Shown piece by piece: positions 1 through 51,853 of a stretch of 51,853 bases of DNA. Below the pieces are notes generated by a model. That model was not told where the DNA came from, did no database searches, and saw only the letters and a program-made list of their open reading frames with translations. The stretch comes from Clostridiales bacterium (GTDB lineage: Bacteria; Bacillota; Clostridia; Peptostreptococcales; Anaerovoracaceae). Location: assembly GCA_022773945.1 (NCBI GenBank), contig JALFNS010000022.1, positions 1 to 51,853 of the forward strand, written 5' to 3'. The translations under genes were made by a program, and so were the position numbers. The first letter of the stretch is position 1; each line of letters opens with the position of its first letter.

Positions 1-47
1 GCAGTGCATCCGTCACCGAGTAGGACCTGCGAACTTGTTAACACATG

Positions 48-80
48 CTATTGCGCACTATTGCGCGCGATAGCGCGCAA
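48..80. repeat. GC-rich palindrome with short direct repeats
   Basis: TTGCGCGC (61-68) and GCGCGCAA (73-80) form a perfect 8-bp inverted repeat around GATA. Just upstream CTATTGCGC occurs twice, 10 bp apart (48-56 and 58-66). No coding frame covers it. It could be a protein-binding site or the hairpin end of a transcript from left of the window; there is no T tract on either side, so a classical terminator is unlikely. The rest of 1-147 shows nothing I can name. Confidence 0.4.
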
Positions 81-147
81 CAGCACACCATTATATGCGA
101 ATACCAGTGAGTGGTCAATGTGCCACGGTTTGACGCTTACGAATATT

Positions 148-184
148 AAAAAAAAACAACGTTAAAAGGTTGAATCACGTTGTT
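148..184 (-). terminator. Rho-independent terminator of the AraC-type gene
   Basis: On the minus strand AACAACGT (184-177) and ACGTTGTT (162-155) form an 8-bp stem with a 14-nt loop and run straight into about eight further U residues. It lies about 60 nt after the stop codon of the minus-strand regulator gene, as expected for its terminator. Confidence 0.7.
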
Positions 185-246
185 CTTAGGTTATTTCTGG
201 TGTTAATTTACAGTTTAGGCAAGTTTGATGCTGTTTGAGTGACGAA

Positions 247-1341
247 TTATGCTTTTTTTATAATAATTACCGTCTCATCTCCGTCAACATTTATCACGGC
301 ACCCCTGGAATCTCTCAGGTGCAGGTGGTCAATCGTCTCCGCAGATTCGACGTTGCTTATTATTGAAATATCAACATCGGGAAGGTTCAGGGAGAGTGTT
401 ATGCTGTGCCTGCGGCCTTTGCTTCTCCGGTCGTCAAGATAATCAAGGATGTTCTCCACGACTGTTTCTTCGTTGTCGCTGTGGCTTATGGTGCGGCTCA
501 GATATTTCTTTCGGTATTCCGCGGGTGAATAGCCGAAGTACTTTCTGAAGACCGCTGCGAAATACCTGCTGGAGGAAAATCCGTATTTGTCGCTGATTTC
601 GTAGATCGGAAGTCTGCTACCGAGTATATCCGTTTCCGCACGTTCGCATCTCATTGTGTTCAGGGCATTCTGATAGTTGTCGCCCAGCACTGCTTTGATG
701 TAGTGTGACAGATAGGAGGTGCTTATGGCGAAATCCGAAGCCATCTTATCCAGGGTCAGCCGCTCGTCCAGATGTTCATACATATATATGTACATACTGT
801 GAATTCTCAGAAGCTCGTTTTCGCTGTAGTCGGCAGGGCGGCCGTTTCTCGGGAAAGCCTCCACCTTCAGCTCGTTGAGGAAGGTTCTGATAATATTGTT
901 GACGCTGATCATTATGATACGCTCCGGGGCGTTGCCGGCATACTGAGTTATCAGGGCCCGTATGTTTCCCGCCTGCTTCCAATATATGCCCGAATCATAT
1001 TTCAGCGCCTCAGGCCACCATACGATAAATCCGTCATCGGCCAGATGTACCGTATCGCTTATGTGAACTGTGGCAATGAGAGCGTCTTCTCCGACAGCAC
1101 TGATGGCATGCACGTCGTACTGGTTGATAGCTATGAATTCTCCGGGTGAGAGGGAAAATCTCTCGAAGGAGACTTTGACCTCCACCTGCCCGCTGAAGAC
1201 ATAGATGATCTCCAGACAGTCGTGCATATGAATCATCTGCTCCCTGCAAAGGCTGCAGGTGACAGAAACGTTCTCATACTTCTCGCCGAGCGGCGGGAAA
1301 TCTATGAGCTGGTTTTCACGATACTTTTCTTTAATAATCAT
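247..1341 (-). CDS. AraC-family transcriptional regulator with cupin sensor domain
   Basis: A 364-residue DNA-binding regulator. Residues about 20-100 fit the cupin-type sensor of AraC proteins (HMHDCLEIIYVFSG, SPGEFIAIN). Residues about 187-283 are the double helix-turn-helix AraC domain, ending with the family signature YGFSSSRYFAAVFRKYFGYSPAEYRKKY spread over 253-280. About 80 residues follow the DNA-binding domain (284-364), rich in beta-prone sequence; most family members stop soon after the HTH, so this tail is unusual and I cannot assign it. The effector is unknown; cupin AraC proteins often sense sugars or glycosides. The start at 1341 has no Shine-Dalgarno but sits 6 nt behind an extended -10 box, so it may be read from a leaderless mRNA; a later start at Met36 would damage the cupin. 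Confidence 0.85.
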   Translation of the reverse strand: MIIKEKYRENQLIDFPPLGEKYENVSVTCSLCREQMIHMHDCLEIIYVFSGQVEVKVSFERFSLSPGEFIAINQYDVHAISAVGEDALIATVHISDTVHLADDGFIVWWPEALKYDSGIYWKQAGNIRALITQYAGNAPERIIMISVNNIIRTFLNELKVEAFPRNGRPADYSENELLRIHSMYIYMYEHLDERLTLDKMASDFAISTSYLSHYIKAVLGDNYQNALNTMRCERAETDILGSRLPIYEISDKYGFSSSRYFAAVFRKYFGYSPAEYRKKYLSRTISHSDNEETVVENILDYLDDRRSKGRRHSITLSLNLPDVDISIISNVESAETIDHLHLRDSRGAVINVDGDETVIIIKKA

Positions 1342-1347
1342 AACAGG

Positions 1348-1356
1348 ATTATATCA
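1348..1356 (-). promoter_or_regulatory. Extended -10 promoter of the AraC-type gene
   Basis: On the minus strand TGATATAAT is a perfect extended -10 element (TGnTATAAT) whose last base is 6 nt before the ATG. Transcription would begin at or next to the start codon, and no ribosome site is present. There is no good -35 box, as is usual for extended -10 promoters. Confidence 0.5.
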
Positions 1357-1399
1357 CAGGCTGCGACGGAAGTGACCGGCAAGCTTCGGAAGAATTCAC

Positions 1400-1595
1400 A
1401 CAACACTGAAGCAAGAAAGATTGAAGATCACAAAAACTGGGACGGCAAGCTGAACTATATCAAGGCGGGCTTCATGGCCTGCAGAGGCAAGGCGATAGCG
1501 GCTGACTATGTTGAACCGGACATGACGGACGATATTACTGCTGTCGTGACATCTCTGGGAAGTAAACTGAAGAATAGAGACGGATTCAGGAGGAT
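1400..1595 (+). pseudogene. Partial, internally deleted copy of the flavodoxin gene at 9911-10300
   Basis: Bases 1400-1595 match 9978-10254 with only four substitutions over the 196 aligned bases (about 98%). The copy lacks the first about 22 codons, including the FMN phosphate loop (TRTGRS), lacks exactly 81 bp in the middle, and lacks the 3' end. The internal gap joins two ATATT words (10110-10114 and 10191-10195 in the intact gene), so it looks like a slippage deletion at a short direct repeat and happens to stay in frame. The enclosing open frame (1222-1635) is chimeric with AraC upstream DNA and has no start signal, so I treat it as a dead fragment of recent origin. Confidence 0.85.
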
Positions 1596-1641
1596 TTCGC
1601 CTCATTTGAACTCACCGCAGCTGTATTTTGAATAGGCGATA

Positions 1642-1650
1642 TGGTATAAT
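1642..1650 (+). promoter_or_regulatory. Extended -10 promoter for the HipA-like kinase gene
   Basis: TGGTATAAT fits the extended -10 consensus. TTGAAT at 1628-1633 is too close (11 bp) to serve as its -35. The leader would be about 75 nt and ends in the ribosome site GGGAG at 1721-1725, 7 nt before the ATG. Confidence 0.5.
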
Positions 1651-1732
1651 TATTTTGGTATTTTTTACTTTAAATATCCTGCAAAGTAACCACGCAGCAA
1701 TGGTTGGGATCTGATATTAAGGGAGAAAAGAA

Positions 1733-2869
1733 ATGATTTACGAATTGAGACATTTTAACACACCGATTCTTCGTTTCACTGCAACTGAAGACAGCAGTAC
1801 TCCTGAAATTGAAATCCTTTGGGTTAATGAAGATAAAAATACGTTGTTGCCTTTAGACCTGAATCTGTCAGGCGAAGGACTGGCAAAATGGCTTAAGCAT
1901 AGAACGATTCCAAAGAATCGTGCTTATGTGAATAACTTCTTGAGTAAGTGCGGTCTGCATTTGAATCGTCCGATGAATATCATCAAGGTATCAAAAGGAC
2001 TTTCTTTGAATGACTGCTACTGGGTAGTAGAGGAAGGTTTTGAAGGATCTTTTGAAAAATATAATCTGTATGATAACAGATTCAGCAAGGTTCTCGCATT
2101 GATTGCATTCACAGGATATGGCAGCAGCATCAGAACTTCCCTCGCATCCTGTCCTGAATTCACGACAAATGGAATGCTTCCGAAATGCTGGAGAAGAATC
2201 GATGGTGCCATTAAGTTGTATAAGGGAGGCACCACCGGCGGATATAATACAGGTAATGAACCTTATTCAGAATTTTATGTTGCACAGGTTGCAGAGAAGT
2301 TGGGTTTTGAACATGTTGAATACGGCCTTTCAAAGTGGAACGGGGAGCTTTGTTCCACATGCGAGCTGTTTACAAGTAAGAAATACTCATTCATGCCAAT
2401 TGGAAGGATCGTAACCTCAGGCGGTATGAAAGCTGTAAGAGCGTATTACAAGGAATTAGGCGAAGATTATGTAAGTGCACTTAATGATATGCTGGTATTG
2501 GATGCAGTTATCTGTAATACGGACAGACATTTAGGAAACTTCGGGTTCTTGATTGATAATGAAACAAATAAAATTGCAGCCCCTGCACCGCTGTTTGACC
2601 ACGGAAATGCATTATTCAACTACGCAGGACATGATGATTTAGAATCACTTGAAAATCTCAGTACATATGCAGAGACACTTCTGCCATGTGTATATGATGA
2701 CTTCATCGGAACTGCAAAAGAAGTTTTGACACCAAAGCACCGTGAAGAGTTGCGTCATCTGATGAATTTCAAATTGAAGAAACATTCGAGATATAATCTT
2801 CCTGACAAGAGGCTGAAACTTATTGAGAAGATGATCCAGAAGAGAGCACAGATGCTTCTTGATAAGTAA
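1733..2869 (+). CDS. HipA-like serine/threonine kinase, stand-alone
   Basis: A 378-residue HipA-fold protein kinase. The catalytic loop CNTDRHLGNFG (261-271, Asp264) and the metal-binding PLFDHGN segment (287-292) are intact; an upstream block TTNGMLPKCW (144-153) and a Gly-rich loop KGGTTGG (164-170) match the version of HipA domains common in Clostridia. There is no hipB-type gene directly before it; the nearest antitoxin-like gene is 3118-3321, which starts a separate operon after a terminator. It could be a toxin that inactivates a translation factor by phosphorylation, as HipA does to glutamyl-tRNA synthetase, or a domesticated kinase. The gene is visibly more A+T-rich than the eutH and metabolic genes, which suggests transfer. 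Start fixed by GGGAGAA 5 to 11 nt upstream. Confidence 0.75.
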   Translation: MIYELRHFNTPILRFTATEDSSTPEIEILWVNEDKNTLLPLDLNLSGEGLAKWLKHRTIPKNRAYVNNFLSKCGLHLNRPMNIIKVSKGLSLNDCYWVVEEGFEGSFEKYNLYDNRFSKVLALIAFTGYGSSIRTSLASCPEFTTNGMLPKCWRRIDGAIKLYKGGTTGGYNTGNEPYSEFYVAQVAEKLGFEHVEYGLSKWNGELCSTCELFTSKKYSFMPIGRIVTSGGMKAVRAYYKELGEDYVSALNDMLVLDAVICNTDRHLGNFGFLIDNETNKIAAPAPLFDHGNALFNYAGHDDLESLENLSTYAETLLPCVYDDFIGTAKEVLTPKHREELRHLMNFKLKKHSRYNLPDKRLKLIEKMIQKRAQMLLDK

Positions 2870-2948
2870 GACGATTGTTATGCAATTTGGTTTTGAAACA
2901 GAGAACAAAGTTGCATTTTTAGCAGATTGACAATATAGTATATAAAAG

Positions 2949-2977
2949 AAATGGGGCCTGAACGGGCCCTATTTTCT
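2949..2977 (+). terminator. Rho-independent terminator after the HipA-like gene
   Basis: AAATGGGGCC (2949-2958) pairs with GGCCCTATTT (2965-2974) through ten pairs including one G-T, with a six-base loop, and is followed by T-rich sequence. Because A residues precede the stem, it may also stop transcription on the other strand. It separates the lone kinase from the hipBST operon. Confidence 0.75.
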
Positions 2978-3007
2978 TGACAAGGAGCGGTAAAGAATTG
3001 TATTCAA

Positions 3008-3107
3008 TATACCCGTACGGGTATAAAATGACGTGCAAGAGAGTATAATATACCTTATCGGGTACAATTAATCGATAAACACTTGTGATTATACCTGAAC
3101 GGGTGTA
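3008..3107. promoter_or_regulatory. Three HipB-type operators spaced exactly 41 bp apart
   Basis: Three related 18-bp dyads lie before hipB: TATACCCGTACGGGTATA at 3008-3025 (perfect palindrome), TATACCTTATCGGGTACA at 3049-3066 and TATACCTGAACGGGTGTA at 3090-3107. The shared form is TATACC-N4/5-CGGGTA. Start-to-start distance is 41 bp twice, about four DNA turns, so all sites face the same side of the helix. HipB proteins are known to bind several palindromic operators and bend DNA; autorepression by the HipB encoded just downstream is the natural reading, though not shown by sequence alone. Confidence 0.75.
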
Positions 3108-3111
3108 ATAT
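3083..3111 (+). promoter_or_regulatory. Promoter of the hipBST operon
   Basis: TTGTGA (3083-3088) and TAATAT (3106-3111) are 17 bp apart, and the third operator fills the spacer almost exactly, so bound repressor would block RNA polymerase. The -10 box ends 6 nt before the hipB ATG and no ribosome site fits between, suggesting a leaderless hipB message. Confidence 0.5.
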
Positions 3112-3117
3112 AAACGT

Positions 3118-3321
3118 ATGAATAAGATAGCAGTATACGTAAAGGAAGAAAGAAAAAAAGCCGGACTTACTCAGGAAGAATTCGCAGTGCGCTCAGGACT
3201 GGGATTACGTTTTGTCAGGGAATTAGAACAGGGTAAGGAGACTGTCAGACTTGACAAAGTTAATCAAGCGCTGGCAATGTTTGGAAAAGAGGCTGTTCCC
3301 GGTAAAATAGGGGAGGATTAA
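3118..3321 (+). CDS. hipB: HipB-like XRE-family antitoxin and repressor
   Basis: A 67-residue helix-turn-helix protein: VKEERKKAGLTQEEFAVRSGLGLRFVRELEQGKETVRLDKV covers residues about 8-48 and is a standard XRE fold of the HipB/y4mF type. It is the first gene of a three-gene operon with hipS (3 bp later) and hipT. By family knowledge it binds the operators at 3008-3107 as a dimer and, in HipBST systems, joins HipS and HipT in a complex. The ATG at 3118 directly follows the promoter. The C-terminal tail is short, without the long unstructured end of E. coli HipB. Confidence 0.85.
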   Translation: MNKIAVYVKEERKKAGLTQEEFAVRSGLGLRFVRELEQGKETVRLDKVNQALAMFGKEAVPGKIGED

Positions 3322-3324
3322 TCC

Positions 3325-3660
3325 ATGATGGGGGAATATAGAAAAGGCCATGTTTTCATACAGAATAGCTATGCCGGCGTTATAGCTGAGACAGATGATG
3401 GCTATGTTTTTTCTTATGCTCTGGAATATTTGGACACTGAGAATGCAATACCGGTCAGTCTGACAATGCCTTTAAGCGCAGAGCCATATAAATCCAATGT
3501 TCTTTTTCCGTTCTTTGATGGCTTGATTCCGGAAGGATGGCTACTGGGTGTTGTCGAGCGTAACTGGAAAATTGATCCGCAGGATAGATTCGGATTGCTG
3601 CTTGCGGTGTGCAAAGACTGTATCGGAGATGTGAGTATAAAAAGCGAGGATGAAGTATGA
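3325..3660 (+). CDS. hipS: HipS-like protein (separate N-terminal HipA subdomain)
   Basis: A 111-residue protein that matches only the N-terminal subdomain 1 of HipA: PVSLTMPLSAEPYKSNVLFPFFDGLIPEG (residues about 44-72) and a closing GDVSI motif (99-103). In HipBST modules this piece is a free-standing protein that acts as the antitoxin of HipT rather than part of the kinase. Gene order hipB-hipS-hipT and the ATGA overlap with the next gene (3657-3660) agree with that. GGGAGG at 3311-3316, inside hipB, serves as ribosome site; ATG codons at 3325 and 3328 are both possible starts. Confidence 0.8.
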   Translation: MMGEYRKGHVFIQNSYAGVIAETDDGYVFSYALEYLDTENAIPVSLTMPLSAEPYKSNVLFPFFDGLIPEGWLLGVVERNWKIDPQDRFGLLLAVCKDCIGDVSIKSEDEV

Positions 3661-4619
3661 GATGCTTGTATTGTGGGAAAGAGATAAAGGAAAGCGCTTC
3701 CGCACATGAAAAAGAGCATCGCTGGCACAGCAGATGCGTTAAAGCGTTCTTTGGTACTTCTCGAATGCCGGAACTCGATATTTCAGAAGAAAAACTTGAA
3801 GAACTTGCCAATACAACTGTTAATAAGGGATTAGCTGTTCCGGGGGTTCAGAAAAAGCTGTCATTGCATTTATCTACTGATACGGAGTACAGGCTCACAA
3901 TTGTTGACTATCCTACGGGATACATTCTGAAACCGCAAACCGAAGAGTATGATAACCTGCCGGAATTCGAAAACCTGGCAATGACATTGGCTGATATTGC
4001 GGGAATAAAAACTGTACCAAATGCATTGATTATGAGCAACGGCACTTACGCTTATATAACCAGAAGAATTGATAGAAGTATTAATTCTGACGGTATGCAG
4101 ATGTATGCTATGGAAGACTTTTGTCAACTTGCAGAAAGACTTACTGCAGATAAGTATAAGGGATCTTATGAAAAGTGCGGAAAGATAGTCAAGGATTATT
4201 CTATGAGGCCGGGGCTTGATCTTGCAGAGATGTTTACCAGAGTAATTTTTTCTTTCGTGATAGGAAATTCGGACATGCACTTGAAGAATTTCTCATTAAG
4301 GGAAGAAGAAACCGGCAGCAGAAGATTTCAATTGTCAGCAGCATATGATATGTTACCGGTAAATGTTGTTCTTCCTGAAGACAGGGAAGAATTGGCACTG
4401 ACTTTGAACGGTAAAAGAAAGCGTTTAAGAAAACAAGACTTTTTGGCTTTTGCAGATAAGTGTGGTATAAACGAAAGGGCGGCAGAGAAGATGATTAGAA
4501 AAATATGTTCCTTACAAGAAGAATTCTTTGGCGCATGTGATGAGTCATACTTGCCGGACAAGTATAAAGAAGAAACAAAACACTTAATTGAAGAAAGAAT
4601 AAAAGTGCTGAGAAAGTAA
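3657..4619 (+). CDS. hipT: HipT-like kinase toxin
   Basis: A 320-residue HipA-family kinase core. It opens with a small Cys/His cluster (CLYC at 3-6, H24, C27, then FFG) typical of this short class. Lys92 in ILKPQ, the catalytic loop GNSDMHLKN (203-211, Asp206) and the AYD metal motif (Asp231) are all present, so it should be an active kinase. In HipT of E. coli O127 the Gly-rich loop carries two serines (SIS, followed by Gly-Val-Gln) that are autophosphorylated; here the same place reads Ala60-Val61-Pro62-Gly63-Val64-Gln65, so neither serine exists. The known HipT target is tryptophanyl-tRNA synthetase. The gene is A+T-rich, and its stop lies 3 bp before the eutH start. Confidence 0.85.
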   Translation: MRCLYCGKEIKESASAHEKEHRWHSRCVKAFFGTSRMPELDISEEKLEELANTTVNKGLAVPGVQKKLSLHLSTDTEYRLTIVDYPTGYILKPQTEEYDNLPEFENLAMTLADIAGIKTVPNALIMSNGTYAYITRRIDRSINSDGMQMYAMEDFCQLAERLTADKYKGSYEKCGKIVKDYSMRPGLDLAEMFTRVIFSFVIGNSDMHLKNFSLREEETGSRRFQLSAAYDMLPVNVVLPEDREELALTLNGKRKRLRKQDFLAFADKCGINERAAEKMIRKICSLQEEFFGACDESYLPDKYKEETKHLIEERIKVLRK

Positions 4620-4622
4620 GTT

Positions 4623-5690
4623 ATGAATGTATTTATAGGTATTATGCTTGCATTCGCAGGCATTGGATTTACAGACAAGGTGCTGGGCGGTAAGCTGGGG
4701 CTGGAGCCGAAGTTTGACGCCGGGCTGCATACAATGGGCGCAATGGTCATTCCGATTGTGAGTATCTGTACGGTGGGAACGGAGTTCATTCGACGTCACA
4801 CGGATCAGATTATGGCCATGTCGGACAACCTGTTCTTTGATCCATCCATGATAATCGGCGCCATACTGGCACCGGACATGGGCGGGTATTTCATTTCCGG
4901 AGAGATTGCTGCGTCTCCGCAGCTTCTGGTTTTAAGCGGAGTGGTGCTGGGGACTTTGCTGGGACAGGCAATTACCTTCCAGTTGCCGGTCTTCATGTCA
5001 TCCATCGAGAAAGAAGATTACCCGTATATGTTCCGCGGATTCATTGTCGGAATCATTATGATACCGGTAGGTCTTCTGGTGGCAGAGCTTTTGCTCCGTA
5101 TGGAGATCGGATTGTTCATGCGTCAGTTTCTGCCGATTCTTCTGGTCTGCCTCCTGCTCGCACTGTGCCTGTGGAAGATTCCGGAAGCAACAACCCGGTT
5201 TTTCGCCGGATTCGCGAAGCTCATTAACTGGATGTTTTATCTGATGTTCGCGGTGGCGGTTATCGGAGTGTTCATCCCGGGGCTCGCTTATGCCGGCCTT
5301 GACTCGGTGGAGGAGGCTGTGCTGATTGTATTTAAATCCGCAGTCATCATCGCAGGATCCCTGGTAATGTCTGAGCTGATTCTGAAATTTTTAAGAAAGC
5401 AGATAAACGCTTTCGCAGCGAGAATCGGTATCAATGAGACGGCCGCAGTATCCCTGCTCATGACTTGTGCCACATCCCTGGCGGTGATGCCTCTGTATAA
5501 GCATATGGATGAGAAGGGCAAGGAAATCGTGGCCGCATTCAGCCTGAGCGGCTCATTCGTGATTGGCGGGTCTCTGGCGTTCGTTTCGAACGTTACGGAC
5601 GGATTCACTGTTTGTATTTTTGTTCTGACCAAGCTGGTCTGCGGCGTGTTGAGCGCTTTCGTGATTCACCTTATGTGGCGGAGAAAATAA
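4623..5690 (+). CDS. eutH: EutH-type ethanolamine permease
   Basis: A 355-residue, very hydrophobic transporter with about ten membrane segments. The N-terminus (IGFTDKVLGGKLGLEPKF) and the block DPSMIIGAILAPDMGGYFISGEIA are characteristic of EutH, which takes up ethanolamine, together with the LGQAITFQLPVF segment. No other eut gene is in the window, so it may supply ethanolamine for other uses or work with a distant operon. Base composition changes sharply at its start: hipT is A+T-rich, eutH G+C-rich, and only 3 bp separate them, with no good ribosome site. This implies that the hipBST element was inserted directly before eutH and that its original control region was lost; expression may now depend on read-through from hipT. 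Confidence 0.8.
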   Translation: MNVFIGIMLAFAGIGFTDKVLGGKLGLEPKFDAGLHTMGAMVIPIVSICTVGTEFIRRHTDQIMAMSDNLFFDPSMIIGAILAPDMGGYFISGEIAASPQLLVLSGVVLGTLLGQAITFQLPVFMSSIEKEDYPYMFRGFIVGIIMIPVGLLVAELLLRMEIGLFMRQFLPILLVCLLLALCLWKIPEATTRFFAGFAKLINWMFYLMFAVAVIGVFIPGLAYAGLDSVEEAVLIVFKSAVIIAGSLVMSELILKFLRKQINAFAARIGINETAAVSLLMTCATSLAVMPLYKHMDEKGKEIVAAFSLSGSFVIGGSLAFVSNVTDGFTVCIFVLTKLVCGVLSAFVIHLMWRRK

Positions 5691-5693
5691 CTG

Positions 5694-5722
5694 TTGATTT
5701 AGCCTTGCATATAGTCTATAAT
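5694..5722 (+). promoter_or_regulatory. Promoter for the 22-codon reading frame
   Basis: TTGATT (5694-5699), 17 bp, TATAAT (5717-5722): close to the sigma-70/SigA consensus. It begins just after the eutH stop. The predicted start near 5729 is 5 nt before a perfect AAGGAGGTGA ribosome site (5734-5743). Confidence 0.65.
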
Positions 5723-5751
5723 AGCAGGAAAACAAGGAGGTGATATATTCT

Positions 5752-5820
5752 ATGGAAGCCGGTGACAGTTGTCCTGACTCTGACCGATACAATGCAATTT
5801 CATTCAAATATAGATGTTAG
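5752..5820 (+). CDS. Possible 22-residue peptide (leader or small-protein gene)
   Basis: The frame starts with ATG at 5752, eight bases after AAGGAGGTGA (5734-5743), the strongest ribosome site in the first 10 kb, and has its own consensus promoter. It would encode a 22-residue peptide beginning MEAGDSCPDSD and ending in Cys, with no membrane segment. Its stop codon touches the stem of a terminator-like hairpin. Such a promoter-ribosome site-peptide-terminator unit can be a leader peptide for the CorC-type gene downstream or a type I toxin-like gene. Read with a one-base shift after the third codon the sequence gives EAVTVVLTLT, more like small holin-like toxins, so it may also be a frameshifted relic. 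I do not recognise a family. Confidence 0.4.
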   Translation: MEAGDSCPDSDRYNAISFKYRC

Positions 5821-5872
5821 ACACAACCTGTGCAGAGAGTGATTTGTTCGGGCTGTGTTGTTTTGTTTTTTG
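5821..5872 (+). terminator. Terminator-like hairpin after the 22-codon frame
   Basis: ACACAACC (5821-5828) pairs with GGCTGTGT (5851-5858) with one mismatch and a 22-nt loop, followed by TGTTTTGTTTTTT. It sits between the small frame and the CorC-type gene and could act as terminator or attenuator. Confidence 0.5.
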
Positions 5873-5897
5873 ATAAAAGAAATTGAGAGGTTAGATA

Positions 5898-6917
5898 ATG
5901 TTAGGATTGATAATATTACAGGTAGTGTTGATTTCGCTTAACGCCGTATTCGCATGTGCGGAGTTGGCGGTGATTTCCATAAACGATACGAAGCTGGAGA
6001 GGATGGCGGAGGAAGGTGATAAACGTGCTAAACGACTGTTCAAGCTGACGAGGGAGCCTGCCCGGTTTCTTGCTACCATTCAGGTGGCGATTACCTTGTC
6101 CGGATTTCTTGGATCGGCCTTCGCGGCGGACGGGTTCTCAGAACCTATGGTGGATTGGCTGCTTGGTCTGGGTGTGAATATTCCTAGAGCAACCCTGGAT
6201 TCAATAGCCGTTGTGGTTATCACACTGGTTCTGTCTTACTTCACGCTGGTGTTCGGTGAACTGGTTCCCAAGAGGATAGCTATGAAGAAAGCGGAGACCC
6301 TGGGCCTGAGCATTTCGGGTCTGATCAGCGGCATTTCGGTGGTATTCAAGCCAATAGTATGGCTGCTTTCAGTATCCACCAATGGGATTTTGCGGATGCT
6401 GGGAATCAATCCCGATGAGGTTGACGATGAGGTTAATGAGGAGGAGATTCTCATGATGGTGGACGCGGGCAGTGAGAAGGGTGCTATTGACGTGCAGGAG
6501 CAGGCATTTATCCGGAACGTGTTCAGATTTGATGATCTTGATGCCGGAGAAATCGCCGTTCACCGTATGGGAGTCACCGTGCTTCGCATGGAAGATTCCA
6601 TGGAGGAATGGGCGACAACCATTAATGACAGTCGTTACGCCTTATATCCTGTGTGCCGGAACTCGGCTGACTATATCGTCGGGGTTCTCGACGCCAAAGA
6701 ATATTTTCGTTTGGACGACAGGAGTCGGGAGAATGTCATGAATAATGCTGTGAGGGAGCCTTACTTCGTTCCCGAAACCATGAAGGCGGATGTGCTGTTT
6801 CAGAAAATGAAGGAGACCGGAAACACCATGGCTGTCGTCCTGGACGAGTACGGCGGCATGGATGGCATAGTGACATTGAAGGATCTGATCGAGCAACTGG
6901 TGGGAGACTTGACGTAG
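5898..6917 (+). CDS. CorC/HlyC-type CNNM-CBS membrane protein, truncated at the C-terminus
   Basis: A 339-residue protein of the hemolysin C/CorC (UPF0053) family. Residues about 1-190 form the CNNM membrane domain, including FGELVPKRIAMKKAE; residues about 205-338 form the paired CBS domain ending DEYGGMDGIVTLKDLIEQLVGDL. Family members continue with a CorC_HlyC domain of roughly 80-90 residues (total near 430), which is missing: the stop codon (6915-6917) comes immediately after the CBS domain and lies inside a HipB-like operator. The family is linked to Mg2+/Co2+ efflux or resistance. Ribosome site GAGAGG at 5884-5889. Likely cut by arrival of the hipB remnant; it may be non-functional or partly functional. 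Confidence 0.8.
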   Translation: MLGLIILQVVLISLNAVFACAELAVISINDTKLERMAEEGDKRAKRLFKLTREPARFLATIQVAITLSGFLGSAFAADGFSEPMVDWLLGLGVNIPRATLDSIAVVVITLVLSYFTLVFGELVPKRIAMKKAETLGLSISGLISGISVVFKPIVWLLSVSTNGILRMLGINPDEVDDEVNEEEILMMVDAGSEKGAIDVQEQAFIRNVFRFDDLDAGEIAVHRMGVTVLRMEDSMEEWATTINDSRYALYPVCRNSADYIVGVLDAKEYFRLDDRSRENVMNNAVREPYFVPETMKADVLFQKMKETGNTMAVVLDEYGGMDGIVTLKDLIEQLVGDLT

Positions 6918-6928
6918 CCGTACGGCTA
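6915..6928. promoter_or_regulatory. HipB-like operator at the truncation point
   Basis: TAGCCGTACGGCTA is a perfect 14-bp palindrome. Its core CCGTACGG is identical to the core of the first hipBST operator (3013-3020). It follows TTGACG (6909-6914), a good -35 box, so it sits in the spacer of a possible promoter, as the third hipBST operator does. It precedes a degraded hipB-like frame. Confidence 0.5.
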
Positions 6929-6952
6929 TGTTTGTGATAGGAAATTGTTGAT

Positions 6953-7101
6953 ATGAAAATAACATCCTCAAGAGATTTCGTCGGAGAAGCGATTAAAAAC
7001 AGGAGAACGGTAAGGAAACAGCAGATCTAGGCAAGGCTATCTTCCTTATGAATATGCTCGGAATGGATCTCGAGACCGGAAACAGAGGTGAGGATGAATG
7101 A
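6953..7101 (+). pseudogene. Decayed hipB-like XRE antitoxin gene
   Basis: Two fragments in different frames look like the ends of a HipB-type protein. The first (6953-7030) reads MKITSSRDFVGEAIKNRRT and on to KQQI then stop, like the first helix of HipB proteins. The second (7030-7101) reads GKAIFLMNMLGMDLETGN and ends GEDE, resembling the last third of the intact HipB at 3118 (QALAMFGKEAVPGKIGED). The recognition-helix region between them, about 30 residues, is missing. No hipA-type gene follows. The HipB-like operator at 6915 supports this reading, but the resemblance is by eye. Confidence 0.4.
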
Positions 7102-7110
7102 AGAACATGT

Positions 7111-7130
7111 TAAAATATACCTAGCTACAG
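7111..7130 (+). promoter_or_regulatory. MarR operator and -10 region before marR
   Basis: TAAAAT (7111-7116) followed by TACCTAGCTACA (7118-7129). The word TA-n-CTAGCTACA matches the perfect palindrome in the MATE promoter (7616-7633) with one arm imperfect, so the MarR protein probably represses its own gene as well. The -35 is not clear. This element places the translation start at 7148, not at the upstream ATG codons. Confidence 0.5.
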
Positions 7131-7147
7131 AATTTAGAGGTGTGATT

Positions 7148-7573
7148 ATGAATCCGAAATACATCGGTCCTATAATGAAGAAAATCAGCGAAGAGATGGA
7201 AAAACAAGCGAACGAGCAGCTTAAGAAATACCGTCTCACACTCACACAGGGTAAGATTATTCTGTTCCTGTCGGACAAACCGGAAAAAAGGGCAACCCAG
7301 AAAGAACTGGAGGATTTCCTTCAGGTTTCACATCCTACAACCGTTTCAATAGTCAGGAGCATGGAAGCCAAGAACATGATTGAAACCGTCAGAGCCGGGG
7401 AGGACAGACGAATGAAATACGTCAGCCTGGTCTGGGGAAATGAGGAAATCTACAGTGAGATTCGTGATAACGCCTCAGAATTGGATCGCCGGCTGCTTGA
7501 CGGATTTAGTGACGAAGAGAAGGCTCAGTTTTGTGCCTTTCTTGACAGAGTATACAGAAACTCCGTATGCTAA
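7148..7573 (+). CDS. MarR-family regulator of the adjacent MATE exporter
   Basis: A winged-helix regulator of 141 residues from the ATG at 7148. LTLTQGKIILFLSDKPEKRATQKELEDFLQVSHPTTVSIVRSMEAKNMIE and the wing GEDRRMKYVSL are typical MarR features; flanking helices would form the dimer interface. Start 7148 is chosen because AGAGGTG lies 5-11 nt upstream and the predicted promoter lies between it and the longer frame start at 7088. The next gene, 76 bp away on the same strand, encodes a multidrug MATE exporter with a perfect palindrome at its promoter, so MarR most likely releases it when a drug or phenolic ligand binds. Confidence 0.85.
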   Translation: MNPKYIGPIMKKISEEMEKQANEQLKKYRLTLTQGKIILFLSDKPEKRATQKELEDFLQVSHPTTVSIVRSMEAKNMIETVRAGEDRRMKYVSLVWGNEEIYSEIRDNASELDRRLLDGFSDEEKAQFCAFLDRVYRNSVC

Positions 7574-7589
7574 GGAAGATATAAGAAGG

Positions 7590-7633
7590 TTTACATATTG
7601 CTGTCCTCATGCTAAAATGTAGCTAGCTACATT
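7590..7633 (+). promoter_or_regulatory. MATE promoter with perfect 18-bp MarR operator
   Basis: TTTACA (7590-7595), 17 bp, TAAAAT (7613-7618). AATGTAGCTAGCTACATT (7616-7633) is a perfect palindrome that overlaps the end of the -10 box and the start site, an ideal place for repression. Confidence 0.75.
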
Positions 7634-7649
7634 AAAAAGGGAGTAAGCA

Positions 7650-8991
7650 ATGAATCAATCACTCGAAAAGTATCACAACATGCCGGTCTCGAAGGCTGTA
7701 ATTCAGAATGCGCTGCCCGCTGTGGCGGCAATGCTCATGGTTCTCATATACAACCTGGCAGACACGTTTTTTATCGGACAGACCCACGATGCCTATCAGG
7801 TGGCGGCAGTTTCTCTGGCGACGCCTGTTTTTTTTGATTTTCATGGCGGTTGGGACTATCTTCGGAATCGGCGGAACCTCTGTTATTTCCCGGGCCTTCG
7901 GTGAGGGCAGGAAGGACTATGCCGGGAAGGTGTGTGCCTTCTGTATGTGGAGCTGCATCATAATCGGTGTGGCGGTTTCTGCAGGCTTCCTGCTGTTTAT
8001 GGACCCGATTCTTAAACTGATCGGTGCGAGTGAGGACACCTGGGAGTTTACCGAAACATATCTGACCATCGTAAGCTTCTCGGGAACCTTCGCTCTCATA
8101 TCCGGCTGCTTCTCCAATATTCTCAGGGCGGAAGGTCAGGCCGCAAAGGCTATGAAGGGGCAGCTCATCGGGAATCTGCTGAATATATGCCTTGATGCTC
8201 TGTTTATCATGGTTCTGCACTGGGAGATTACCGGTTGCGCACTTGCCACACTTTTCGGTGAGCTGGCAGGTGCCGCCTATTATCTTTATTACTACCTTAC
8301 GGGCAAGTCATCTCTCAGCGTTAACATATGTGATTTCACATTCAGAGACAAGGTACCGGGAAGCGTGTTTGCCATAGGCGTTCCCGCTGCACTGGGTTCT
8401 CTTCTGATGAGCGTTTCTCAGATTGTCATGAACAGCCGCATGTCTTCGTACGGCGATCTGGCTGTAGCGGGAGTCGGTGTAGCTATGAAGATAGTCATGA
8501 TAACAGGAATGATTTCTATGGGAATAGGGCAGGGCGTGCAGCCCCTTCTGGGATACTGTACAGGAGCCGGAGTATGGGACAGGTTCAGGCAGTATATGAA
8601 ATTCACCTTCACCTTCGCTACTGTACTGGGAGTTTCTCTGACAATACTCTGTTATATTTTCACAGATCAGATTGTGAGCATATTTCTTACGGATGAAGGC
8701 GCATCGGATTTTGCTGTGGATTTTGCGAGAATACTGTTGTCGACGGGGCCGGTCTTCGGCATATTCTATGTTATAACCAATGCGCTGCAGGCAATGGGAG
8801 CGGCCGTGCCGTCGCTGATTATCAACATCAGCAGGCAGGGGCTGGTGTACATACCGATGCTCTTCATACTGGATGCGGCTCTCGGAGTGACCGGTCTGGT
8901 GTGGGCGCAGCCCGCCGCGGGTGTTATTTCCCTCCTTATCGGGATAGTGATGTATTCCCGAGTCCTGAATCGGTCTGCGAGAAGCAATTGA
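7650..8991 (+). pseudogene. MATE-family multidrug exporter, frameshifted in a T8 tract
   Basis: Two overlapping frames together encode one MATE protein of about 447 residues. The first (7650-7904) gives MNQSLEKYHNMPVSKAVIQNALPAVAAML and NLADTFFIGQ up to ATPVFF; the second continues LIFMAVGTIFGIGGTSVISRAFGEGRKD to the stop at 8991. The shift falls in a run of eight T (7828-7835): seven T would restore a single frame. About a dozen membrane segments are present and nothing else is damaged, so this is either a recent single-base slip, phase variation, slippage during expression, or a sequencing error in a homopolymer. Ribosome site GGGAG at 7639-7643. Na+- or H+-driven export is the family role. 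Confidence 0.8.
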
Positions 8992-9017
8992 CAAAACCCC
9001 TGCCCGCCCCTTAGAAT
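8988..9017 (+). promoter_or_regulatory. Promoter of the EamA-type transporter
   Basis: TTGACA (8988-8993) overlaps the MATE stop codon; TAGAAT (9012-9017) follows after 18 bp. The start would be near 9024, giving a 67-nt leader that contains a terminator. Confidence 0.6.
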
Positions 9018-9054
9018 AGAGTCGTGAGAAGTCAGAATTGAGAAATTTGAGATT

Positions 9055-9078
9055 GCCACCCGAGAGGGTGGCTTTTTT
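9055..9078 (+). terminator. Terminator or attenuator in the leader of the EamA-type gene
   Basis: GCCACCC (9055-9061), loop GAGA, GGGTGGC (9066-9072), then six T. It is a textbook intrinsic terminator, yet only 1 nt before the ribosome site AGGAGG (9079-9084) of the next gene. With a promoter at 8988 the arrangement looks like transcription attenuation; otherwise it ends the MATE message and the next gene relies on read-through. Confidence 0.8.
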
Positions 9079-9090
9079 AGGAGGTATGAA

Positions 9091-9519
9091 ATGAATATCA
9101 GTATGGTATGGCCAATCGCTCTGGCAGTGTTCGCGGACATTTTCTATCAGATCTCGACGAAATCAACACCTGCCAACATAAACCCCTTCGCATCTCTGAC
9201 CATAACCTATCTGGTGGGTGCGGCGGTAGCGGCTGTCATATTCTTCATTACGAGCGATGGGCAAAGCCTGCTGACGGAATGGAAGTCTGTGAACTGGACC
9301 GCATTTATTCTGGGACTGGCTATTGTGGGCCTTGAAGCGGGAAGCATATACATGTACAAGGCTGGCTGGAATATTAACACAGGCTATATTGTCAAGTCAA
9401 TAATACTGGCAATCGCACTGATTGGAGTGGGTTACGTTCTGTATAAGGAACCATTCTCTCTTACTAAGGCAGCAGGAATTGCAGTGTGCCTTGTGGGGCT
9501 GTTTATTATCAATTACTGA
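9091..9519 (+). CDS. Small EamA/DMT-type four-helix membrane transporter
   Basis: A 142-residue protein with about four to five membrane segments, equal to half of an EamA-type drug/metabolite transporter. It shows the repeat pattern of the family: an N-terminal helix with LAVFADIFYQISTK, then GLEAGSIYMYKAGWNI, KSIILAIALIGVGYVLYKE and a final GIAVCLVGLFIINY. Single-repeat members usually work as dimers, as small multidrug resistance proteins do, and move cations or metabolites. Substrate unknown. Ribosome site AGGAGG 7 nt upstream. It follows the MATE gene but has its own promoter and attenuator. Confidence 0.75.
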   Translation: MNISMVWPIALAVFADIFYQISTKSTPANINPFASLTITYLVGAAVAAVIFFITSDGQSLLTEWKSVNWTAFILGLAIVGLEAGSIYMYKAGWNINTGYIVKSIILAIALIGVGYVLYKEPFSLTKAAGIAVCLVGLFIINY

Positions 9520-9530
9520 CGCAATTATGT

Positions 9531-9559
9531 TTGAATATGTATCATAATCATGTTATTAT
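9531..9559 (+). promoter_or_regulatory. Promoter of the phd-like gene
   Basis: TTGAAT (9531-9536), 17 bp, TATTAT (9554-9559). Ribosome site AGAGGTG at 9569-9575 before the ATG at 9582. Confidence 0.5.
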
Positions 9560-9581
9560 CTGAAAGAAGAGAGGTGATATA

Positions 9582-9845
9582 ATGCCACGAATTGTACCAA
9601 TAAAAGAATTAAGAAATACGAATGAGATATCAAGAATATGTCATGCGAAGGATGAGCCGGTCTTTGTGACAAAACAGGGATATGGCGATTTAGTCGTTAT
9701 GAGTGTGGAAGCATATGATAAACTTGTCGGTATCGCGGATACTGATGACGCAATAACAGCTTCAGAGGCAGAATTGGCCGCCGGATGCGAAGTTCGGGAA
9801 GCAGGTGCTGCTCTTAGCGAGCTGAGGAGGAAGCAAAGACTGTGA
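9582..9845 (+). CDS. Phd/YefM-family antitoxin without an adjacent toxin
   Basis: An 87-residue protein. The N-terminal half (IVPIKELRNTNEISRICHAKDEPVFVTKQGYGDLVVMSVEAYDKL in pieces) is the DNA-binding Phd/YefM fold; the C-terminal half is Ala/Glu-rich and would be disordered until it wraps a toxin. No RelE, YoeB or Doc gene follows directly; the next gene (9911) encodes a flavodoxin and the one after a Fic protein. It may be an orphan antitoxin that cross-acts, or what is left of a pair whose toxin was replaced. Starts at ATG with AGAGGTG seven bases upstream. Confidence 0.8.
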   Translation: MPRIVPIKELRNTNEISRICHAKDEPVFVTKQGYGDLVVMSVEAYDKLVGIADTDDAITASEAELAAGCEVREAGAALSELRRKQRL

Positions 9846-9910
9846 TTATTATTACTGTCAGATATTCTCATAGCAGTTTTTGATAATTAAAGGAACAGGG
9901 AGAGAATGAA

Positions 9911-10300
9911 ATGCAGGTTTATTATTTCACACGTACGGGAAGAAGCAGGGCGATTGCCGATGAAATCGCAGAGCGCTACAACACTGAAGCAAGAAAGATT
10001 GAAGATCACAAAAACTGGGACGGCAAGCTGAACTATATGAAGGCAGGCTTCATGGCCTGCAGAGGCAAGGCGATACCGGCTGACTATGTTGAACCGGACA
10101 TGTCGGACGATATTGTTGTTGTGTTCCCTCTATGGGCGGGAACCATGCCTCCGGGAGTGAAGACCTTCGTGGAATCCGTAGGCAGAGAGAATATTACTGC
10201 TGTCGTGACATCTCTGGGAAGTAAACTGAAGAATAGAGACGGATTCAGGAGGATAATCGATCTGGTAGGCGATGAAATAGCCGCACCGGAGGATATTTAG
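9911..10300 (+). CDS. Flavodoxin-like protein
   Basis: A 129-residue flavodoxin-fold protein that should bind FMN: the phosphate loop TRTGRSRAIADEIA (residues 7-20) opens the protein and VVVFPLWAGTMPPGVKTFVE forms the second flavin loop. It would carry electrons between partner enzymes or act as an FMN-dependent reductase. It is short and ends after EAAPEDI-like sequence, so the last helix may be abbreviated. Ribosome site CAGGGAG at 9897-9903. The stop codon is directly followed by the Fic gene start region. A recent truncated copy lies at 1400-1595, next to the AraC regulator. Confidence 0.8.
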   Translation: MQVYYFTRTGRSRAIADEIAERYNTEARKIEDHKNWDGKLNYMKAGFMACRGKAIPADYVEPDMSDDIVVVFPLWAGTMPPGVKTFVESVGRENITAVVTSLGSKLKNRDGFRRIIDLVGDEIAAPEDI

Positions 10301-10311
10301 TGAGGGGATAT

Positions 10312-10917
10312 ATGGCACTTGATAACTTGTTAGGAATCAGCGACTCTGCGGAGCTCGCTAAAGCTGAAGAAGAAATCAGCAAGAAAAAGGCTGCCCGATT
10401 ATTCGAAAGCGGGCGGCTTGATGAACTGGAACCGGGAACTTTCGAATGTCTTGCGGAGATTCATAGAGAACTGTTTGGCGAAATATATGATTTCGCCGGT
10501 AAGCTCAGAATTGTGAACATATCTAAGGGAAATTTTCGCTTCGTACCTGTTGTTTATCTGGAAGCGTCAATTAAGAGTATTGAGAAAATGCCGCAGTCTA
10601 CATTCGATGAGATTGTGGAGAAGTATGTTGAGATGAACATTGCCCATCCCTTCAGGGAGGGCAACGGCAGAAGCGCGCGCATATGGCTGGATTTGATGCT
10701 CAAGAAGGAAATATGTCAAGTAGTTGACTGGAGCGAAGTAGATAAAGATGACTACCTGATGGCAATGGAACGCAGCCCGGTTAAAGATATCGAGATTAAG
10801 CACGTATTAAAGAGCGCATTGACTGATAGGATAGATGACCGCGAAGTTTATATGAAAGGAATTGATCACAGCTACCATTACGAAGGCTATGATGCCTATA
10901 AAACAGAGGAGCTGTAG
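10312..10917 (+). CDS. Class III Fic protein with built-in inhibitory helix
   Basis: A 201-residue Fic-domain enzyme. HPFREGNGRSAR (112-123) is the complete active-site motif that transfers AMP (or another nucleotide) to a protein hydroxyl group. The C-terminal SYHYEG (187-192) fits the inhibitory motif [ST]xxxE[GN] of class III Fic proteins such as the Neisseria meningitidis enzyme, which it resembles along its length (ARLFESG, YVEMNIAHPF, AMERSPV, KGI-SY-YEGY). The enzyme should therefore be self-restrained until it changes oligomeric state or is modified. Known class III Fic proteins adenylylate DNA gyrase. ATG at 10312 is preferred over GTG at 10300 because TGAGGGG lies 5-11 nt upstream. 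Confidence 0.88.
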   Translation: MALDNLLGISDSAELAKAEEEISKKKAARLFESGRLDELEPGTFECLAEIHRELFGEIYDFAGKLRIVNISKGNFRFVPVVYLEASIKSIEKMPQSTFDEIVEKYVEMNIAHPFREGNGRSARIWLDLMLKKEICQVVDWSEVDKDDYLMAMERSPVKDIEIKHVLKSALTDRIDDREVYMKGIDHSYHYEGYDAYKTEEL

Positions 10918-10963
10918 TAGTGTATGAAGAAGAATAAAACTATTCTCAATTAATGGCAGATAG

Positions 10964-11229
10964 AATATACCCCGGAGGGGTATATTAACAGGTCGATGTA
11001 TTCCTTTTACCCCGAAAATAGGACATTAGGAATACATGAACCCCTAAACATGGCTACGATTATATACCCGAAGCTTCGAAATTCAGACTTTAGGTATATC
11101 TAGGATCTCTTATGAGCTCTTTCATGTATGCCAAATTGGCTAAAAGCGAGGACTTAGCCGCACATACCCCATAATATTAAGCGTGCATGTATTCCTATCG
11201 GGCCGAAAACAGGGTCTAAGGAATACATG
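10964..11229 (+). repeat. Array of diverged palindromes with 63-64-nt period (copy 1)
   Basis: This gene-free stretch (10918-11263) contains a short palindrome AATATACCCC-GGA-GGGGTATATT (10964-10986) and then four dyads whose starts are 64, 64 and 63 nt apart: 10998, 11062, 11126, 11189. Dyad 1: ATGTATTCCT (10996-11005)/AGGAATACAT (11028-11037). Dyad 2: ATATACC (11062-11068)/GGTATAT (11093-11099). Dyad 3: GTATG (11126-11130)/CATAC (11163-11167), with inner GGCTAA/TTAGCC. Dyad 4: CATGTATTCCT (11186-11196)/AGGAATACATG (11219-11229). Loops share CGAAAA-AGG (1 and 4) or relatives. The stems differ between units but stay paired. Linkers are about 26 nt. Function unknown. Confidence 0.75.
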
Positions 11230-11263
11230 AACCTCTGGAATTAAACGTGATAGGAGAAAACAA

Positions 11264-11617
11264 ATGCTGAAGATATATTGTTACAACCGCTGCAGCACAT
11301 GCAGGAAGGCTATGAAGCGGCTGGACGAAAAGGGAATTGAGTATGAGGTAATAGATATTAAGGAAGAGCACCCGGATGAGGAAACGCTGCGGAAGTATTA
11401 TGATATGAGCGGACTTCCTCTCAAGAGATTCTGGAACACCAGCGGAATACAGTACAGAGAGTTGGGTCTGGCTCGAAAACTTAAGGAAATGAGTGAGGAT
11501 GAACAGCTGGCACTGCTGGCAACAGACGGGATGCTGGTGAAGCGGCCGCTGCTTGTCGGCGACGATTTCGTTCTTACCGGATTCAAGGAAGATGAGTGGA
11601 CGGAGAAACTGCTCTAA
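11264..11617 (+). CDS. ArsC/Spx-family thioredoxin-fold protein
   Basis: A 117-residue member of the ArsC/Spx/YffB family. CSTC (10-13) after a beta strand (LKIYCYNR) is the redox motif; KRPLL followed by GF near the C-terminus is the usual second signature. Family members are glutathione- or thioredoxin-linked reductases, arsenate reductases, or RNA-polymerase-binding Spx regulators. Spx has CxxC with a specific C-terminal region; this protein lacks clear Spx-only features, so I leave the role open. Ribosome site GATAGGAG at 11249-11256. It is 6 bp before tag, probably one operon with tag and the cupin gene. Confidence 0.8.
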   Translation: MLKIYCYNRCSTCRKAMKRLDEKGIEYEVIDIKEEHPDEETLRKYYDMSGLPLKRFWNTSGIQYRELGLARKLKEMSEDEQLALLATDGMLVKRPLLVGDDFVLTGFKEDEWTEKLL

Positions 11618-11623
11618 GGCATC

Positions 11624-12229
11624 ATGGGTTACTGCGACTGGGCCTCTGTGGACGAGAACAACAGAATATATCACGACAGCGAGTGGGGCATCCCGGTGCA
11701 CGACGACAGGCACATGTTCGAGCATCTGTTTCTGGAGTGCATGCAGTGCGGCCTTTCCTGGGCACTTATGCTGAAGAAGAGAGAAATCTTCAGGGAGTGC
11801 TTCGACAACTTCGATTACGACAGGATTGCGGAGTACGGTGAGGAGGACGTGGAGCGAATACTGAACCGTGAGGGGATGATAAAATCTCCGCGGAAGGTGA
11901 ATGCCATAATCAACAACGCCCGATGCTACCGGGAGATCCGGGAGGAATACGGAAGCTTTTGCGAGTATATATGGACCTGCACGGGCGGCAGAACGATTCT
12001 CTACGAAGGCCATGAAGACGGCGAAATCCCCGTGAGCAACGGTCTGTCGGACAGAATAAGCCGGGACCTGAAGAAACGCGGTTTCAAGTATGTGGGGCCG
12101 ATTACCGTATACTCAATGATGCAGGCCTGCGGTCTGATTAACGACCACGAGCGGGACTGCCCGCGGCGCGACATGATTAATGACAATTACCCGACGGTGA
12201 GACTCGGTCGGGATGAGGAGATTTACTGA
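11624..12229 (+). CDS. tag: DNA-3-methyladenine glycosylase I
   Basis: A 201-residue Tag enzyme that removes 3-methyladenine from alkylated DNA to start base-excision repair. The zinc-snap residues are visible: Cys4 (GYCDW), His17 (YHDSEWG) and the C-terminal NDHERDC pair. SWALMLKKREIFRECF and the GFKYVGPITVYSMMQACG segment match the helix-hairpin-helix fold. The length is slightly above the E. coli enzyme. The ATG at 11624 follows the ArsC-like stop by 6 bp; its stop TGA is directly followed by the cupin ATG. Confidence 0.92.
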   Translation: MGYCDWASVDENNRIYHDSEWGIPVHDDRHMFEHLFLECMQCGLSWALMLKKREIFRECFDNFDYDRIAEYGEEDVERILNREGMIKSPRKVNAIINNARCYREIREEYGSFCEYIWTCTGGRTILYEGHEDGEIPVSNGLSDRISRDLKKRGFKYVGPITVYSMMQACGLINDHERDCPRRDMINDNYPTVRLGRDEEIY

Positions 12230-12559
12230 ATGAAGATTGACTTTAACGAAATGAATGAGATGACTATCCCAGGCATGAACGGCGGCACAGGGATGATGAC
12301 GTGCCGCATGTACAACGATGAGAAGTACAGAATAATCGAAACAGTGCTTCATCCGGGCGGGGCCATAGGAAATCATCTGCAGGACAGCGGCGACGATATG
12401 AACTATGTAATAAGCGGCATCGGCAAGGCAATCTGCGACGGAGCGGAGGAAGAGCTGAAGCCGGGAGTGATGCACATCTGCCCGAAAGGATCGGAGCACA
12501 GCATTGTAAACACTGGTGAGGAGGATCTGGTCATGCTGACCCTGGTGGTCGCCGGATAA
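12230..12559 (+). CDS. Small cupin-domain protein
   Basis: A 109-residue single-domain cupin. Motif 1 is HPGGAIGNHLQDSGDDMNYVISG and motif 2 PKGSEHSIVNTGEEDL, which together form the usual metal-binding barrel; the His of motif 1 (NH) and of motif 2 (EH) are present. Such small cupins include sugar isomerases, decarboxylases and storage proteins, so no reaction can be named. It starts on the base after the tag stop codon (TGA-ATG), showing tight coupling. Confidence 0.8.
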   Translation: MKIDFNEMNEMTIPGMNGGTGMMTCRMYNDEKYRIIETVLHPGGAIGNHLQDSGDDMNYVISGIGKAICDGAEEELKPGVMHICPKGSEHSIVNTGEEDLVMLTLVVAG

Positions 12560-12593
12560 AACTTACAATATATAAGATATTTTAGACATGTTA

Positions 12594-12623
12594 TTGCATA
12601 ATCACTCACTATGATGATATAAT
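12594..12623 (+). promoter_or_regulatory. Promoter of the yfcC-pepD operon
   Basis: TTGCAT (12594-12599), 18 bp, TATAAT (12618-12623). The leader runs about 55 nt to the ribosome site GGAGGTGG (12665-12672). Confidence 0.6.
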
Positions 12624-12682
12624 ACCGACAATTTACGTATTTTGTTCATCATAGTTTATAGTTTGGAGGTGGAAATTTTAAC

Positions 12683-14116
12683 ATGTCTTTTTTTAAGAAA
12701 AACAAAGAAGGCGAACAGCTACAGGATGTTCATGAAGTTAAATCGGTAAACCCGATGGTTATACTGGCCTGTATCATCATCCTGGCGGCAATAGCAACAT
12801 ATGTTGTTCCTGCCGGCACATTTGACAGAGTCCCTATCGAAGGAACCGACTACGAAGGAATAGTGCAGGGTTCATACCACTATGTGGATAACAGCCCTAT
12901 AGCGCCTTTTGATGTTTTCGTTTCGTTTACCAAGGGACTGCAGAATGCAGCTTACATAATATTCTTCCTGCTGATTCTCGGCGGTGTGTTCAAAATCGTC
13001 GAGACTACAGGAGCTCTTCATGCGGGCATCAACAACATGATCAAGGCAACGGCCGGTAAAGAGGTAATCCTCGTTCCCATCTGCCTCATCGTGTTCTCAC
13101 TTATCTCAGCCACAGCGGCATGCTGTGAGGAGTATCTGGCCTTCCTGCCGCTCATGTACATGGTCTGCATGGGATGCGGCTTCGACTCCATACTGGCCGT
13201 AGGACTTCTCTTCTGCTCATCGGCCGTAGGTTATGCGGGCGGTATGACTCAGGCATTCTCCGTAGGTGTTGCACAGACTATCGCCGGACTTCCTATGTTC
13301 TCCGGAATCGGATTTAGAACAGTCGGATGGGCGGTTCTCGTAACAGCTACCATTATCTACATGATGATATACGCTCACAAAATCAAGAAAGACCCGAGCA
13401 AGGCATATAACTTCGAAATCGACAAGAAGTACAGAGCCGAAATGGATTTCAGCACGGATAACATAGCCAAGCTGACAGGCAGACAGGCTGCGGTTCTGGC
13501 AGTATTCTTCGCCGGCTTCGTATTCGCTGCTTTCTCGGTTATCAAGCTGGGATTCTACATCGACGAGATGTCAGCAATATTCCTCATCGTGGGAATTATC
13601 TGCGCCATAATCGGCGGTGTGGGACCGGGAAGAACTGCAGATGCTTTCGCGGAAGGTGCCAAGGATCTGGTATGGGCCGGCCTGATCATAGGACTTTGCT
13701 ATGCGGCAACTACCATACTCCAGGATGCTCAGATTATGGATACGATTGTCAACGCTATGGGAGAGGCTCTGAAGGGGCTCCACTCATCCGTCGCAGCGGT
13801 TGGAATGTTCGTTCTTCAGGACGTGCTCAATTTCCTGATTCCGTCGGGATCCGGGCAGGCGGCAATCACCATGCCGTTTATGGCTCCGCTGGCAGACGTT
13901 CTCGGAGTTACGAGACAGACTGCGGTTCTGGCCTTCCAGTACGGTGATGCCTTCACTAACGTAATCTCACCTACAAGCGGCGAGATTATGGCGGCTCTGG
14001 CAATCTGTCACGTTCCTTACGGCAAGTGGTTCAAGTTCATGTGGAAGCTCTGGGTAATATGGGCCGTTCTGGCATGCATACTCCTGGTTGTAGCTTCAAT
14101 GATAGGATATAACTAA
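12683..14116 (+). CDS. YfcC/DcuC-type carboxylate or amino-acid carrier
   Basis: A 477-residue transporter of the C4-dicarboxylate anaerobic carrier/YfcC group with about twelve membrane helices. Typical sites are NPMVILACIIILAAIATYVVPAGTFDR at the start, the duplicated re-entrant loops SATAACCEEYLAFLPLMY and VLNFLIPSGSGQAAITMPFMAPL, and the ending FTNVISPTSGEIMAALAICHVPYGKWFKFMWKL. The substrate is not certain; relatives move C4-dicarboxylates, short-chain acids or basic amino acids and peptides. The next gene, one base after its stop, encodes an Xaa-His dipeptidase, which favours a peptide or amino-acid role. Ribosome site GGAGGTGG 11 nt upstream. Confidence 0.82.
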   Translation: MSFFKKNKEGEQLQDVHEVKSVNPMVILACIIILAAIATYVVPAGTFDRVPIEGTDYEGIVQGSYHYVDNSPIAPFDVFVSFTKGLQNAAYIIFFLLILGGVFKIVETTGALHAGINNMIKATAGKEVILVPICLIVFSLISATAACCEEYLAFLPLMYMVCMGCGFDSILAVGLLFCSSAVGYAGGMTQAFSVGVAQTIAGLPMFSGIGFRTVGWAVLVTATIIYMMIYAHKIKKDPSKAYNFEIDKKYRAEMDFSTDNIAKLTGRQAAVLAVFFAGFVFAAFSVIKLGFYIDEMSAIFLIVGIICAIIGGVGPGRTADAFAEGAKDLVWAGLIIGLCYAATTILQDAQIMDTIVNAMGEALKGLHSSVAAVGMFVLQDVLNFLIPSGSGQAAITMPFMAPLADVLGVTRQTAVLAFQYGDAFTNVISPTSGEIMAALAICHVPYGKWFKFMWKLWVIWAVLACILLVVASMIGYN

Positions 14117-14117
14117 A

Positions 14118-15542
14118 ATGAAAGACATAATGACAAACAGAGTTCTGAGGATTTTCGAGAAGCTGAACACTTACCCGAGAGAGTCGGGAAATGAGAAGGC
14201 GGTCAGCGACTATATCGCCGCATGGGCTGCCGGCAAGGGCTTCGAGGTGACTCAGGACGAGTATATGAATCTGATTATTCGCAAACCTGCAACTGACGGG
14301 TACGAAGACCGTGATCCTGTTATTCTCCAGGCACACATGGATATGGTCTGCGAGAAAAACAGCGACAGCAGCCACGATTTCTCTCGTGATCCTATCGCGC
14401 TGAAGGTGGAGGGGGACTGGCTCATGTCGGACTGCGGCACTTCACTGGGTGCCGATGACGGAATCGGTGTGGCGGCGGCCATGGCGATTCTTGAGGATGA
14501 GGATGCGCAGCATCCGGCTCTGGAAGTTGTCTTCACAGTCGAGGAGGAGACATCCTTCGCCGGCGCGGAGAACGTGGACATAAGCACTCTGAAGGCCACC
14601 CGCATGATCAATCTGGATCACGCCTGTGAGAATGAAGTCATCGCGGGCAGCTGTGGGGGAACCGGCGTGGAATTCACAATGCCACTGGAGAGATGTTCGG
14701 ATTTTGCAGGAGACGCAAAGGCTTACAGAATAACGGTGACGGGCCTTATGGGCGGTCACTCCGGCGAGGATATTCACAGGGGCAGAGGAAATGCCATCAC
14801 TCTCCTCATCAGACTTCTGGAAAACCCGGCCTTCAAGGTGGTTTCAATCTCAGGCGGAACAAACCGTCTGGCCATTCCTCGTGAGGCATCCGCAGTGGTG
14901 CTGGCGGAGAGTCGTGAGGCTGCTGTCGAAGCAGTTAACAGCGCAAAGGCTTCATTCCGCAGGGAATACGGTGCGGTGGCGCCGGATCTGGATATTATCA
15001 TTGGTGACGCGGACTTTGCACCGCCTCTCACGGATGAATCCTTCGCTAAAATCGCTGCTGCAGTGCGTCTCTATCCTAACGGTATAGTCAGCATGAACGG
15101 CAGCTTCGAAAACACAGTTGAAAGCTCGGATAACATTGGGATAATCTCCACTGAAGGAGACGTTCTCAGCCTGACATCGGAAATCCGCGGTGCCTACCGG
15201 ACAACGGTGGACAGTATCGCCGCCACTATCGATGCACTGGCAGGGCTGCTCGGTGCAGAGGTGAGGTACTTCAACGGATACGTTCCGTGGGAGTACAAGG
15301 ACGAGTCGGCGATGAAGGAGCTGGCGATAAAGGTATACGGCGAGCTTCGCGGAGAGACGATGAACTGCATCGCCCTCCACGCAGGGCTCGAATGCGGATT
15401 CTTCGCGGAAAAGAAACCGGAGCTGGATATCATATCCATAGGACCGGACTGCATATACTTCCATTCTCCGCAGGAGAGAGCCAGCATACCGTCAATACTG
15501 CGCTTCTATGACTTCCTGAAGGAGCTGCTCAGGCAGGCGTAG
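14118..15542 (+). CDS. pepD: Aminoacyl-histidine dipeptidase (M20C)
   Basis: A 474-residue zinc peptidase of the M20C family that splits Xaa-His and other dipeptides in the cytoplasm. Metal ligands and catalytic residues appear in order: QAHMDMVCEK (His), SLGADDGIGVAAAMA (Asp), VEEETSFAGAENVD (catalytic Glu-Glu), NLDHACENEVIAGSCGG, and a C-terminal LHAGLECGFF plus FHSPQE His. The lid domain with LMGGHSGEDIHRGRGNA is present. Length agrees with E. coli PepD (about 485). Translationally linked with the carrier upstream, consistent with uptake followed by hydrolysis. Confidence 0.92.
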   Translation: MKDIMTNRVLRIFEKLNTYPRESGNEKAVSDYIAAWAAGKGFEVTQDEYMNLIIRKPATDGYEDRDPVILQAHMDMVCEKNSDSSHDFSRDPIALKVEGDWLMSDCGTSLGADDGIGVAAAMAILEDEDAQHPALEVVFTVEEETSFAGAENVDISTLKATRMINLDHACENEVIAGSCGGTGVEFTMPLERCSDFAGDAKAYRITVTGLMGGHSGEDIHRGRGNAITLLIRLLENPAFKVVSISGGTNRLAIPREASAVVLAESREAAVEAVNSAKASFRREYGAVAPDLDIIIGDADFAPPLTDESFAKIAAAVRLYPNGIVSMNGSFENTVESSDNIGIISTEGDVLSLTSEIRGAYRTTVDSIAATIDALAGLLGAEVRYFNGYVPWEYKDESAMKELAIKVYGELRGETMNCIALHAGLECGFFAEKKPELDIISIGPDCIYFHSPQERASIPSILRFYDFLKELLRQA

Positions 15543-15557
15543 GCATTAGAAATCATG

Positions 15558-15599
15558 AAAAATAGATACAGCCAGTCAATGGTATGTATCTATTTTTTT
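15558..15599 (+). terminator. Terminator of the yfcC-pepD operon, related to the palindrome arrays
   Basis: AAAAATAGATAC (15558-15569) and GTATCTATTTTT (15586-15597) form a perfect 12-bp stem with a 16-nt loop, ending in seven T. The arms are the same words (AAATAGATAC, GTATGTATCTATTT) that border the units of the array at 36626-36910, here as one end-linker-start junction. Confidence 0.75.
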
Positions 15600-15608
15600 A
15601 TGTAATCA

Positions 15609-15634
15609 TGATATAATTGCTTATATTATTGCAA
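15609..15634 (+). promoter_or_regulatory. Extended -10 promoter and small dyad before the helicase gene
   Basis: TGATATAAT (15609-15617) is an extended -10 box. ATTGC (15616-15620) and GCAAT (15630-15634) form an inverted repeat across the predicted start site and could be an operator. Confidence 0.4.
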
Positions 15635-15654
15635 TCACTTGTGAGGAAGAGTAT

Positions 15655-18600
15655 ATGCTTAAATCCGGTATTTACGAACAGATAGTCAACAACAGAATCA
15701 GCGGGGAGCTGGCACAGCTGGATCCGGAGAAATACGATGTCACTCTGGAAAAGATGGATGCAGAGGATGCACGTAAGATTCTTACAATATACATATCATA
15801 TGTAATAAACCAGGCGCTCCTGTATCTGAGGGACAGTTACCCGTCATCCAGAGAGGAAGAGTCGCTCATCGCCCAGATTCGCCTGTGTAATGAAATCATT
15901 GGAGAGATAGCAGAGGCGACTGATGAACCGGATTTCGAGGATAATGTAATTCTCGAGAAAGGTGAGGTGCTGACTTCGCTCTACGAGAAAATGAACTCAG
16001 CCAGAAGCATCAGCTCTCTCAAGGTGATAAGACCGGAAACTTCAATTATTGAGAATTCTCTTTTCACAGGATCAAGGAATGAACCCAGCATGCTGTCCGA
16101 ACTGAAGAAGGAAATCCTGTCCTCAGATTCCATTGATCTGCTGGTGTCATTTATCAAGTGGAGCGCCATAAGGCCTTTGCTTACGGAATTGAGAGAGTTC
16201 ACCGGCAGAGAGGGGACTTCGCTCAGGGTTATAGCCACAACCTACACTCAGGCGACGGATTACAAGGCCATCGCAGCGCTGGCTGACCTGCCTAACACAG
16301 AAGTGAAGATAAATTATGAGACCGGGCATGCCAGAATGCACGCCAAGTCCTACATGTTCAGGAGAAACACGGGCTTCACCACGGCATATATCGGATCTTC
16401 AAACCTGTCCAATCCCGCACTTACAGGCGGGCTGGAATGGAATGTGAAGGTAACGGAGAAGGAATCCTTCGATATAGTGAAAAAGTTCGAAGTTGCCTTC
16501 GAGAGCTACTGGAACGACGATTCCTTCGAGCTTTTCGATCCGGCGGATCCTGAATGCCATGAGAAACTGAAGGAGGAGCTGACGAGAAGACCTCAGAGGG
16601 ATGACAATCACAGACTGGTTATGGAAATACGGCCGTACGCATATCAGCAGGAGATTCTGGACAGGCTTCAGGCGGAGAGGGAGGTTCACGGTCATTACAG
16701 AAATCTCTTCGTGGGAGCTACGGGAGTAGGCAAGACCGTGATTGCGGCCTTTGATTATAAACGATTCGCTGCGGAGCATAAGGGCGCCCGGCTGCTTTTC
16801 GTTGCCCACAGAAAGGAGATCCTGCAGCAGAGCATTCAGACATTCAGGGAAGTTCTGAACGATTTCAATTTCGGGGAGCTCTATGTTGACGGACGAAAGC
16901 CGGGAGACATTGAGCACCTTTTCGTAAGTATCCAGTCCTTCAATTCTGCCGGGCTGGCCGAGTGGACGGCTGAGGATTATTACGATTTTATAATAGTGGA
17001 TGAGTTTCACCATGCCGCCGCCGACTCATATCAGAGATTGCTGGCTCATTACAAGCCGGAGATTCTCCTGGGACTGACGGCGACACCTGACCGGCTTGAC
17101 GGCAAGGATATTCTGAAATACTTCGACGGACGTATTGCTTCCAGCCTCATGCTGGGAGAGGCGATAGACAGAAATCTTCTCAGCAGTTTCCAGTATTTCG
17201 GTGTGACAGATGATGTGGATTACAGAAAATGCAAGTGGACGCGAGGCAGATACGAGGTTCGCGAGCTTGAAAACATATATACGGCAGACACTAAGCGATG
17301 CGCATTGGTTCTTAGCAGCGTAAGGAAGTATGTGGCGGATGTTAACCGAGTGAAGGGGCTGGGATTTTGCGTCAGCGTGGCTCATGCCGAATACATGGCT
17401 GATTACTTCAACAGCCACGGTGTGCCGTCGATCGCTCTGTCCTCAAGGAGTGAGGATGATATCCGGGACGATGCAAAGGCCAATCTGATGGAAGGGAAGA
17501 TCAACTTTATTTTCGTGGTTGATCTGTACAATGAAGGCGTGGATATTCCGGCGGTGGATACGATATTGTTTCTGCGTCCGACGGAGAGTGCGACCGTATT
17601 CCTGCAGCAGCTGGGCAGAGGGCTGAGGCTTTATCCCGGCAAGGATTGTCTGACGGTTCTGGATTTTGTCGGGCAGGCGAACAGGAAATACAACTACGCC
17701 ATGAAGTTCGAGGCCATGGCGGGCAAAGGCCGCAAGTCCCTGAAGAATCAGGTGGAATACGGTTTTTCCGGCCTGCCGCGGGGCTGCTACATCGAGCTGG
17801 AAAAATACGCTAAGGAATATATTCTTGAGAATCTGAGTCAGACGGTAAACAGCAAGGCCGTTCTTACGGAGAGGGTGAGGACCTTCACCGAAGATACGGG
17901 ACTTGAGCTCAATCTGGAGAATTACCTGAATGAATACAATCTCAGTCTCTATGAATTTTACAGGAGCAACGGCAGCAGGACACTGCACCGGCTGAAGAAG
18001 TGGTCAGGGCTGACAGAGGATGAGAGGGATGTGGATGATAAGCACAACAGACTGCTGAACGGGCTGTTTCATGTGGATTCCCTTAAGCTGCTCAGCTACT
18101 GGATAAAGTATGTAGAAGGCGATACATCGGTGAACTCTGAAGAGGAGAGGCTTATGAGGAACATGCTCTATTACACTTTCTTCAAGAAGAAGCCGGCTAA
18201 CAACGGATTTGCCACAATCGATGAGGGGATTGAAGTGGTTCTTGCCGAGGATTTCTTCAGGGACGAAGTGCTGCAGATTCTGAAGTACAACAGAGATCAT
18301 ATAGGCTTCGTTTCCAAGGACAACGAGTATTCATTCGAGTGTCCGCTGGAGGTGCATTGCCGTTACAATACCAATCAGGTCATGGCGGCCTTCGGGCTGT
18401 TTAACGAAACAGAATCGCCAGAGTTCCGCGAAGGAGTCAAGAGGTTCGAGGATAAGCACACGGATGCCTTCTTCATCAATCTGAATAAATCGGAGAAAGA
18501 ATTCTTGCCATCGACCATGTATGAGGATTACGCCATAAATGCCAAGCTCTTTCACTGGCAGAGCCAGAGTCAGGACAGGCAGTCGAGCGGCAAGATTCAG

Positions 18601-18813
18601 AGATACATCAATCACAAGTCCGGCGGAGACAATATATCCCTGTTTGTCAGAGAGTTCAAGAAGAACGGGACATATACGGCAGCCTTCACATTCCTGGGCA
18701 ATGCGGATTATGTGAGCCATGAAGGCGAGAGGCCGGTAAGCTTCCTCTGGAGCCTCCACGAACCAATGCCGGCAGAACTGCTGCCTAAGGCAAATAAGAG
18801 TATAGCGATATAG
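15655..18813 (+). CDS. PLD-domain DEAD/DEAH-box helicase with DUF3427 tail
   Basis: A 1052-residue superfamily 2 protein. Residues about 120-280 are a phospholipase D-like nuclease domain (HARMHAKSYMFR near 225, then AYIGSSNLS). The helicase follows: Walker A GATGVGKT (about 354-361), DEFHH (about 449), TATP (about 476) and motif VI QQLGRGLR (about 650). The last about 330 residues match DUF3427. This architecture is widespread in Bacillota and is thought to repair or restrict DNA; some PLD-helicases are defence proteins, but nothing adjacent proves it. Next gene is a Nudix hydrolase 14 bp on, so both may limit DNA damage. Start ATG 15655 with GAGGAAG upstream. Confidence 0.85.
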   Translation: MLKSGIYEQIVNNRISGELAQLDPEKYDVTLEKMDAEDARKILTIYISYVINQALLYLRDSYPSSREEESLIAQIRLCNEIIGEIAEATDEPDFEDNVILEKGEVLTSLYEKMNSARSISSLKVIRPETSIIENSLFTGSRNEPSMLSELKKEILSSDSIDLLVSFIKWSAIRPLLTELREFTGREGTSLRVIATTYTQATDYKAIAALADLPNTEVKINYETGHARMHAKSYMFRRNTGFTTAYIGSSNLSNPALTGGLEWNVKVTEKESFDIVKKFEVAFESYWNDDSFELFDPADPECHEKLKEELTRRPQRDDNHRLVMEIRPYAYQQEILDRLQAEREVHGHYRNLFVGATGVGKTVIAAFDYKRFAAEHKGARLLFVAHRKEILQQSIQTFREVLNDFNFGELYVDGRKPGDIEHLFVSIQSFNSAGLAEWTAEDYYDFIIVDEFHHAAADSYQRLLAHYKPEILLGLTATPDRLDGKDILKYFDGRIASSLMLGEAIDRNLLSSFQYFGVTDDVDYRKCKWTRGRYEVRELENIYTADTKRCALVLSSVRKYVADVNRVKGLGFCVSVAHAEYMADYFNSHGVPSIALSSRSEDDIRDDAKANLMEGKINFIFVVDLYNEGVDIPAVDTILFLRPTESATVFLQQLGRGLRLYPGKDCLTVLDFVGQANRKYNYAMKFEAMAGKGRKSLKNQVEYGFSGLPRGCYIELEKYAKEYILENLSQTVNSKAVLTERVRTFTEDTGLELNLENYLNEYNLSLYEFYRSNGSRTLHRLKKWSGLTEDERDVDDKHNRLLNGLFHVDSLKLLSYWIKYVEGDTSVNSEEERLMRNMLYYTFFKKKPANNGFATIDEGIEVVLAEDFFRDEVLQILKYNRDHIGFVSKDNEYSFECPLEVHCRYNTNQVMAAFGLFNETESPEFREGVKRFEDKHTDAFFINLNKSEKEFLPSTMYEDYAINAKLFHWQSQSQDRQSSGKIQRYINHKSGGDNISLFVREFKKNGTYTAAFTFLGNADYVSHEGERPVSFLWSLHEPMPAELLPKANKSIAI

Positions 18814-18827
18814 AAGAGGGGGACATC

Positions 18828-19211
18828 ATGAAAACCATAAGAGTAGTCGCTGCGGTCATATGCGACGGCGACAGAATATTTGCCACCGAGAGGGGATACG
18901 GAGAATTCAAGGGGAAGTGGGAATTCCCCGGAGGCAAGATAGAAGCGGGAGAGACTCCTGAAGAAGCTCTCAGACGTGAAATTCGAGAGGAACTGGCAAT
19001 TGAGATATCAGTGGGAGAGCTGATTGAAACTGTCGAGTACGATTATCCGGACTTTCATCTCAGTATGGACTGCTTTCGGTGTGAGTACGACTCGGGTGAG
19101 CTTGTGCTAAGGGAAGCGTCAGCGGCCAAATGGCTTGCTAAGGATGAACTGGACAGCGTTGACTGGCTGCCGGCAGATCGGGATTTCGTTGCCGGGATAT
19201 TTCACACATGA
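18828..19211 (+). CDS. Nudix hydrolase, MutT-type (8-oxo-dGTP diphosphatase)
   Basis: A 127-residue Nudix enzyme. The Nudix box is complete: GGKIEAGETPEEALRREI then REEL (GX5EX7REUXEEXGU, residues about 36-58). Size and the opening KTIRVVAAVICDGDRIFATERGYGEFKGKWEFPGG are those of MutT/CTP pyrophosphohydrolase-like proteins that clear oxidised nucleotides. It lies 14 bp after the helicase gene with GAGGGGG between, so probably the same message. No obvious terminator is visible between its stop and the convergent regulator gene (19212-19284). Confidence 0.85.
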   Translation: MKTIRVVAAVICDGDRIFATERGYGEFKGKWEFPGGKIEAGETPEEALRREIREELAIEISVGELIETVEYDYPDFHLSMDCFRCEYDSGELVLREASAAKWLAKDELDSVDWLPADRDFVAGIFHT

Positions 19212-19284
19212 GGAGTTTTGTCAAAATGGGCAAAAAATTTTTTATATGGCAAAATCCCGGCATGGCATGCGAGCTGCAGCTTCC

Positions 19285-19911
19285 TCACTTCAACGTAGTA
19301 ACTATCAGCTTGCTTTCAATAACGGCGGCGATGAGCTCGTGCTTGTTGGCGAAGCCGCCTTTTTCCACAATCTGGTCGAGATTCCAGCGCACGCCGCGCT
19401 TGGTAAGCTTCAGATCCGCCGCGATTTCGTCGTAGGTTATTCCGCAGACGAAGCGGCGGAGTATTTCTATCTGGCGCGGGGAAATATCGGTGGAGAGCAT
19501 TTCGTTGATTTCAACAGCAGGGGATGTATCGGGAAAAATGTTCTTGCCGGCCAGTGTCAGCTCTATAACCTCCATTATGTCCGAGTCGCAGTGGTCTTTG
19601 TACCAGAGACTGTCGGCACCGCCGCGTCTGGCTTCGGCCAGTATGTCAGGGTCGATGAGAGAGGTGACGACGATTACCTTGGTGCGCGGGCACTGCTCTC
19701 TGATACGCCTGGCGGAGGCCAGCCCCGAATGGTTGTGAAGAGTCTGCACGTCCATGAGAACGAGATCCGCTCTTTCGCGCAGGCAGGCGGTCTCGCCGTC
19801 AAGTGCATCCCTGTAGCAGCCGAGAACATTGAAACGTTCATCGGCAGACAGCATGTTGGCGAAATGATTCTGAATGTATGTATTGTCTTCAACTATGATT
19901 GTGTTTATCAT
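19285..19911 (-). CDS. NarL/FixJ-family response regulator
   Basis: A 208-residue two-domain regulator. The receiver shows acidic pocket Glu8/Asp9 (VEDN), phosphoacceptor Asp54 (LVLMDVQT) and the Lys in LWYKDHC. The C-terminal LuxR-type HTH reads SPRQIEILRRFVCGITYDEIAADLKLTKRGVRWNLDQIVEK. It is the last gene of a minus-strand operon with two membrane sensors; its start overlaps the stop of the kinase gene by 4 bp, so it is the likely phosphorylation partner. Targets are unknown; the divergent SPFH cluster behind the shared operator region is an attractive candidate. Confidence 0.88.
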   Translation of the reverse strand: MINTIIVEDNTYIQNHFANMLSADERFNVLGCYRDALDGETACLRERADLVLMDVQTLHNHSGLASARRIREQCPRTKVIVVTSLIDPDILAEARRGGADSLWYKDHCDSDIMEVIELTLAGKNIFPDTSPAVEINEMLSTDISPRQIEILRRFVCGITYDEIAADLKLTKRGVRWNLDQIVEKGGFANKHELIAAVIESKLIVTTLK

Positions 19912-21167
19912 TTTCTGTTCCTTTGTTTAGGGAGTGTCAGCTCCATCTTGAATACAGGATCCGTGTGAATCAGGAGACCGCCTCCTTCGGATTCAACCTT
20001 CCTTCGAAGAGAGGTCAGCCCGCCGCCTTCGACAACAGGTTCCTGAGGCGGGGTGCCGTTGTTGGTGAACTCGGCGTGCATGTAGCTCTCGTCTTCGCTA
20101 ATCCGCAGGTTGACCCGGTTGCCGCCTGCGTGTCTTATGCAGTTGGTCATACACTCTCCGGCAGCAGAGGCCAGAAGTCTGTCCGCGTTCTCGTCGGCGG
20201 GGAACTCACCGATGATAACCAGCTCGCCTCCCATACTGCGGGCTTTAGACTGCATGTCCCTGAGAGTGATGAAGCCCTCACGGAAGTCGTCCACCAGATA
20301 ATCCACGGCATCCTTGAGGATGTCCAGCTGGCGGGCGATATCCTCAAGGGATTCCTCGGTAACGTCGGACCCTTTATCGTCGATAAGCTCGCCTATTCTG
20401 ATCAGACTCGTTCCTATATTATTATGTATTCTCATTTTCAGGTCAAGAGTCTCCCGCTCTCTGACTCTGTCCGCCAGCCTGTCGTACATGCGTGAAAGCA
20501 CCTTGTTTACAATCTTCATCTCCTTGTTCTCGCTGTTCAGAAGCCTGATGCCCTCGCGCAGCTCCGTCACATCGTAGGCGGCAATCTGCGTATACCCTTC
20601 AACTTCCGGCGAAGTGAGCGGGTAGAGCTTGAATTTCCAGAGATGGCTGTATATATTGCTGCCGGTCGCCGGGTATATATCGACAATGCCTTCATCATCT
20701 GCCGCGGCCAGAATCCGGTCTATCTCGGACTTTGAGCGGGCGGAGTGTCCCAGGCAGGCCGCCGTGAGCTCCGACATTATATGGTTGCAGAGAACGATTC
20801 TCCCTTCGGGATCCGTGAAGCAAAGGCCTGTAGGCAGATCGTCCGTGGCTTCGTTGATGGATGACGGAGACAGTGTGCCTGATTTGATAATATAGGTATA
20901 GAGAACTCCGCCTGTGGCCCACAGGAGGGTCAGGACAGACAGGCAGGATACGAGAAGCACGGGGCATTCCGAATTCTCGTAATCTGTAGCCTGCCATACG
21001 CACAGAAGATCCGCTGCCAGCAGGGCGATGTTGCCGATCATTACGAATCTGCAGCGGTGCAGATTCCACCCGGACATTATGTTCCAGACCTGAATAACCG
21101 ATGATATGAACAGCATGCTTACGAGAAGCTGGCTGCCCAGAGGGTGCAGTGAATAGAGCTCACTCAT
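19908..21167 (-). CDS. Membrane histidine kinase with PAS domain
   Basis: A 419-residue sensor kinase. Three short membrane helices (about 10-95) are followed by a PAS-like domain (about 108-200), a helical linker with LNSENKEMKIVNKVLSRMYDRLADRVRERE, the phosphoacceptor helix KMRIHNNIG (His248) and an ATPase domain with the N-box GECMTNCIRHAGG. The His helix resembles kinases of the NarX/LiaS class that pair with NarL-type regulators, which agrees with the downstream gene. The G2 part of the ATP site is short. Genes overlap on both sides (4 bp each), so the three proteins are made together. Confidence 0.8.
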   Translation of the reverse strand: MSELYSLHPLGSQLLVSMLFISSVIQVWNIMSGWNLHRCRFVMIGNIALLAADLLCVWQATDYENSECPVLLVSCLSVLTLLWATGGVLYTYIIKSGTLSPSSINEATDDLPTGLCFTDPEGRIVLCNHIMSELTAACLGHSARSKSEIDRILAAADDEGIVDIYPATGSNIYSHLWKFKLYPLTSPEVEGYTQIAAYDVTELREGIRLLNSENKEMKIVNKVLSRMYDRLADRVRERETLDLKMRIHNNIGTSLIRIGELIDDKGSDVTEESLEDIARQLDILKDAVDYLVDDFREGFITLRDMQSKARSMGGELVIIGEFPADENADRLLASAAGECMTNCIRHAGGNRVNLRISEDESYMHAEFTNNGTPPQEPVVEGGGLTSLRRKVESEGGGLLIHTDPVFKMELTLPKQRNRK

Positions 21168-22825
21168 CGTGATTCACCTCCTTTCAGAGGGAGAACCACT
21201 GAGGTCCCGTCGGAATCGATGTCTGCGAACATATCGGGAAAACGAGAAATGAATTTCTCCAGATTCCCTCTGTGATCTTTGAAGATGCTGACACGAAGAA
21301 TCCCTTTAACAGGGCTTATTCTCACCGTGAAGTATTTAGCCTCATCCAGAGCGTCCTCGGCTATAGTTTCGAAGAAGTCGTAGGCTTCAAGCATCCGGGA
21401 GGCCGGGATATAGTCGTCATCACGGTAAATGAAGAGGCTGACCCTGATTCCCAGGCGCTCCATGGCCTTCAGGGATTCCAGGAGAGCCGACTTCAGCTTG
21501 CCTATGTGAAGAGAAGAAGCGGAATCCGCCGAAAGAGTCAGATCCTTTCGCCTCTTGATGTATGCACCGATAAACAGGAGCTCGGAGAGAATCCGGCTCT
21601 TGGTGCCCTGATCCTCTGCGGTTTCGTAATCGCTGACGAGGCTGTTTATCATATCCAGCTGCCCGATAACGCTGCCGTGGAGAAGATCGTATAGTCTGTT
21701 CTTCTCCTGCAGAGTGATGTATTCCTTATCCTTCTCGTATTCCAGTTTGAGCAGGGCGTTTCTGACCTCAAGCTCATCGTGGGTATCCTGCAGCCTGTTT
21801 TTGAGAGTGAAGAGCTCTCTGTGATCCTCAAGCCAGATGACGTGGCCGCCGTTAATCGCCATGTTCTGAACCTGTCTGCCGTCCTCCGTGAATACGGTTG
21901 AATCGGCAGCACGCTCCATGAGCTCCCGGGGAACAGGACAGGCATCCATTGAGGAATATCGGATATTGTATTCGTTATCCGTAATCTGCGCGGACATATT
22001 GACAGAGGAACGGAAGAGCTCCTCATACATGACGTTGCACGGGATGAGGCCGCACCGGAGGCAGCTCTCGAGAACGGCCATGAAAAGAATACAGTAGACC
22101 ATGCTGAAATCTCCCATGAGCGGCTTGACGAAGCTGAGCTCCAGCAGTGATACCACTGTATAGAGGGAGGCCAGAGCCAGAGGAATCAGAGGAATCAGGC
22201 AGAGCCTGCTGCTGCCGCTGAATCTGGAACGGGCGGTGAGAACAACTATGGAGGCGATACCGCAGATAAGCATCCACAGAACACAGTACAAGTAGAGTAT
22301 TCCGCGGTCGTAGACATTATTGTCCCAGAGGCCGTAGGCACCTTCGAAACTGAAGGCCAGCCGGTGGAAGTCGTTGGTCAGTACTGAGAGAAAGAGGACT
22401 GCCGTAACAACCGGTATCAGAGCGTATTTTCTCGGGAATCTGTAGTCCGAAGGACGTCCTATCATGAACGCTGTCATAAGCGCGAGGGCGGGTATGAAAA
22501 GCATCGGTCCGTAGTAGAGATACCAGAGATATCTGGAGACGGTCTGATCCCAGATGACATAGTATTTGAGGGCTTTGAAGAGAATCCACATAACCATGAG
22601 AGCGGCTGTGGAAACCATGTACAGCTGAACATTGGGCTGTATAACTCTGCGCTTCACGCTGATTCCCCAGAGTGCGAAGGCACAGACATGAAAAATACTG
22701 CGCAGAATACCTGCAAAAGCCGGGAGAATATCCATGTAGCTCAGAATTCTAAGCAGGTATGCAGCGGCAAGGAGAATGCCTATCAGGTATATGGAACCGT
22801 TGTAATTTCGAGTCTGTAGTTTCAT
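21164..22825 (-). CDS. 7TM-type sensor protein with degenerate kinase end
   Basis: A 553-residue membrane protein. Residues about 1-255 contain seven to eight helices like the N-terminal 7TM region of histidine kinases; a cytoplasmic PAS-like part and a long coiled coil (about 340-400, LKNRLQDTHDELEVRNALLKLEYEK) follow. The C-terminal about 120 residues resemble an ATPase fold (DALDEAKYFTVRI, GTSVVLPLKGGES) but I do not see the glycine boxes, and the His motif is weak. It may be a sensor that controls the second kinase of the operon rather than a kinase itself. Start has AGGAGA 6 nt upstream. First gene of the operon. Confidence 0.7.
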   Translation of the reverse strand: MKLQTRNYNGSIYLIGILLAAAYLLRILSYMDILPAFAGILRSIFHVCAFALWGISVKRRVIQPNVQLYMVSTAALMVMWILFKALKYYVIWDQTVSRYLWYLYYGPMLFIPALALMTAFMIGRPSDYRFPRKYALIPVVTAVLFLSVLTNDFHRLAFSFEGAYGLWDNNVYDRGILYLYCVLWMLICGIASIVVLTARSRFSGSSRLCLIPLIPLALASLYTVVSLLELSFVKPLMGDFSMVYCILFMAVLESCLRCGLIPCNVMYEELFRSSVNMSAQITDNEYNIRYSSMDACPVPRELMERAADSTVFTEDGRQVQNMAINGGHVIWLEDHRELFTLKNRLQDTHDELEVRNALLKLEYEKDKEYITLQEKNRLYDLLHGSVIGQLDMINSLVSDYETAEDQGTKSRILSELLFIGAYIKRRKDLTLSADSASSLHIGKLKSALLESLKAMERLGIRVSLFIYRDDDYIPASRMLEAYDFFETIAEDALDEAKYFTVRISPVKGILRVSIFKDHRGNLEKFISRFPDMFADIDSDGTSVVLPLKGGESR

Positions 22826-22848
22826 TAAAATCTCCTGTCGTTTTTCGT

Positions 22849-22886
22849 ATTATACAATATTAATTTCTTTCTGTCACAAGTGACAG
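22849..22886 (-). promoter_or_regulatory. Promoter and operator of the sensor operon
   Basis: On the minus strand GTGACA (22877-22872), 17 bp, TATAAT (22854-22849). CTGTCAC-AA-GTGACAG (22871-22886) is an inverted repeat with 7-bp arms that covers the -35 box. It lies between this operon and the divergent cluster starting at 22931 and is a likely binding site of the NarL-type regulator, though NarL-type sites vary too much to be sure. Confidence 0.55.
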
Positions 22887-22930
22887 TGACATTTAAGGTC
22901 AAAAGAAATAGAATAATCAGGGAGGTTTCT

Positions 22931-23272
22931 ATGAAAATGAGAAGCAGATTTGTAATCGGGGAAGTTTTCGTTATAGCGCCGGAACCTCTGGAAGTGGGAT
23001 TGAGGAAGGCACGGCTTCTGAAGAACAGAGTTGTAGTCAGGGGAACGGTGGAGGCAGGAGAGTTCACCGCCGGGGATTCAGTGCACATGGGGAGTGAGCG
23101 GGGAAGAACAGAGGCTGTTCTGCTCGACGTGATTCCTTGTGACACGGCGGAGAACTTCAATGTGGCGCTCAAGGCAAACCTTCACGACAGCGTTGCTGTG
23201 GAGGGGAGCAGTGCATGGCTTATCCTGGATGTCGGAGATGAACCACGTCCTGGAGAAGTTATTGTGAAGTGA
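22931..23272 (+). CDS. EF-Tu domain 2-like beta-barrel protein
   Basis: A 113-residue protein. RGTVEAGEFTAGDSVHMGSERGRTEAVLLDV followed by DVGDEPRPGEVIVK has the pattern of translation-factor domain 2 (RGxVExGxxxxGDxV ... GDxVxxxLxG ... GxVL) but there is no GTPase domain. It might be an adaptor or a binding module of the SPFH cluster. ATG 22931 is selected because GGAGG (22921-22925) is six bases upstream; the longer frame back to 22880 would run into the operator. First gene of the six-gene cluster; the next gene begins about 10 bp after its stop. Confidence 0.65.
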   Translation: MKMRSRFVIGEVFVIAPEPLEVGLRKARLLKNRVVVRGTVEAGEFTAGDSVHMGSERGRTEAVLLDVIPCDTAENFNVALKANLHDSVAVEGSSAWLILDVGDEPRPGEVIVK

Positions 23273-23282
23273 GGTGATAGAT

Positions 23283-24086
23283 TTGGCAAAGGGACCTGCG
23301 AAAGCGGTGGAGCTCTACCGTCTGAAGGCATCAAACTTCAGCGATAAGCTCGCACCAAATCAGAAGGAATATTATGAGAGGGCGGCTGACTGGCTCGAGG
23401 AGCAGCAGTTTGAAACCCTGGAGGAAGCCACTGCTGCTATGCGAAACACGGAGTATTACGAAGGTGCGAGCATAGCAATGATAACGGATGATATCCGGCT
23501 CAGAATCAGAGCGGCAGAGGAAGTCGGTTATGATGATGTGGCTCAGGTGCACAGAGAGAGACTGAGAAAATACAAGGAGAGAGGCAATTCCTACGCTTTC
23601 TCTCAGGAATGGATTGACGATCTCAATCTGGCCGCTGAGAAGTCTGCGGTATATGCGAGGAGAAAGGAACTCTTCGGCAGGATTTTCTCCGGGTATTTCG
23701 AAATTGCCGGCAATCCCCAGAGCGATCACAGGAAGAGGGCTGCCGAAGATATGAGAGACGCCCTGAGAGAACTGGACAGCATGGGAGTCTCCTTCGACGA
23801 ACTTGCGGCACAGAGAGCTTACAGGCAGCTGACCATGATGACAGACAAGGGAATGGACAGGTTTATCGATTTCATTCATGAGTTCTCCCGCGGCGCATAT
23901 GAATATGATGATATGAGCAATCCGGCGGAGGAGCAGGAACGCCTGGGAAGATGGGCAGCTTCAAACAGAGACATGATAATGGCCGCGGGAAAATGCGAGA
24001 AATGGATGCGGGCATCATGTGTGGCGGTGCCGTCGGATGCGCCTGAAGGCTATGATTTCATAGCGCTGAAGGAGGTGAAGCTCTGA
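23283..24086 (+). CDS. Uncharacterised helical protein of the SPFH cluster
   Basis: A 267-residue, mostly alpha-helical, charged cytoplasmic protein I do not recognise. It begins AKGPAKAVELYRLKASNFSDKLAPNQKEYYERAADWLEE in short helices and has no signal peptide, membrane segment or Cys motif. Start: TTG at 23283 is preferred since GAGGTGA (23271-23277) lies five bases before it; GTG at 23274 would be inside that ribosome site. Its stop overlaps the ATG of the next gene (TGATG at 24084-24088), so the two are translationally coupled and their products may form a complex. Confidence 0.6.
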   Translation: MAKGPAKAVELYRLKASNFSDKLAPNQKEYYERAADWLEEQQFETLEEATAAMRNTEYYEGASIAMITDDIRLRIRAAEEVGYDDVAQVHRERLRKYKERGNSYAFSQEWIDDLNLAAEKSAVYARRKELFGRIFSGYFEIAGNPQSDHRKRAAEDMRDALRELDSMGVSFDELAAQRAYRQLTMMTDKGMDRFIDFIHEFSRGAYEYDDMSNPAEEQERLGRWAASNRDMIMAAGKCEKWMRASCVAVPSDAPEGYDFIALKEVKL

Positions 24087-25363
24087 TGGATATCAATATC
24101 AGATACACCATTGACGCCTACATGAACGCTCTCTATGAATGACAGCCTGAAGACAGGCTTCTCGAAAGCGTCAGAGACATCGAGAGGAGACTTGTGGATT
24201 TTGCGGAGTCGAACCCGGGTTCTATGGACGTTATGGGTGACAGCGGCCTGCGAGATGAGTACAACCGGCTGTACATGGCGGTCATAAACAGAAATAATGA
24301 TTACGTCAGTGAGCAAAAGCTTCCTACAGTCCATGAGTTTCTGGATTCATACAGACTTGTTTATGAGAATGCGGTGAAGCCGAACAGGCGGGAGCTCACG
24401 GACAAGGCATATATGGAGCTCTTCAATGTGGAGAACCGCACGGATGATATTATGGAGGCTCAGCTCATAATCGAGCGTGAACATCTAATACTCAACACGG
24501 TTACGGCGGATTACAAGGCTGTTGCCGAGGACTTCCTGGAGGCGGCGGACCCCAATTATGAGGTTACATCTGCGGCGATCAAGGTTTCGGTGGGGGCATA
24601 CGCAGGCGCCACCTGCACCGAAGAGATTACCTATATGGGGGAGGTTGCAAAGGCCTCATGCGACGATCTGGCGGTGCAGCTGAAGCTGAAGGTTGAGATG
24701 ATGACGACTTTCATGTCTCTCATGTTCTCCTGGGCTCATGCCAAGCGGCTTCTCAGAGAGGGGACAGGAGATCCGGCATCCACAGTCAAGGCCATGGCAG
24801 TGACCAGGAAGCAGACGAGGCAGTACTACAGATTCCTGAGCGAGGATATGGGAATAACCTTCGATGATATTGAGAACACGCCGTTTTATCGGATTTCTCT
24901 TCTCAATCCTCAGGGTCTGGATGAGCTGTGGAGAATCAAGAAGGTAATGCATCCGGATAACATCAGGGCAATAAGGTATATGCTCTTCGAGGAGATACTC
25001 TCGGATAGGAGCATGGAGGAGATACTCCTGACGCCGCAGCCTTATCCATACTACGAACCGGTGGATTTCGCGGCACATCCGGAGATAGACGAAGAGTATA
25101 TGGCCCTGGCCGAGGAGCTCAACAGCGGGATCAGATACTTCATGAGAAACAGGCGACCAGGTGTGAGAAAGGATCCTTCGGAGCTTATCGATAACACAGG
25201 TAAACTGAGCAAAACCCTGGCGGCGAGCGCGGGAGCGGCTCCCGGAGCGCCGGGAATGCCGGGCAAATCCGGAGGGGTGAAGCGTGCGGTGTCTGCAGTA
25301 TCGGGAGCAGCCACGGCCAAAAGCATGGGCAAAAGCATATTAAAAAGTTTGTTCAGAAGATAA
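24086..25363 (+). CDS. Uncharacterised SPFH-cluster protein with in-frame UGA at codon 19
   Basis: The frame opens with ATG 24086, coupled to the gene before (TGATG). After 18 codons (ending ALYE) comes UGA (24140-24142) and the same frame then stays open to 25363, about 425 codons in all. The UGA has a C behind it and, two bases on, a perfect hairpin AGCCTG-AAGA-CAGGCT (24144-24159). Alternatively translation starts at GTG 24194, with GAGAGGAGA in front, giving 389 residues. The protein is helical and ends in a Gly/Ala/Pro-rich then basic tail (SILKSLFRR) that might touch membranes. No known domain seen. Nonsense mutation, read-through or internal start are all possible. Confidence 0.6.
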
Positions 25364-25379
25364 ATAAGAGGAGAAAACA

Positions 25380-26717
25380 ATGGGACTTATTAAAGCAGCA
25401 GCAGGAGCTATAGGCGGAACTCTGGCGGATCAGTGGAAGGACTATTTTTACTGTGACGCCATCGACAGTGATGTACTCGTTGTCAAAGGAAAGAAGAAAG
25501 GATCCGGCCGTTCTTCGAACAAAAAAGGGGAAGACAATATTATTTCCAACGGCTCCGGAATAGCCGTGGCAGACGGACAGTGCATGATGATTGTGGAACA
25601 GGGCAAGGTTGTGGAGCTTTGCGCTGAACCGGGTGTATTCACCTACGACAGCGAAGCCACACCGTCAATCTTCGCCGGAGACCTGAAAGAGAGCCTGAAG
25701 GGCGCAGCAAAGGATGCCTGGGAGAGATTCAAGTTCGGCGGCGGAGTAGGCAGAGATCAGAGAATCTACTACTTCAACACGAAGGAGATCATAGGCAATA
25801 AGTACGGAACGGCCAACCCTGTACCGTTCAGAGTTGTGGACAGGAATATCGGTCTTGATATCGACATCGCCATCAGATGTAACGGAGAGTATTCATACAA
25901 GATTGTGAATCCGATGCTCTTCTATGTGAATGTGTGCGGTAATGCTGACGAGGATTACAGCAGAGAGCAGATAGACAGTCAGCTCAAGTCGGAGCTTCTC
26001 ACTGCGCTGCAGCCGGCTTTCGCTAAGATTTCCGAGCTGGGCATAAGATACAGCGCCATACCGGGGCACACCATGGAGCTGGCGGACGCTCTCAATGAGG
26101 TTCTCTCGAAGAAGTGGACGGAGCTGAGAGGACTGCAGATCGTGTCCTTCGGTGTAAATTCGCTCACAGCATCTGAAGAGGATGAGAAGATGATCAAGGA
26201 GCTCCAGAGAGCGGCGGTTATGAAGGATCCTACTATGGCTGCGGCAACTCTGGTGGGCGCTCAGGCGAGTGCTATGGAAGCTGCAGCTGCCAACGAAGGC
26301 GGCGCCATGATGGGATTCATGGGACTGGGCATGGCCAACCAGGCCGGAGGAGCTGTGAATACGCAAAATCTCTACGCTATGGGTCAGCAGAATCAGCAGG
26401 CCGCGCCTCAGCAGCCGGCAGCCGGCGGAGCAGCAGCCGTATCACCTGATGCGTGGAAGTGTCAGTGCGGTAATATGGCTACAGGCAAGTTCTGCACCGA
26501 GTGCGGAGCGCCGAGACCTGCTGAGAAGGTGGGCTGGACCTGCAGCTGCGGAGCCGTTAACAAGGGAAGATTCTGCAGCGAATGCGGAGCCAAAAAGCCT
26601 GAAGGCGCCAGACTCTACAAGTGCGATAAGTGCGGATGGGAGCCGGAGGATCCGGAGCACCCGCCGAAGTTCTGCCCTGAGTGCGGAGATATATTTGATG
26701 ACAATGATGTTAAATAA
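25380..26717 (+). CDS. SPFH-domain protein with C-terminal zinc ribbons
   Basis: A 445-residue protein of the group often annotated as virion core protein-like/SPFH. It starts with a short hydrophobic stretch (GLIKAAAGAIGGTLADQW), then an SPFH/Band 7-type domain (about 30-290, with VVEQGKVVELCAEPGVFTYD in pieces and the PVPFRVVD strand), an Ala/Gly/Gln-rich linker (about 300-355) and three CxC/CxxC zinc-ribbon motifs (CQCGN...CTECGA, CSCGA...CSECGA, CDKCG...CPECGD). SPFH proteins form large membrane-bound rings; the ribbon may recruit a partner. B. subtilis YdjI, part of a PspA-linked membrane-stress operon, is a relative. Good GAGGAG ribosome site at 25369-25374. Confidence 0.78.
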   Translation: MGLIKAAAGAIGGTLADQWKDYFYCDAIDSDVLVVKGKKKGSGRSSNKKGEDNIISNGSGIAVADGQCMMIVEQGKVVELCAEPGVFTYDSEATPSIFAGDLKESLKGAAKDAWERFKFGGGVGRDQRIYYFNTKEIIGNKYGTANPVPFRVVDRNIGLDIDIAIRCNGEYSYKIVNPMLFYVNVCGNADEDYSREQIDSQLKSELLTALQPAFAKISELGIRYSAIPGHTMELADALNEVLSKKWTELRGLQIVSFGVNSLTASEEDEKMIKELQRAAVMKDPTMAAATLVGAQASAMEAAAANEGGAMMGFMGLGMANQAGGAVNTQNLYAMGQQNQQAAPQQPAAGGAAAVSPDAWKCQCGNMATGKFCTECGAPRPAEKVGWTCSCGAVNKGRFCSECGAKKPEGARLYKCDKCGWEPEDPEHPPKFCPECGDIFDDNDVK

Positions 26718-26747
26718 AATATAGCTGTTTAATATGAGGAGGAATTT

Positions 26748-27107
26748 ATGAAAAAGGTAATGAAGAAGCTGGCTGTAGTTGTCGCTGCTATGGTAATGGT
26801 ACTGGCATTCACGGCATGCGGAGGAGAAGACATGTCATCAAGCCCTTACCTGGGCAAGTGGGTTGCCGTAACTGCTGAGTATTCGGGCATCGAGATGTCG
26901 GTAGAAGACGTTTTCGGCAGTGAGTTCTCAATCAGTCTTGAAGATGACGGAACATGCACTGTTGTTCTCGACGGAGATGAGGAATCCGGCAAATGGACGG
27001 AGACTGACAATGGCTTCAATGTTGAAGAGGAATTCGATTTCGTTGCGGACGGTGATACAGCCACACTCGATTACGACGGAGTGACACTGAATTTTGAGAG
27101 ACAGTAA
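26748..27107 (+). CDS. Small secreted lipoprotein
   Basis: A 119-residue lipoprotein: basic start MKKVMKKLA, hydrophobic stretch and lipobox LAFTAC (Cys24), so it should be anchored on the outer face of the membrane. The mature part (GKWVAVTAEYSGIEMSVEDV ... GTCTVVLDGDEESGKWTETDNGF) has the repeated strand pattern of lipocalin-like small lipoproteins in Clostridia. It lies between the SPFH gene and the DUF4428 gene with ribosome site GAGGAGG at 26736-26742, so is likely co-transcribed and could report envelope state to the cluster. Confidence 0.75.
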   Translation: MKKVMKKLAVVVAAMVMVLAFTACGGEDMSSSPYLGKWVAVTAEYSGIEMSVEDVFGSEFSISLEDDGTCTVVLDGDEESGKWTETDNGFNVEEEFDFVADGDTATLDYDGVTLNFERQ

Positions 27108-27125
27108 GATAACAGGAGGGCTGAT

Positions 27126-27842
27126 ATGGGTTTATTCGACAAGAAGTATTGCGATTTCTGCGGTGAGAAGATAGGACTTCTGGGGAACAGGAAGCTTGAG
27201 GACGGCAATATGTGCAAGAAGTGTGCGAAGAAGATCAGTCCCTGGCTTACAGGCAGGAAGGGATATACTGTGGAGGAGATGAAGGAGCATCTGGCATACA
27301 GGGAAGACAATGAGAAGAAGGTTGCGGACTTTAATCCGACGCGTGTGCTGGGTCTTGAAACCAAGGTGTATCTGGACGAGGACAAGGGTGAGTTTCTCGT
27401 GAGCAGGTTCAAAAACTTCCGGGATAACAATCCTGATATTCTGGAATTCTCACAGATTACAGGCTGTGATACGGTAATCGAGGAATCTCAGCATGAAATC
27501 TACAGAGAAGGCCCGGACGGAGAGAACATCAGTTACGATCCTCCGAGATACAGGAAAACTTATGATTTCAAGGTTATACTCAATGTAAATTCACCGTGGT
27601 TCACTCAGATGACCATCATGGTTGAGAGCGACGATGTTGAGCAGTACTCACCTGAATACAGACAGGCTGAGAGAGTATGCGAGGAGATCAAGGAAGTCCT
27701 CGGCTCCATAAGGAGCGACAGGAGAGCGGCTGTTGAAGAGGCGGCCAGACCGAAGACCGCCGTTCGCTGCCCGTACTGCGGTGCCACTACCACACCGGAC
27801 GCCCAGGGCAAGTGTGAATACTGCGGAGGCGCTATAGGCTGA
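27126..27842 (+). CDS. DUF4428 zinc-binding protein
   Basis: A 238-residue cytoplasmic protein. CDFCGEKIGLLGNRKL and MCKKCAKKISPWL (residues about 7-41) are the DUF4428 four-Cys zinc motif. A middle beta-rich domain carries QITGCDTVIEESQHEIYRE, and the C-terminus has another four-Cys ribbon, RCPYCGATTTPDAQGKCEYCGG. Function unknown; DUF4428 proteins are often found with SPFH proteins, which is also the context here. GGAGGG at 27115-27120 is the ribosome site. Last gene of the cluster, followed by a strong terminator. Confidence 0.78.
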   Translation: MGLFDKKYCDFCGEKIGLLGNRKLEDGNMCKKCAKKISPWLTGRKGYTVEEMKEHLAYREDNEKKVADFNPTRVLGLETKVYLDEDKGEFLVSRFKNFRDNNPDILEFSQITGCDTVIEESQHEIYREGPDGENISYDPPRYRKTYDFKVILNVNSPWFTQMTIMVESDDVEQYSPEYRQAERVCEEIKEVLGSIRSDRRAAVEEAARPKTAVRCPYCGATTTPDAQGKCEYCGGAIG

Positions 27843-27853
27843 TTACAGACGAA

Positions 27854-27890
27854 GAGGCTGTCGCATTACGCGGCGGCCTCTGTTATTATT
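27854..27890 (+). terminator. Terminator of the SPFH cluster
   Basis: GAGGCTGTCGC (27854-27864) pairs with GCGGCGGCCTC (27870-27880) over eleven pairs, two of them G-T, with loop ATTAC and tail TGTTATTATT. Confidence 0.75.
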
Positions 27891-27940
27891 GCGGCCTTTG
27901 TGGTAGAATATGTCCACGATTAATCTTGAGAAAGTGTATT

Positions 27941-29620
27941 ATGATATCTAAACTTGACAGACTGAGAAATGAAATGAAGAGAGAGGGTATGGATGCTTAC
28001 ATCATACCCTCATCTGACTATAACGGAAGCGAATATGTGAGCGAGCACTTCAGATGCCGGGAGTACATGTCCGGATTCACAGGATCGGCAGGGACTCTGC
28101 TGGTGGAGCTTGAGGAGGCCCGCCTGTGGACCGACGGCAGGTATTTCATCCAGGCGGACCGGCAGCTGGAGGGCAGCGGGATTGAGCTTATGAAATCCGG
28201 AATCGAGGGCGTTCCGTCTCTGGAGGAACATATTGAGAGCATGCCGGCCGGAAGCACTGTGGGATTCGACGGACGCACAATGCCCCGCAGGACTGCGGCA
28301 AGACTTGAGAAGAGCGTGAACCTCATTACGGACAAGGATTTGGTTGGCCGGATATGGAATGACAGACCGCCTCTTGAGACCTCGCCTGTGTACAGCATAG
28401 ATATCAGCGTTACCGGAGAGACGAGTGAATCCAAGCTGACCCTGGTGAGAGATGAGATGAGGCAGACGGGAGCCGATTATCTCCTGGTCAACAAGCCTGA
28501 GGAAGTGGCCTGGCTCTTTAACATGAGAGGAAGCGACATACCGTGCACACCTGTGTTTTATGCCTTTGCGCTTGTATCCATGGAAGGAGAGGAGCTCTTT
28601 CTTCTGAAGGACGGCGCCGATGAGATATACAGGAGGCTGGGGGAGCTCAGAAGCTGCAGGATAATCATGTCCGATGACTCCGTTTCCTGTGCCGCCTACG
28701 GGGCACTCCATGAATCCGTCGAGGCGATACTGATGCCGGGTCCTGTGGAGAAGCTGAAGGCGGTTAAGAATCCGGCTGAAATCGAAGCTACGCGCCGGGC
28801 ACATATCAGGGACGGTGCTGCCATGGCGGAGTTCCTCTGCACGATTAAGACGGGGAAGCTGCCGGCAGATGCCACGGAAATGACCGTCAGCCGCATGGTT
28901 GACAATCTGCGGTATAAGCGAGGCGCCCGAGATGTGAGCTTCACCACGATAGCCGCCTTCGAGGAGAACGGCGCAATTATACACTACACGCCTTCGGAAG
29001 ATAACTGCAGGGCTGTTGACGGAGACGGACTGCTTCTCGTGGATTCGGGAGGACAGTATCCCGACGGGACCACAGATATAACGAGAACCGTTGCCATTGG
29101 CGAGGTTTCAGCGGAGCGAAAGCGTGCATACACGGCGGTGCTCAAGGGCCATATCGCCCTGGCTCTGACTGAGTTCACCGATGAGGACGGCAGCGAGCTG
29201 GACGAGAAGGCCAGAGGTCCTATCCGTGAGCTGGGATACGATTACCGCCACGGGACGGGGCACGGTGTGGGGCACATGCTCAGCGTCCATGAAGGTCCCA
29301 ACCTAATAAGCCCCTCGGGCAAAGGCAGCAGGATCCTTCCCGGAATGATAACGACGGACGAGCCGGGAGTTTATATAGAGGGAGATTTCGGCATAAGAAT
29401 CGAGAACGAACTGCTCTGTGTGGAGAAAGACGGAGTCTTCGCTTTCGAACCGCTGACTCTCTGTCCCTACGAGCGGGATGCCATCGATATGGGCATGCTC
29501 ACAGATGATGAAATCCGATACATAGATGAATATCACAGCCGGGTCTGCGAGGTTGTGAAACCCCTTCTCGAAGGAGAAACCGCAGACTGGCTTGAGGAAG
29601 TTTGCAGGCCTTTGAAATGA
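27941..29620 (+). CDS. Xaa-Pro aminopeptidase (aminopeptidase P, M24B)
   Basis: A 559-residue metallopeptidase that removes the residue in front of proline. Two creatinase-like N-terminal domains (about 1-300) precede the pita-bread catalytic domain with metal ligands in LLLVDSGGQYPDGTTDITRTV (Asp, Asp), GTGHGVGHMLSVHEGP (His), TTDEPGVY (Glu) and FGIRIENELL (Glu). The size fits the long, eukaryote-like form (about 590). The ATG at 27941 (MISKLDRLRNEMK) aligns with the family start better than TTG at 27926. It stands alone; the sequence after its stop holds GCAGCC/GGCTGC (29627-29654) as a weak stem. Confidence 0.9.
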   Translation: MISKLDRLRNEMKREGMDAYIIPSSDYNGSEYVSEHFRCREYMSGFTGSAGTLLVELEEARLWTDGRYFIQADRQLEGSGIELMKSGIEGVPSLEEHIESMPAGSTVGFDGRTMPRRTAARLEKSVNLITDKDLVGRIWNDRPPLETSPVYSIDISVTGETSESKLTLVRDEMRQTGADYLLVNKPEEVAWLFNMRGSDIPCTPVFYAFALVSMEGEELFLLKDGADEIYRRLGELRSCRIIMSDDSVSCAAYGALHESVEAILMPGPVEKLKAVKNPAEIEATRRAHIRDGAAMAEFLCTIKTGKLPADATEMTVSRMVDNLRYKRGARDVSFTTIAAFEENGAIIHYTPSEDNCRAVDGDGLLLVDSGGQYPDGTTDITRTVAIGEVSAERKRAYTAVLKGHIALALTEFTDEDGSELDEKARGPIRELGYDYRHGTGHGVGHMLSVHEGPNLISPSGKGSRILPGMITTDEPGVYIEGDFGIRIENELLCVEKDGVFAFEPLTLCPYERDAIDMGMLTDDEIRYIDEYHSRVCEVVKPLLEGETADWLEEVCRPLK

Positions 29621-29712
29621 AGGATTGCAGCCTATTGACACTTTAACCGGCTGCATGATAGAATTCGTTAACTAGTCTGCTATATTTGGCTGTTTCAGAA
29701 AGGAATACGGAT

Positions 29713-31485
29713 ATGAAGTACACAACGGGATATGCCAATGACTTTATCAGGGACATCAGAGAGTCCGGAGACAAGTACATTGTGGACAGGAGCATCAGGC
29801 CTGTAAACACGGTTAAGGAAATGCTGGAGACATCGGTGCTGGCATATGGAGACAACACGGCTTTCTGGCAGAAATTCAAGGGCGACGAGGAATACAGACA
29901 GATCAGCTACAAGCAGGTGCTTGAAGATGTGAATGCTCTGGGGACCGCGCTCATAGCTGCCGGCAAGAAGGGCGAGGCTGTCGCCGTAATAGGAGAGAAC
30001 AGCTACTTCTGGGCGATTTCATATCTGGCTGTAATATGCGGAGCAGGTGTGGTTGTGCCTATTGACAAGGAGCTGGGCGAGAATGACATTATGGGCTGTA
30101 TCGAGAATTCGGGAGCTTCGTGTGTATTCTTCTCACCTAAGTTCGAGAAGATGTTCGGCGCCGCAGGCGGGGAGAAGGAGCTTATGCTCGTTGAAATGAC
30201 CGAAGGCAATCCGGGCGAAGGCATGACTTCAATCACAAGCCTCATTGAGGAAGGACGCAGGCTCATAGAGGACGGCAGCACTGAATACAGTGATATTGAG
30301 ATAGATGTCGATGAGATGGCTGTGCTTCTCTTCACATCGGGAACCACGGGAGCTTCCAAGGGGGTAATGCTCTCCAACAGGAACATATGCTGCAACCTTA
30401 TGAGTGCGCCTCATTATCTGGAGGTGAAGGAGACGGATCTCTTCTTCAGCGTGCTTCCTATACACCATACATATGAATGCACATGCGGCTTTCTCATGCC
30501 TCTCTACAGGGGAGCATCCATAGGATACTGTCAGGGACTCAAATACCTGCAGAAGAATCTGAAGGAGCTGAAGCCGACGATTTTCCTGGGCGTTCCGCTC
30601 ATATTCGAGAAGCTCTACGGGGCAATCTGGAAGAATATACGCAAGCAGGGCAAGGAGAAGGCTGTCAGAGGACTTCTGGCAGCATCCAAGGTGCTGTCCT
30701 TCACAGGCAGGAATCCCCTGGGATTTCTTCTCAAGGACATAACTGCTGTTTTCGGCGGCAGACTGCGCGTTATAATTTCGGGAGGAGCGGCCATAGACCC
30801 TCAGATTCTCGAGTTCTTCAACGATCTGGGATTCCTGGCAATACAGGGATACGGACTCACCGAGTGCTCGCCGATGGCGGCGCTGACACCGGGAAAGAAG
30901 AAGTATATCAAGAACAGCTCCGTGGGACATGTCCTGCCTATGGATGAAGTGAAGATCGAAGATGCGGGAGAGGACGGCATCGGAGAAATCTGCATCAGAG
31001 GTGACAACGTGATGCTGGGATATTACGAGAATCCGGAGGAGACGGCTTCAACTATAGTTGACGGATGGTTCCATACGGGAGATCTGGGTTATGTGGACGA
31101 TGACGGATATATCTACATAACGGGAAGAAAGAAGAACGTCATAATTACTCCGAACGGCAAGAACGTGTATCCGGAGGAGCTGGAGTACCTGGTGAGCATA
31201 AGCGATCTGGTGGAGGAATGCTACGTATGGCCGGTAAATGACGAGAACGGTCAGAACAAGCAGATTGCCGTGACGGTCAAGCCTGACAAGGAGGAACTGG
31301 ACAGGAGACTGGGCACGGGCCACAGCGTCAGCGACGTCGAGAAGCTCATCGCACATGAGATTGATATTATCAATGAAACGATACCTTCCTTCAAGAAGAT
31401 AAGCAAGGTGGTTGTCAGATTCAGAGAATTCGACAAGACAACCTCCCACAAGATAAAGAGATACGAGGAGGACAACAGAAACTAG
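29713..31485 (+). CDS. AMP-forming acyl-CoA synthetase, FadD-like (first copy)
   Basis: A 590-residue ANL-family enzyme that activates a carboxylic acid with ATP, probably a long-chain fatty acid, and transfers it to CoA. The phosphate loop LLFTSGTTGASKGV, the A5 motif GYGLTECSP, the hinge motif FHTGDLGYVDDDGYIYITGRKKNVI and the C-terminal Lys-containing GKNVYPEELE segment are all present. ATG 29713 is used because AAAGGA lies 9-14 nt before it; the frame back to TTG 29686 has no signal. Converges with the AEC transporter gene. Confidence 0.85.
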   Translation: MKYTTGYANDFIRDIRESGDKYIVDRSIRPVNTVKEMLETSVLAYGDNTAFWQKFKGDEEYRQISYKQVLEDVNALGTALIAAGKKGEAVAVIGENSYFWAISYLAVICGAGVVVPIDKELGENDIMGCIENSGASCVFFSPKFEKMFGAAGGEKELMLVEMTEGNPGEGMTSITSLIEEGRRLIEDGSTEYSDIEIDVDEMAVLLFTSGTTGASKGVMLSNRNICCNLMSAPHYLEVKETDLFFSVLPIHHTYECTCGFLMPLYRGASIGYCQGLKYLQKNLKELKPTIFLGVPLIFEKLYGAIWKNIRKQGKEKAVRGLLAASKVLSFTGRNPLGFLLKDITAVFGGRLRVIISGGAAIDPQILEFFNDLGFLAIQGYGLTECSPMAALTPGKKKYIKNSSVGHVLPMDEVKIEDAGEDGIGEICIRGDNVMLGYYENPEETASTIVDGWFHTGDLGYVDDDGYIYITGRKKNVIITPNGKNVYPEELEYLVSISDLVEECYVWPVNDENGQNKQIAVTVKPDKEELDRRLGTGHSVSDVEKLIAHEIDIINETIPSFKKISKVVVRFREFDKTTSHKIKRYEEDNRN

Positions 31486-31506
31486 GCACAGGCCTGAGCG
31501 GTTGTC

Positions 31507-32448
31507 CTACAGGAAAACATTAGTCAGCAAAAATGCCCACAGGGACAATGTTCCCAGTGAAAGAAATGTGGTAGCAGCAACGCCTTCCGATGCCAGGAGG
31601 GCGTTTTTTCTGTACCTGTGGCAGAGTATGGTCACGACTGCCGGAGACGGCATTGCCATGAGAAATACGTGAGTGGTGAGAACAGCCTTGCTTACAGGCA
31701 GGATGAGGTCCACAGCCAGTGTGAGAGCCGGTACGACCACCAGGGAAAGAATGCAGAGCACCAGATTTCTCAGAGTGAATATATCCTTGAGTCTGGCACG
31801 GCTCAGGTTAACTCCCACGACGAACATGGCCATAGGCGACAGCGTTGCCGCCATAAGCTCGAGACTGTCGTTGATGAATGCAGGGAAATGATAACCCGTG
31901 GCGAATATGATTATTCCTGCGATAGAGGAAATAAAAGGCAGAGTGAGCATCTGTCCTATAATCTTCATGATGACGATTTTCTCGCCACGCTGATGCTCCA
32001 GAGTGAATATACCCACGGAGTAGAGGAGTGTCGTGAAGACTATGTTCATTATTATGGCCAGGAAGAGGGCGTACTTGCCCAGTATTACCGTTACGAGAGG
32101 GTAGCCCATGAATCCGCAGTTGGTGAAGGCCAGCTGCAGCCTGTAGATTCCCTTGTCCGCCTCTTTGACAGCCTTGACGGGTTTGATTATCAGGCTGGAG
32201 AGGAGTAGTACAAGCAGGGTTACTATTGCAAAGGCCGCAAGGGACCAGATTATATCATTGGTCATGTAGCCTTTGATTTCGTCTCTCTGCATGCTCTGAA
32301 GCACCATGCACGGCACGGCTATATTGAGAACGAAGCTGTTCAGGGTTCCCAGGCAGTCTCCCGGCACCAGCTTGAATTTTGATGCCGCTATGCCTATGGC
32401 CACTATGAGAAATATGCTTAATATTTTCAGTAGAATCGTGATAAACAT
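31507..32448 (-). CDS. AEC-family transporter (auxin efflux carrier-like)
   Basis: A 313-residue membrane protein with about ten helices, of the bacterial auxin efflux carrier family (malate, malonate or other organic acids are known substrates). Typical are the opening LLKILSIFLIVAIGIAASKFKLV, the FTNCGFMGYPLVTVILG motif and LMAMPSPAVVTILCHRYRKNALLASEGVAATTFLS. Start at 32448 gives the family N-terminus, but there is no ribosome site and the -10 box ends 6 nt upstream, so the message may be leaderless. The neighbouring genes concern acyl activation, so a carboxylate substrate fits. Confidence 0.83.
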   Translation of the reverse strand: MFITILLKILSIFLIVAIGIAASKFKLVPGDCLGTLNSFVLNIAVPCMVLQSMQRDEIKGYMTNDIIWSLAAFAIVTLLVLLLSSLIIKPVKAVKEADKGIYRLQLAFTNCGFMGYPLVTVILGKYALFLAIIMNIVFTTLLYSVGIFTLEHQRGEKIVIMKIIGQMLTLPFISSIAGIIIFATGYHFPAFINDSLELMAATLSPMAMFVVGVNLSRARLKDIFTLRNLVLCILSLVVVPALTLAVDLILPVSKAVLTTHVFLMAMPSPAVVTILCHRYRKNALLASEGVAATTFLSLGTLSLWAFLLTNVFL

Positions 32449-32454
32449 AGTTTA

Positions 32455-32483
32455 AGTATGTTCATTTATCCCTCGGGTGTCAA
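32455..32483 (-). promoter_or_regulatory. Promoter of the AEC transporter gene
   Basis: On the minus strand TTGACA (32483-32478), 17 bp, CATACT (32460-32455), then six bases to the ATG. A start site 6-8 nt after the -10 box would coincide with the start codon. Confidence 0.6.
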
Positions 32484-32491
32484 TGTGTTTT

Positions 32492-32520
32492 TTGATTTTA
32501 ATACGGAATTTTGATATACT
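32492..32520 (+). promoter_or_regulatory. Promoter of the acyltransferase-ligase operon
   Basis: TTGATT (32492-32497), 17 bp, TATACT (32515-32520), close to consensus and divergent from the AEC promoter. The leader of about 33 nt ends in AGGAGAGGAG (32545-32554). Confidence 0.65.
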
Positions 32521-32560
32521 GTCCGAGAACGACTGACAAAAAATAGGAGAGGAGAAATAC

Positions 32561-33418
32561 ATGGGACGCAGAGACGCCGAGCTGGTCAGGAAACTTGACC
32601 CTATGCATATGATAATGCCTTTGCTCTATCCCGGCAGATGCGACAACGAAGCATATATATCGGAACGAATCGATTTGACCGCTATCAACAGATATCTGGA
32701 GGAGAAGAACGGAAGCCTGCAGGGTGAGGATGAATTCCGCTACACGATATTTCATGTGGTTGTGACGGCAATCCTCAAGACGGTGAAGCTGAGGCCGAAG
32801 CTCAACTGGTTCATAGCCAACAAGCGGATATACAGCCGTAAGGATATAACGGCGGCCTTCATCGTCAAGAAGAAATTCAGCGATTCCGGCGGCGAAGGGC
32901 TGGCGGTTGTCAGAGCCGAGGAGGGAGACAACCTGGAGAGCATTCACAACAAGATAAAGGAGCAGGTCTACAGCTGCAGAGGGGATTCCCTGGACGGTTC
33001 GTCCAAGAGCATGGACATAGTCTGCAGACTGCCTTTCTTCCTGGTGAGGTTCGTGGCCTGGGTATGCAGGAAGCTGGATGTTCACGGCAAGGTGCCGGCG
33101 GCCTTCATTGAATCGGATCCTTACTACTGCACGGCGGTGCTTTCAAATCTGGGATCGATTAAACTGAGGAGCGGATATCACCATCTGACAAACTGGGGAA
33201 CGAATTCTCTCTTCGTCATTCTGGGAGAGAAGGCGACAAGACCTGTGTTCAGTGAGGACGGAACCTATGAGATGAGGGAGTCCATAGATCTGGGCATCAC
33301 AATAGACGAGAGAATAGCAGACGGATACTACTATTCCAAATCCGTGAGACTGATCAAGAAGCTTCTGGAAAACCCATGGCTTCTGGACAGACCGCTTGAT
33401 GAGGAAGTCGAGTACTGA
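32561..33418 (+). CDS. E2/CAT-fold acyltransferase-like protein lacking the catalytic His
   Basis: A 285-residue protein with the fold pattern of the catalytic domain of 2-oxo-acid dehydrogenase E2 and chloramphenicol acetyltransferase: TIFHVVVTAILKTVKLRPKLNWFI near 65-88, the trimer strand AVLSNLGSIKLRSGYHHLTNWGTNSLFVILG (about 190-222), and LGITIDERIADGYYYSKSVRLIKKLLENP. E2 and CAT enzymes have DHRxxDG/HHxxxDG at the last site; here it is DERIADG, with Glu in place of the catalytic His. No lipoyl domain. It may bind an acyl-CoA without the usual chemistry or use another base. First gene of a tight operon with an AMP ligase, monooxygenase and exporter. Confidence 0.7.
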   Translation: MGRRDAELVRKLDPMHMIMPLLYPGRCDNEAYISERIDLTAINRYLEEKNGSLQGEDEFRYTIFHVVVTAILKTVKLRPKLNWFIANKRIYSRKDITAAFIVKKKFSDSGGEGLAVVRAEEGDNLESIHNKIKEQVYSCRGDSLDGSSKSMDIVCRLPFFLVRFVAWVCRKLDVHGKVPAAFIESDPYYCTAVLSNLGSIKLRSGYHHLTNWGTNSLFVILGEKATRPVFSEDGTYEMRESIDLGITIDERIADGYYYSKSVRLIKKLLENPWLLDRPLDEEVEY

Positions 33419-33431
33419 GAGGTGAGAAACT

Positions 33432-35219
33432 ATGAAATCCGTTATGAAATACAATGAGACTGAGAACAGGATAACATTCCCTGTTCCTGAGGGAGTGAAG
33501 ACGCCCTGGTTTGACCATGTGGGAGAAATACCGCGTCATCTGGAATACTTCGGTGGCACAATGTATGAGAAGGTTGCCGAAATTGCCATCAGGTATCCCA
33601 ACCATATAGCCTTTGATTTCATGGGCAGGCATGTGACCTACAAGAGGATGAAAGAAAAGATAGACATGTGCGCCAGAGCTCTGAGAACTACGGGCATACG
33701 TGAGGGGGACAGGATAACCGTGGCAATGCCGAATTGTCCTCAGGCCATATACATGCTCTACGCGATAAACGCAGTAGGTGCCATAGCCAATATGATACAT
33801 CCGCTGTCCGCGGAGAAGGAGATTGAGGAGTATCTCAATATGTCGAAGAGCGTGTCCGTGGTGACTCTGGATCAGTTCTATCACAAGTTCGAGGCGATAA
33901 GAGAGAACACGGGTGTGGTCAATATCATTCTGGCCAGCATCAAGGATGAGCTGAGCAAGAAGATAAGAACGGGATACATGCTCACCGAGGGAAGAAAGAT
34001 AGAGAAGATTCCCAAGGATGCTCCCGTTATACAGTGGGACCAGTTCATGAAGCTGGGAACAGCCTGCTCATATAACTTCGCTGTGAAGAGACAGGCTGAC
34101 GATCCGGCGGTGATTCTCTATTCGGGAGGAACCACGGGAAAAACCAAGGGAATAGTTCTCACCAATCTCAACTTCAATGCTCTCAGTGAGCAGGTTGTGG
34201 CGGCGAATCCGATGTTCAGACCGGGAGACAAGATGCTGGCCGCCATGCCGCTGTTTCACGGCTTCGGACTGGGAGTCTGCGTTCACACCATGCTTGCACA
34301 GGGCGGCAGATGCATTCTCGTGCCAAGGTTCACACCTAAGAGCTACAGCAAGCTTCTTGTAAAGAACAGGTGTAATTTTATCGCGGGCGTGCCTACTCTG
34401 TATGAGGCTCTGCTCAGACTGAAGAACATGGAGAAGGCGGATCTGTCCTGCCTGAAGGGCGTGTTCTCGGGAGGCGACTCCCTGTCGGTGGAGCTGAAGA
34501 AAAAGTGTGATTCCTTCCTTTATGACCATAAGTCGGCGGTTCAGATAAGAGAAGGATACGGCACCACTGAGTGTGTAACCGCATCCTGCCTGACGCCTCC
34601 GTCGCTCCACAAGGAGGGAAGCATAGGAATTCCTTTCCCGGACACATACTACAAGATTGTGGAGCCGGGAACGGACAGAGAGCTTCCGCCGGGCGAGGAA
34701 GGCGAGATTCTCATAGCGGGTCCTACGGTTATGAAGGAATATCTGGACATGCCTGAGGAGACTGCGGCCACACTGAGAAAGCATGAGGACGGCCTAACAT
34801 GGGTATACACCGGCGATCTGGGAATGATGGACGATGACGGGTTCATCTTCTTCAGAGGACGTATCAAGAGAATGATAATTTCATCCGGATACAATATTTA
34901 TCCGGCTCAGATGGAAAACATATTCGATGCCCATCCGAAGGTTCAGATGAGCTGCGTCATAGGTGTGCCTGACGACTACAAGATGCAGAAGGTTAAGGTG
35001 TTCGTGATGCCTAAGGGCGGAATGCCTGTCACCGGCAAGGAGGAAGAGGCCCTCAGAGAGGAGCTTATGGCTTTTGCGTCAAAACGGGTGGCCAAGTACG
35101 CCATGCCTTATGACATAGAATTCAGGGAGAGTCTTCCTAAGACTCTCGTAGGTAAAGTAGCATACAAGCAGCTGGAGGACGAGGAGCTGCAGAAGATCAA
35201 GGAGGAAAACGATGACTAA
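33432..35219 (+). CDS. AMP-forming acyl ligase, FadD-like (second copy)
   Basis: A 595-residue ANL-family enzyme. VILYSGGTTGKTKGIVLTN carries the phosphate loop, GYGTTECVTASCL the A5 motif, WVYTGDLGMMDDDGFIFFRGRIKRMIISSGYNIYPAQ the hinge region, and ESLPKTLVGKVAYKQL the C-terminal catalytic Lys. It could make an acyl-CoA or an acyl-adenylate for the acyltransferase-like protein encoded just before (13 bp gap, GAGAGGTGAG ribosome site). It differs clearly from the ligase at 29713, so it is not a recent duplicate. Its last 8 bp overlap the next gene. Confidence 0.85.
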   Translation: MKSVMKYNETENRITFPVPEGVKTPWFDHVGEIPRHLEYFGGTMYEKVAEIAIRYPNHIAFDFMGRHVTYKRMKEKIDMCARALRTTGIREGDRITVAMPNCPQAIYMLYAINAVGAIANMIHPLSAEKEIEEYLNMSKSVSVVTLDQFYHKFEAIRENTGVVNIILASIKDELSKKIRTGYMLTEGRKIEKIPKDAPVIQWDQFMKLGTACSYNFAVKRQADDPAVILYSGGTTGKTKGIVLTNLNFNALSEQVVAANPMFRPGDKMLAAMPLFHGFGLGVCVHTMLAQGGRCILVPRFTPKSYSKLLVKNRCNFIAGVPTLYEALLRLKNMEKADLSCLKGVFSGGDSLSVELKKKCDSFLYDHKSAVQIREGYGTTECVTASCLTPPSLHKEGSIGIPFPDTYYKIVEPGTDRELPPGEEGEILIAGPTVMKEYLDMPEETAATLRKHEDGLTWVYTGDLGMMDDDGFIFFRGRIKRMIISSGYNIYPAQMENIFDAHPKVQMSCVIGVPDDYKMQKVKVFVMPKGGMPVTGKEEEALREELMAFASKRVAKYAMPYDIEFRESLPKTLVGKVAYKQLEDEELQKIKEENDD

Positions 35220-35511
35220 TTTTTACGTAACATACACTATGCCCGACAAGGAATCGAGAGACGGATATTACAGAGAGGTGCACGAGAGAAATATAGACGG
35301 CAAGTCCAGGAAGGAAGACGGCTGCATAAGATACGACTTTTTCTTCCCGGCTGAATCGGACAATCAGCTCTTCCTTCTGGAGCAGTGGGAGACCAGGGAG
35401 CATCAGAGGGTTCACTGCACCAGCGACCACTTCATGGAGATGGGAACTCTTAAGGAAAAATACTCTGTTACAACGGAAATCATAATCGAGGAGAGTGAAA
35501 GAATTGACTAA
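35212..35511 (+). CDS. ABM-family small monooxygenase
   Basis: A 99-residue protein of the antibiotic biosynthesis monooxygenase family (quinol monooxygenase-like dimeric ferredoxin fold). YYREVHERNIDGKSRKEDGCIRYDFFFP and LFLLEQWETREHQRVHCTSDHF are the typical halves with a conserved His near the end. Such enzymes oxidise phenols without cofactors or degrade haem; some are merely detoxifying. It overlaps the ligase gene by 8 bp and the exporter gene by 8 bp, showing coupled translation. Confidence 0.8.
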   Translation: MTNFYVTYTMPDKESRDGYYREVHERNIDGKSRKEDGCIRYDFFFPAESDNQLFLLEQWETREHQRVHCTSDHFMEMGTLKEKYSVTTEIIIEESERID

Positions 35512-36406
35512 GGCTTCCAGGAAAGGACCCCTGCTGGCAATAATAGGCGTCAACTTTATCTGGGGGTTCGACTTCATAGCCATTGAGTATCTTATGGATT
35601 ACATGCCTGCGCCTGTTCTCACTATGATGAGGGCGTTCATAGGTGCGGCAGTGCTGCTCATCTGGTGTCTGGTAAAGAAGGGCGGCATGCACATTAAACG
35701 GGCCGACTGGCCGCGTGTGTTCATAGCGGGAGGAATAGGTTTCTCAATCTATTTCTCCATTGAGAGCTACGGCACGGGTCTGACATCGGCATCCTTCTCC
35801 TCCCTCATAATGGCGACGGTTCCTATCTTCGGCATGATAGGAGACAGGATATTCTTCGGCAACAGAATAACGCCTCTCAAGGTGGTCTGCGTACTGGCAT
35901 CCATCGGCGGCGTGTATCTTCTCGTGTCGGGAGAATCTATGGGAATCAACATGAAGGGTTTCATAGCCATGATTATAGCGGCTCTTCTCTGGGCCTTCTA
36001 CATCATATATGTGAAGCCTCTCTACGATAAGTACGATCTGCCTACGCTGCTGTGCGGGCTTTTCGTATCAAGCTCTATAGTATCCGTCCCTGTGGCCATA
36101 TTCACCACGGAGCCGGGGAGCATCAACATCACTCCGATGTGCATGGTTATAATAGTTGCGACTGCCTTCGTATGCATAATAGGCGGTGAATTCGCCTATA
36201 TCTACGCCATAGGCAAGCTGTCCGTGACCATGGTATCCATATTCGAGAACGTGCTGCCTCTCACGGCGGTAATATTCTCCTTCTTCATATTCGGCAACAT
36301 GCTCAGCGGAATCCAGATAGCCGGAGGACTGCTGATCATGGCATCCGTGACGGTCATGGCCATACGCGGCGAAGGAGGAGAGGAGAAGAAGGAGGACACA
36401 CAGTGA
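35504..36406 (+). CDS. EamA/DMT-family metabolite exporter
   Basis: A membrane protein of about 300 residues with ten helices in two EamA repeats: IIGVNFIWGFDFIAIEYLMD and a second copy starting GFIAMIIAALLWAFYIIYVKPLYDKY, ending in IAGGLLIMASVTVMAIRG. TTG at 35504 is the likely start because GAGGAG (35488-35493) lies ten bases upstream; GTG at 35495 is too close to it. As part of the acyltransferase-ligase-monooxygenase operon it may export the product made there. Confidence 0.8.
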   Translation: MTKASRKGPLLAIIGVNFIWGFDFIAIEYLMDYMPAPVLTMMRAFIGAAVLLIWCLVKKGGMHIKRADWPRVFIAGGIGFSIYFSIESYGTGLTSASFSSLIMATVPIFGMIGDRIFFGNRITPLKVVCVLASIGGVYLLVSGESMGINMKGFIAMIIAALLWAFYIIYVKPLYDKYDLPTLLCGLFVSSSIVSVPVAIFTTEPGSINITPMCMVIIVATAFVCIIGGEFAYIYAIGKLSVTMVSIFENVLPLTAVIFSFFIFGNMLSGIQIAGGLLIMASVTVMAIRGEGGEEKKEDTQ

Positions 36407-36612
36407 CATTTTCAAGGAAACTTCTGAGAATATACGACCGCAAAATCCTCAGCGGAGAGATAACCTTCTCCCAGTCGGGAATAAGCAAGGATGATTTCAC
36501 ACGCCTCTGCACCGACAGCGAGTTTCTCATGTCCCGCGAGAACTTTCTCAAAGTCAGCGAGAAGATGAAGCTGACCGATGAAGAGCGGGAGGAGTTGCTG
36601 GAGTATCTGTGA
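36403..36612 (+). CDS. Small conserved-looking protein at the operon end
   Basis: A 69-residue charged helical protein beginning TFSRKLLRIYDRKILSG. It starts with GTG that overlaps the exporter stop (GTGA, 36403-36406) and has AGGAGG (36390-36395) at proper distance, so it is probably translated. No family recognised; the middle part SGISKDDFTRLC followed by acidic helices could be a small regulatory or DNA-associated domain. Ends the operon; the palindrome array begins 13 bp later. Confidence 0.55.
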   Translation: MTFSRKLLRIYDRKILSGEITFSQSGISKDDFTRLCTDSEFLMSRENFLKVSEKMKLTDEEREELLEYL

Positions 36613-36625
36613 ATGATGCCGGGGC

Positions 36626-36910
36626 GTATGTATCTAAATTTGAAGAAATGAAGAGAAATAGATACAGTCCACCTAACTTCGAAGAGCGGAAAGTATCTAT
36701 TTTCTTCGAAAACAGGAAATATAGATAAATAAATCCCGATTTCAAGGGTGTTTATCAGCTAAAACTGTATAATTAGATACACATCGACATTGAAATCCGA
36801 CGGGATTGTATCTATTTTGGTAGGAAATCGAAAATATAGATACATAGCCCATACAGTCCACAGCCTGTATGTATCCAAAAATGAAGAAAACCTCTGAAAT
36901 AGATACATAC
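36626..36910 (+). repeat. Array of diverged palindromes with 63-nt period (copy 2)
   Basis: Between 36613 and 37041 there is no gene. Four 36-nt dyads with ends GTATCY...AAATAGATAC or close start at 36630, 36693, 36808 and 36871; the first and last pairs are exactly 63 nt apart with 27-nt linkers, and a shortened fifth unit (36750-36780) lies in the gap. Stems: GTATCTA with a bulge/AAATAGATAC; GTATCTATTTT/AAATATAGAT (twice, with the same bulged A); GTATGTATC (36867-36875)/GATACATAC (36902-36910). Loops hold GAAGAAA, CGAAAACAGGA, GGAAATCGAA, GAAGAAAAC, like those at 10996-11229. Two linkers share ACAGTCCAC. All units point the same way. Function unknown. Confidence 0.75.
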
Positions 36911-36964
36911 AAGCCATCCGTTCACCGGGGGATGGAGGTGCAGAATTCTTCAAAAATCGTGAAA

Positions 36965-36993
36965 TTGAAAATTTCTCGAAAATCTGCTATAAT
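36965..36993 (+). promoter_or_regulatory. Promoter of carD
   Basis: TTGAAA (36965-36970), 17 bp, TATAAT (36988-36993). The leader of about 40 nt ends in GAAAGAAGGAA before the ATG at 37042. Confidence 0.65.
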
Positions 36994-37041
36994 ACATACG
37001 GACAACTACTGTGAATAGCGCGATAGAAAGAAGGAATAGTA

Positions 37042-37563
37042 ATGAGTGAGCTGCAGTTCAGAGAGGGGCAGCTGGTAGCCTACGGGGCTAATGGGGTATG
37101 TGTTGTAGATGAGATAAAGAAGATGAAGCTTATGCCGGACATGGCTCCGGAGATGTATTACATACTCAAGACCATCAGAGATGATGCTTCGAAGGTGTTT
37201 GTTCCTGTTAACAACAGCAGACTCGTTTCGAGGATGAGAGATGTTATGAATGAGGATCAGCTCAGGAGTATGATAAGCACTACACAGATTGATGAAATGT
37301 CATGGAATGACAACCGCAGGGAGCGTGCTGATGAATTCCACGATATTATCGGAGAAGGCGTCAGCGGCAAGCTTCTCAGCATGGTGTACTGTCTTCATAA
37401 ACGGAAGGAATCCCTGATGGATGCGGGGAAGAAGCTCCCGGTTACAGACTCAAATGCATTGAAGACAGCGGAGAGACTCCTCGAGGACGAAATATCCTGT
37501 GTCATGCACATAGAAGAGAAGGACGTATACGATTTTATAAGAGGAATAATAGGCAGCCGGTAA
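37042..37563 (+). CDS. CarD-family transcription regulator
   Basis: A 173-residue CarD/CdnL-type protein. The N-terminal about 60 residues are the RNA-polymerase-interacting domain (FREGQLVAYGANGVCVVDEIKKM, then YYILKTI and VFVPVNN), which touches the beta subunit lobe; the helical C-terminal part (about 75-170) binds DNA at the edge of the promoter bubble, helping open complexes. This is a core regulator, and it lies directly before the fatty-acid operon, but a terminator separates them. Confidence 0.88.
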   Translation: MSELQFREGQLVAYGANGVCVVDEIKKMKLMPDMAPEMYYILKTIRDDASKVFVPVNNSRLVSRMRDVMNEDQLRSMISTTQIDEMSWNDNRRERADEFHDIIGEGVSGKLLSMVYCLHKRKESLMDAGKKLPVTDSNALKTAERLLEDEISCVMHIEEKDVYDFIRGIIGSR

Positions 37564-37575
37564 GGTTGCTTTTTT
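37553..37575 (+). terminator. Terminator of carD
   Basis: GCAGCC (37553-37558), loop GGTAA, GGTTGC (37564-37569) with one G-T pair, then six T. The stem overlaps the carD stop codon. Confidence 0.7.
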
Positions 37576-37578
37576 GTG

Positions 37579-37630
37579 TTGACATGAGTAGTGAAATATA
37601 TTATACTACCCAATAGTTAGATAGGCTAAC
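37579..37630 (+). promoter_or_regulatory. Promoter and candidate MarR operator of the fatty-acid operon
   Basis: TTGACA (37579-37584), 17 bp, TATACT (37602-37607): near-perfect promoter. GTTAG-ATAGG-CTAAC (37616-37630) is an inverted repeat just after the start site. The last gene of the operon encodes a MarR-family protein, which may bind here as FabT does in streptococci; the site does not match the streptococcal FabT sequence. Ribosome site AGGAGAG at 37672-37678. Confidence 0.6.
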
Positions 37631-37683
37631 AATTAGAAAACGTAATTAATTAAAGATTTAAGTATTAAAAAAAGGAGAGTAAC

Positions 37684-37905
37684 ATGTTATTTGATCAGAT
37701 TGCAGAAATCGTAGCAGAACACCTGGACTGTGACAAGGACGAAATCAAGCTTGATTCAACTTTCGAATCACTGGGAATCGATTCACTGGATGCTGTTGAG
37801 CTGGTTATGAAGCTCGAAGAGAGCCTGAATGTTCAGCTGGATCTTGACAGAGATCTCCAGACTATCGATGAGCTCGTTAAGTTTGTTGAGGAGAAGATGA
37901 ACTAG
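37684..37905 (+). CDS. acpP: Acyl carrier protein
   Basis: A 73-residue acidic four-helix protein. Ser34 in GIDSLDAVELVMKLEE receives the 4'-phosphopantetheine arm that carries growing acyl chains. First gene of the fatty-acid operon with a strong promoter and ribosome site, as expected for an abundant protein. The length is normal. Confidence 0.95.
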   Translation: MLFDQIAEIVAEHLDCDKDEIKLDSTFESLGIDSLDAVELVMKLEESLNVQLDLDRDLQTIDELVKFVEEKMN

Positions 37906-37953
37906 TTTCACGAAAACCGGAAACAATCATAATAGAATAAAGGACGGAAAACC

Positions 37954-38895
37954 ATGAAAAAAGGAAGAATTGCTGAGATGCTGGGAATCGAATACCCGGT
38001 ATTTCAGGGAGGAATGGCCTGGATTGCAGATGCTCAACTTGCGGCAGCCGTATCGAACGCCGGAGGCCTTGGAATCATAGCAGCAGGCAACGCAGATGGT
38101 AATTACGTCAGAGAGCAGATCACCAAGGCCAAAGAGTTAACCGACAAACCCTTTGGCCTTAACATTATGCTTCTGAGTCCATTTGCAGATGAGGTGGCAC
38201 AGGTAGCTGCCGAAGAGAAGATAAAGGTAATAACAACGGGAGCAGGAAACCCGGCCAAATATATGAAGCTCTGGAAGGAAGCGGGAATCAAGGTTATCCC
38301 TGTAGTTCCATCCGTAGCCTTCGCCAAGCTGGCAGAGAGAAACGGAGCCGAGGCTGTCATCGCGGAAGGCGGCGAGAGCGGCGGTCACATCGGAGAGCTT
38401 ACAACTATGGCACTGGTGCCGCAGGTATGTGATGCAGTAGATATTCCTGTAATCGCAGCAGGCGGCATAGCCGACGGCAGAGGAATTGCAGCGGCACTGG
38501 CTCTGGGAGCAGAGGCTGTACAGCTGGGAACAAGATTCCTCTCCGCTACAGAGTGCAACATTCACGAAAACTACAAGAAGAAAGTGCTCAAGGCCGGAGA
38601 CACGGCAACCATGGTAACAGGCCGTAGACTGGGACATCCGGTAAGAAGCATCAGAAACCAGTTCGCCAGAGAGTACAGCAAGATTGAATACACAGATATA
38701 TCAAACGAGGAACTGGATCGGTTCGCGGCAGGAAGACTTCGCATGGCCGTTGTGGACGGCGACGAGAAGGAAGGCTGCTTCCTGGCGGGACAGATTGCCG
38801 CCATGGTAAATAAGGAAGAAAGCTGCAGCGAAATAATCAGAGACCTTATGGAGGACGCGGACAGAGTTCTTTCAGGAATGGACAAGTGGAGGTAA
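37954..38895 (+). CDS. fabK: Enoyl-ACP reductase II
   Basis: A 313-residue FMN enzyme that reduces enoyl-ACP, the last step of each elongation round, in place of FabI. Nitronate monooxygenase/FabK-type TIM barrel: YPVFQGGMAWIADAQLAAAVSNAGGLGIIAAGN at the start, AEGGESGGHIG and VIAAGGIADGRGIAAALALGAEAVQLGTRFL for flavin binding. FabK makes the pathway insensitive to triclosan in other species. Its stop lies inside the ribosome site of fabD (GGAGGTAA). Confidence 0.93.
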   Translation: MKKGRIAEMLGIEYPVFQGGMAWIADAQLAAAVSNAGGLGIIAAGNADGNYVREQITKAKELTDKPFGLNIMLLSPFADEVAQVAAEEKIKVITTGAGNPAKYMKLWKEAGIKVIPVVPSVAFAKLAERNGAEAVIAEGGESGGHIGELTTMALVPQVCDAVDIPVIAAGGIADGRGIAAALALGAEAVQLGTRFLSATECNIHENYKKKVLKAGDTATMVTGRRLGHPVRSIRNQFAREYSKIEYTDISNEELDRFAAGRLRMAVVDGDEKEGCFLAGQIAAMVNKEESCSEIIRDLMEDADRVLSGMDKWR

Positions 38896-38897
38896 TA

Positions 38898-39809
38898 ATG
38901 GGAAAGACAGCATTTATTTTCGCCGGACAGGGCGCACAGAAGCCGGGAATGGGCAAGGACCTCTATGACAACATCCCGGCGGCAGCTCAGGTGTTTGACA
39001 GAGCTGACAAGGTAAGAGAGAAAACATCATGGCAGTGCTTCGAGGCTGACGAGGCCACACTCAAGGAGACGAAGAACACACAGCCTTGCATATACACTAT
39101 GGATTACGCGGTGGCGGAAGCTTTGAGAGAAGCAGGCGTCAAGGCGGACATGGTAGCCGGATATTCACTGGGAGAGCTGGCAGCTCTGGCTTTTGCGGGA
39201 GCGTTCACCTTCGAGGAGGGCTTGAGACTGGTAAGCGAGAGAGGCGCTCTCATGCAGACGGCTTCCGAGGCCTGCGAGACAGGAATGACAGCGGTTCTGA
39301 AGCTGAGTGACGAGAAGGTTGAGGAAATCTGCGGCAGATACAATCAGGTTTATCCTGTCAACTTCAACTGCGACGGACAGGTTTCGGTGGCAGGAGTCAA
39401 GGATGAGCTGGGCGAGTTCAACCAGGCTGTCAAGGCTGAAGGAGGACTGCCTAGAGTTCTCCAGGTGAGCGGAGCATTCCACTCCCCGTTTATGGCTGAG
39501 GCCGCTGAGGGTTTTGCAGGAGTTCTCGAGTCTGCGGAAATCAGTGAGACGGAGATTCCGGCATATTCAAATTACACCTCGAAGGCTTACGAGGGAGATT
39601 ACAGAGACATGCTCGTCAAGCAGATTTCGAACCCTGTAAGATGGAAGAACGAGATCCGCAACATGATAGAGGCGGGTGTGGACACCTTCGTTGAAGTAGG
39701 TCCGGGAAATGCCCTGGCCAAGATGGTAACCAGAATATCGAAGGACGTTACCGTTATCAGCGTCAACAGCGCTGAATCCTTCAGAGAAGCTGTAGAAAGG
39801 ATCGGTTAA
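38898..39809 (+). CDS. fabD: Malonyl-CoA:ACP transacylase
   Basis: A 303-residue enzyme that loads malonyl groups on ACP. FIFAGQGAQKPGMGKDLY opens the protein, Ser90 in GYSLGEL is the acyl-binding nucleophile and the SGAFHSPFM His completes the dyad. ATG 38898 fits the GGAGG (38888-38892) spacing and family start; the upstream GTG/ATG at 38886-38895 lie within fabK. Confidence 0.94.
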   Translation: MGKTAFIFAGQGAQKPGMGKDLYDNIPAAAQVFDRADKVREKTSWQCFEADEATLKETKNTQPCIYTMDYAVAEALREAGVKADMVAGYSLGELAALAFAGAFTFEEGLRLVSERGALMQTASEACETGMTAVLKLSDEKVEEICGRYNQVYPVNFNCDGQVSVAGVKDELGEFNQAVKAEGGLPRVLQVSGAFHSPFMAEAAEGFAGVLESAEISETEIPAYSNYTSKAYEGDYRDMLVKQISNPVRWKNEIRNMIEAGVDTFVEVGPGNALAKMVTRISKDVTVISVNSAESFREAVERIG

Positions 39810-39812
39810 TCT

Positions 39813-40547
39813 ATGTTCAGTAACAAAACTGCGGTTGTCACAGGCGGCAGCCGGGGAATAGGCAAGGCGACGGCCCTCAAGCTGGCCGAGGGCGGAGCGA
39901 ATGTAGTCATTATCCACACGAAAGCAGATGAGGCTGCAAAGGCCACATGCGCAGAGATAGAGGCTTTCGGCGTTAAAGCAAAGACCATAAAGCTGGATGT
40001 TTCCGATTTCAGTGCCGTCAAGGATGCGGTCGCTGAGATTGCGGGAGAGTTCGGCTCAATCGACATCCTGGTAAACAGTGCGGGAATAACCCGTGACGGT
40101 CTGATTGCCATGATGAAGGAGGAGGGCTTCGACGATGTTGTCAATGTTAACCTTAAGGGAACATTCAACATGATCAGACACTGCACACCTTACTTCATCA
40201 AGCAGAGATCGGGAGCCATCGTCAACGTGTCATCCGTGTCCGGAGTAATGGGCAATGCGGGACAGGCAAACTACAGCGCTTCCAAGGCCGGTGTGATCGG
40301 ACTCACCAAGTCCACGGCCAAGGAGCTGGTCGGCAGAGGTGTGAGATGCAATGCAGTGGCGCCGGGATTCATCGCTACGGACATGACATCAAATCTGAGC
40401 AAGAACAACAAGCTGGCCGAGTCCATTCCTATGAAGAGAATGGGAGAGGCGGAGGAGGTTGCGGACCTTATCTGCTTCCTGGCATCCGACAAGGCTTCAT
40501 ATATAACAGGAGAAGTAATTAAGGTTGACGGCGGAATAGCCATTTAA
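39813..40547 (+). CDS. fabG: 3-oxoacyl-ACP reductase
   Basis: A 244-residue NADPH-dependent short-chain dehydrogenase: cofactor loop TGGSRGIGKA (10-19), catalytic Ser140, Tyr154 and Lys158 in NVSSVSGVMGNAGQANYSASK. Reduces 3-oxoacyl-ACP to the hydroxy form. Three bases after fabD. Length and ending (ITGEVIKVDGGI) are typical. Confidence 0.94.
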   Translation: MFSNKTAVVTGGSRGIGKATALKLAEGGANVVIIHTKADEAAKATCAEIEAFGVKAKTIKLDVSDFSAVKDAVAEIAGEFGSIDILVNSAGITRDGLIAMMKEEGFDDVVNVNLKGTFNMIRHCTPYFIKQRSGAIVNVSSVSGVMGNAGQANYSASKAGVIGLTKSTAKELVGRGVRCNAVAPGFIATDMTSNLSKNNKLAESIPMKRMGEAEEVADLICFLASDKASYITGEVIKVDGGIAI

Positions 40548-40572
40548 GCCCCTGAAAGGAGACATAAATAAC

Positions 40573-41805
40573 ATGGAGAGAAAAGTAGTTGTAACAGGAC
40601 TGGGAGTTATAACCCCGGTGGGCAACGACGTTAAAACCTTCTGGAAAAACATAACTGACGGTGTACTGGGAATCGGACCTATCACCAGATTTGACACGAC
40701 TGACTACGCGGTTAAAATCGGTGCCGAGGTTAAGGATTTCGACCCTAAGCAGTACATGGACAAGAACGATGTGAGAAAGTCCGATCACAATGTGCACATG
40801 GCAATGGGCGCAGCGGTTCAGGCCGTAGAGGACAGCGGAATCGAAGGACACTTCGATCCTGAGAGAGCCGGAGTGTATTTCGGATCGGGAATCGGCGGAA
40901 TCGAGACCTTCGAGGACACATTCACCAAGCTCCTCAACAAGGGACCGAGATTCGTGTCACCTTACTTCATTCCTATGATGATACCTAACATGGCTGCAGG
41001 AACAATAGCAATCAGATACGGCATGCAGGGACCTGCACTGCCGGCAGTTTCAGCCTGCGCGTCGGGAACTAACGCCATGGGAGAAGCATACAGAGCCATC
41101 AAGCACGGATACTGTGACGTTATGATCACAGGAGGAACAGAGGCGGCTCTCACCAGGAGCAGTGTGGCAGGCTTCATCAAGATGCAGGCTCTCAACATGA
41201 CTGATGACGTTGAGAGAGCAAGCCTTCCGTTCAACAAGGACCGCGGCGGATTCGTAATAGGCGAGGGTGCAGGTGCACTGGTTCTCGAATCTGAGGAGCA
41301 TGCGAAGGCACGCGGCGCTAAAATCTACGCTGAGTTCTCCGGCTACGGCTCAACCTGTGACGCATACCACATGACTGCACCGGATCCTGAAGGCAAGGCA
41401 GGTGCTGCAGCTATAAGAAACGCATGGATCGAGAGCGGAAGCATTGACGCGTCAAAGATTTATGTGAACGCTCACGGAACGGGAACACCGCTCAATGACG
41501 TATGTGAGACCAAGGCTCTCAAGCAGGTGTTCGGAGATGACGCCTACAAGCTCATGATAAGCTCCACCAAGTCCATGACGGGACACATGCTGGGAGGAAC
41601 GGGAGCTGTAGAAGGAATCGCATCCATTCTGGCTATGAACGAGGGAATAATTCCGCCGACAATCGGACTGGACAATCCTGATCCTGAGTGCGACCTGGAT
41701 TACACACCGCTCAAGGCCAGAAAGGCCGAGGTTGAATGCGCTCTGTCCACATCACTGGGATTCGGCGGACACAACGCATGCGTAGGCTTCAAAAAGTACA
41801 GATAG
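40573..41805 (+). CDS. fabF: 3-oxoacyl-ACP synthase II (first copy)
   Basis: A 410-residue elongating condensing enzyme. Catalytic Cys162 in SACASGTNAM, His in VNAHGTGTPLND and His in KSMTGHMLGGTGAVE form the Cys-His-His site. The sequence is the standard FabF type. No fabH initiation enzyme is in the operon. Ribosome site AAAGGAG at 40554-40560, within the fabG-fabF gap. Confidence 0.93.
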   Translation: MERKVVVTGLGVITPVGNDVKTFWKNITDGVLGIGPITRFDTTDYAVKIGAEVKDFDPKQYMDKNDVRKSDHNVHMAMGAAVQAVEDSGIEGHFDPERAGVYFGSGIGGIETFEDTFTKLLNKGPRFVSPYFIPMMIPNMAAGTIAIRYGMQGPALPAVSACASGTNAMGEAYRAIKHGYCDVMITGGTEAALTRSSVAGFIKMQALNMTDDVERASLPFNKDRGGFVIGEGAGALVLESEEHAKARGAKIYAEFSGYGSTCDAYHMTAPDPEGKAGAAAIRNAWIESGSIDASKIYVNAHGTGTPLNDVCETKALKQVFGDDAYKLMISSTKSMTGHMLGGTGAVEGIASILAMNEGIIPPTIGLDNPDPECDLDYTPLKARKAEVECALSTSLGFGGHNACVGFKKYR

Positions 41806-41822
41806 TATAACGAGAGGTCGAA

Positions 41823-42269
41823 ATGAACAAACAGGAAATAATGCAGATTCTTCCCCACAGAGACAACATGCTTCTCGTAGAAGAGGCAGATGTTGAGGAA
41901 GTTACGGATAAAAACGGCGAGACCAAGAAGATTTCTCACGGCAAATATCACGTGAGAGGAGACGAGTTCTTCCTTCAGGGACACTTCCCGGGCAACCCTA
42001 TAGTGCCGGGAGTGATTCTCTGCGAGATGATGGCTCAGTCAACATGTGTGCTTCTTCAGGATGCCATGGAGGAGGGAATGTCATCTCTCTTCACGGGACT
42101 GAAGGAAGTCAAGTTCAAGAATCCGGTCAAGCCGGGGGATACATTCGAATCAAAGTGCGAAATAATTAACAGCAAGCCGCCCTTCTACTTCGCCAAGGGC
42201 CAGGGATACGTGGACGGCAAGCTGGCAGTCAAGGCTGAATTCTCCTTCGCACTGATCAAGGCAGAATAA
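41823..42269 (+). CDS. fabZ: 3-hydroxyacyl-ACP dehydratase
   Basis: A 148-residue hot-dog-fold dehydratase with His54 (GHFPGNPIVPGV) and Glu68 (CEMMAQ). ILPHRDNMLLV at the start is the family signature. It removes water from 3-hydroxyacyl-ACP. An insertion of about eight charged residues (TDKNGETKK) sits between the first strands. It is the only dehydratase in the cluster and stands between the two synthase genes; FabN of enterococci, which also isomerises the double bond, is a FabZ relative and cannot be excluded. Confidence 0.92.
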   Translation: MNKQEIMQILPHRDNMLLVEEADVEEVTDKNGETKKISHGKYHVRGDEFFLQGHFPGNPIVPGVILCEMMAQSTCVLLQDAMEEGMSSLFTGLKEVKFKNPVKPGDTFESKCEIINSKPPFYFAKGQGYVDGKLAVKAEFSFALIKAE

Positions 42270-42282
42270 TCAGGAGCAGACA

Positions 42283-43512
42283 ATGAAGAAAAAACTTGTT
42301 ATAACAGGCATGGGAGCCCTGACTCCTATAGGAATCGGTGTTGATGCCTACTGGGAGAACCTCAGAGCCGGCAGGACGGGAATTGACTTTATAACTTCCG
42401 TGGATACGGAGGAGCTGCCCGTCAAGTTCGCGGGAGAGGTGAGAGATTTCTCTCCTAAGGATTTCATGCCGAGAAAGCTGTCCGGAGAGATGGACAGATT
42501 TATGCAGATGGCCTTTGCGGCAGCGTCAATGGCCATAGAGATGGCGGGAGGCATCGTTCACCCGTACAGAACGGGAATCACCGTGGGTACGGCGCTGAAC
42601 GGACTGAAGGCCATAACCGAGACGGAGAGATCCTACAGCAAATCCACCTTCAAGAGAGTAGGACCGAGATTTCTTCCTAAATCTCTGGGAAATGTGTGCG
42701 CATCGCAGATTGCTATCGCCAATGACATTCACGGGCCGAGCATGACGCTGAACACGGCATGCGCTTCGGGAGGCGACGCCATCTCCCTCGCAGCTATGTT
42801 CATCGAGAGCGGCATGGCCGACGTCATGGTGGCAGTAGGTGCGGAGTCGGCAACTGAGCCTATTCTCATTCAGTCACTGGCAGGAGCCCAGGCTCTGTCG
42901 GCAAACAACGAGGATCCGACACATGCGTGCAGGCCTTTCGACAGCGACAGAGACGGATTCGTGCTGGGAGAGGGCGCAGGCTGTCTGGTTATCGAAACCG
43001 AGGAGCACGCAAAGGCCAGAGGCGCCGTAATCTATGCCGAACTCTGCGGCTTCGGAAACAACACGGATGCATATCATCCGGTAACACCTCGTCCCGACGG
43101 CGAAGGTGAGATACTGGCGATGAAGCAGGCACTGGAAAAGGCAGGGCTCGCTCCGGAGGATATAGGATATATAAACGCTCACGGAACGGCTACCATCAAG
43201 GGCGATATAGTGGAGAACGCGGCAGTGAAGGAAACCTTCGGAGACCATGCCGGAAATATTCTCATAAATTCCACTAAATCAGCTACTGGACACATGATGG
43301 GTGCAGGTGGTATAACTGAAGTAATAACATGTATCAAGACAATCGAGTCCGGCATAGTGACACCTACACTCAATCTCGTGAACAAGGATCCTCAGTGCGA
43401 TCTGAACTATGTTTCACAGCTGCAGGAAGGTTGCCATATAAGATATGCAATGTCCAATGCTTTTGGCTTCGGCGGTCAGAATTCAAGTATAATAGTCGGA
43501 GAGTACAAGTAA
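42283..43512 (+). CDS. 3-oxoacyl-ACP synthase II-type enzyme (second copy)
   Basis: A 409-residue condensing enzyme with a full Cys-His-His site: Cys160 in NTACASGGDAI, His in INAHGTATIKGD, His in KSATGHMMGAGG. It differs from FabF 1.7 kb upstream at many positions (for example the loop TGITVGTALNGLKAITETERSY and the ending GQNSSIIVGEYK), so it is an old paralogue, perhaps with another chain-length or unsaturated substrate, like FabO in enterococci, or serving in chain initiation. No acyltransferase or extra domain is fused. Ribosome site CAGGAGCAG at 42270-42278. Confidence 0.88.
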   Translation: MKKKLVITGMGALTPIGIGVDAYWENLRAGRTGIDFITSVDTEELPVKFAGEVRDFSPKDFMPRKLSGEMDRFMQMAFAAASMAIEMAGGIVHPYRTGITVGTALNGLKAITETERSYSKSTFKRVGPRFLPKSLGNVCASQIAIANDIHGPSMTLNTACASGGDAISLAAMFIESGMADVMVAVGAESATEPILIQSLAGAQALSANNEDPTHACRPFDSDRDGFVLGEGAGCLVIETEEHAKARGAVIYAELCGFGNNTDAYHPVTPRPDGEGEILAMKQALEKAGLAPEDIGYINAHGTATIKGDIVENAAVKETFGDHAGNILINSTKSATGHMMGAGGITEVITCIKTIESGIVTPTLNLVNKDPQCDLNYVSQLQEGCHIRYAMSNAFGFGGQNSSIIVGEYK

Positions 43513-43525
43513 TAAGGAGAATTGC

Positions 43526-44005
43526 ATGAAAGATTTCTCGCAGAGCTTTAACGGGATACTGGCGGAGACCTATCACAACGCCCTGCTTATGGAGGAGACC
43601 AAGAGGAAGTACAGCAACGGAGGATTTTCCTTCAGGGACAGGAATGCGGTGTCATTTCTGACAAGATATCCTGACGGAATCAAGATCAGTGATGTGGCGG
43701 ATTACCTCAAAATCAGCAGGCCGTCCACGACGACACTGATTAAGAAGCTGGAGAAGTACGGCCTCGTTGAGAAAATCGCGCAGCCGAGAAACGACAGAAA
43801 CACGCTGGTGCGTCTCACCAGGAAGGGAAGGCTGTTCTCAACCTATCAGAGAAGGTACAGAGAGCGTATGGCATCCAAGATAAGCGACGGACTCTCAGAT
43901 GATGAGATGAGGGTTCTCTATGAGGGATTCTGCAAGCTTAATCAGCTGTTTATCGACAGCATTAACGAGAGTGAGGAAATCCACGGCAAAGGCAGGAGAA
44001 AATAG
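43526..44005 (+). CDS. MarR-family regulator of the fatty-acid operon (FabT-like role)
   Basis: A 159-residue MarR protein. FLTRYPDGIKISDVADYLKISRPSTTTLIKKLEKYGLVEKIAQPRNDRNTLVRLTRKGR is the winged HTH. Being the last gene of the fatty-acid operon, it is a natural feedback regulator, as FabT (also MarR type, sensing acyl-ACP) is in streptococci; there fabT is at the front of the operon. The candidate target is the dyad at 37616-37630. Ribosome site AAGGAGA at 43513-43519. Confidence 0.83.
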   Translation: MKDFSQSFNGILAETYHNALLMEETKRKYSNGGFSFRDRNAVSFLTRYPDGIKISDVADYLKISRPSTTTLIKKLEKYGLVEKIAQPRNDRNTLVRLTRKGRLFSTYQRRYRERMASKISDGLSDDEMRVLYEGFCKLNQLFIDSINESEEIHGKGRRK

Positions 44006-44014
44006 AATTATCAA

Positions 44015-44075
44015 TTGACTTCGGGCTTTTTATGTAGTATGATGTTCTCTGGCTTCTGATGTTTTCGGAAGCCGG
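44015..44075 (+). promoter_or_regulatory. Promoter and leader hairpin of rpsB-tsf
   Basis: TTGACT (44015-44020), 17 bp, TATGAT (44038-44043). The early leader folds as CTGGCTTC (44049-44056)/GAAGCCGG (44068-44075), followed by AGAATTTTAATTTT, which might act as weak attenuator. The leader then runs about 110 nt to the start codon; S2 is known to control its own leader in other bacteria, but I cannot align a specific S2 motif. Confidence 0.55.
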
Positions 44076-44188
44076 AGAATTTTAATTTTACACACGGCGG
44101 CTTTCACGAAGACCGGTGCCTGACGGCTGAGGCTGCAGGTTGTCTTACCGATGCCGCGGTGGAAGGAGAAAACCGAGAGGAGAAAAAA

Positions 44189-44968
44189 ATGTCAGTAATT
44201 TCAATGAAACAGCTTTTGGAAGCAGGTGTGCATTTCGGACATCAGACGAGAAGATGGAACCCTAAGATGAAGCCTTACATCTTCACAGAGAGAAACGGAA
44301 TCTACATTATCGACCTGCAGAAGACAGTTAAGAAGATCGATGAAGCGTACAACTTCATGAAGGAAGTGGCTGCTACAGGCAAGCCTATTCTCTTCGTAGG
44401 AACAAAGAAGCAGGCTCAGGCTGCTATCTGCGACGAGGCCAAGAGATGCGGAATGTACTACGTTAACCAGAGATGGCTGGGTGGTATGCTCACAAACTAC
44501 AAGACGATTTCACAGAGAATCAAGAGACTCTATGATATACAGGCAATGGAAGAGGACGGAACTTTCGACAAGCTGTCCAAGAAGGAAGTCGGCAAGCTGA
44601 GACTCGAGTACGAGAAGCTTGAGAAGTTCCTCGGCGGCATCAAGGAAATGAAGGGAATGCCTGGAGCAATCTTCGTAGTAGACCCTAAGAAGGAGAAGAT
44701 TGCAGTTAAGGAAGCCAGAATCCTGGGAATTCCTGTAATCGGTATTGTTGATACCAACTGTGATCCTGATGACGTTGATTACATCATTCCTGCCAACGAT
44801 GACGCTATCAGAGCAGTCAAGCTCATAGCAGGATGCATGGCAGATGCGGTAATCGAAGCTAAGCAGGGCGAAAGCTTTGACGAAGGCGAAGCAGAGGACG
44901 CTGAGCCGGTTGAGGAGAATGCTGAAGAAGCAAAGGCAGAAGCAGACGCTGAAGCCGATGCCGAATAA
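44189..44968 (+). CDS. rpsB: 30S ribosomal protein S2
   Basis: A 259-residue S2 protein: [41 protein letters not shown] at the start and [30 protein letters not shown] later are invariant family blocks. It ends with an about 35-residue Glu/Ala-rich acidic tail (from about residue 224), longer than in B. subtilis, as seen in several Clostridia. Start ATG 44189 with GAGAGGAG (44175-44182). Followed by tsf with a 14-bp gap. Confidence 0.96.
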
Positions 44969-44982
44969 GGAGGTACAGATAA

Positions 44983-46077
44983 ATGGCTGTAACAGCTAAG
45001 ATGGTAAAAGAACTGCGTGAAATGACAGGCGCAGGTATGATGGATTGCAAGAAGGCTCTCGTAGAGACTGACGGCAACATAGATGAGGCAGTTGAGGTTC
45101 TGAGAGAGAAGGGACTCTCCAAGGCTGCCAAGAAAGCAGGAAGAATTGCCGCTATGGGTTTGGTAAGAACTGCTCTTTCAGAGGACGGCAAGGCTGCTGC
45201 TATCGTTGAGGTAAACTCAGAGACAGACTTCGTAGCCAAGAACGACGAGTTCATCACTTTCGTGGAAGGACTCGCAGACCTGGCTCTCAGCGCAGAAAGT
45301 ACAGATATGGATGCTTTCAAGGCTATGGCATTCGACGGAGGAACCGTTGCCGAGGCACTCACAGCCAAGATCGCCAAGATCGGTGAGAACATGTCAATCA
45401 GAAGAATTGAACAGGTTGCCGGTGACGTTGTTACTTCATACGTTCACGGTGGCGGAAACATCGGCGTTATCATCGCGGCAAGCGGTGCTGACAGTGATGA
45501 GAACAAGGCTGCACTGAAGAACATAGCTATGCAGGTTGCCGCTATGAATCCTCAGTACATCAAGAGAGACGAGATCTCCGACGATGAGCTGGCAAACCTG
45601 AGAAAGGTAACTCTCGAAAGCGCACTGAACGATCCGTTCACGCTTCCTAAGCCGATTCTGAACGCTCTCCTCGACAAGGCCGTTGACGGAGTATGGGATG
45701 CTGAGGATGTTGAGATTCTCGCAGAGAAGAGAGCGGACAAGAGCTTCAACTTCAACTATCTGCCTAACTTCCTTTCAGAGGGAGCCAAGGCTAAGCTGGC
45801 AGAGCTGGCTGTAGCTGACAAGGCTGAGATTTCCGAGAACAAGATCTTCAAGGGTCTGGTGGAAGGACGTATCTCCAAGCAGCTTAAGGAAATCTGCCTG
45901 CTCGATCAGACTTATGTAAGAGCAGAGGACGGCAAGCAGACTGTAGCTCAGTACATGGCAAGCGTTGACAAGAACCTGTCACTGGTTAAGGTTGTAAGAT
46001 ACGAAGTAGGCGAAGGAATCGAGAAGAAGGAAGAAGACTTTGCTGCTGAGGTAGCCGCTCAGATGGCTAACAAATAG
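44983..46077 (+). CDS. tsf: Elongation factor Ts with a long insertion
   Basis: A 364-residue guanine-nucleotide exchange factor for EF-Tu. The UBA-like start (VKELREMTGAGMMDCKKALVE) and the EF-Tu contact NSETDFVAKND are present. Usual bacterial EF-Ts has about 280-310 residues; here about 55-60 extra residues lie between RKVTLESALNDPF (about 205) and KGLVEGRISKQLKEICLLDQTYV (about 290), that is within the second core subdomain/coiled-coil region. Frame and codon use are unbroken, so the insertion is natural. Operon with rpsB; terminator follows. Confidence 0.95.
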   Translation: MAVTAKMVKELREMTGAGMMDCKKALVETDGNIDEAVEVLREKGLSKAAKKAGRIAAMGLVRTALSEDGKAAAIVEVNSETDFVAKNDEFITFVEGLADLALSAESTDMDAFKAMAFDGGTVAEALTAKIAKIGENMSIRRIEQVAGDVVTSYVHGGGNIGVIIAASGADSDENKAALKNIAMQVAAMNPQYIKRDEISDDELANLRKVTLESALNDPFTLPKPILNALLDKAVDGVWDAEDVEILAEKRADKSFNFNYLPNFLSEGAKAKLAELAVADKAEISENKIFKGLVEGRISKQLKEICLLDQTYVRAEDGKQTVAQYMASVDKNLSLVKVVRYEVGEGIEKKEEDFAAEVAAQMANK

Positions 46078-46100
46078 GCAAAAGCTTAGATTTACGCAGG

Positions 46101-46126
46101 GCATCTCTTATGAGGTGCCTTTTTTA
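46101..46126 (+). terminator. Terminator of rpsB-tsf
   Basis: GGCATCTC (46101-46108), loop TTAT, GAGGTGCC (46113-46120) with one G-T pair, then six T. Confidence 0.85.
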
Positions 46127-46137
46127 TAAGGACATCA

Positions 46138-46916
46138 TGTATAAACTCACAAGAATCAGAGGTAACACTTATACGGTAACTGTTAACGGAACTGACACAG
46201 GAATCTATCGATTCGGCAGAAGAACGGCCGTACTAATCGACTCGGGATACTATGAAAATGAAGATTTCATTGATTTCCTCAAGAAGGAGGGGATCGAGCC
46301 GGCGGCGGTCATTCAAACTCATCTGCATATCGATCACATCGGGTACAATGATCTGCTCCGCGGTGAATTTGACTGTGATATATACGCACCGGAAGTCGAG
46401 ATAGAGCATGAACTGGACAGGGAATACGATTTCCCATACGACATAAGAGTTAATCCGAATGAGGGTTTTATAGACATTAGTGGCCAGAAATTCGAAATCG
46501 TCTCCATACCGGGACATTCCGAAGGACATCAGGCTGTAGTGACTCCCGACGGAGTCTGCTTCCTGGGTGATGCTCTTATGTCCGAAGACATTCTGAACCA
46601 GACTAAGATGCCATATCATTTCGAAATGGGACGGACCCTCAAGAGCATGGCTAAAATCAGGGAGATGGATTACGAGGTATATGTGTTGTCCCACAGAGGA
46701 TGCCTGACCGGGGAAGAGCTGGTTAAGGCGGTGGACGCCAACCTGGCCAAGGAAAAGGATTTCAGCCGCCGGATTAGGAAGTTGAACAATAAGAAAATCA
46801 GCGACGACAAACTGGCGATGATTTTCATGAAAGAAATCAGAATATCAAAAGAGAAGATGGATCTGGATTGGGTATATGAAACCGCGATGGCGAGAGTGAA
46901 GGAGTACAGAAGGTAA
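46138..46916 (+). CDS. Metallo-beta-lactamase-fold hydrolase
   Basis: A 259-residue MBL-fold protein. THLHIDHIG holds the HxHxDH metal motif, IPGHSEGHQ the next His, LGDAL the Asp and LSHRG the last His, so a two-metal site is complete. Family roles range from glyoxalase II to lactonase; no close type is obvious. A C-terminal helical tail (RKLNNKKISDDKLAMIFMKEIRISKEKMDLDWVYETAMARVKEY in short helices) is extra. Start ATG 46138 is used because the longer frame from 46110 would begin inside the upstream terminator; the ribosome site is weak. Confidence 0.8.
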
Positions 46917-46930
46917 TGCTGAAAAACATC

Positions 46931-47047
46931 TTGCAAAAGCCTTAGTGTGATGTTAAAATTGTTAAGCGTGATTATACCTGTTGCTATGCGGGCCGACACT
47001 CCGACGGCAGCTTGGCTGCAGGCGGATAAAAATTAGGAGGAAATGAA
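46931..47047 (+). promoter_or_regulatory. Promoter and structured leader of rpsO
   Basis: TTGCAA (46931-46936), 17 bp, TAAAAT (46954-46959). The leader (about 46965-47047) contains GC-rich pairs such as GCAGC/GCTGC (47009-47022) before AGGAGG (47036-47041). S15 represses its own leader in many bacteria through different folds; this leader is a candidate for such a site, but no known S15 motif was aligned. Confidence 0.5.
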
Positions 47048-47314
47048 ATGATTACTACAGAAAAGAAAGCAGAAATTATCAAAGAGTACCAGTTAAAGGA
47101 AGGCGACACAGGTTCCCCTGAGGTTCAGATCGCGATTCTCACATACAGAATCAACGACCTCAACGAGCACCTCAAGGTTCACAAAAAGGACCACCACTCA
47201 AGAAGAGGCCTCCTCAAGATGGTAGGTCAGAGAAGAAACCTTCTCTCATACCTGAAGGAAAAGGATCTCGAAAGATACAGAACATTAATCGCTAGACTGG
47301 GTCTCAGAAAGTAA
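47048..47314 (+). CDS. rpsO: 30S ribosomal protein S15
   Basis: An 88-residue S15: [50 protein letters not shown] in pieces is the universal sequence, ending [12 protein letters not shown]. It binds the central domain of 16S rRNA. Followed by a terminator and pnp, the common rpsO-pnp order. Confidence 0.97.
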
Positions 47315-47331
47315 CTAAATAGTTGATACTT

Positions 47332-47357
47332 GGCGGGTGAATTTCTACCCGCCTTTT
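47332..47357 (+). terminator. Terminator between rpsO and pnp
   Basis: GGCGGGT (47332-47338), loop GAATTTCT, ACCCGCC (47347-47353), then TTTT. Only a short T run, so part of transcription may pass into pnp, which has no clear promoter of its own in the remaining 40 bp. Confidence 0.8.
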
Positions 47358-47399
47358 ATCGTAATATGGAAGGGAATTTACAGGAGGTAGTTGTAAATT

Positions 47400-49499
47400 A
47401 TGAAGTACACAGATTATAAGACATTCAGAACCGCCATAGGGGGCAAGCTTCTCGAGGTGGAAATAGGCAAGGTATGCGAGCTGGCCAACGGACAGGCATG
47501 GGTTAAGTACGGAGACACAGTTGTTAACGTAACCGCCTGTGCATCCAAGGAGCCGAGACCGGATATCGACTTTTTCCCGCTGTCATGCGACTATGAGGAG
47601 AAGATGTATGCCGCCGGCAAGATTCCGGGCGGATTCATAAAGAGAGAGGGAAGACCGAGCGAGAGAGCCGTGCTCTGTTCGAGACTTATGGACAGACCGC
47701 TGAGGCCTTTGTTCCCTAAGGGCTTCTATAACGACGTGCAGGTTGTGGCAACGGTTCTCTGTGCCGATAACGATGCACCAAGCGAAATCGCGGCTATGAT
47801 CGGTTCATCCATAGCACTCTCCATTTCAGATATTCCGTGGGACGGCCCTACGGGCTCTGTTATCGTGGGTATGGTAGACGGCCAGTTCGTCATCAACCCT
47901 TCGGAGGAACAGAGAGCAAAATCCACACTTCACATGACGGTTGCCGGCACCAAGGATGCCATTATGATGGTTGAGGCCGGAGCTGAGGAGATTCCTGAGG
48001 ATATTATCCTGGATGCCATCATGTTCGCTCACGAGGAAATCAAGAAGATTGTCGAGTTTATCGAACAGATCGTGGCTGAGGTGGGCAAGCCTAAGATGGA
48101 AGTGGAGCTCTACACGGTTCCCGAGGACATCGACAGAGCTGTCAGAGACTATTCCGAGTCGAAGATGAGAGAAGCCATACAGACCTTCGACAAGATGGAG
48201 AGACTGGACAACATGGATGCAGTCGAGGCTGAAGCCAAGGAGCATTTCGCTGAGATATATCCTGACAACAGCAAGGATATCGACAGCGTTCTCTATAACA
48301 TCACCAAGGAGCAGGTAAGAAGGATGATTCTGGACGAGGGTATCAGACCTGACAACCGTAAGCTTGATGAAATCAGACCTCTGTGGATCGATCACGGCGT
48401 GCTGCCTAGGGCGCACGGTACAGGACTCTTCAAGAGAGGCCAGACTCAGGTGCTTTCAGTTGCCACACTGGGACTTCTCAGCGAGAAGCAGACTATAGAC
48501 GGAATTACCGAGCAGACAGAGAAGAGATACATGCATCACTACAACTTCCCGCCTTATTCAGTAGGCGAGGCCGGCAGAATGAGAAGTCCGGGAAGAAGAG
48601 AGATTGGACACGGAGCACTGGCTGAGAGAGCTCTCATTCCTGTGCTTCCTGATGAGACGGAATTCCCTTATGCTATCAGAGTCGTATCAGAGGTTCTCTC
48701 ATCAAACGGATCCACATCCATGGGATCGACATGCGGAAGCTGTCTGGCTCTTATGGACGCAGGTGTTCCTATCAAGGCTCCTGTAGCCGGAATCGCCATG
48801 GGACTTATCGAGAGAGTTGAAGAGGACGGAAGCTCCAAGATGGCAATTCTCTCGGATATTCAGGGCATGGAGGACTTCCTGGGAGACATGGACTTCAAGG
48901 TTGCCGGAACAGCCAAGGGTGTAACCGCTATCCAGATGGATATCAAGGTTCACGGACTTTCCAGAGAAATTCTCGAGAAGGCGCTCTCACAGGCAAGAGC
49001 AGGCAGAATGCACATTATGGCAGCTATGCTTGAGGATATTCCTGAACCTAAGAGCGAGCTTTCACCTTATGCTCCTAGAATTCTCGTTATGCATGTTGAA
49101 CCCGATCAGATCAGAACGATTATCGGTAAGGGCGGTGAGACTATCAACGGAATCATCGACAGAACCGGTGTTAAGATCGATATCGAGGATGACGGTACGG
49201 TATTCATCGCTTCGCCGGACGGAGAAAGTCTGGATGCGGCCAAGCATGAGATTGAAATGCTGGTCAAAGAGCCTGAACCGGGTGAAATCTACGACGGCAA
49301 GGTTACGAGAATCATGAATTTCGGCGCCTTCGTCGAGATACTTCCGGGCAAGGAAGGACTCGTTCACATAAGCAAAATCGCCAAGGAGAGAATCGACAAG
49401 GTCGAAGATGTTCTCAACGTAGGCGATGAGGTGAGAGTCAAGGTTATAGAGATCGACAGCCAGGGAAGAATCAACCTTTCGAGAAAGGACCTGCTGTAG
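47400..49499 (+). CDS. pnp: Polynucleotide phosphorylase
   Basis: A 699-residue phosphorolytic 3'-5' exoribonuclease. Two RNase PH domains (about 10-140 and 320-540, the latter with [20 protein letters not shown]) flank a helical domain; KH ([20 protein letters not shown]) and S1 ([33 protein letters not shown]) domains close the protein. All parts for a trimeric RNA-degrading enzyme are present. AGGAGG (47383-47388) is the ribosome site. Converges with the regulator gene only 12 bp downstream. Confidence 0.97.
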
Positions 49500-49511
49500 G
49501 CCTGATGCCCG

Positions 49512-50198
49512 TCACACGACGAACTTGTAGCCTACGCCTCTGACCGTCTGTATGTACACCGGATTCGAAGGATCGTCCTCGATTTTCTGGCGCAGGCGGT
49601 TGACGTAGACCATGATTGCATTTTCGTCTATGAGGGTATCGCCCCATATCATTGAATAGATCATATCTTTGGAGAAGATGTTCCCCACATTGTCAAGGAA
49701 AAGCTTCATCATAGCGTTTTCCTTGGAGGAGAGTGGAATTTCTTCTCCATTTTTGTAGAATCTCAGCGTGCGCATGTCGTATCTGAACGGTCCGGCCACT
49801 ATCAGCTCACTGCCGCCGTTACCGCTGTCACTGCGGGATCTTCTTATGAGCGCTTTCACTTTAGCTCCCAGAGTTACCGGGTTAAAAGGCTTGGTTATAT
49901 AGTCATCGGCACCGATGTCAAGACCGTAAAGAGTGTCGTAATCCGCCTTGCGGCCGCTGACAACGATAATCGGGGTGTTTATGCCTTTGCGGCGAACCTT
50001 CTTTATGACCTCGAAACCGTCGATTCCGTGCATGTTGATGTCAAGAAGCACTACGGAATAAATATCTGAATTCATTTTCTCGAGAGCTTCCTCGCCGTCT
50101 GACGCCAGGTCAACGTCTATGTCGTTGCTCTGGAGTATCTTGTAAAGCATGGTGCGGATGGAAGCGTCATCATCAACTACTAAAGCAATGTCCTTCAT
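49512..50198 (-). CDS. OmpR/PhoB-family response regulator, orphan
   Basis: A 228-residue regulator: receiver domain with Asp9/Asp10 (VVDDDAS), phosphoacceptor Asp53 (LLDINMHG) and the TKPF Lys, followed by a winged-helix domain (PFRYDMRTLRFYKNGEEIPLSSKENAMMKLFLDN ... VYVNRLRQKIEDDPSNPVYIQTVRGVGYKFV in pieces). No sensor kinase gene is adjacent, so it is an orphan here. Start has AGAGGAGA (on the minus strand) seven bases upstream. Confidence 0.9.
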   Translation of the reverse strand: MKDIALVVDDDASIRTMLYKILQSNDIDVDLASDGEEALEKMNSDIYSVVLLDINMHGIDGFEVIKKVRRKGINTPIIVVSGRKADYDTLYGLDIGADDYITKPFNPVTLGAKVKALIRRSRSDSGNGGSELIVAGPFRYDMRTLRFYKNGEEIPLSSKENAMMKLFLDNVGNIFSKDMIYSMIWGDTLIDENAIMVYVNRLRQKIEDDPSNPVYIQTVRGVGYKFVV

Positions 50199-50236
50199 GA
50201 AAATCTCCTCTTTACAGTTAAAGTATATGGTTATTC

Positions 50237-50302
50237 AAACCAAAAACAGTTCGAACCGTTGTCAAACCTGTATTTTTCAACGTTTAGAGCTGTTTTTGGT
50301 TT
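50237..50302. repeat. 13-bp perfect inverted repeat between regulator and integrase
   Basis: AAACCAAAAACAG (50237-50249) and CTGTTTTTGGTTT (50290-50302) pair perfectly around 40 nt, in which CGTTG (50257-50261) and CAACG (50278-50282) add an inner stem. The structure stands downstream of the integrase gene (minus strand) and upstream of the regulator gene. It may be an integrase terminator, a regulatory leader of the regulator gene, or part of the element end. Confidence 0.55.
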
Positions 50303-50342
50303 TCTGCAAAATGCTTAAAAATCGTCCTAAAATCACATAAAA

Positions 50343-50361
50343 AAGTAACACGTAAGTAACA
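50343..50361. repeat. Direct repeats AAGTAACA, possible integrase arm sites
   Basis: AAGTAACA occurs at 50343-50350 and 50354-50361, 11 bp apart (one DNA turn), just beyond the integrase stop codon. Tyrosine recombinases of phages and conjugative elements bind short direct repeats of this kind near the element end. No core attachment site or tRNA gene could be identified. Confidence 0.35.
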
Positions 50362-50364
50362 AAA

Positions 50365-51537
50365 CTATATTGTATATTTGTCGATTTCTGCAATCAAATC
50401 TTCAATCAACGCATGAGTGTAAGTGTCCTGAGTAAGGTCCTGCGCTGAGTGCCCGATAATCTTCTTGAGGTATACCGGATTAAGCTTTGAAGCGGCTGCA
50501 TATGTCGCAAAGCTGTGACGGCATTCATGCGGCGTGTGCTTCATGCCCAGCTCCTCGCACATAGGGTCGAAGAATGATGTCAGATAGCTGTGGTATTCAA
50601 TCTGTTTCCCTTTATTGCTCTTGAATATATGCCCTGTGCTATTTAATACAATACGTCGCTCCAGTATCGGCATGAGCTTTTTATGGATAGGAACCACACG
50701 ACGAGCGGCGGCTGTCTTTGTGCCTCTCAGATCTATCCATCGTTCTTCAAGATGTACGTCCTCCGCCTTAAGGTCCAGGAGCTCCCCGATACGCATCCCG
50801 GTGTACAGCATGACGAGTACGGAATCCATAAGCGGCACACCTGTAAGAGCATGTTTGCGCTCGCTCTTTTGTATCCATTCGATATTGTCCCATACAAGCC
50901 GGACTTCCTCCCTAGAGAACGGTGTCTTCACCTTCGATTCTTTCTCGGACGTAATCTCAACAAATTTGGAGTAGTCCTTGTCGACGAAGTTGTTCTTGTC
51001 TGCAATCTTGTAAACCGCATGGAACAGCTTGAGCAGGTTGTTCTGCGTAGACTTCGACTTGTCGGCATACTCGTTGACAACGTTCTGCATATGAGTAGTG
51101 ACAATCTCGTTCATTCTCATGTTGTAGAGGTTGCCGCACTTCTTGTATGCGGATATATATGCTGACTTCGCAGCCGGCTTCATCTTCTCAAGCTTCTCTT
51201 CCTTGAGAATCTCATAGACCTGCTGGAAGGTAATAGTGCGCTTGTCCAGGTCGTATGGACTTTTATTGTAGTCTGCAAGGGCAACGAGCGCATCCGCTCT
51301 CTTCTCATAGTAGCCTATGCACTTCTGAACCTGTTTAGCACTCCGGTTCTTCTCGTAGTAGGCATTGCACTCCGCCTCGACCTGTGCATACAGCTCAGGA
51401 CTTATCATGTCCTTCAGGAAGGCAATATTTTTGCGTTTAGCGCCCATTTCATAGCCGGTGGTAATATAAGCCGCATAAGGTCGTCTGCGCTTGCCAGAGA
51501 GCTTCTTGACGGTTCCGTATCCGTTGGGGTGTTTCAT
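50365..51537 (-). CDS. Tyrosine recombinase (phage/ICE integrase)
   Basis: A 390-residue site-specific recombinase with all catalytic residues: Arg in YTGMRIGELLDLK, Lys in the GTKTAAARRVVPI strand, HECRHSF (His-x-x-Arg), GHSAQDLTQDTYTH (His and nucleophile Tyr). A core-binding SAM-like domain (about 110-190) and a basic N-terminal arm-binding part precede it. It would integrate and excise a mobile element that extends right of the window. Start: ATG 51537 fits GGGAGG (51551-51546) better than GTG 51546, which lies inside that ribosome site. Confidence 0.9.
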   Translation of the reverse strand: MKHPNGYGTVKKLSGKRRRPYAAYITTGYEMGAKRKNIAFLKDMISPELYAQVEAECNAYYEKNRSAKQVQKCIGYYEKRADALVALADYNKSPYDLDKRTITFQQVYEILKEEKLEKMKPAAKSAYISAYKKCGNLYNMRMNEIVTTHMQNVVNEYADKSKSTQNNLLKLFHAVYKIADKNNFVDKDYSKFVEITSEKESKVKTPFSREEVRLVWDNIEWIQKSERKHALTGVPLMDSVLVMLYTGMRIGELLDLKAEDVHLEERWIDLRGTKTAAARRVVPIHKKLMPILERRIVLNSTGHIFKSNKGKQIEYHSYLTSFFDPMCEELGMKHTPHECRHSFATYAAASKLNPVYLKKIIGHSAQDLTQDTYTHALIEDLIAEIDKYTI

Positions 51538-51578
51538 GCTGTCCACCTCCCTTGTCGAATTTCTTCCTGCATTTTCCG

Positions 51579-51608
51579 TTGTGTCGGAATATTCCTGACT
51601 TGTATAAT
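51579..51608 (+). promoter_or_regulatory. Promoter of the 36-residue frame
   Basis: TTGTGT (51579-51584), 18 bp, TATAAT (51603-51608), divergent from the integrase gene. AAAGGA at 51634-51639 precedes the ATG at 51643. Confidence 0.5.
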
Positions 51609-51642
51609 ATTTTCAGAAAATGTTTCAGCAGTGAAAGGATGT

Positions 51643-51753
51643 ATGAAAATGAGTAAACCCGAGTACTTAGAATTAATCAACAAACTGCTTTCAAAGTGCG
51701 AGAAGGAAAGCACCCTTGAGTTCATTTACGTTCTGCTGACGAAAATAATTTAA
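51643..51753 (+). CDS. 36-residue helical protein of the integrative element
   Basis: A small frame with promoter and ribosome site: MKMSKPEYLELINKLLSKCE followed by a hydrophobic-polar helix ending LLTKII. It resembles very small proteins found beside integrases and XRE regulators of Clostridial mobile elements, with no HTH visible. Possibly an excision or regulatory peptide. The end overlaps an oppositely directed small frame. Confidence 0.5.
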   Translation: MKMSKPEYLELINKLLSKCEKESTLEFIYVLLTKII

Positions 51754-51847
51754 GGCTGTCAAGCATAGCCTTGACAGCAAGTAATCTGTCGGTATCCATT
51801 TTGTACAGGAGCATAACCAGCTCACAGTACAATTTATCAGTTTCCAT
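51722..51847 (-). CDS. 41-residue helical protein, convergent with the previous frame
   Basis: The minus-strand frame from ATG 51847 to TGA 51722 encodes METDKLYCELVMLLYKMDTD and 21 further residues, a similar leucine-rich helix. Its ribosome site would lie at the window edge and cannot be judged. The 3' end overlaps the 36-residue frame by 32 bp on the opposite strand. GGCTGTCAAG/CTTGACAGCC (51754-51779) within it is an inverted repeat. Confidence 0.4.
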   Translation of the reverse strand: METDKLYCELVMLLYKMDTDRLLAVKAMLDSLKLFSSAERK

Positions 51848-51853
51848 TCTTAT

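Follow-up and report, generated by a model that had tools for sequence, protein, structure and literature searches.

The window, that is, the whole 51,853-nt stretch of DNA analysed here, is one of the 50 contigs of a 1.83-Mb Clostridiales genome (G000). Between an EamA-family transporter gene and a CarD-like regulator gene it carries an array of short palindromes, called array 2 in the following; a second array, array 1, has different arms.

10996..11228, + strand: array 1, second element family, arms ATGTATTCC...GGAATACAT (five copies by blastn)
10996-11037 and 11187-11228, + strand: outer units of array 1, with two weak units between them
35495..36406, + strand: EamA-family transporter gene, 5′ of array 2 (Pfam PF00892; context only)
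36630..36906, + strand: array 2, degenerate copy of a ~310-nt five-palindrome element of the GTATCYA family (pattern scans, alignment, blastn)
36630..36665, + strand: unit 1, GTATCTA-N22-TAGATAC (perfect match)
36693..36728, + strand: unit 2, right arm ending TAGATAA (one mismatch)
36765..36780, + strand: remnant of unit 3, right half, adjoining a 32-nt gap (copy alignment; position from the sequence)
36808..36843, + strand: unit 4 (perfect match)
36871..36906, + strand: unit 5, with GTATCCA as left arm (one mismatch)
37042..37563, + strand: CarD-like regulator gene, 3′ of array 2 (Pfam PF02559; context only)

Array 2 is confirmed as a genuine repeat array. It contains four complete palindromes of 36 nt each plus half of a fifth, with start spacings of 63, 115 and 63 nt, in agreement with the 63-nt distance within pairs that the original prediction had read from the letters alone. 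All four complete units have the length of 36 nt claimed there, but the claimed GTATC...GATAC ends do not hold for unit 2, which ends in GATAA. The shortened unit seen in the middle corresponds to the right half of a unit that ends at 36780, beside a 32-nt gap relative to complete copies of the element, and the sequence said to be common to two linkers, ACAGTCCAC, is present in both. The loop motif and its direction had been described as matching array 1; both arrays indeed have an A-rich asymmetric centre, whereas an identical motif was not found.

When a palindrome finder was applied to 147 overlapping 700-nt segments of the 51.9-kb contig, array 2 was the sole call. The same finder misses array 1, where strong arms are present in only two of the four units, and the first scanner used had missed array 2 because of the 115-nt gap. 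Rfam gave no match above the gathering score in the window. A Fic/DOC family gene is located 5′ of array 1 (window positions 10300-10914).

Dispersed copies and further arm families

The perfect pattern GTATCTA-N{20,26}-TAGATAC occurs at 15 places in G000, all with N22, and the reversed-pattern control at none. Allowing one mismatch to the arm pattern raised the number to 35 (control 0); with up to three mismatches, 87 places were found compared with 62 in the control, which indicates that weak single matches arise mostly by chance. Nine copies of the element (family 1) are located on contigs C1 (two), C2, C6, C20 (two), C29 (two) and C47, the window. Their alignment gave the layout U1-63-U2-84-U3-63-U4-63-U5, typically with five 36-nt palindromes of the form GTATCYA-N22-TRGATAC, in an intergenic element of ~310 nt; several of the copies have a stop codon at a distance of about 20 nt or less. 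By blastn, array 2 is 66% identical (E 1.3e-20) to the copy on C6, which is linked to a predicted nuclease gene, and family-1 copies match the C6 copy with 66-71% identity over long or full-length matches. Divided by part, identity is 0.87 in the arms, 0.69 in the interiors and 0.56 in the linkers. The copy of the window has lost half of U3, and C29b retains U1, U4 and U5; C20b is shortened and shows a junction of U2 and U3. In an array on C29 (L027), the last codons of a convergent aminotransferase-like gene fall inside the fifth palindrome (C29:26319-26354).

As 63 and 84 are multiples of three and one copy has an open frame, a coding repeat was considered and rejected: other copies have stops in that frame, lengths of 62, 64, 82 and 83 also occur, and the wider set of spacings is phased at 10.5 bp rather than at multiples of three. 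A viral origin was rejected as well. Seven related viral contigs from IMG/VR (L044-L050) match the two-unit pattern by chance; they carry one short direct repeat, identical in all seven, without the architecture of array 2. The 40 relatives scanned for family-1 arms yielded singletons only, at control level, and blastn matches of three arrays of G000 across 49 genomes were confined to G000. Elsewhere, a related pattern was seen in a Bacillota MAG from water buffalo (RGIG7444; JAFYUX010000085.1, L043), which contains nine units with TGTATCT arms and a period of 62-64 nt (174-715), directly followed at about 729-1065 by a second palindrome row with GTTGCTG-type arms and a period of about 62 nt.

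Besides GTATCYA, at least three arm families are present in G000. The array-1 family comprises five copies, all of them within G000 when 49 genomes were searched by blastn, and the third family, with TGTACAC arms, was found on C1 and C9, while C25 carries related arms. The fourth (TTCTGACA) is represented by five near-full and two weaker copies in the stretches of G000 scanned; four of the near-full copies match the same 284-nt interval of the query to within one base, and the copies are 78-81% identical over this sharp interval. A scan for rows of like palindromes in 464 kb of G000, partly selected for arrays already known, returned 11 rows, of which L121 is doubtful; block-shuffled copies gave none. 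The view that the loci imply a whole family of structured repeats is thus borne out by the nine copies of the array-2 element together with the further arm families, and the genome-wide count of dyads and their spacing showed that other arrays exist and that the spacing is not random.

Helical phase of the palindromes

Start spacings cluster at 40-42, 51-54, 61-64, 71-76, 82-86, 92-95, 103-106, 115, 125-126, 135 and 146-147 nt, and a single spacing, 48, falls off this series. When periods from 6 to 25 bp were scanned, the best was 10.50 bp (R 0.82, n=105 spacings from 50 arrays), with each value counted once per array and 8 near-duplicate loci dropped for this statistic only. Using one spacing per array for the 50 arrays, R was about 0.81 (p~7e-15), and in 2000 uniform draws R never rose above 0.30; the lengths of the palindromes themselves are unphased (R 0.28). 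A phase of 10.50 bp fits proteins arranged along a single face of double-stranded DNA. Whole-turn spacing is not a rule that an RNA array would predict. An excess of G-U over A-C mismatches in the arms, the sign of an RNA hairpin, is absent, with 84 to 82 in all linked arrays and 7 to 17 in the family of the window. The repeat RNA that had been put forward as one explanation of the array is therefore not upheld, given the helically phased spacing, the lack of a G-U bias, the lack of an Rfam match and reading frames that are not kept between copies.

Predicted nucleases and the arrays beside their genes

On C6, only 11 nt separate the start of the family-1 array from the stop codon of the preceding gene, which encodes a 258-aa protein (C6:58698-59475). 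A related gene on C25, 44% identical, ends 14 nt from the C25 array. On C9 a third gene is followed by an Rpn gene and then, at 979 nt, by an array; the C9 and C6 proteins are 72% identical and lie near arrays with different arms. These three proteins of G000 gave no informative Pfam or NCBIfam match and none to PDDEXK_2/Rpn (PF12784), Pfam scans of 23 members of the array-linked family gave no match either, and the best PHROG match, to a Holliday junction resolvase annotation, was poor (E 0.0011). An AlphaFold (AF2) model had a mean pLDDT of 87.8. Foldseek searches with its C-terminal half returned 1t0f (TnsA, probability 1.00) and R2 entries (0.87-0.94), with E values of 0.014-0.06 and no match at E<0.001. 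Across 92 loci of the genus, the putative active-site residues E157 and D187 are present in all 92 and E201 in 90, while position 202 is H in 85, where the PD-(D/E)XK motif has K. By predicted fold and conserved E/D/E residues, the family is classed as a PD-(D/E)XK nuclease. Its N-terminal ~105 residues are predicted to form a helix, three strands and a long helix; an arm-type DNA-binding fold, guessed from this topology, was not supported by Foldseek, whose weak matches, prefoldin among them, are coiled coils.

A profile of the three proteins detected the family in 46 of the 49 genomes of the genus, with up to 15 matches per genome. A profile of 23 members, for which no more than 6 candidates were scored in any genome, detected it in 46 of 391 genomes sampled from the class (28 of 223 genera). 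Plasmids contributed 1 partial match in 72,556 records and phages 3 partial matches in 50,697; none of 76 pattern matches in viral contigs was confirmed. Two human faecal phage scaffolds (L275, L277) contain ORFs of about 1200 aa, part of which resembles the nuclease domain and which are possibly PDC-S68-like.

With a second finder, for which the threshold was set per window by shuffling, an array was found to adjoin the gene at 57 of 124 family loci (43/92 in the genus, 14/32 at class or phage loci) compared with 10 of 823 random windows, two windows being tested per nuclease locus and one per random control. The arrays are located upstream of the gene in 32 cases and downstream in 25, and no array was detected by this finder at the other 67 loci. 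The two loci that gave rise to the idea (L025 and L125) are counted here (55/122 without both), L155, with an array 979 nt away, is scored as a miss, and the class loci include proteins of other architecture, e.g., L270, L271, L275 and L277. A strict scanner applied to the first 30 loci found arrays at 14, and at 0 of 150 shuffles. Among the 10 control hits, four windows stem from one repeat of L084 and four contain true phased arrays. The L084 repeat (G062, about 7590-10350) is regular and palindromic with a period of 66-69 nt, has the appearance of a CRISPR array, and provides an unphased contrast.

Arm sequences differ between most loci, and arrays have up to 16 units. Half-sites are not in excess on the opposite side of the gene (25 compared with 22.9 expected, 53 loci). 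The gene is thus not located inside a TIR-bounded transposon, and a gene between two arrays is not the general arrangement; at L263, an exception, like arms flank the gene on both sides, in arrays of 10 and 16 units. Rpn was also considered as the partner enzyme and rejected: only 5 of 27 Rpn loci of other genomes adjoin arrays, and in G053 and G047 the Rpn-side arrays carry the arms of the orphan nuclease. Both Rpn/PDDEXK_2 genes of G000 adjoin arrays (C1:24518-27043, L023; C9:4804-6813, L112). On C1 the segment of array and rpn occurs twice, and of one rpn copy only a remnant is left; in G053 the Rpn genes of L140 and L146 are flanked by arrays on both sides, at L146 with two arm families.

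Of 1596 pairs of loci, 1588 show lower conservation in the N-terminal part of the protein than in the C-terminal half. Among pairs with a C-half identity of >=0.6, the arms are common in 0 of 23 with an N-half identity <0.42, compared with 9 of 13 above this value. The overall AUC for arm sharing is 0.69 for the N-half and 0.57 for the C-half, the modest N-half value being due in part to short arm words that match by chance. As far as sequence comparison can establish it, the arms follow the variable N-terminus rather than the predicted catalytic half. At one locus the family gene lies, in four genomes, behind the same upstream gene, which we take to be groEL from its C-terminal repeat. There, L163 and L164 compared with L165 are 94-95% identical in the flank and 87% in the C-terminal half and beyond, while the array arms are unrelated and the N-halves divergent, i.e., arrays and N-halves change together; in L162 the C-half is more diverged, yet the arms and the N-half are L163-like.

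Many arrays stand alone. G053 has 8 in 477 kb and G047 23 in 397 kb, some of them low-scoring, and no family ORF was found among the 3012 ORFs of the stretches scanned (G053, G047, G062). Arms of a nuclease-linked array of the same genome were carried by 7 of the 8 solo arrays of G053, several stretches of which were picked near Rpn hits, and by 11 of the 23 of G047, for which 8 of its 15 nuclease loci were compared and the other 12 arrays match none of the nuclease-linked arrays; both genomes were picked after arm matches had been seen there. Overall, arms are shared in 25 of 178 same-genome comparisons versus 5 of 2045 between genomes, all five of which represent one orthologue in G048. Eight arrays of G000 were hand-picked for this comparison. 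The four family-1 arrays tested, including that of the window, all match the C6 nuclease array, and the four family-4 arrays tested match none of the nuclease-linked arrays compared. G062, with one partial family match, gave one weak, unphased array call in 200 kb.

Within one family of G047 or G053, the arms of different arrays are 0.95-1.00 identical and the interiors 0.39-0.44, compared with 0.30-0.32 after shuffling; family 1 of the window is younger or slower than these families. Such conservation of arms over interiors would be unlike fresh copies of a miniature transposon and like binding sites kept over a long time. No target-site duplication was seen by eye in the flanks of four families.

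A candidate nuclease-and-binding-site system

We think it likely that the arrays are double-stranded DNA binding platforms of cognate nucleases, organised in a RAYT/REP-like manner with an unrelated enzyme, and that array 2 is a solo member. The palindromes, their helical phase, the adjacency to nuclease genes, the coupling to the N-terminus, the sharing of arms within a genome and the conservation of arms over interiors are established at the level of sequence, and we infer from them that the nuclease binds the arms and that arrays spread in trans by cutting and recombination, as proposed for RAYTs on REPs. In such a platform, palindromic sites would follow one another along a single face of the helix, their starts 4 to 14 whole turns apart. 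They would be recognised by a cognate PD-(D/E)XK nuclease, in which the variable N-terminal ~105 residues would set the arm sequence and the conserved C-terminal half would carry the E/D/E active site. Each family would usually have one array beside the nuclease gene and further arrays with the same arms alone between genes. The N-terminal domain, probably as a dimer, would bind the palindrome, phased units would allow several dimers in line on one face, and cutting at arrays may promote copying or exchange, leading to solo arrays and to turnover of specificity. Dispersed arrays may be maintained for their ability to keep the nuclease on a single face of the helix. The cognate enzyme of the window array would be the product of C6:58698-59475 in G000. 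Against this reading stand the 67 family loci at which no array was detected, the lack of excess half-sites on the opposite side of the gene, the target-site duplication that was not seen, the arrays of G047 and family 4 that match none of the nuclease-linked arrays compared, the different arms near the 72% identical C6 and C9 nucleases, the modest AUC for arm sharing and the weak Foldseek matches. The suggestion in the original prediction of a chromosome-organising site or the target of an unknown recombinase came close, in that the arrays track a nuclease family.

The main rival is the sequestration of a defence nuclease, in which an antiviral enzyme would be held inactive on phased arrays, as decoy or operator, and freed or activated by foreign DNA, so that the turnover of arms and N-termini would reflect an arms race. 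In all 23 members the catalytic half matches the C-terminus of PDC-S68 candidate defence proteins (PADLOC), the catalytic residues are retained, with a faster divergence of the N-half (1588/1596 pairs), loci stay at one place in several species, and hardly any relatives exist on plasmids, phages or viral contigs. However, PDC-S68 is only a candidate class in PADLOC, and an operator role does not explain arrays 3′ of the gene (25/57) or the many solo arrays; we consider this reading fairly unlikely. Purely selfish miniature transposons, with the arms as terminal inverted repeats and some other protein as the enzyme, appear unlikely to us. Family 4, with copies 78-81% identical over one sharp 284-nt interval, has the sharp common ends in dispersed copies by which MITEs are recognised, and family-1 copies are 66-71% identical over their full length; against this stand arms that are 95-100% alike where the interiors are nearly random, the target-site duplication that was not seen, and the constraint on spacing and phase.

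The fixed arms, variable interiors and 36-nt units also recall TIGR arrays and their 36-nt tigRNAs, as described in the accessible part of PMC12045711, and would suit a CRISPR-like or TIGR-type array of stem-loop guides, with arms as stems and interiors as spacers. This is highly improbable in view of the 10.5-bp phase, the equal G-U and A-C mismatches, the many arrays without an adjacent family gene and a neighbouring protein that has a predicted nuclease fold, with no Nop match in the Pfam scans of 23 family members. Least credible of all are REP/BIME repeats of the classical kind, with a Y1 tyrosine transposase (RAYT) as the mobilising enzyme. They share with the arrays the size class of the palindromes, the extragenic location, the regular spacing and the species specificity (accessible parts of PMC2817692 and PMC3733652), but Y1_Tnp (PF01797) has no match in G000 while present in 5 of 14 control genomes, which contradicts this origin for G000. 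In addition, the units, as read from their asymmetric centre, run head to tail and do not alternate, no GTAG or CGTC tag was seen by eye next to the palindromes in the aligned units, and the adjoining gene encodes a predicted PD-(D/E)XK nuclease.

Returning to binding platforms of cognate nucleases, the arrays and the orphan nuclease suggest an unrecognised nuclease-and-binding-site system. On balance, we lean towards its being class-wide, with a swappable N-terminal domain that sets helically phased arrays which are kept in step as specificity changes. If so, one array would lie by the gene and as many as dozens elsewhere on the chromosome, and the system would represent a second way of maintaining a dispersed palindromic repeat, unrelated to RAYT/REP and possibly co-opted as a nuclease-sequestering or chromosome-organising network. 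An orphan nuclease family found in 46/49 genomes of the genus and 28/223 sampled genera of the class would gain a concrete candidate DNA substrate, and as arms differ between most loci, each locus would be a ready specificity pair. Arrays at many chromosomal sites that change together with one enzyme raise the question of how such networks evolve. The system may also bear on the Rpn nucleases; the accessible part of PMC5350276 raises their true target site as an open problem. The literature searched, largely papers available without subscription, held no description of nuclease-linked phased palindrome arrays.

Among known systems, TIGR arrays resemble the present ones in their tandem units, palindromic stems and 36-nt scale and, in what is accessible of PMC12045711, differ in encoding RNA guides that act with Nop proteins, in contrast to the double-stranded DNA phase and predicted nuclease here. 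TnsA of Tn7 and R2-type endonucleases are the best Foldseek matches of the catalytic half, at E 0.014-0.06 only. Rpn/PDDEXK_2 (YhgA-like) proteins are PD-(D/E)XK enzymes that likewise combine a conserved catalytic part with a variable part suspected of sequence recognition, and some of their genes adjoin arrays (5/27 loci); in contrast, the array-linked family has no Pfam match and its variable part is N-terminal, and the accessible portions of PMC5350276 and PMC10327210 describe no array as a target of Rpn. REP/RAYT comes closest of the known systems; it is alike in organisation and not in enzyme, and the arrays are not members of it. According to the accessible sections of PMC2817692 and PMC3733652, the RAYT enzyme is of the HUH/Y1 type and REPs lie on both sides of its gene, whereas here the enzyme is a predicted PD-(D/E)XK nuclease and the array is usually on one side; the present arrays also differ in their double-stranded DNA helical phase, their head-to-tail units and the GTAG tag that was not seen. 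Shared with REP/BIME and RAYT, in the same sources, are the regular clustering of short extragenic palindromes, their dispersal and species specificity, the presence of copies beside the gene of a cognate enzyme, and the co-evolution of the repeats with an enzyme that diverges fast.
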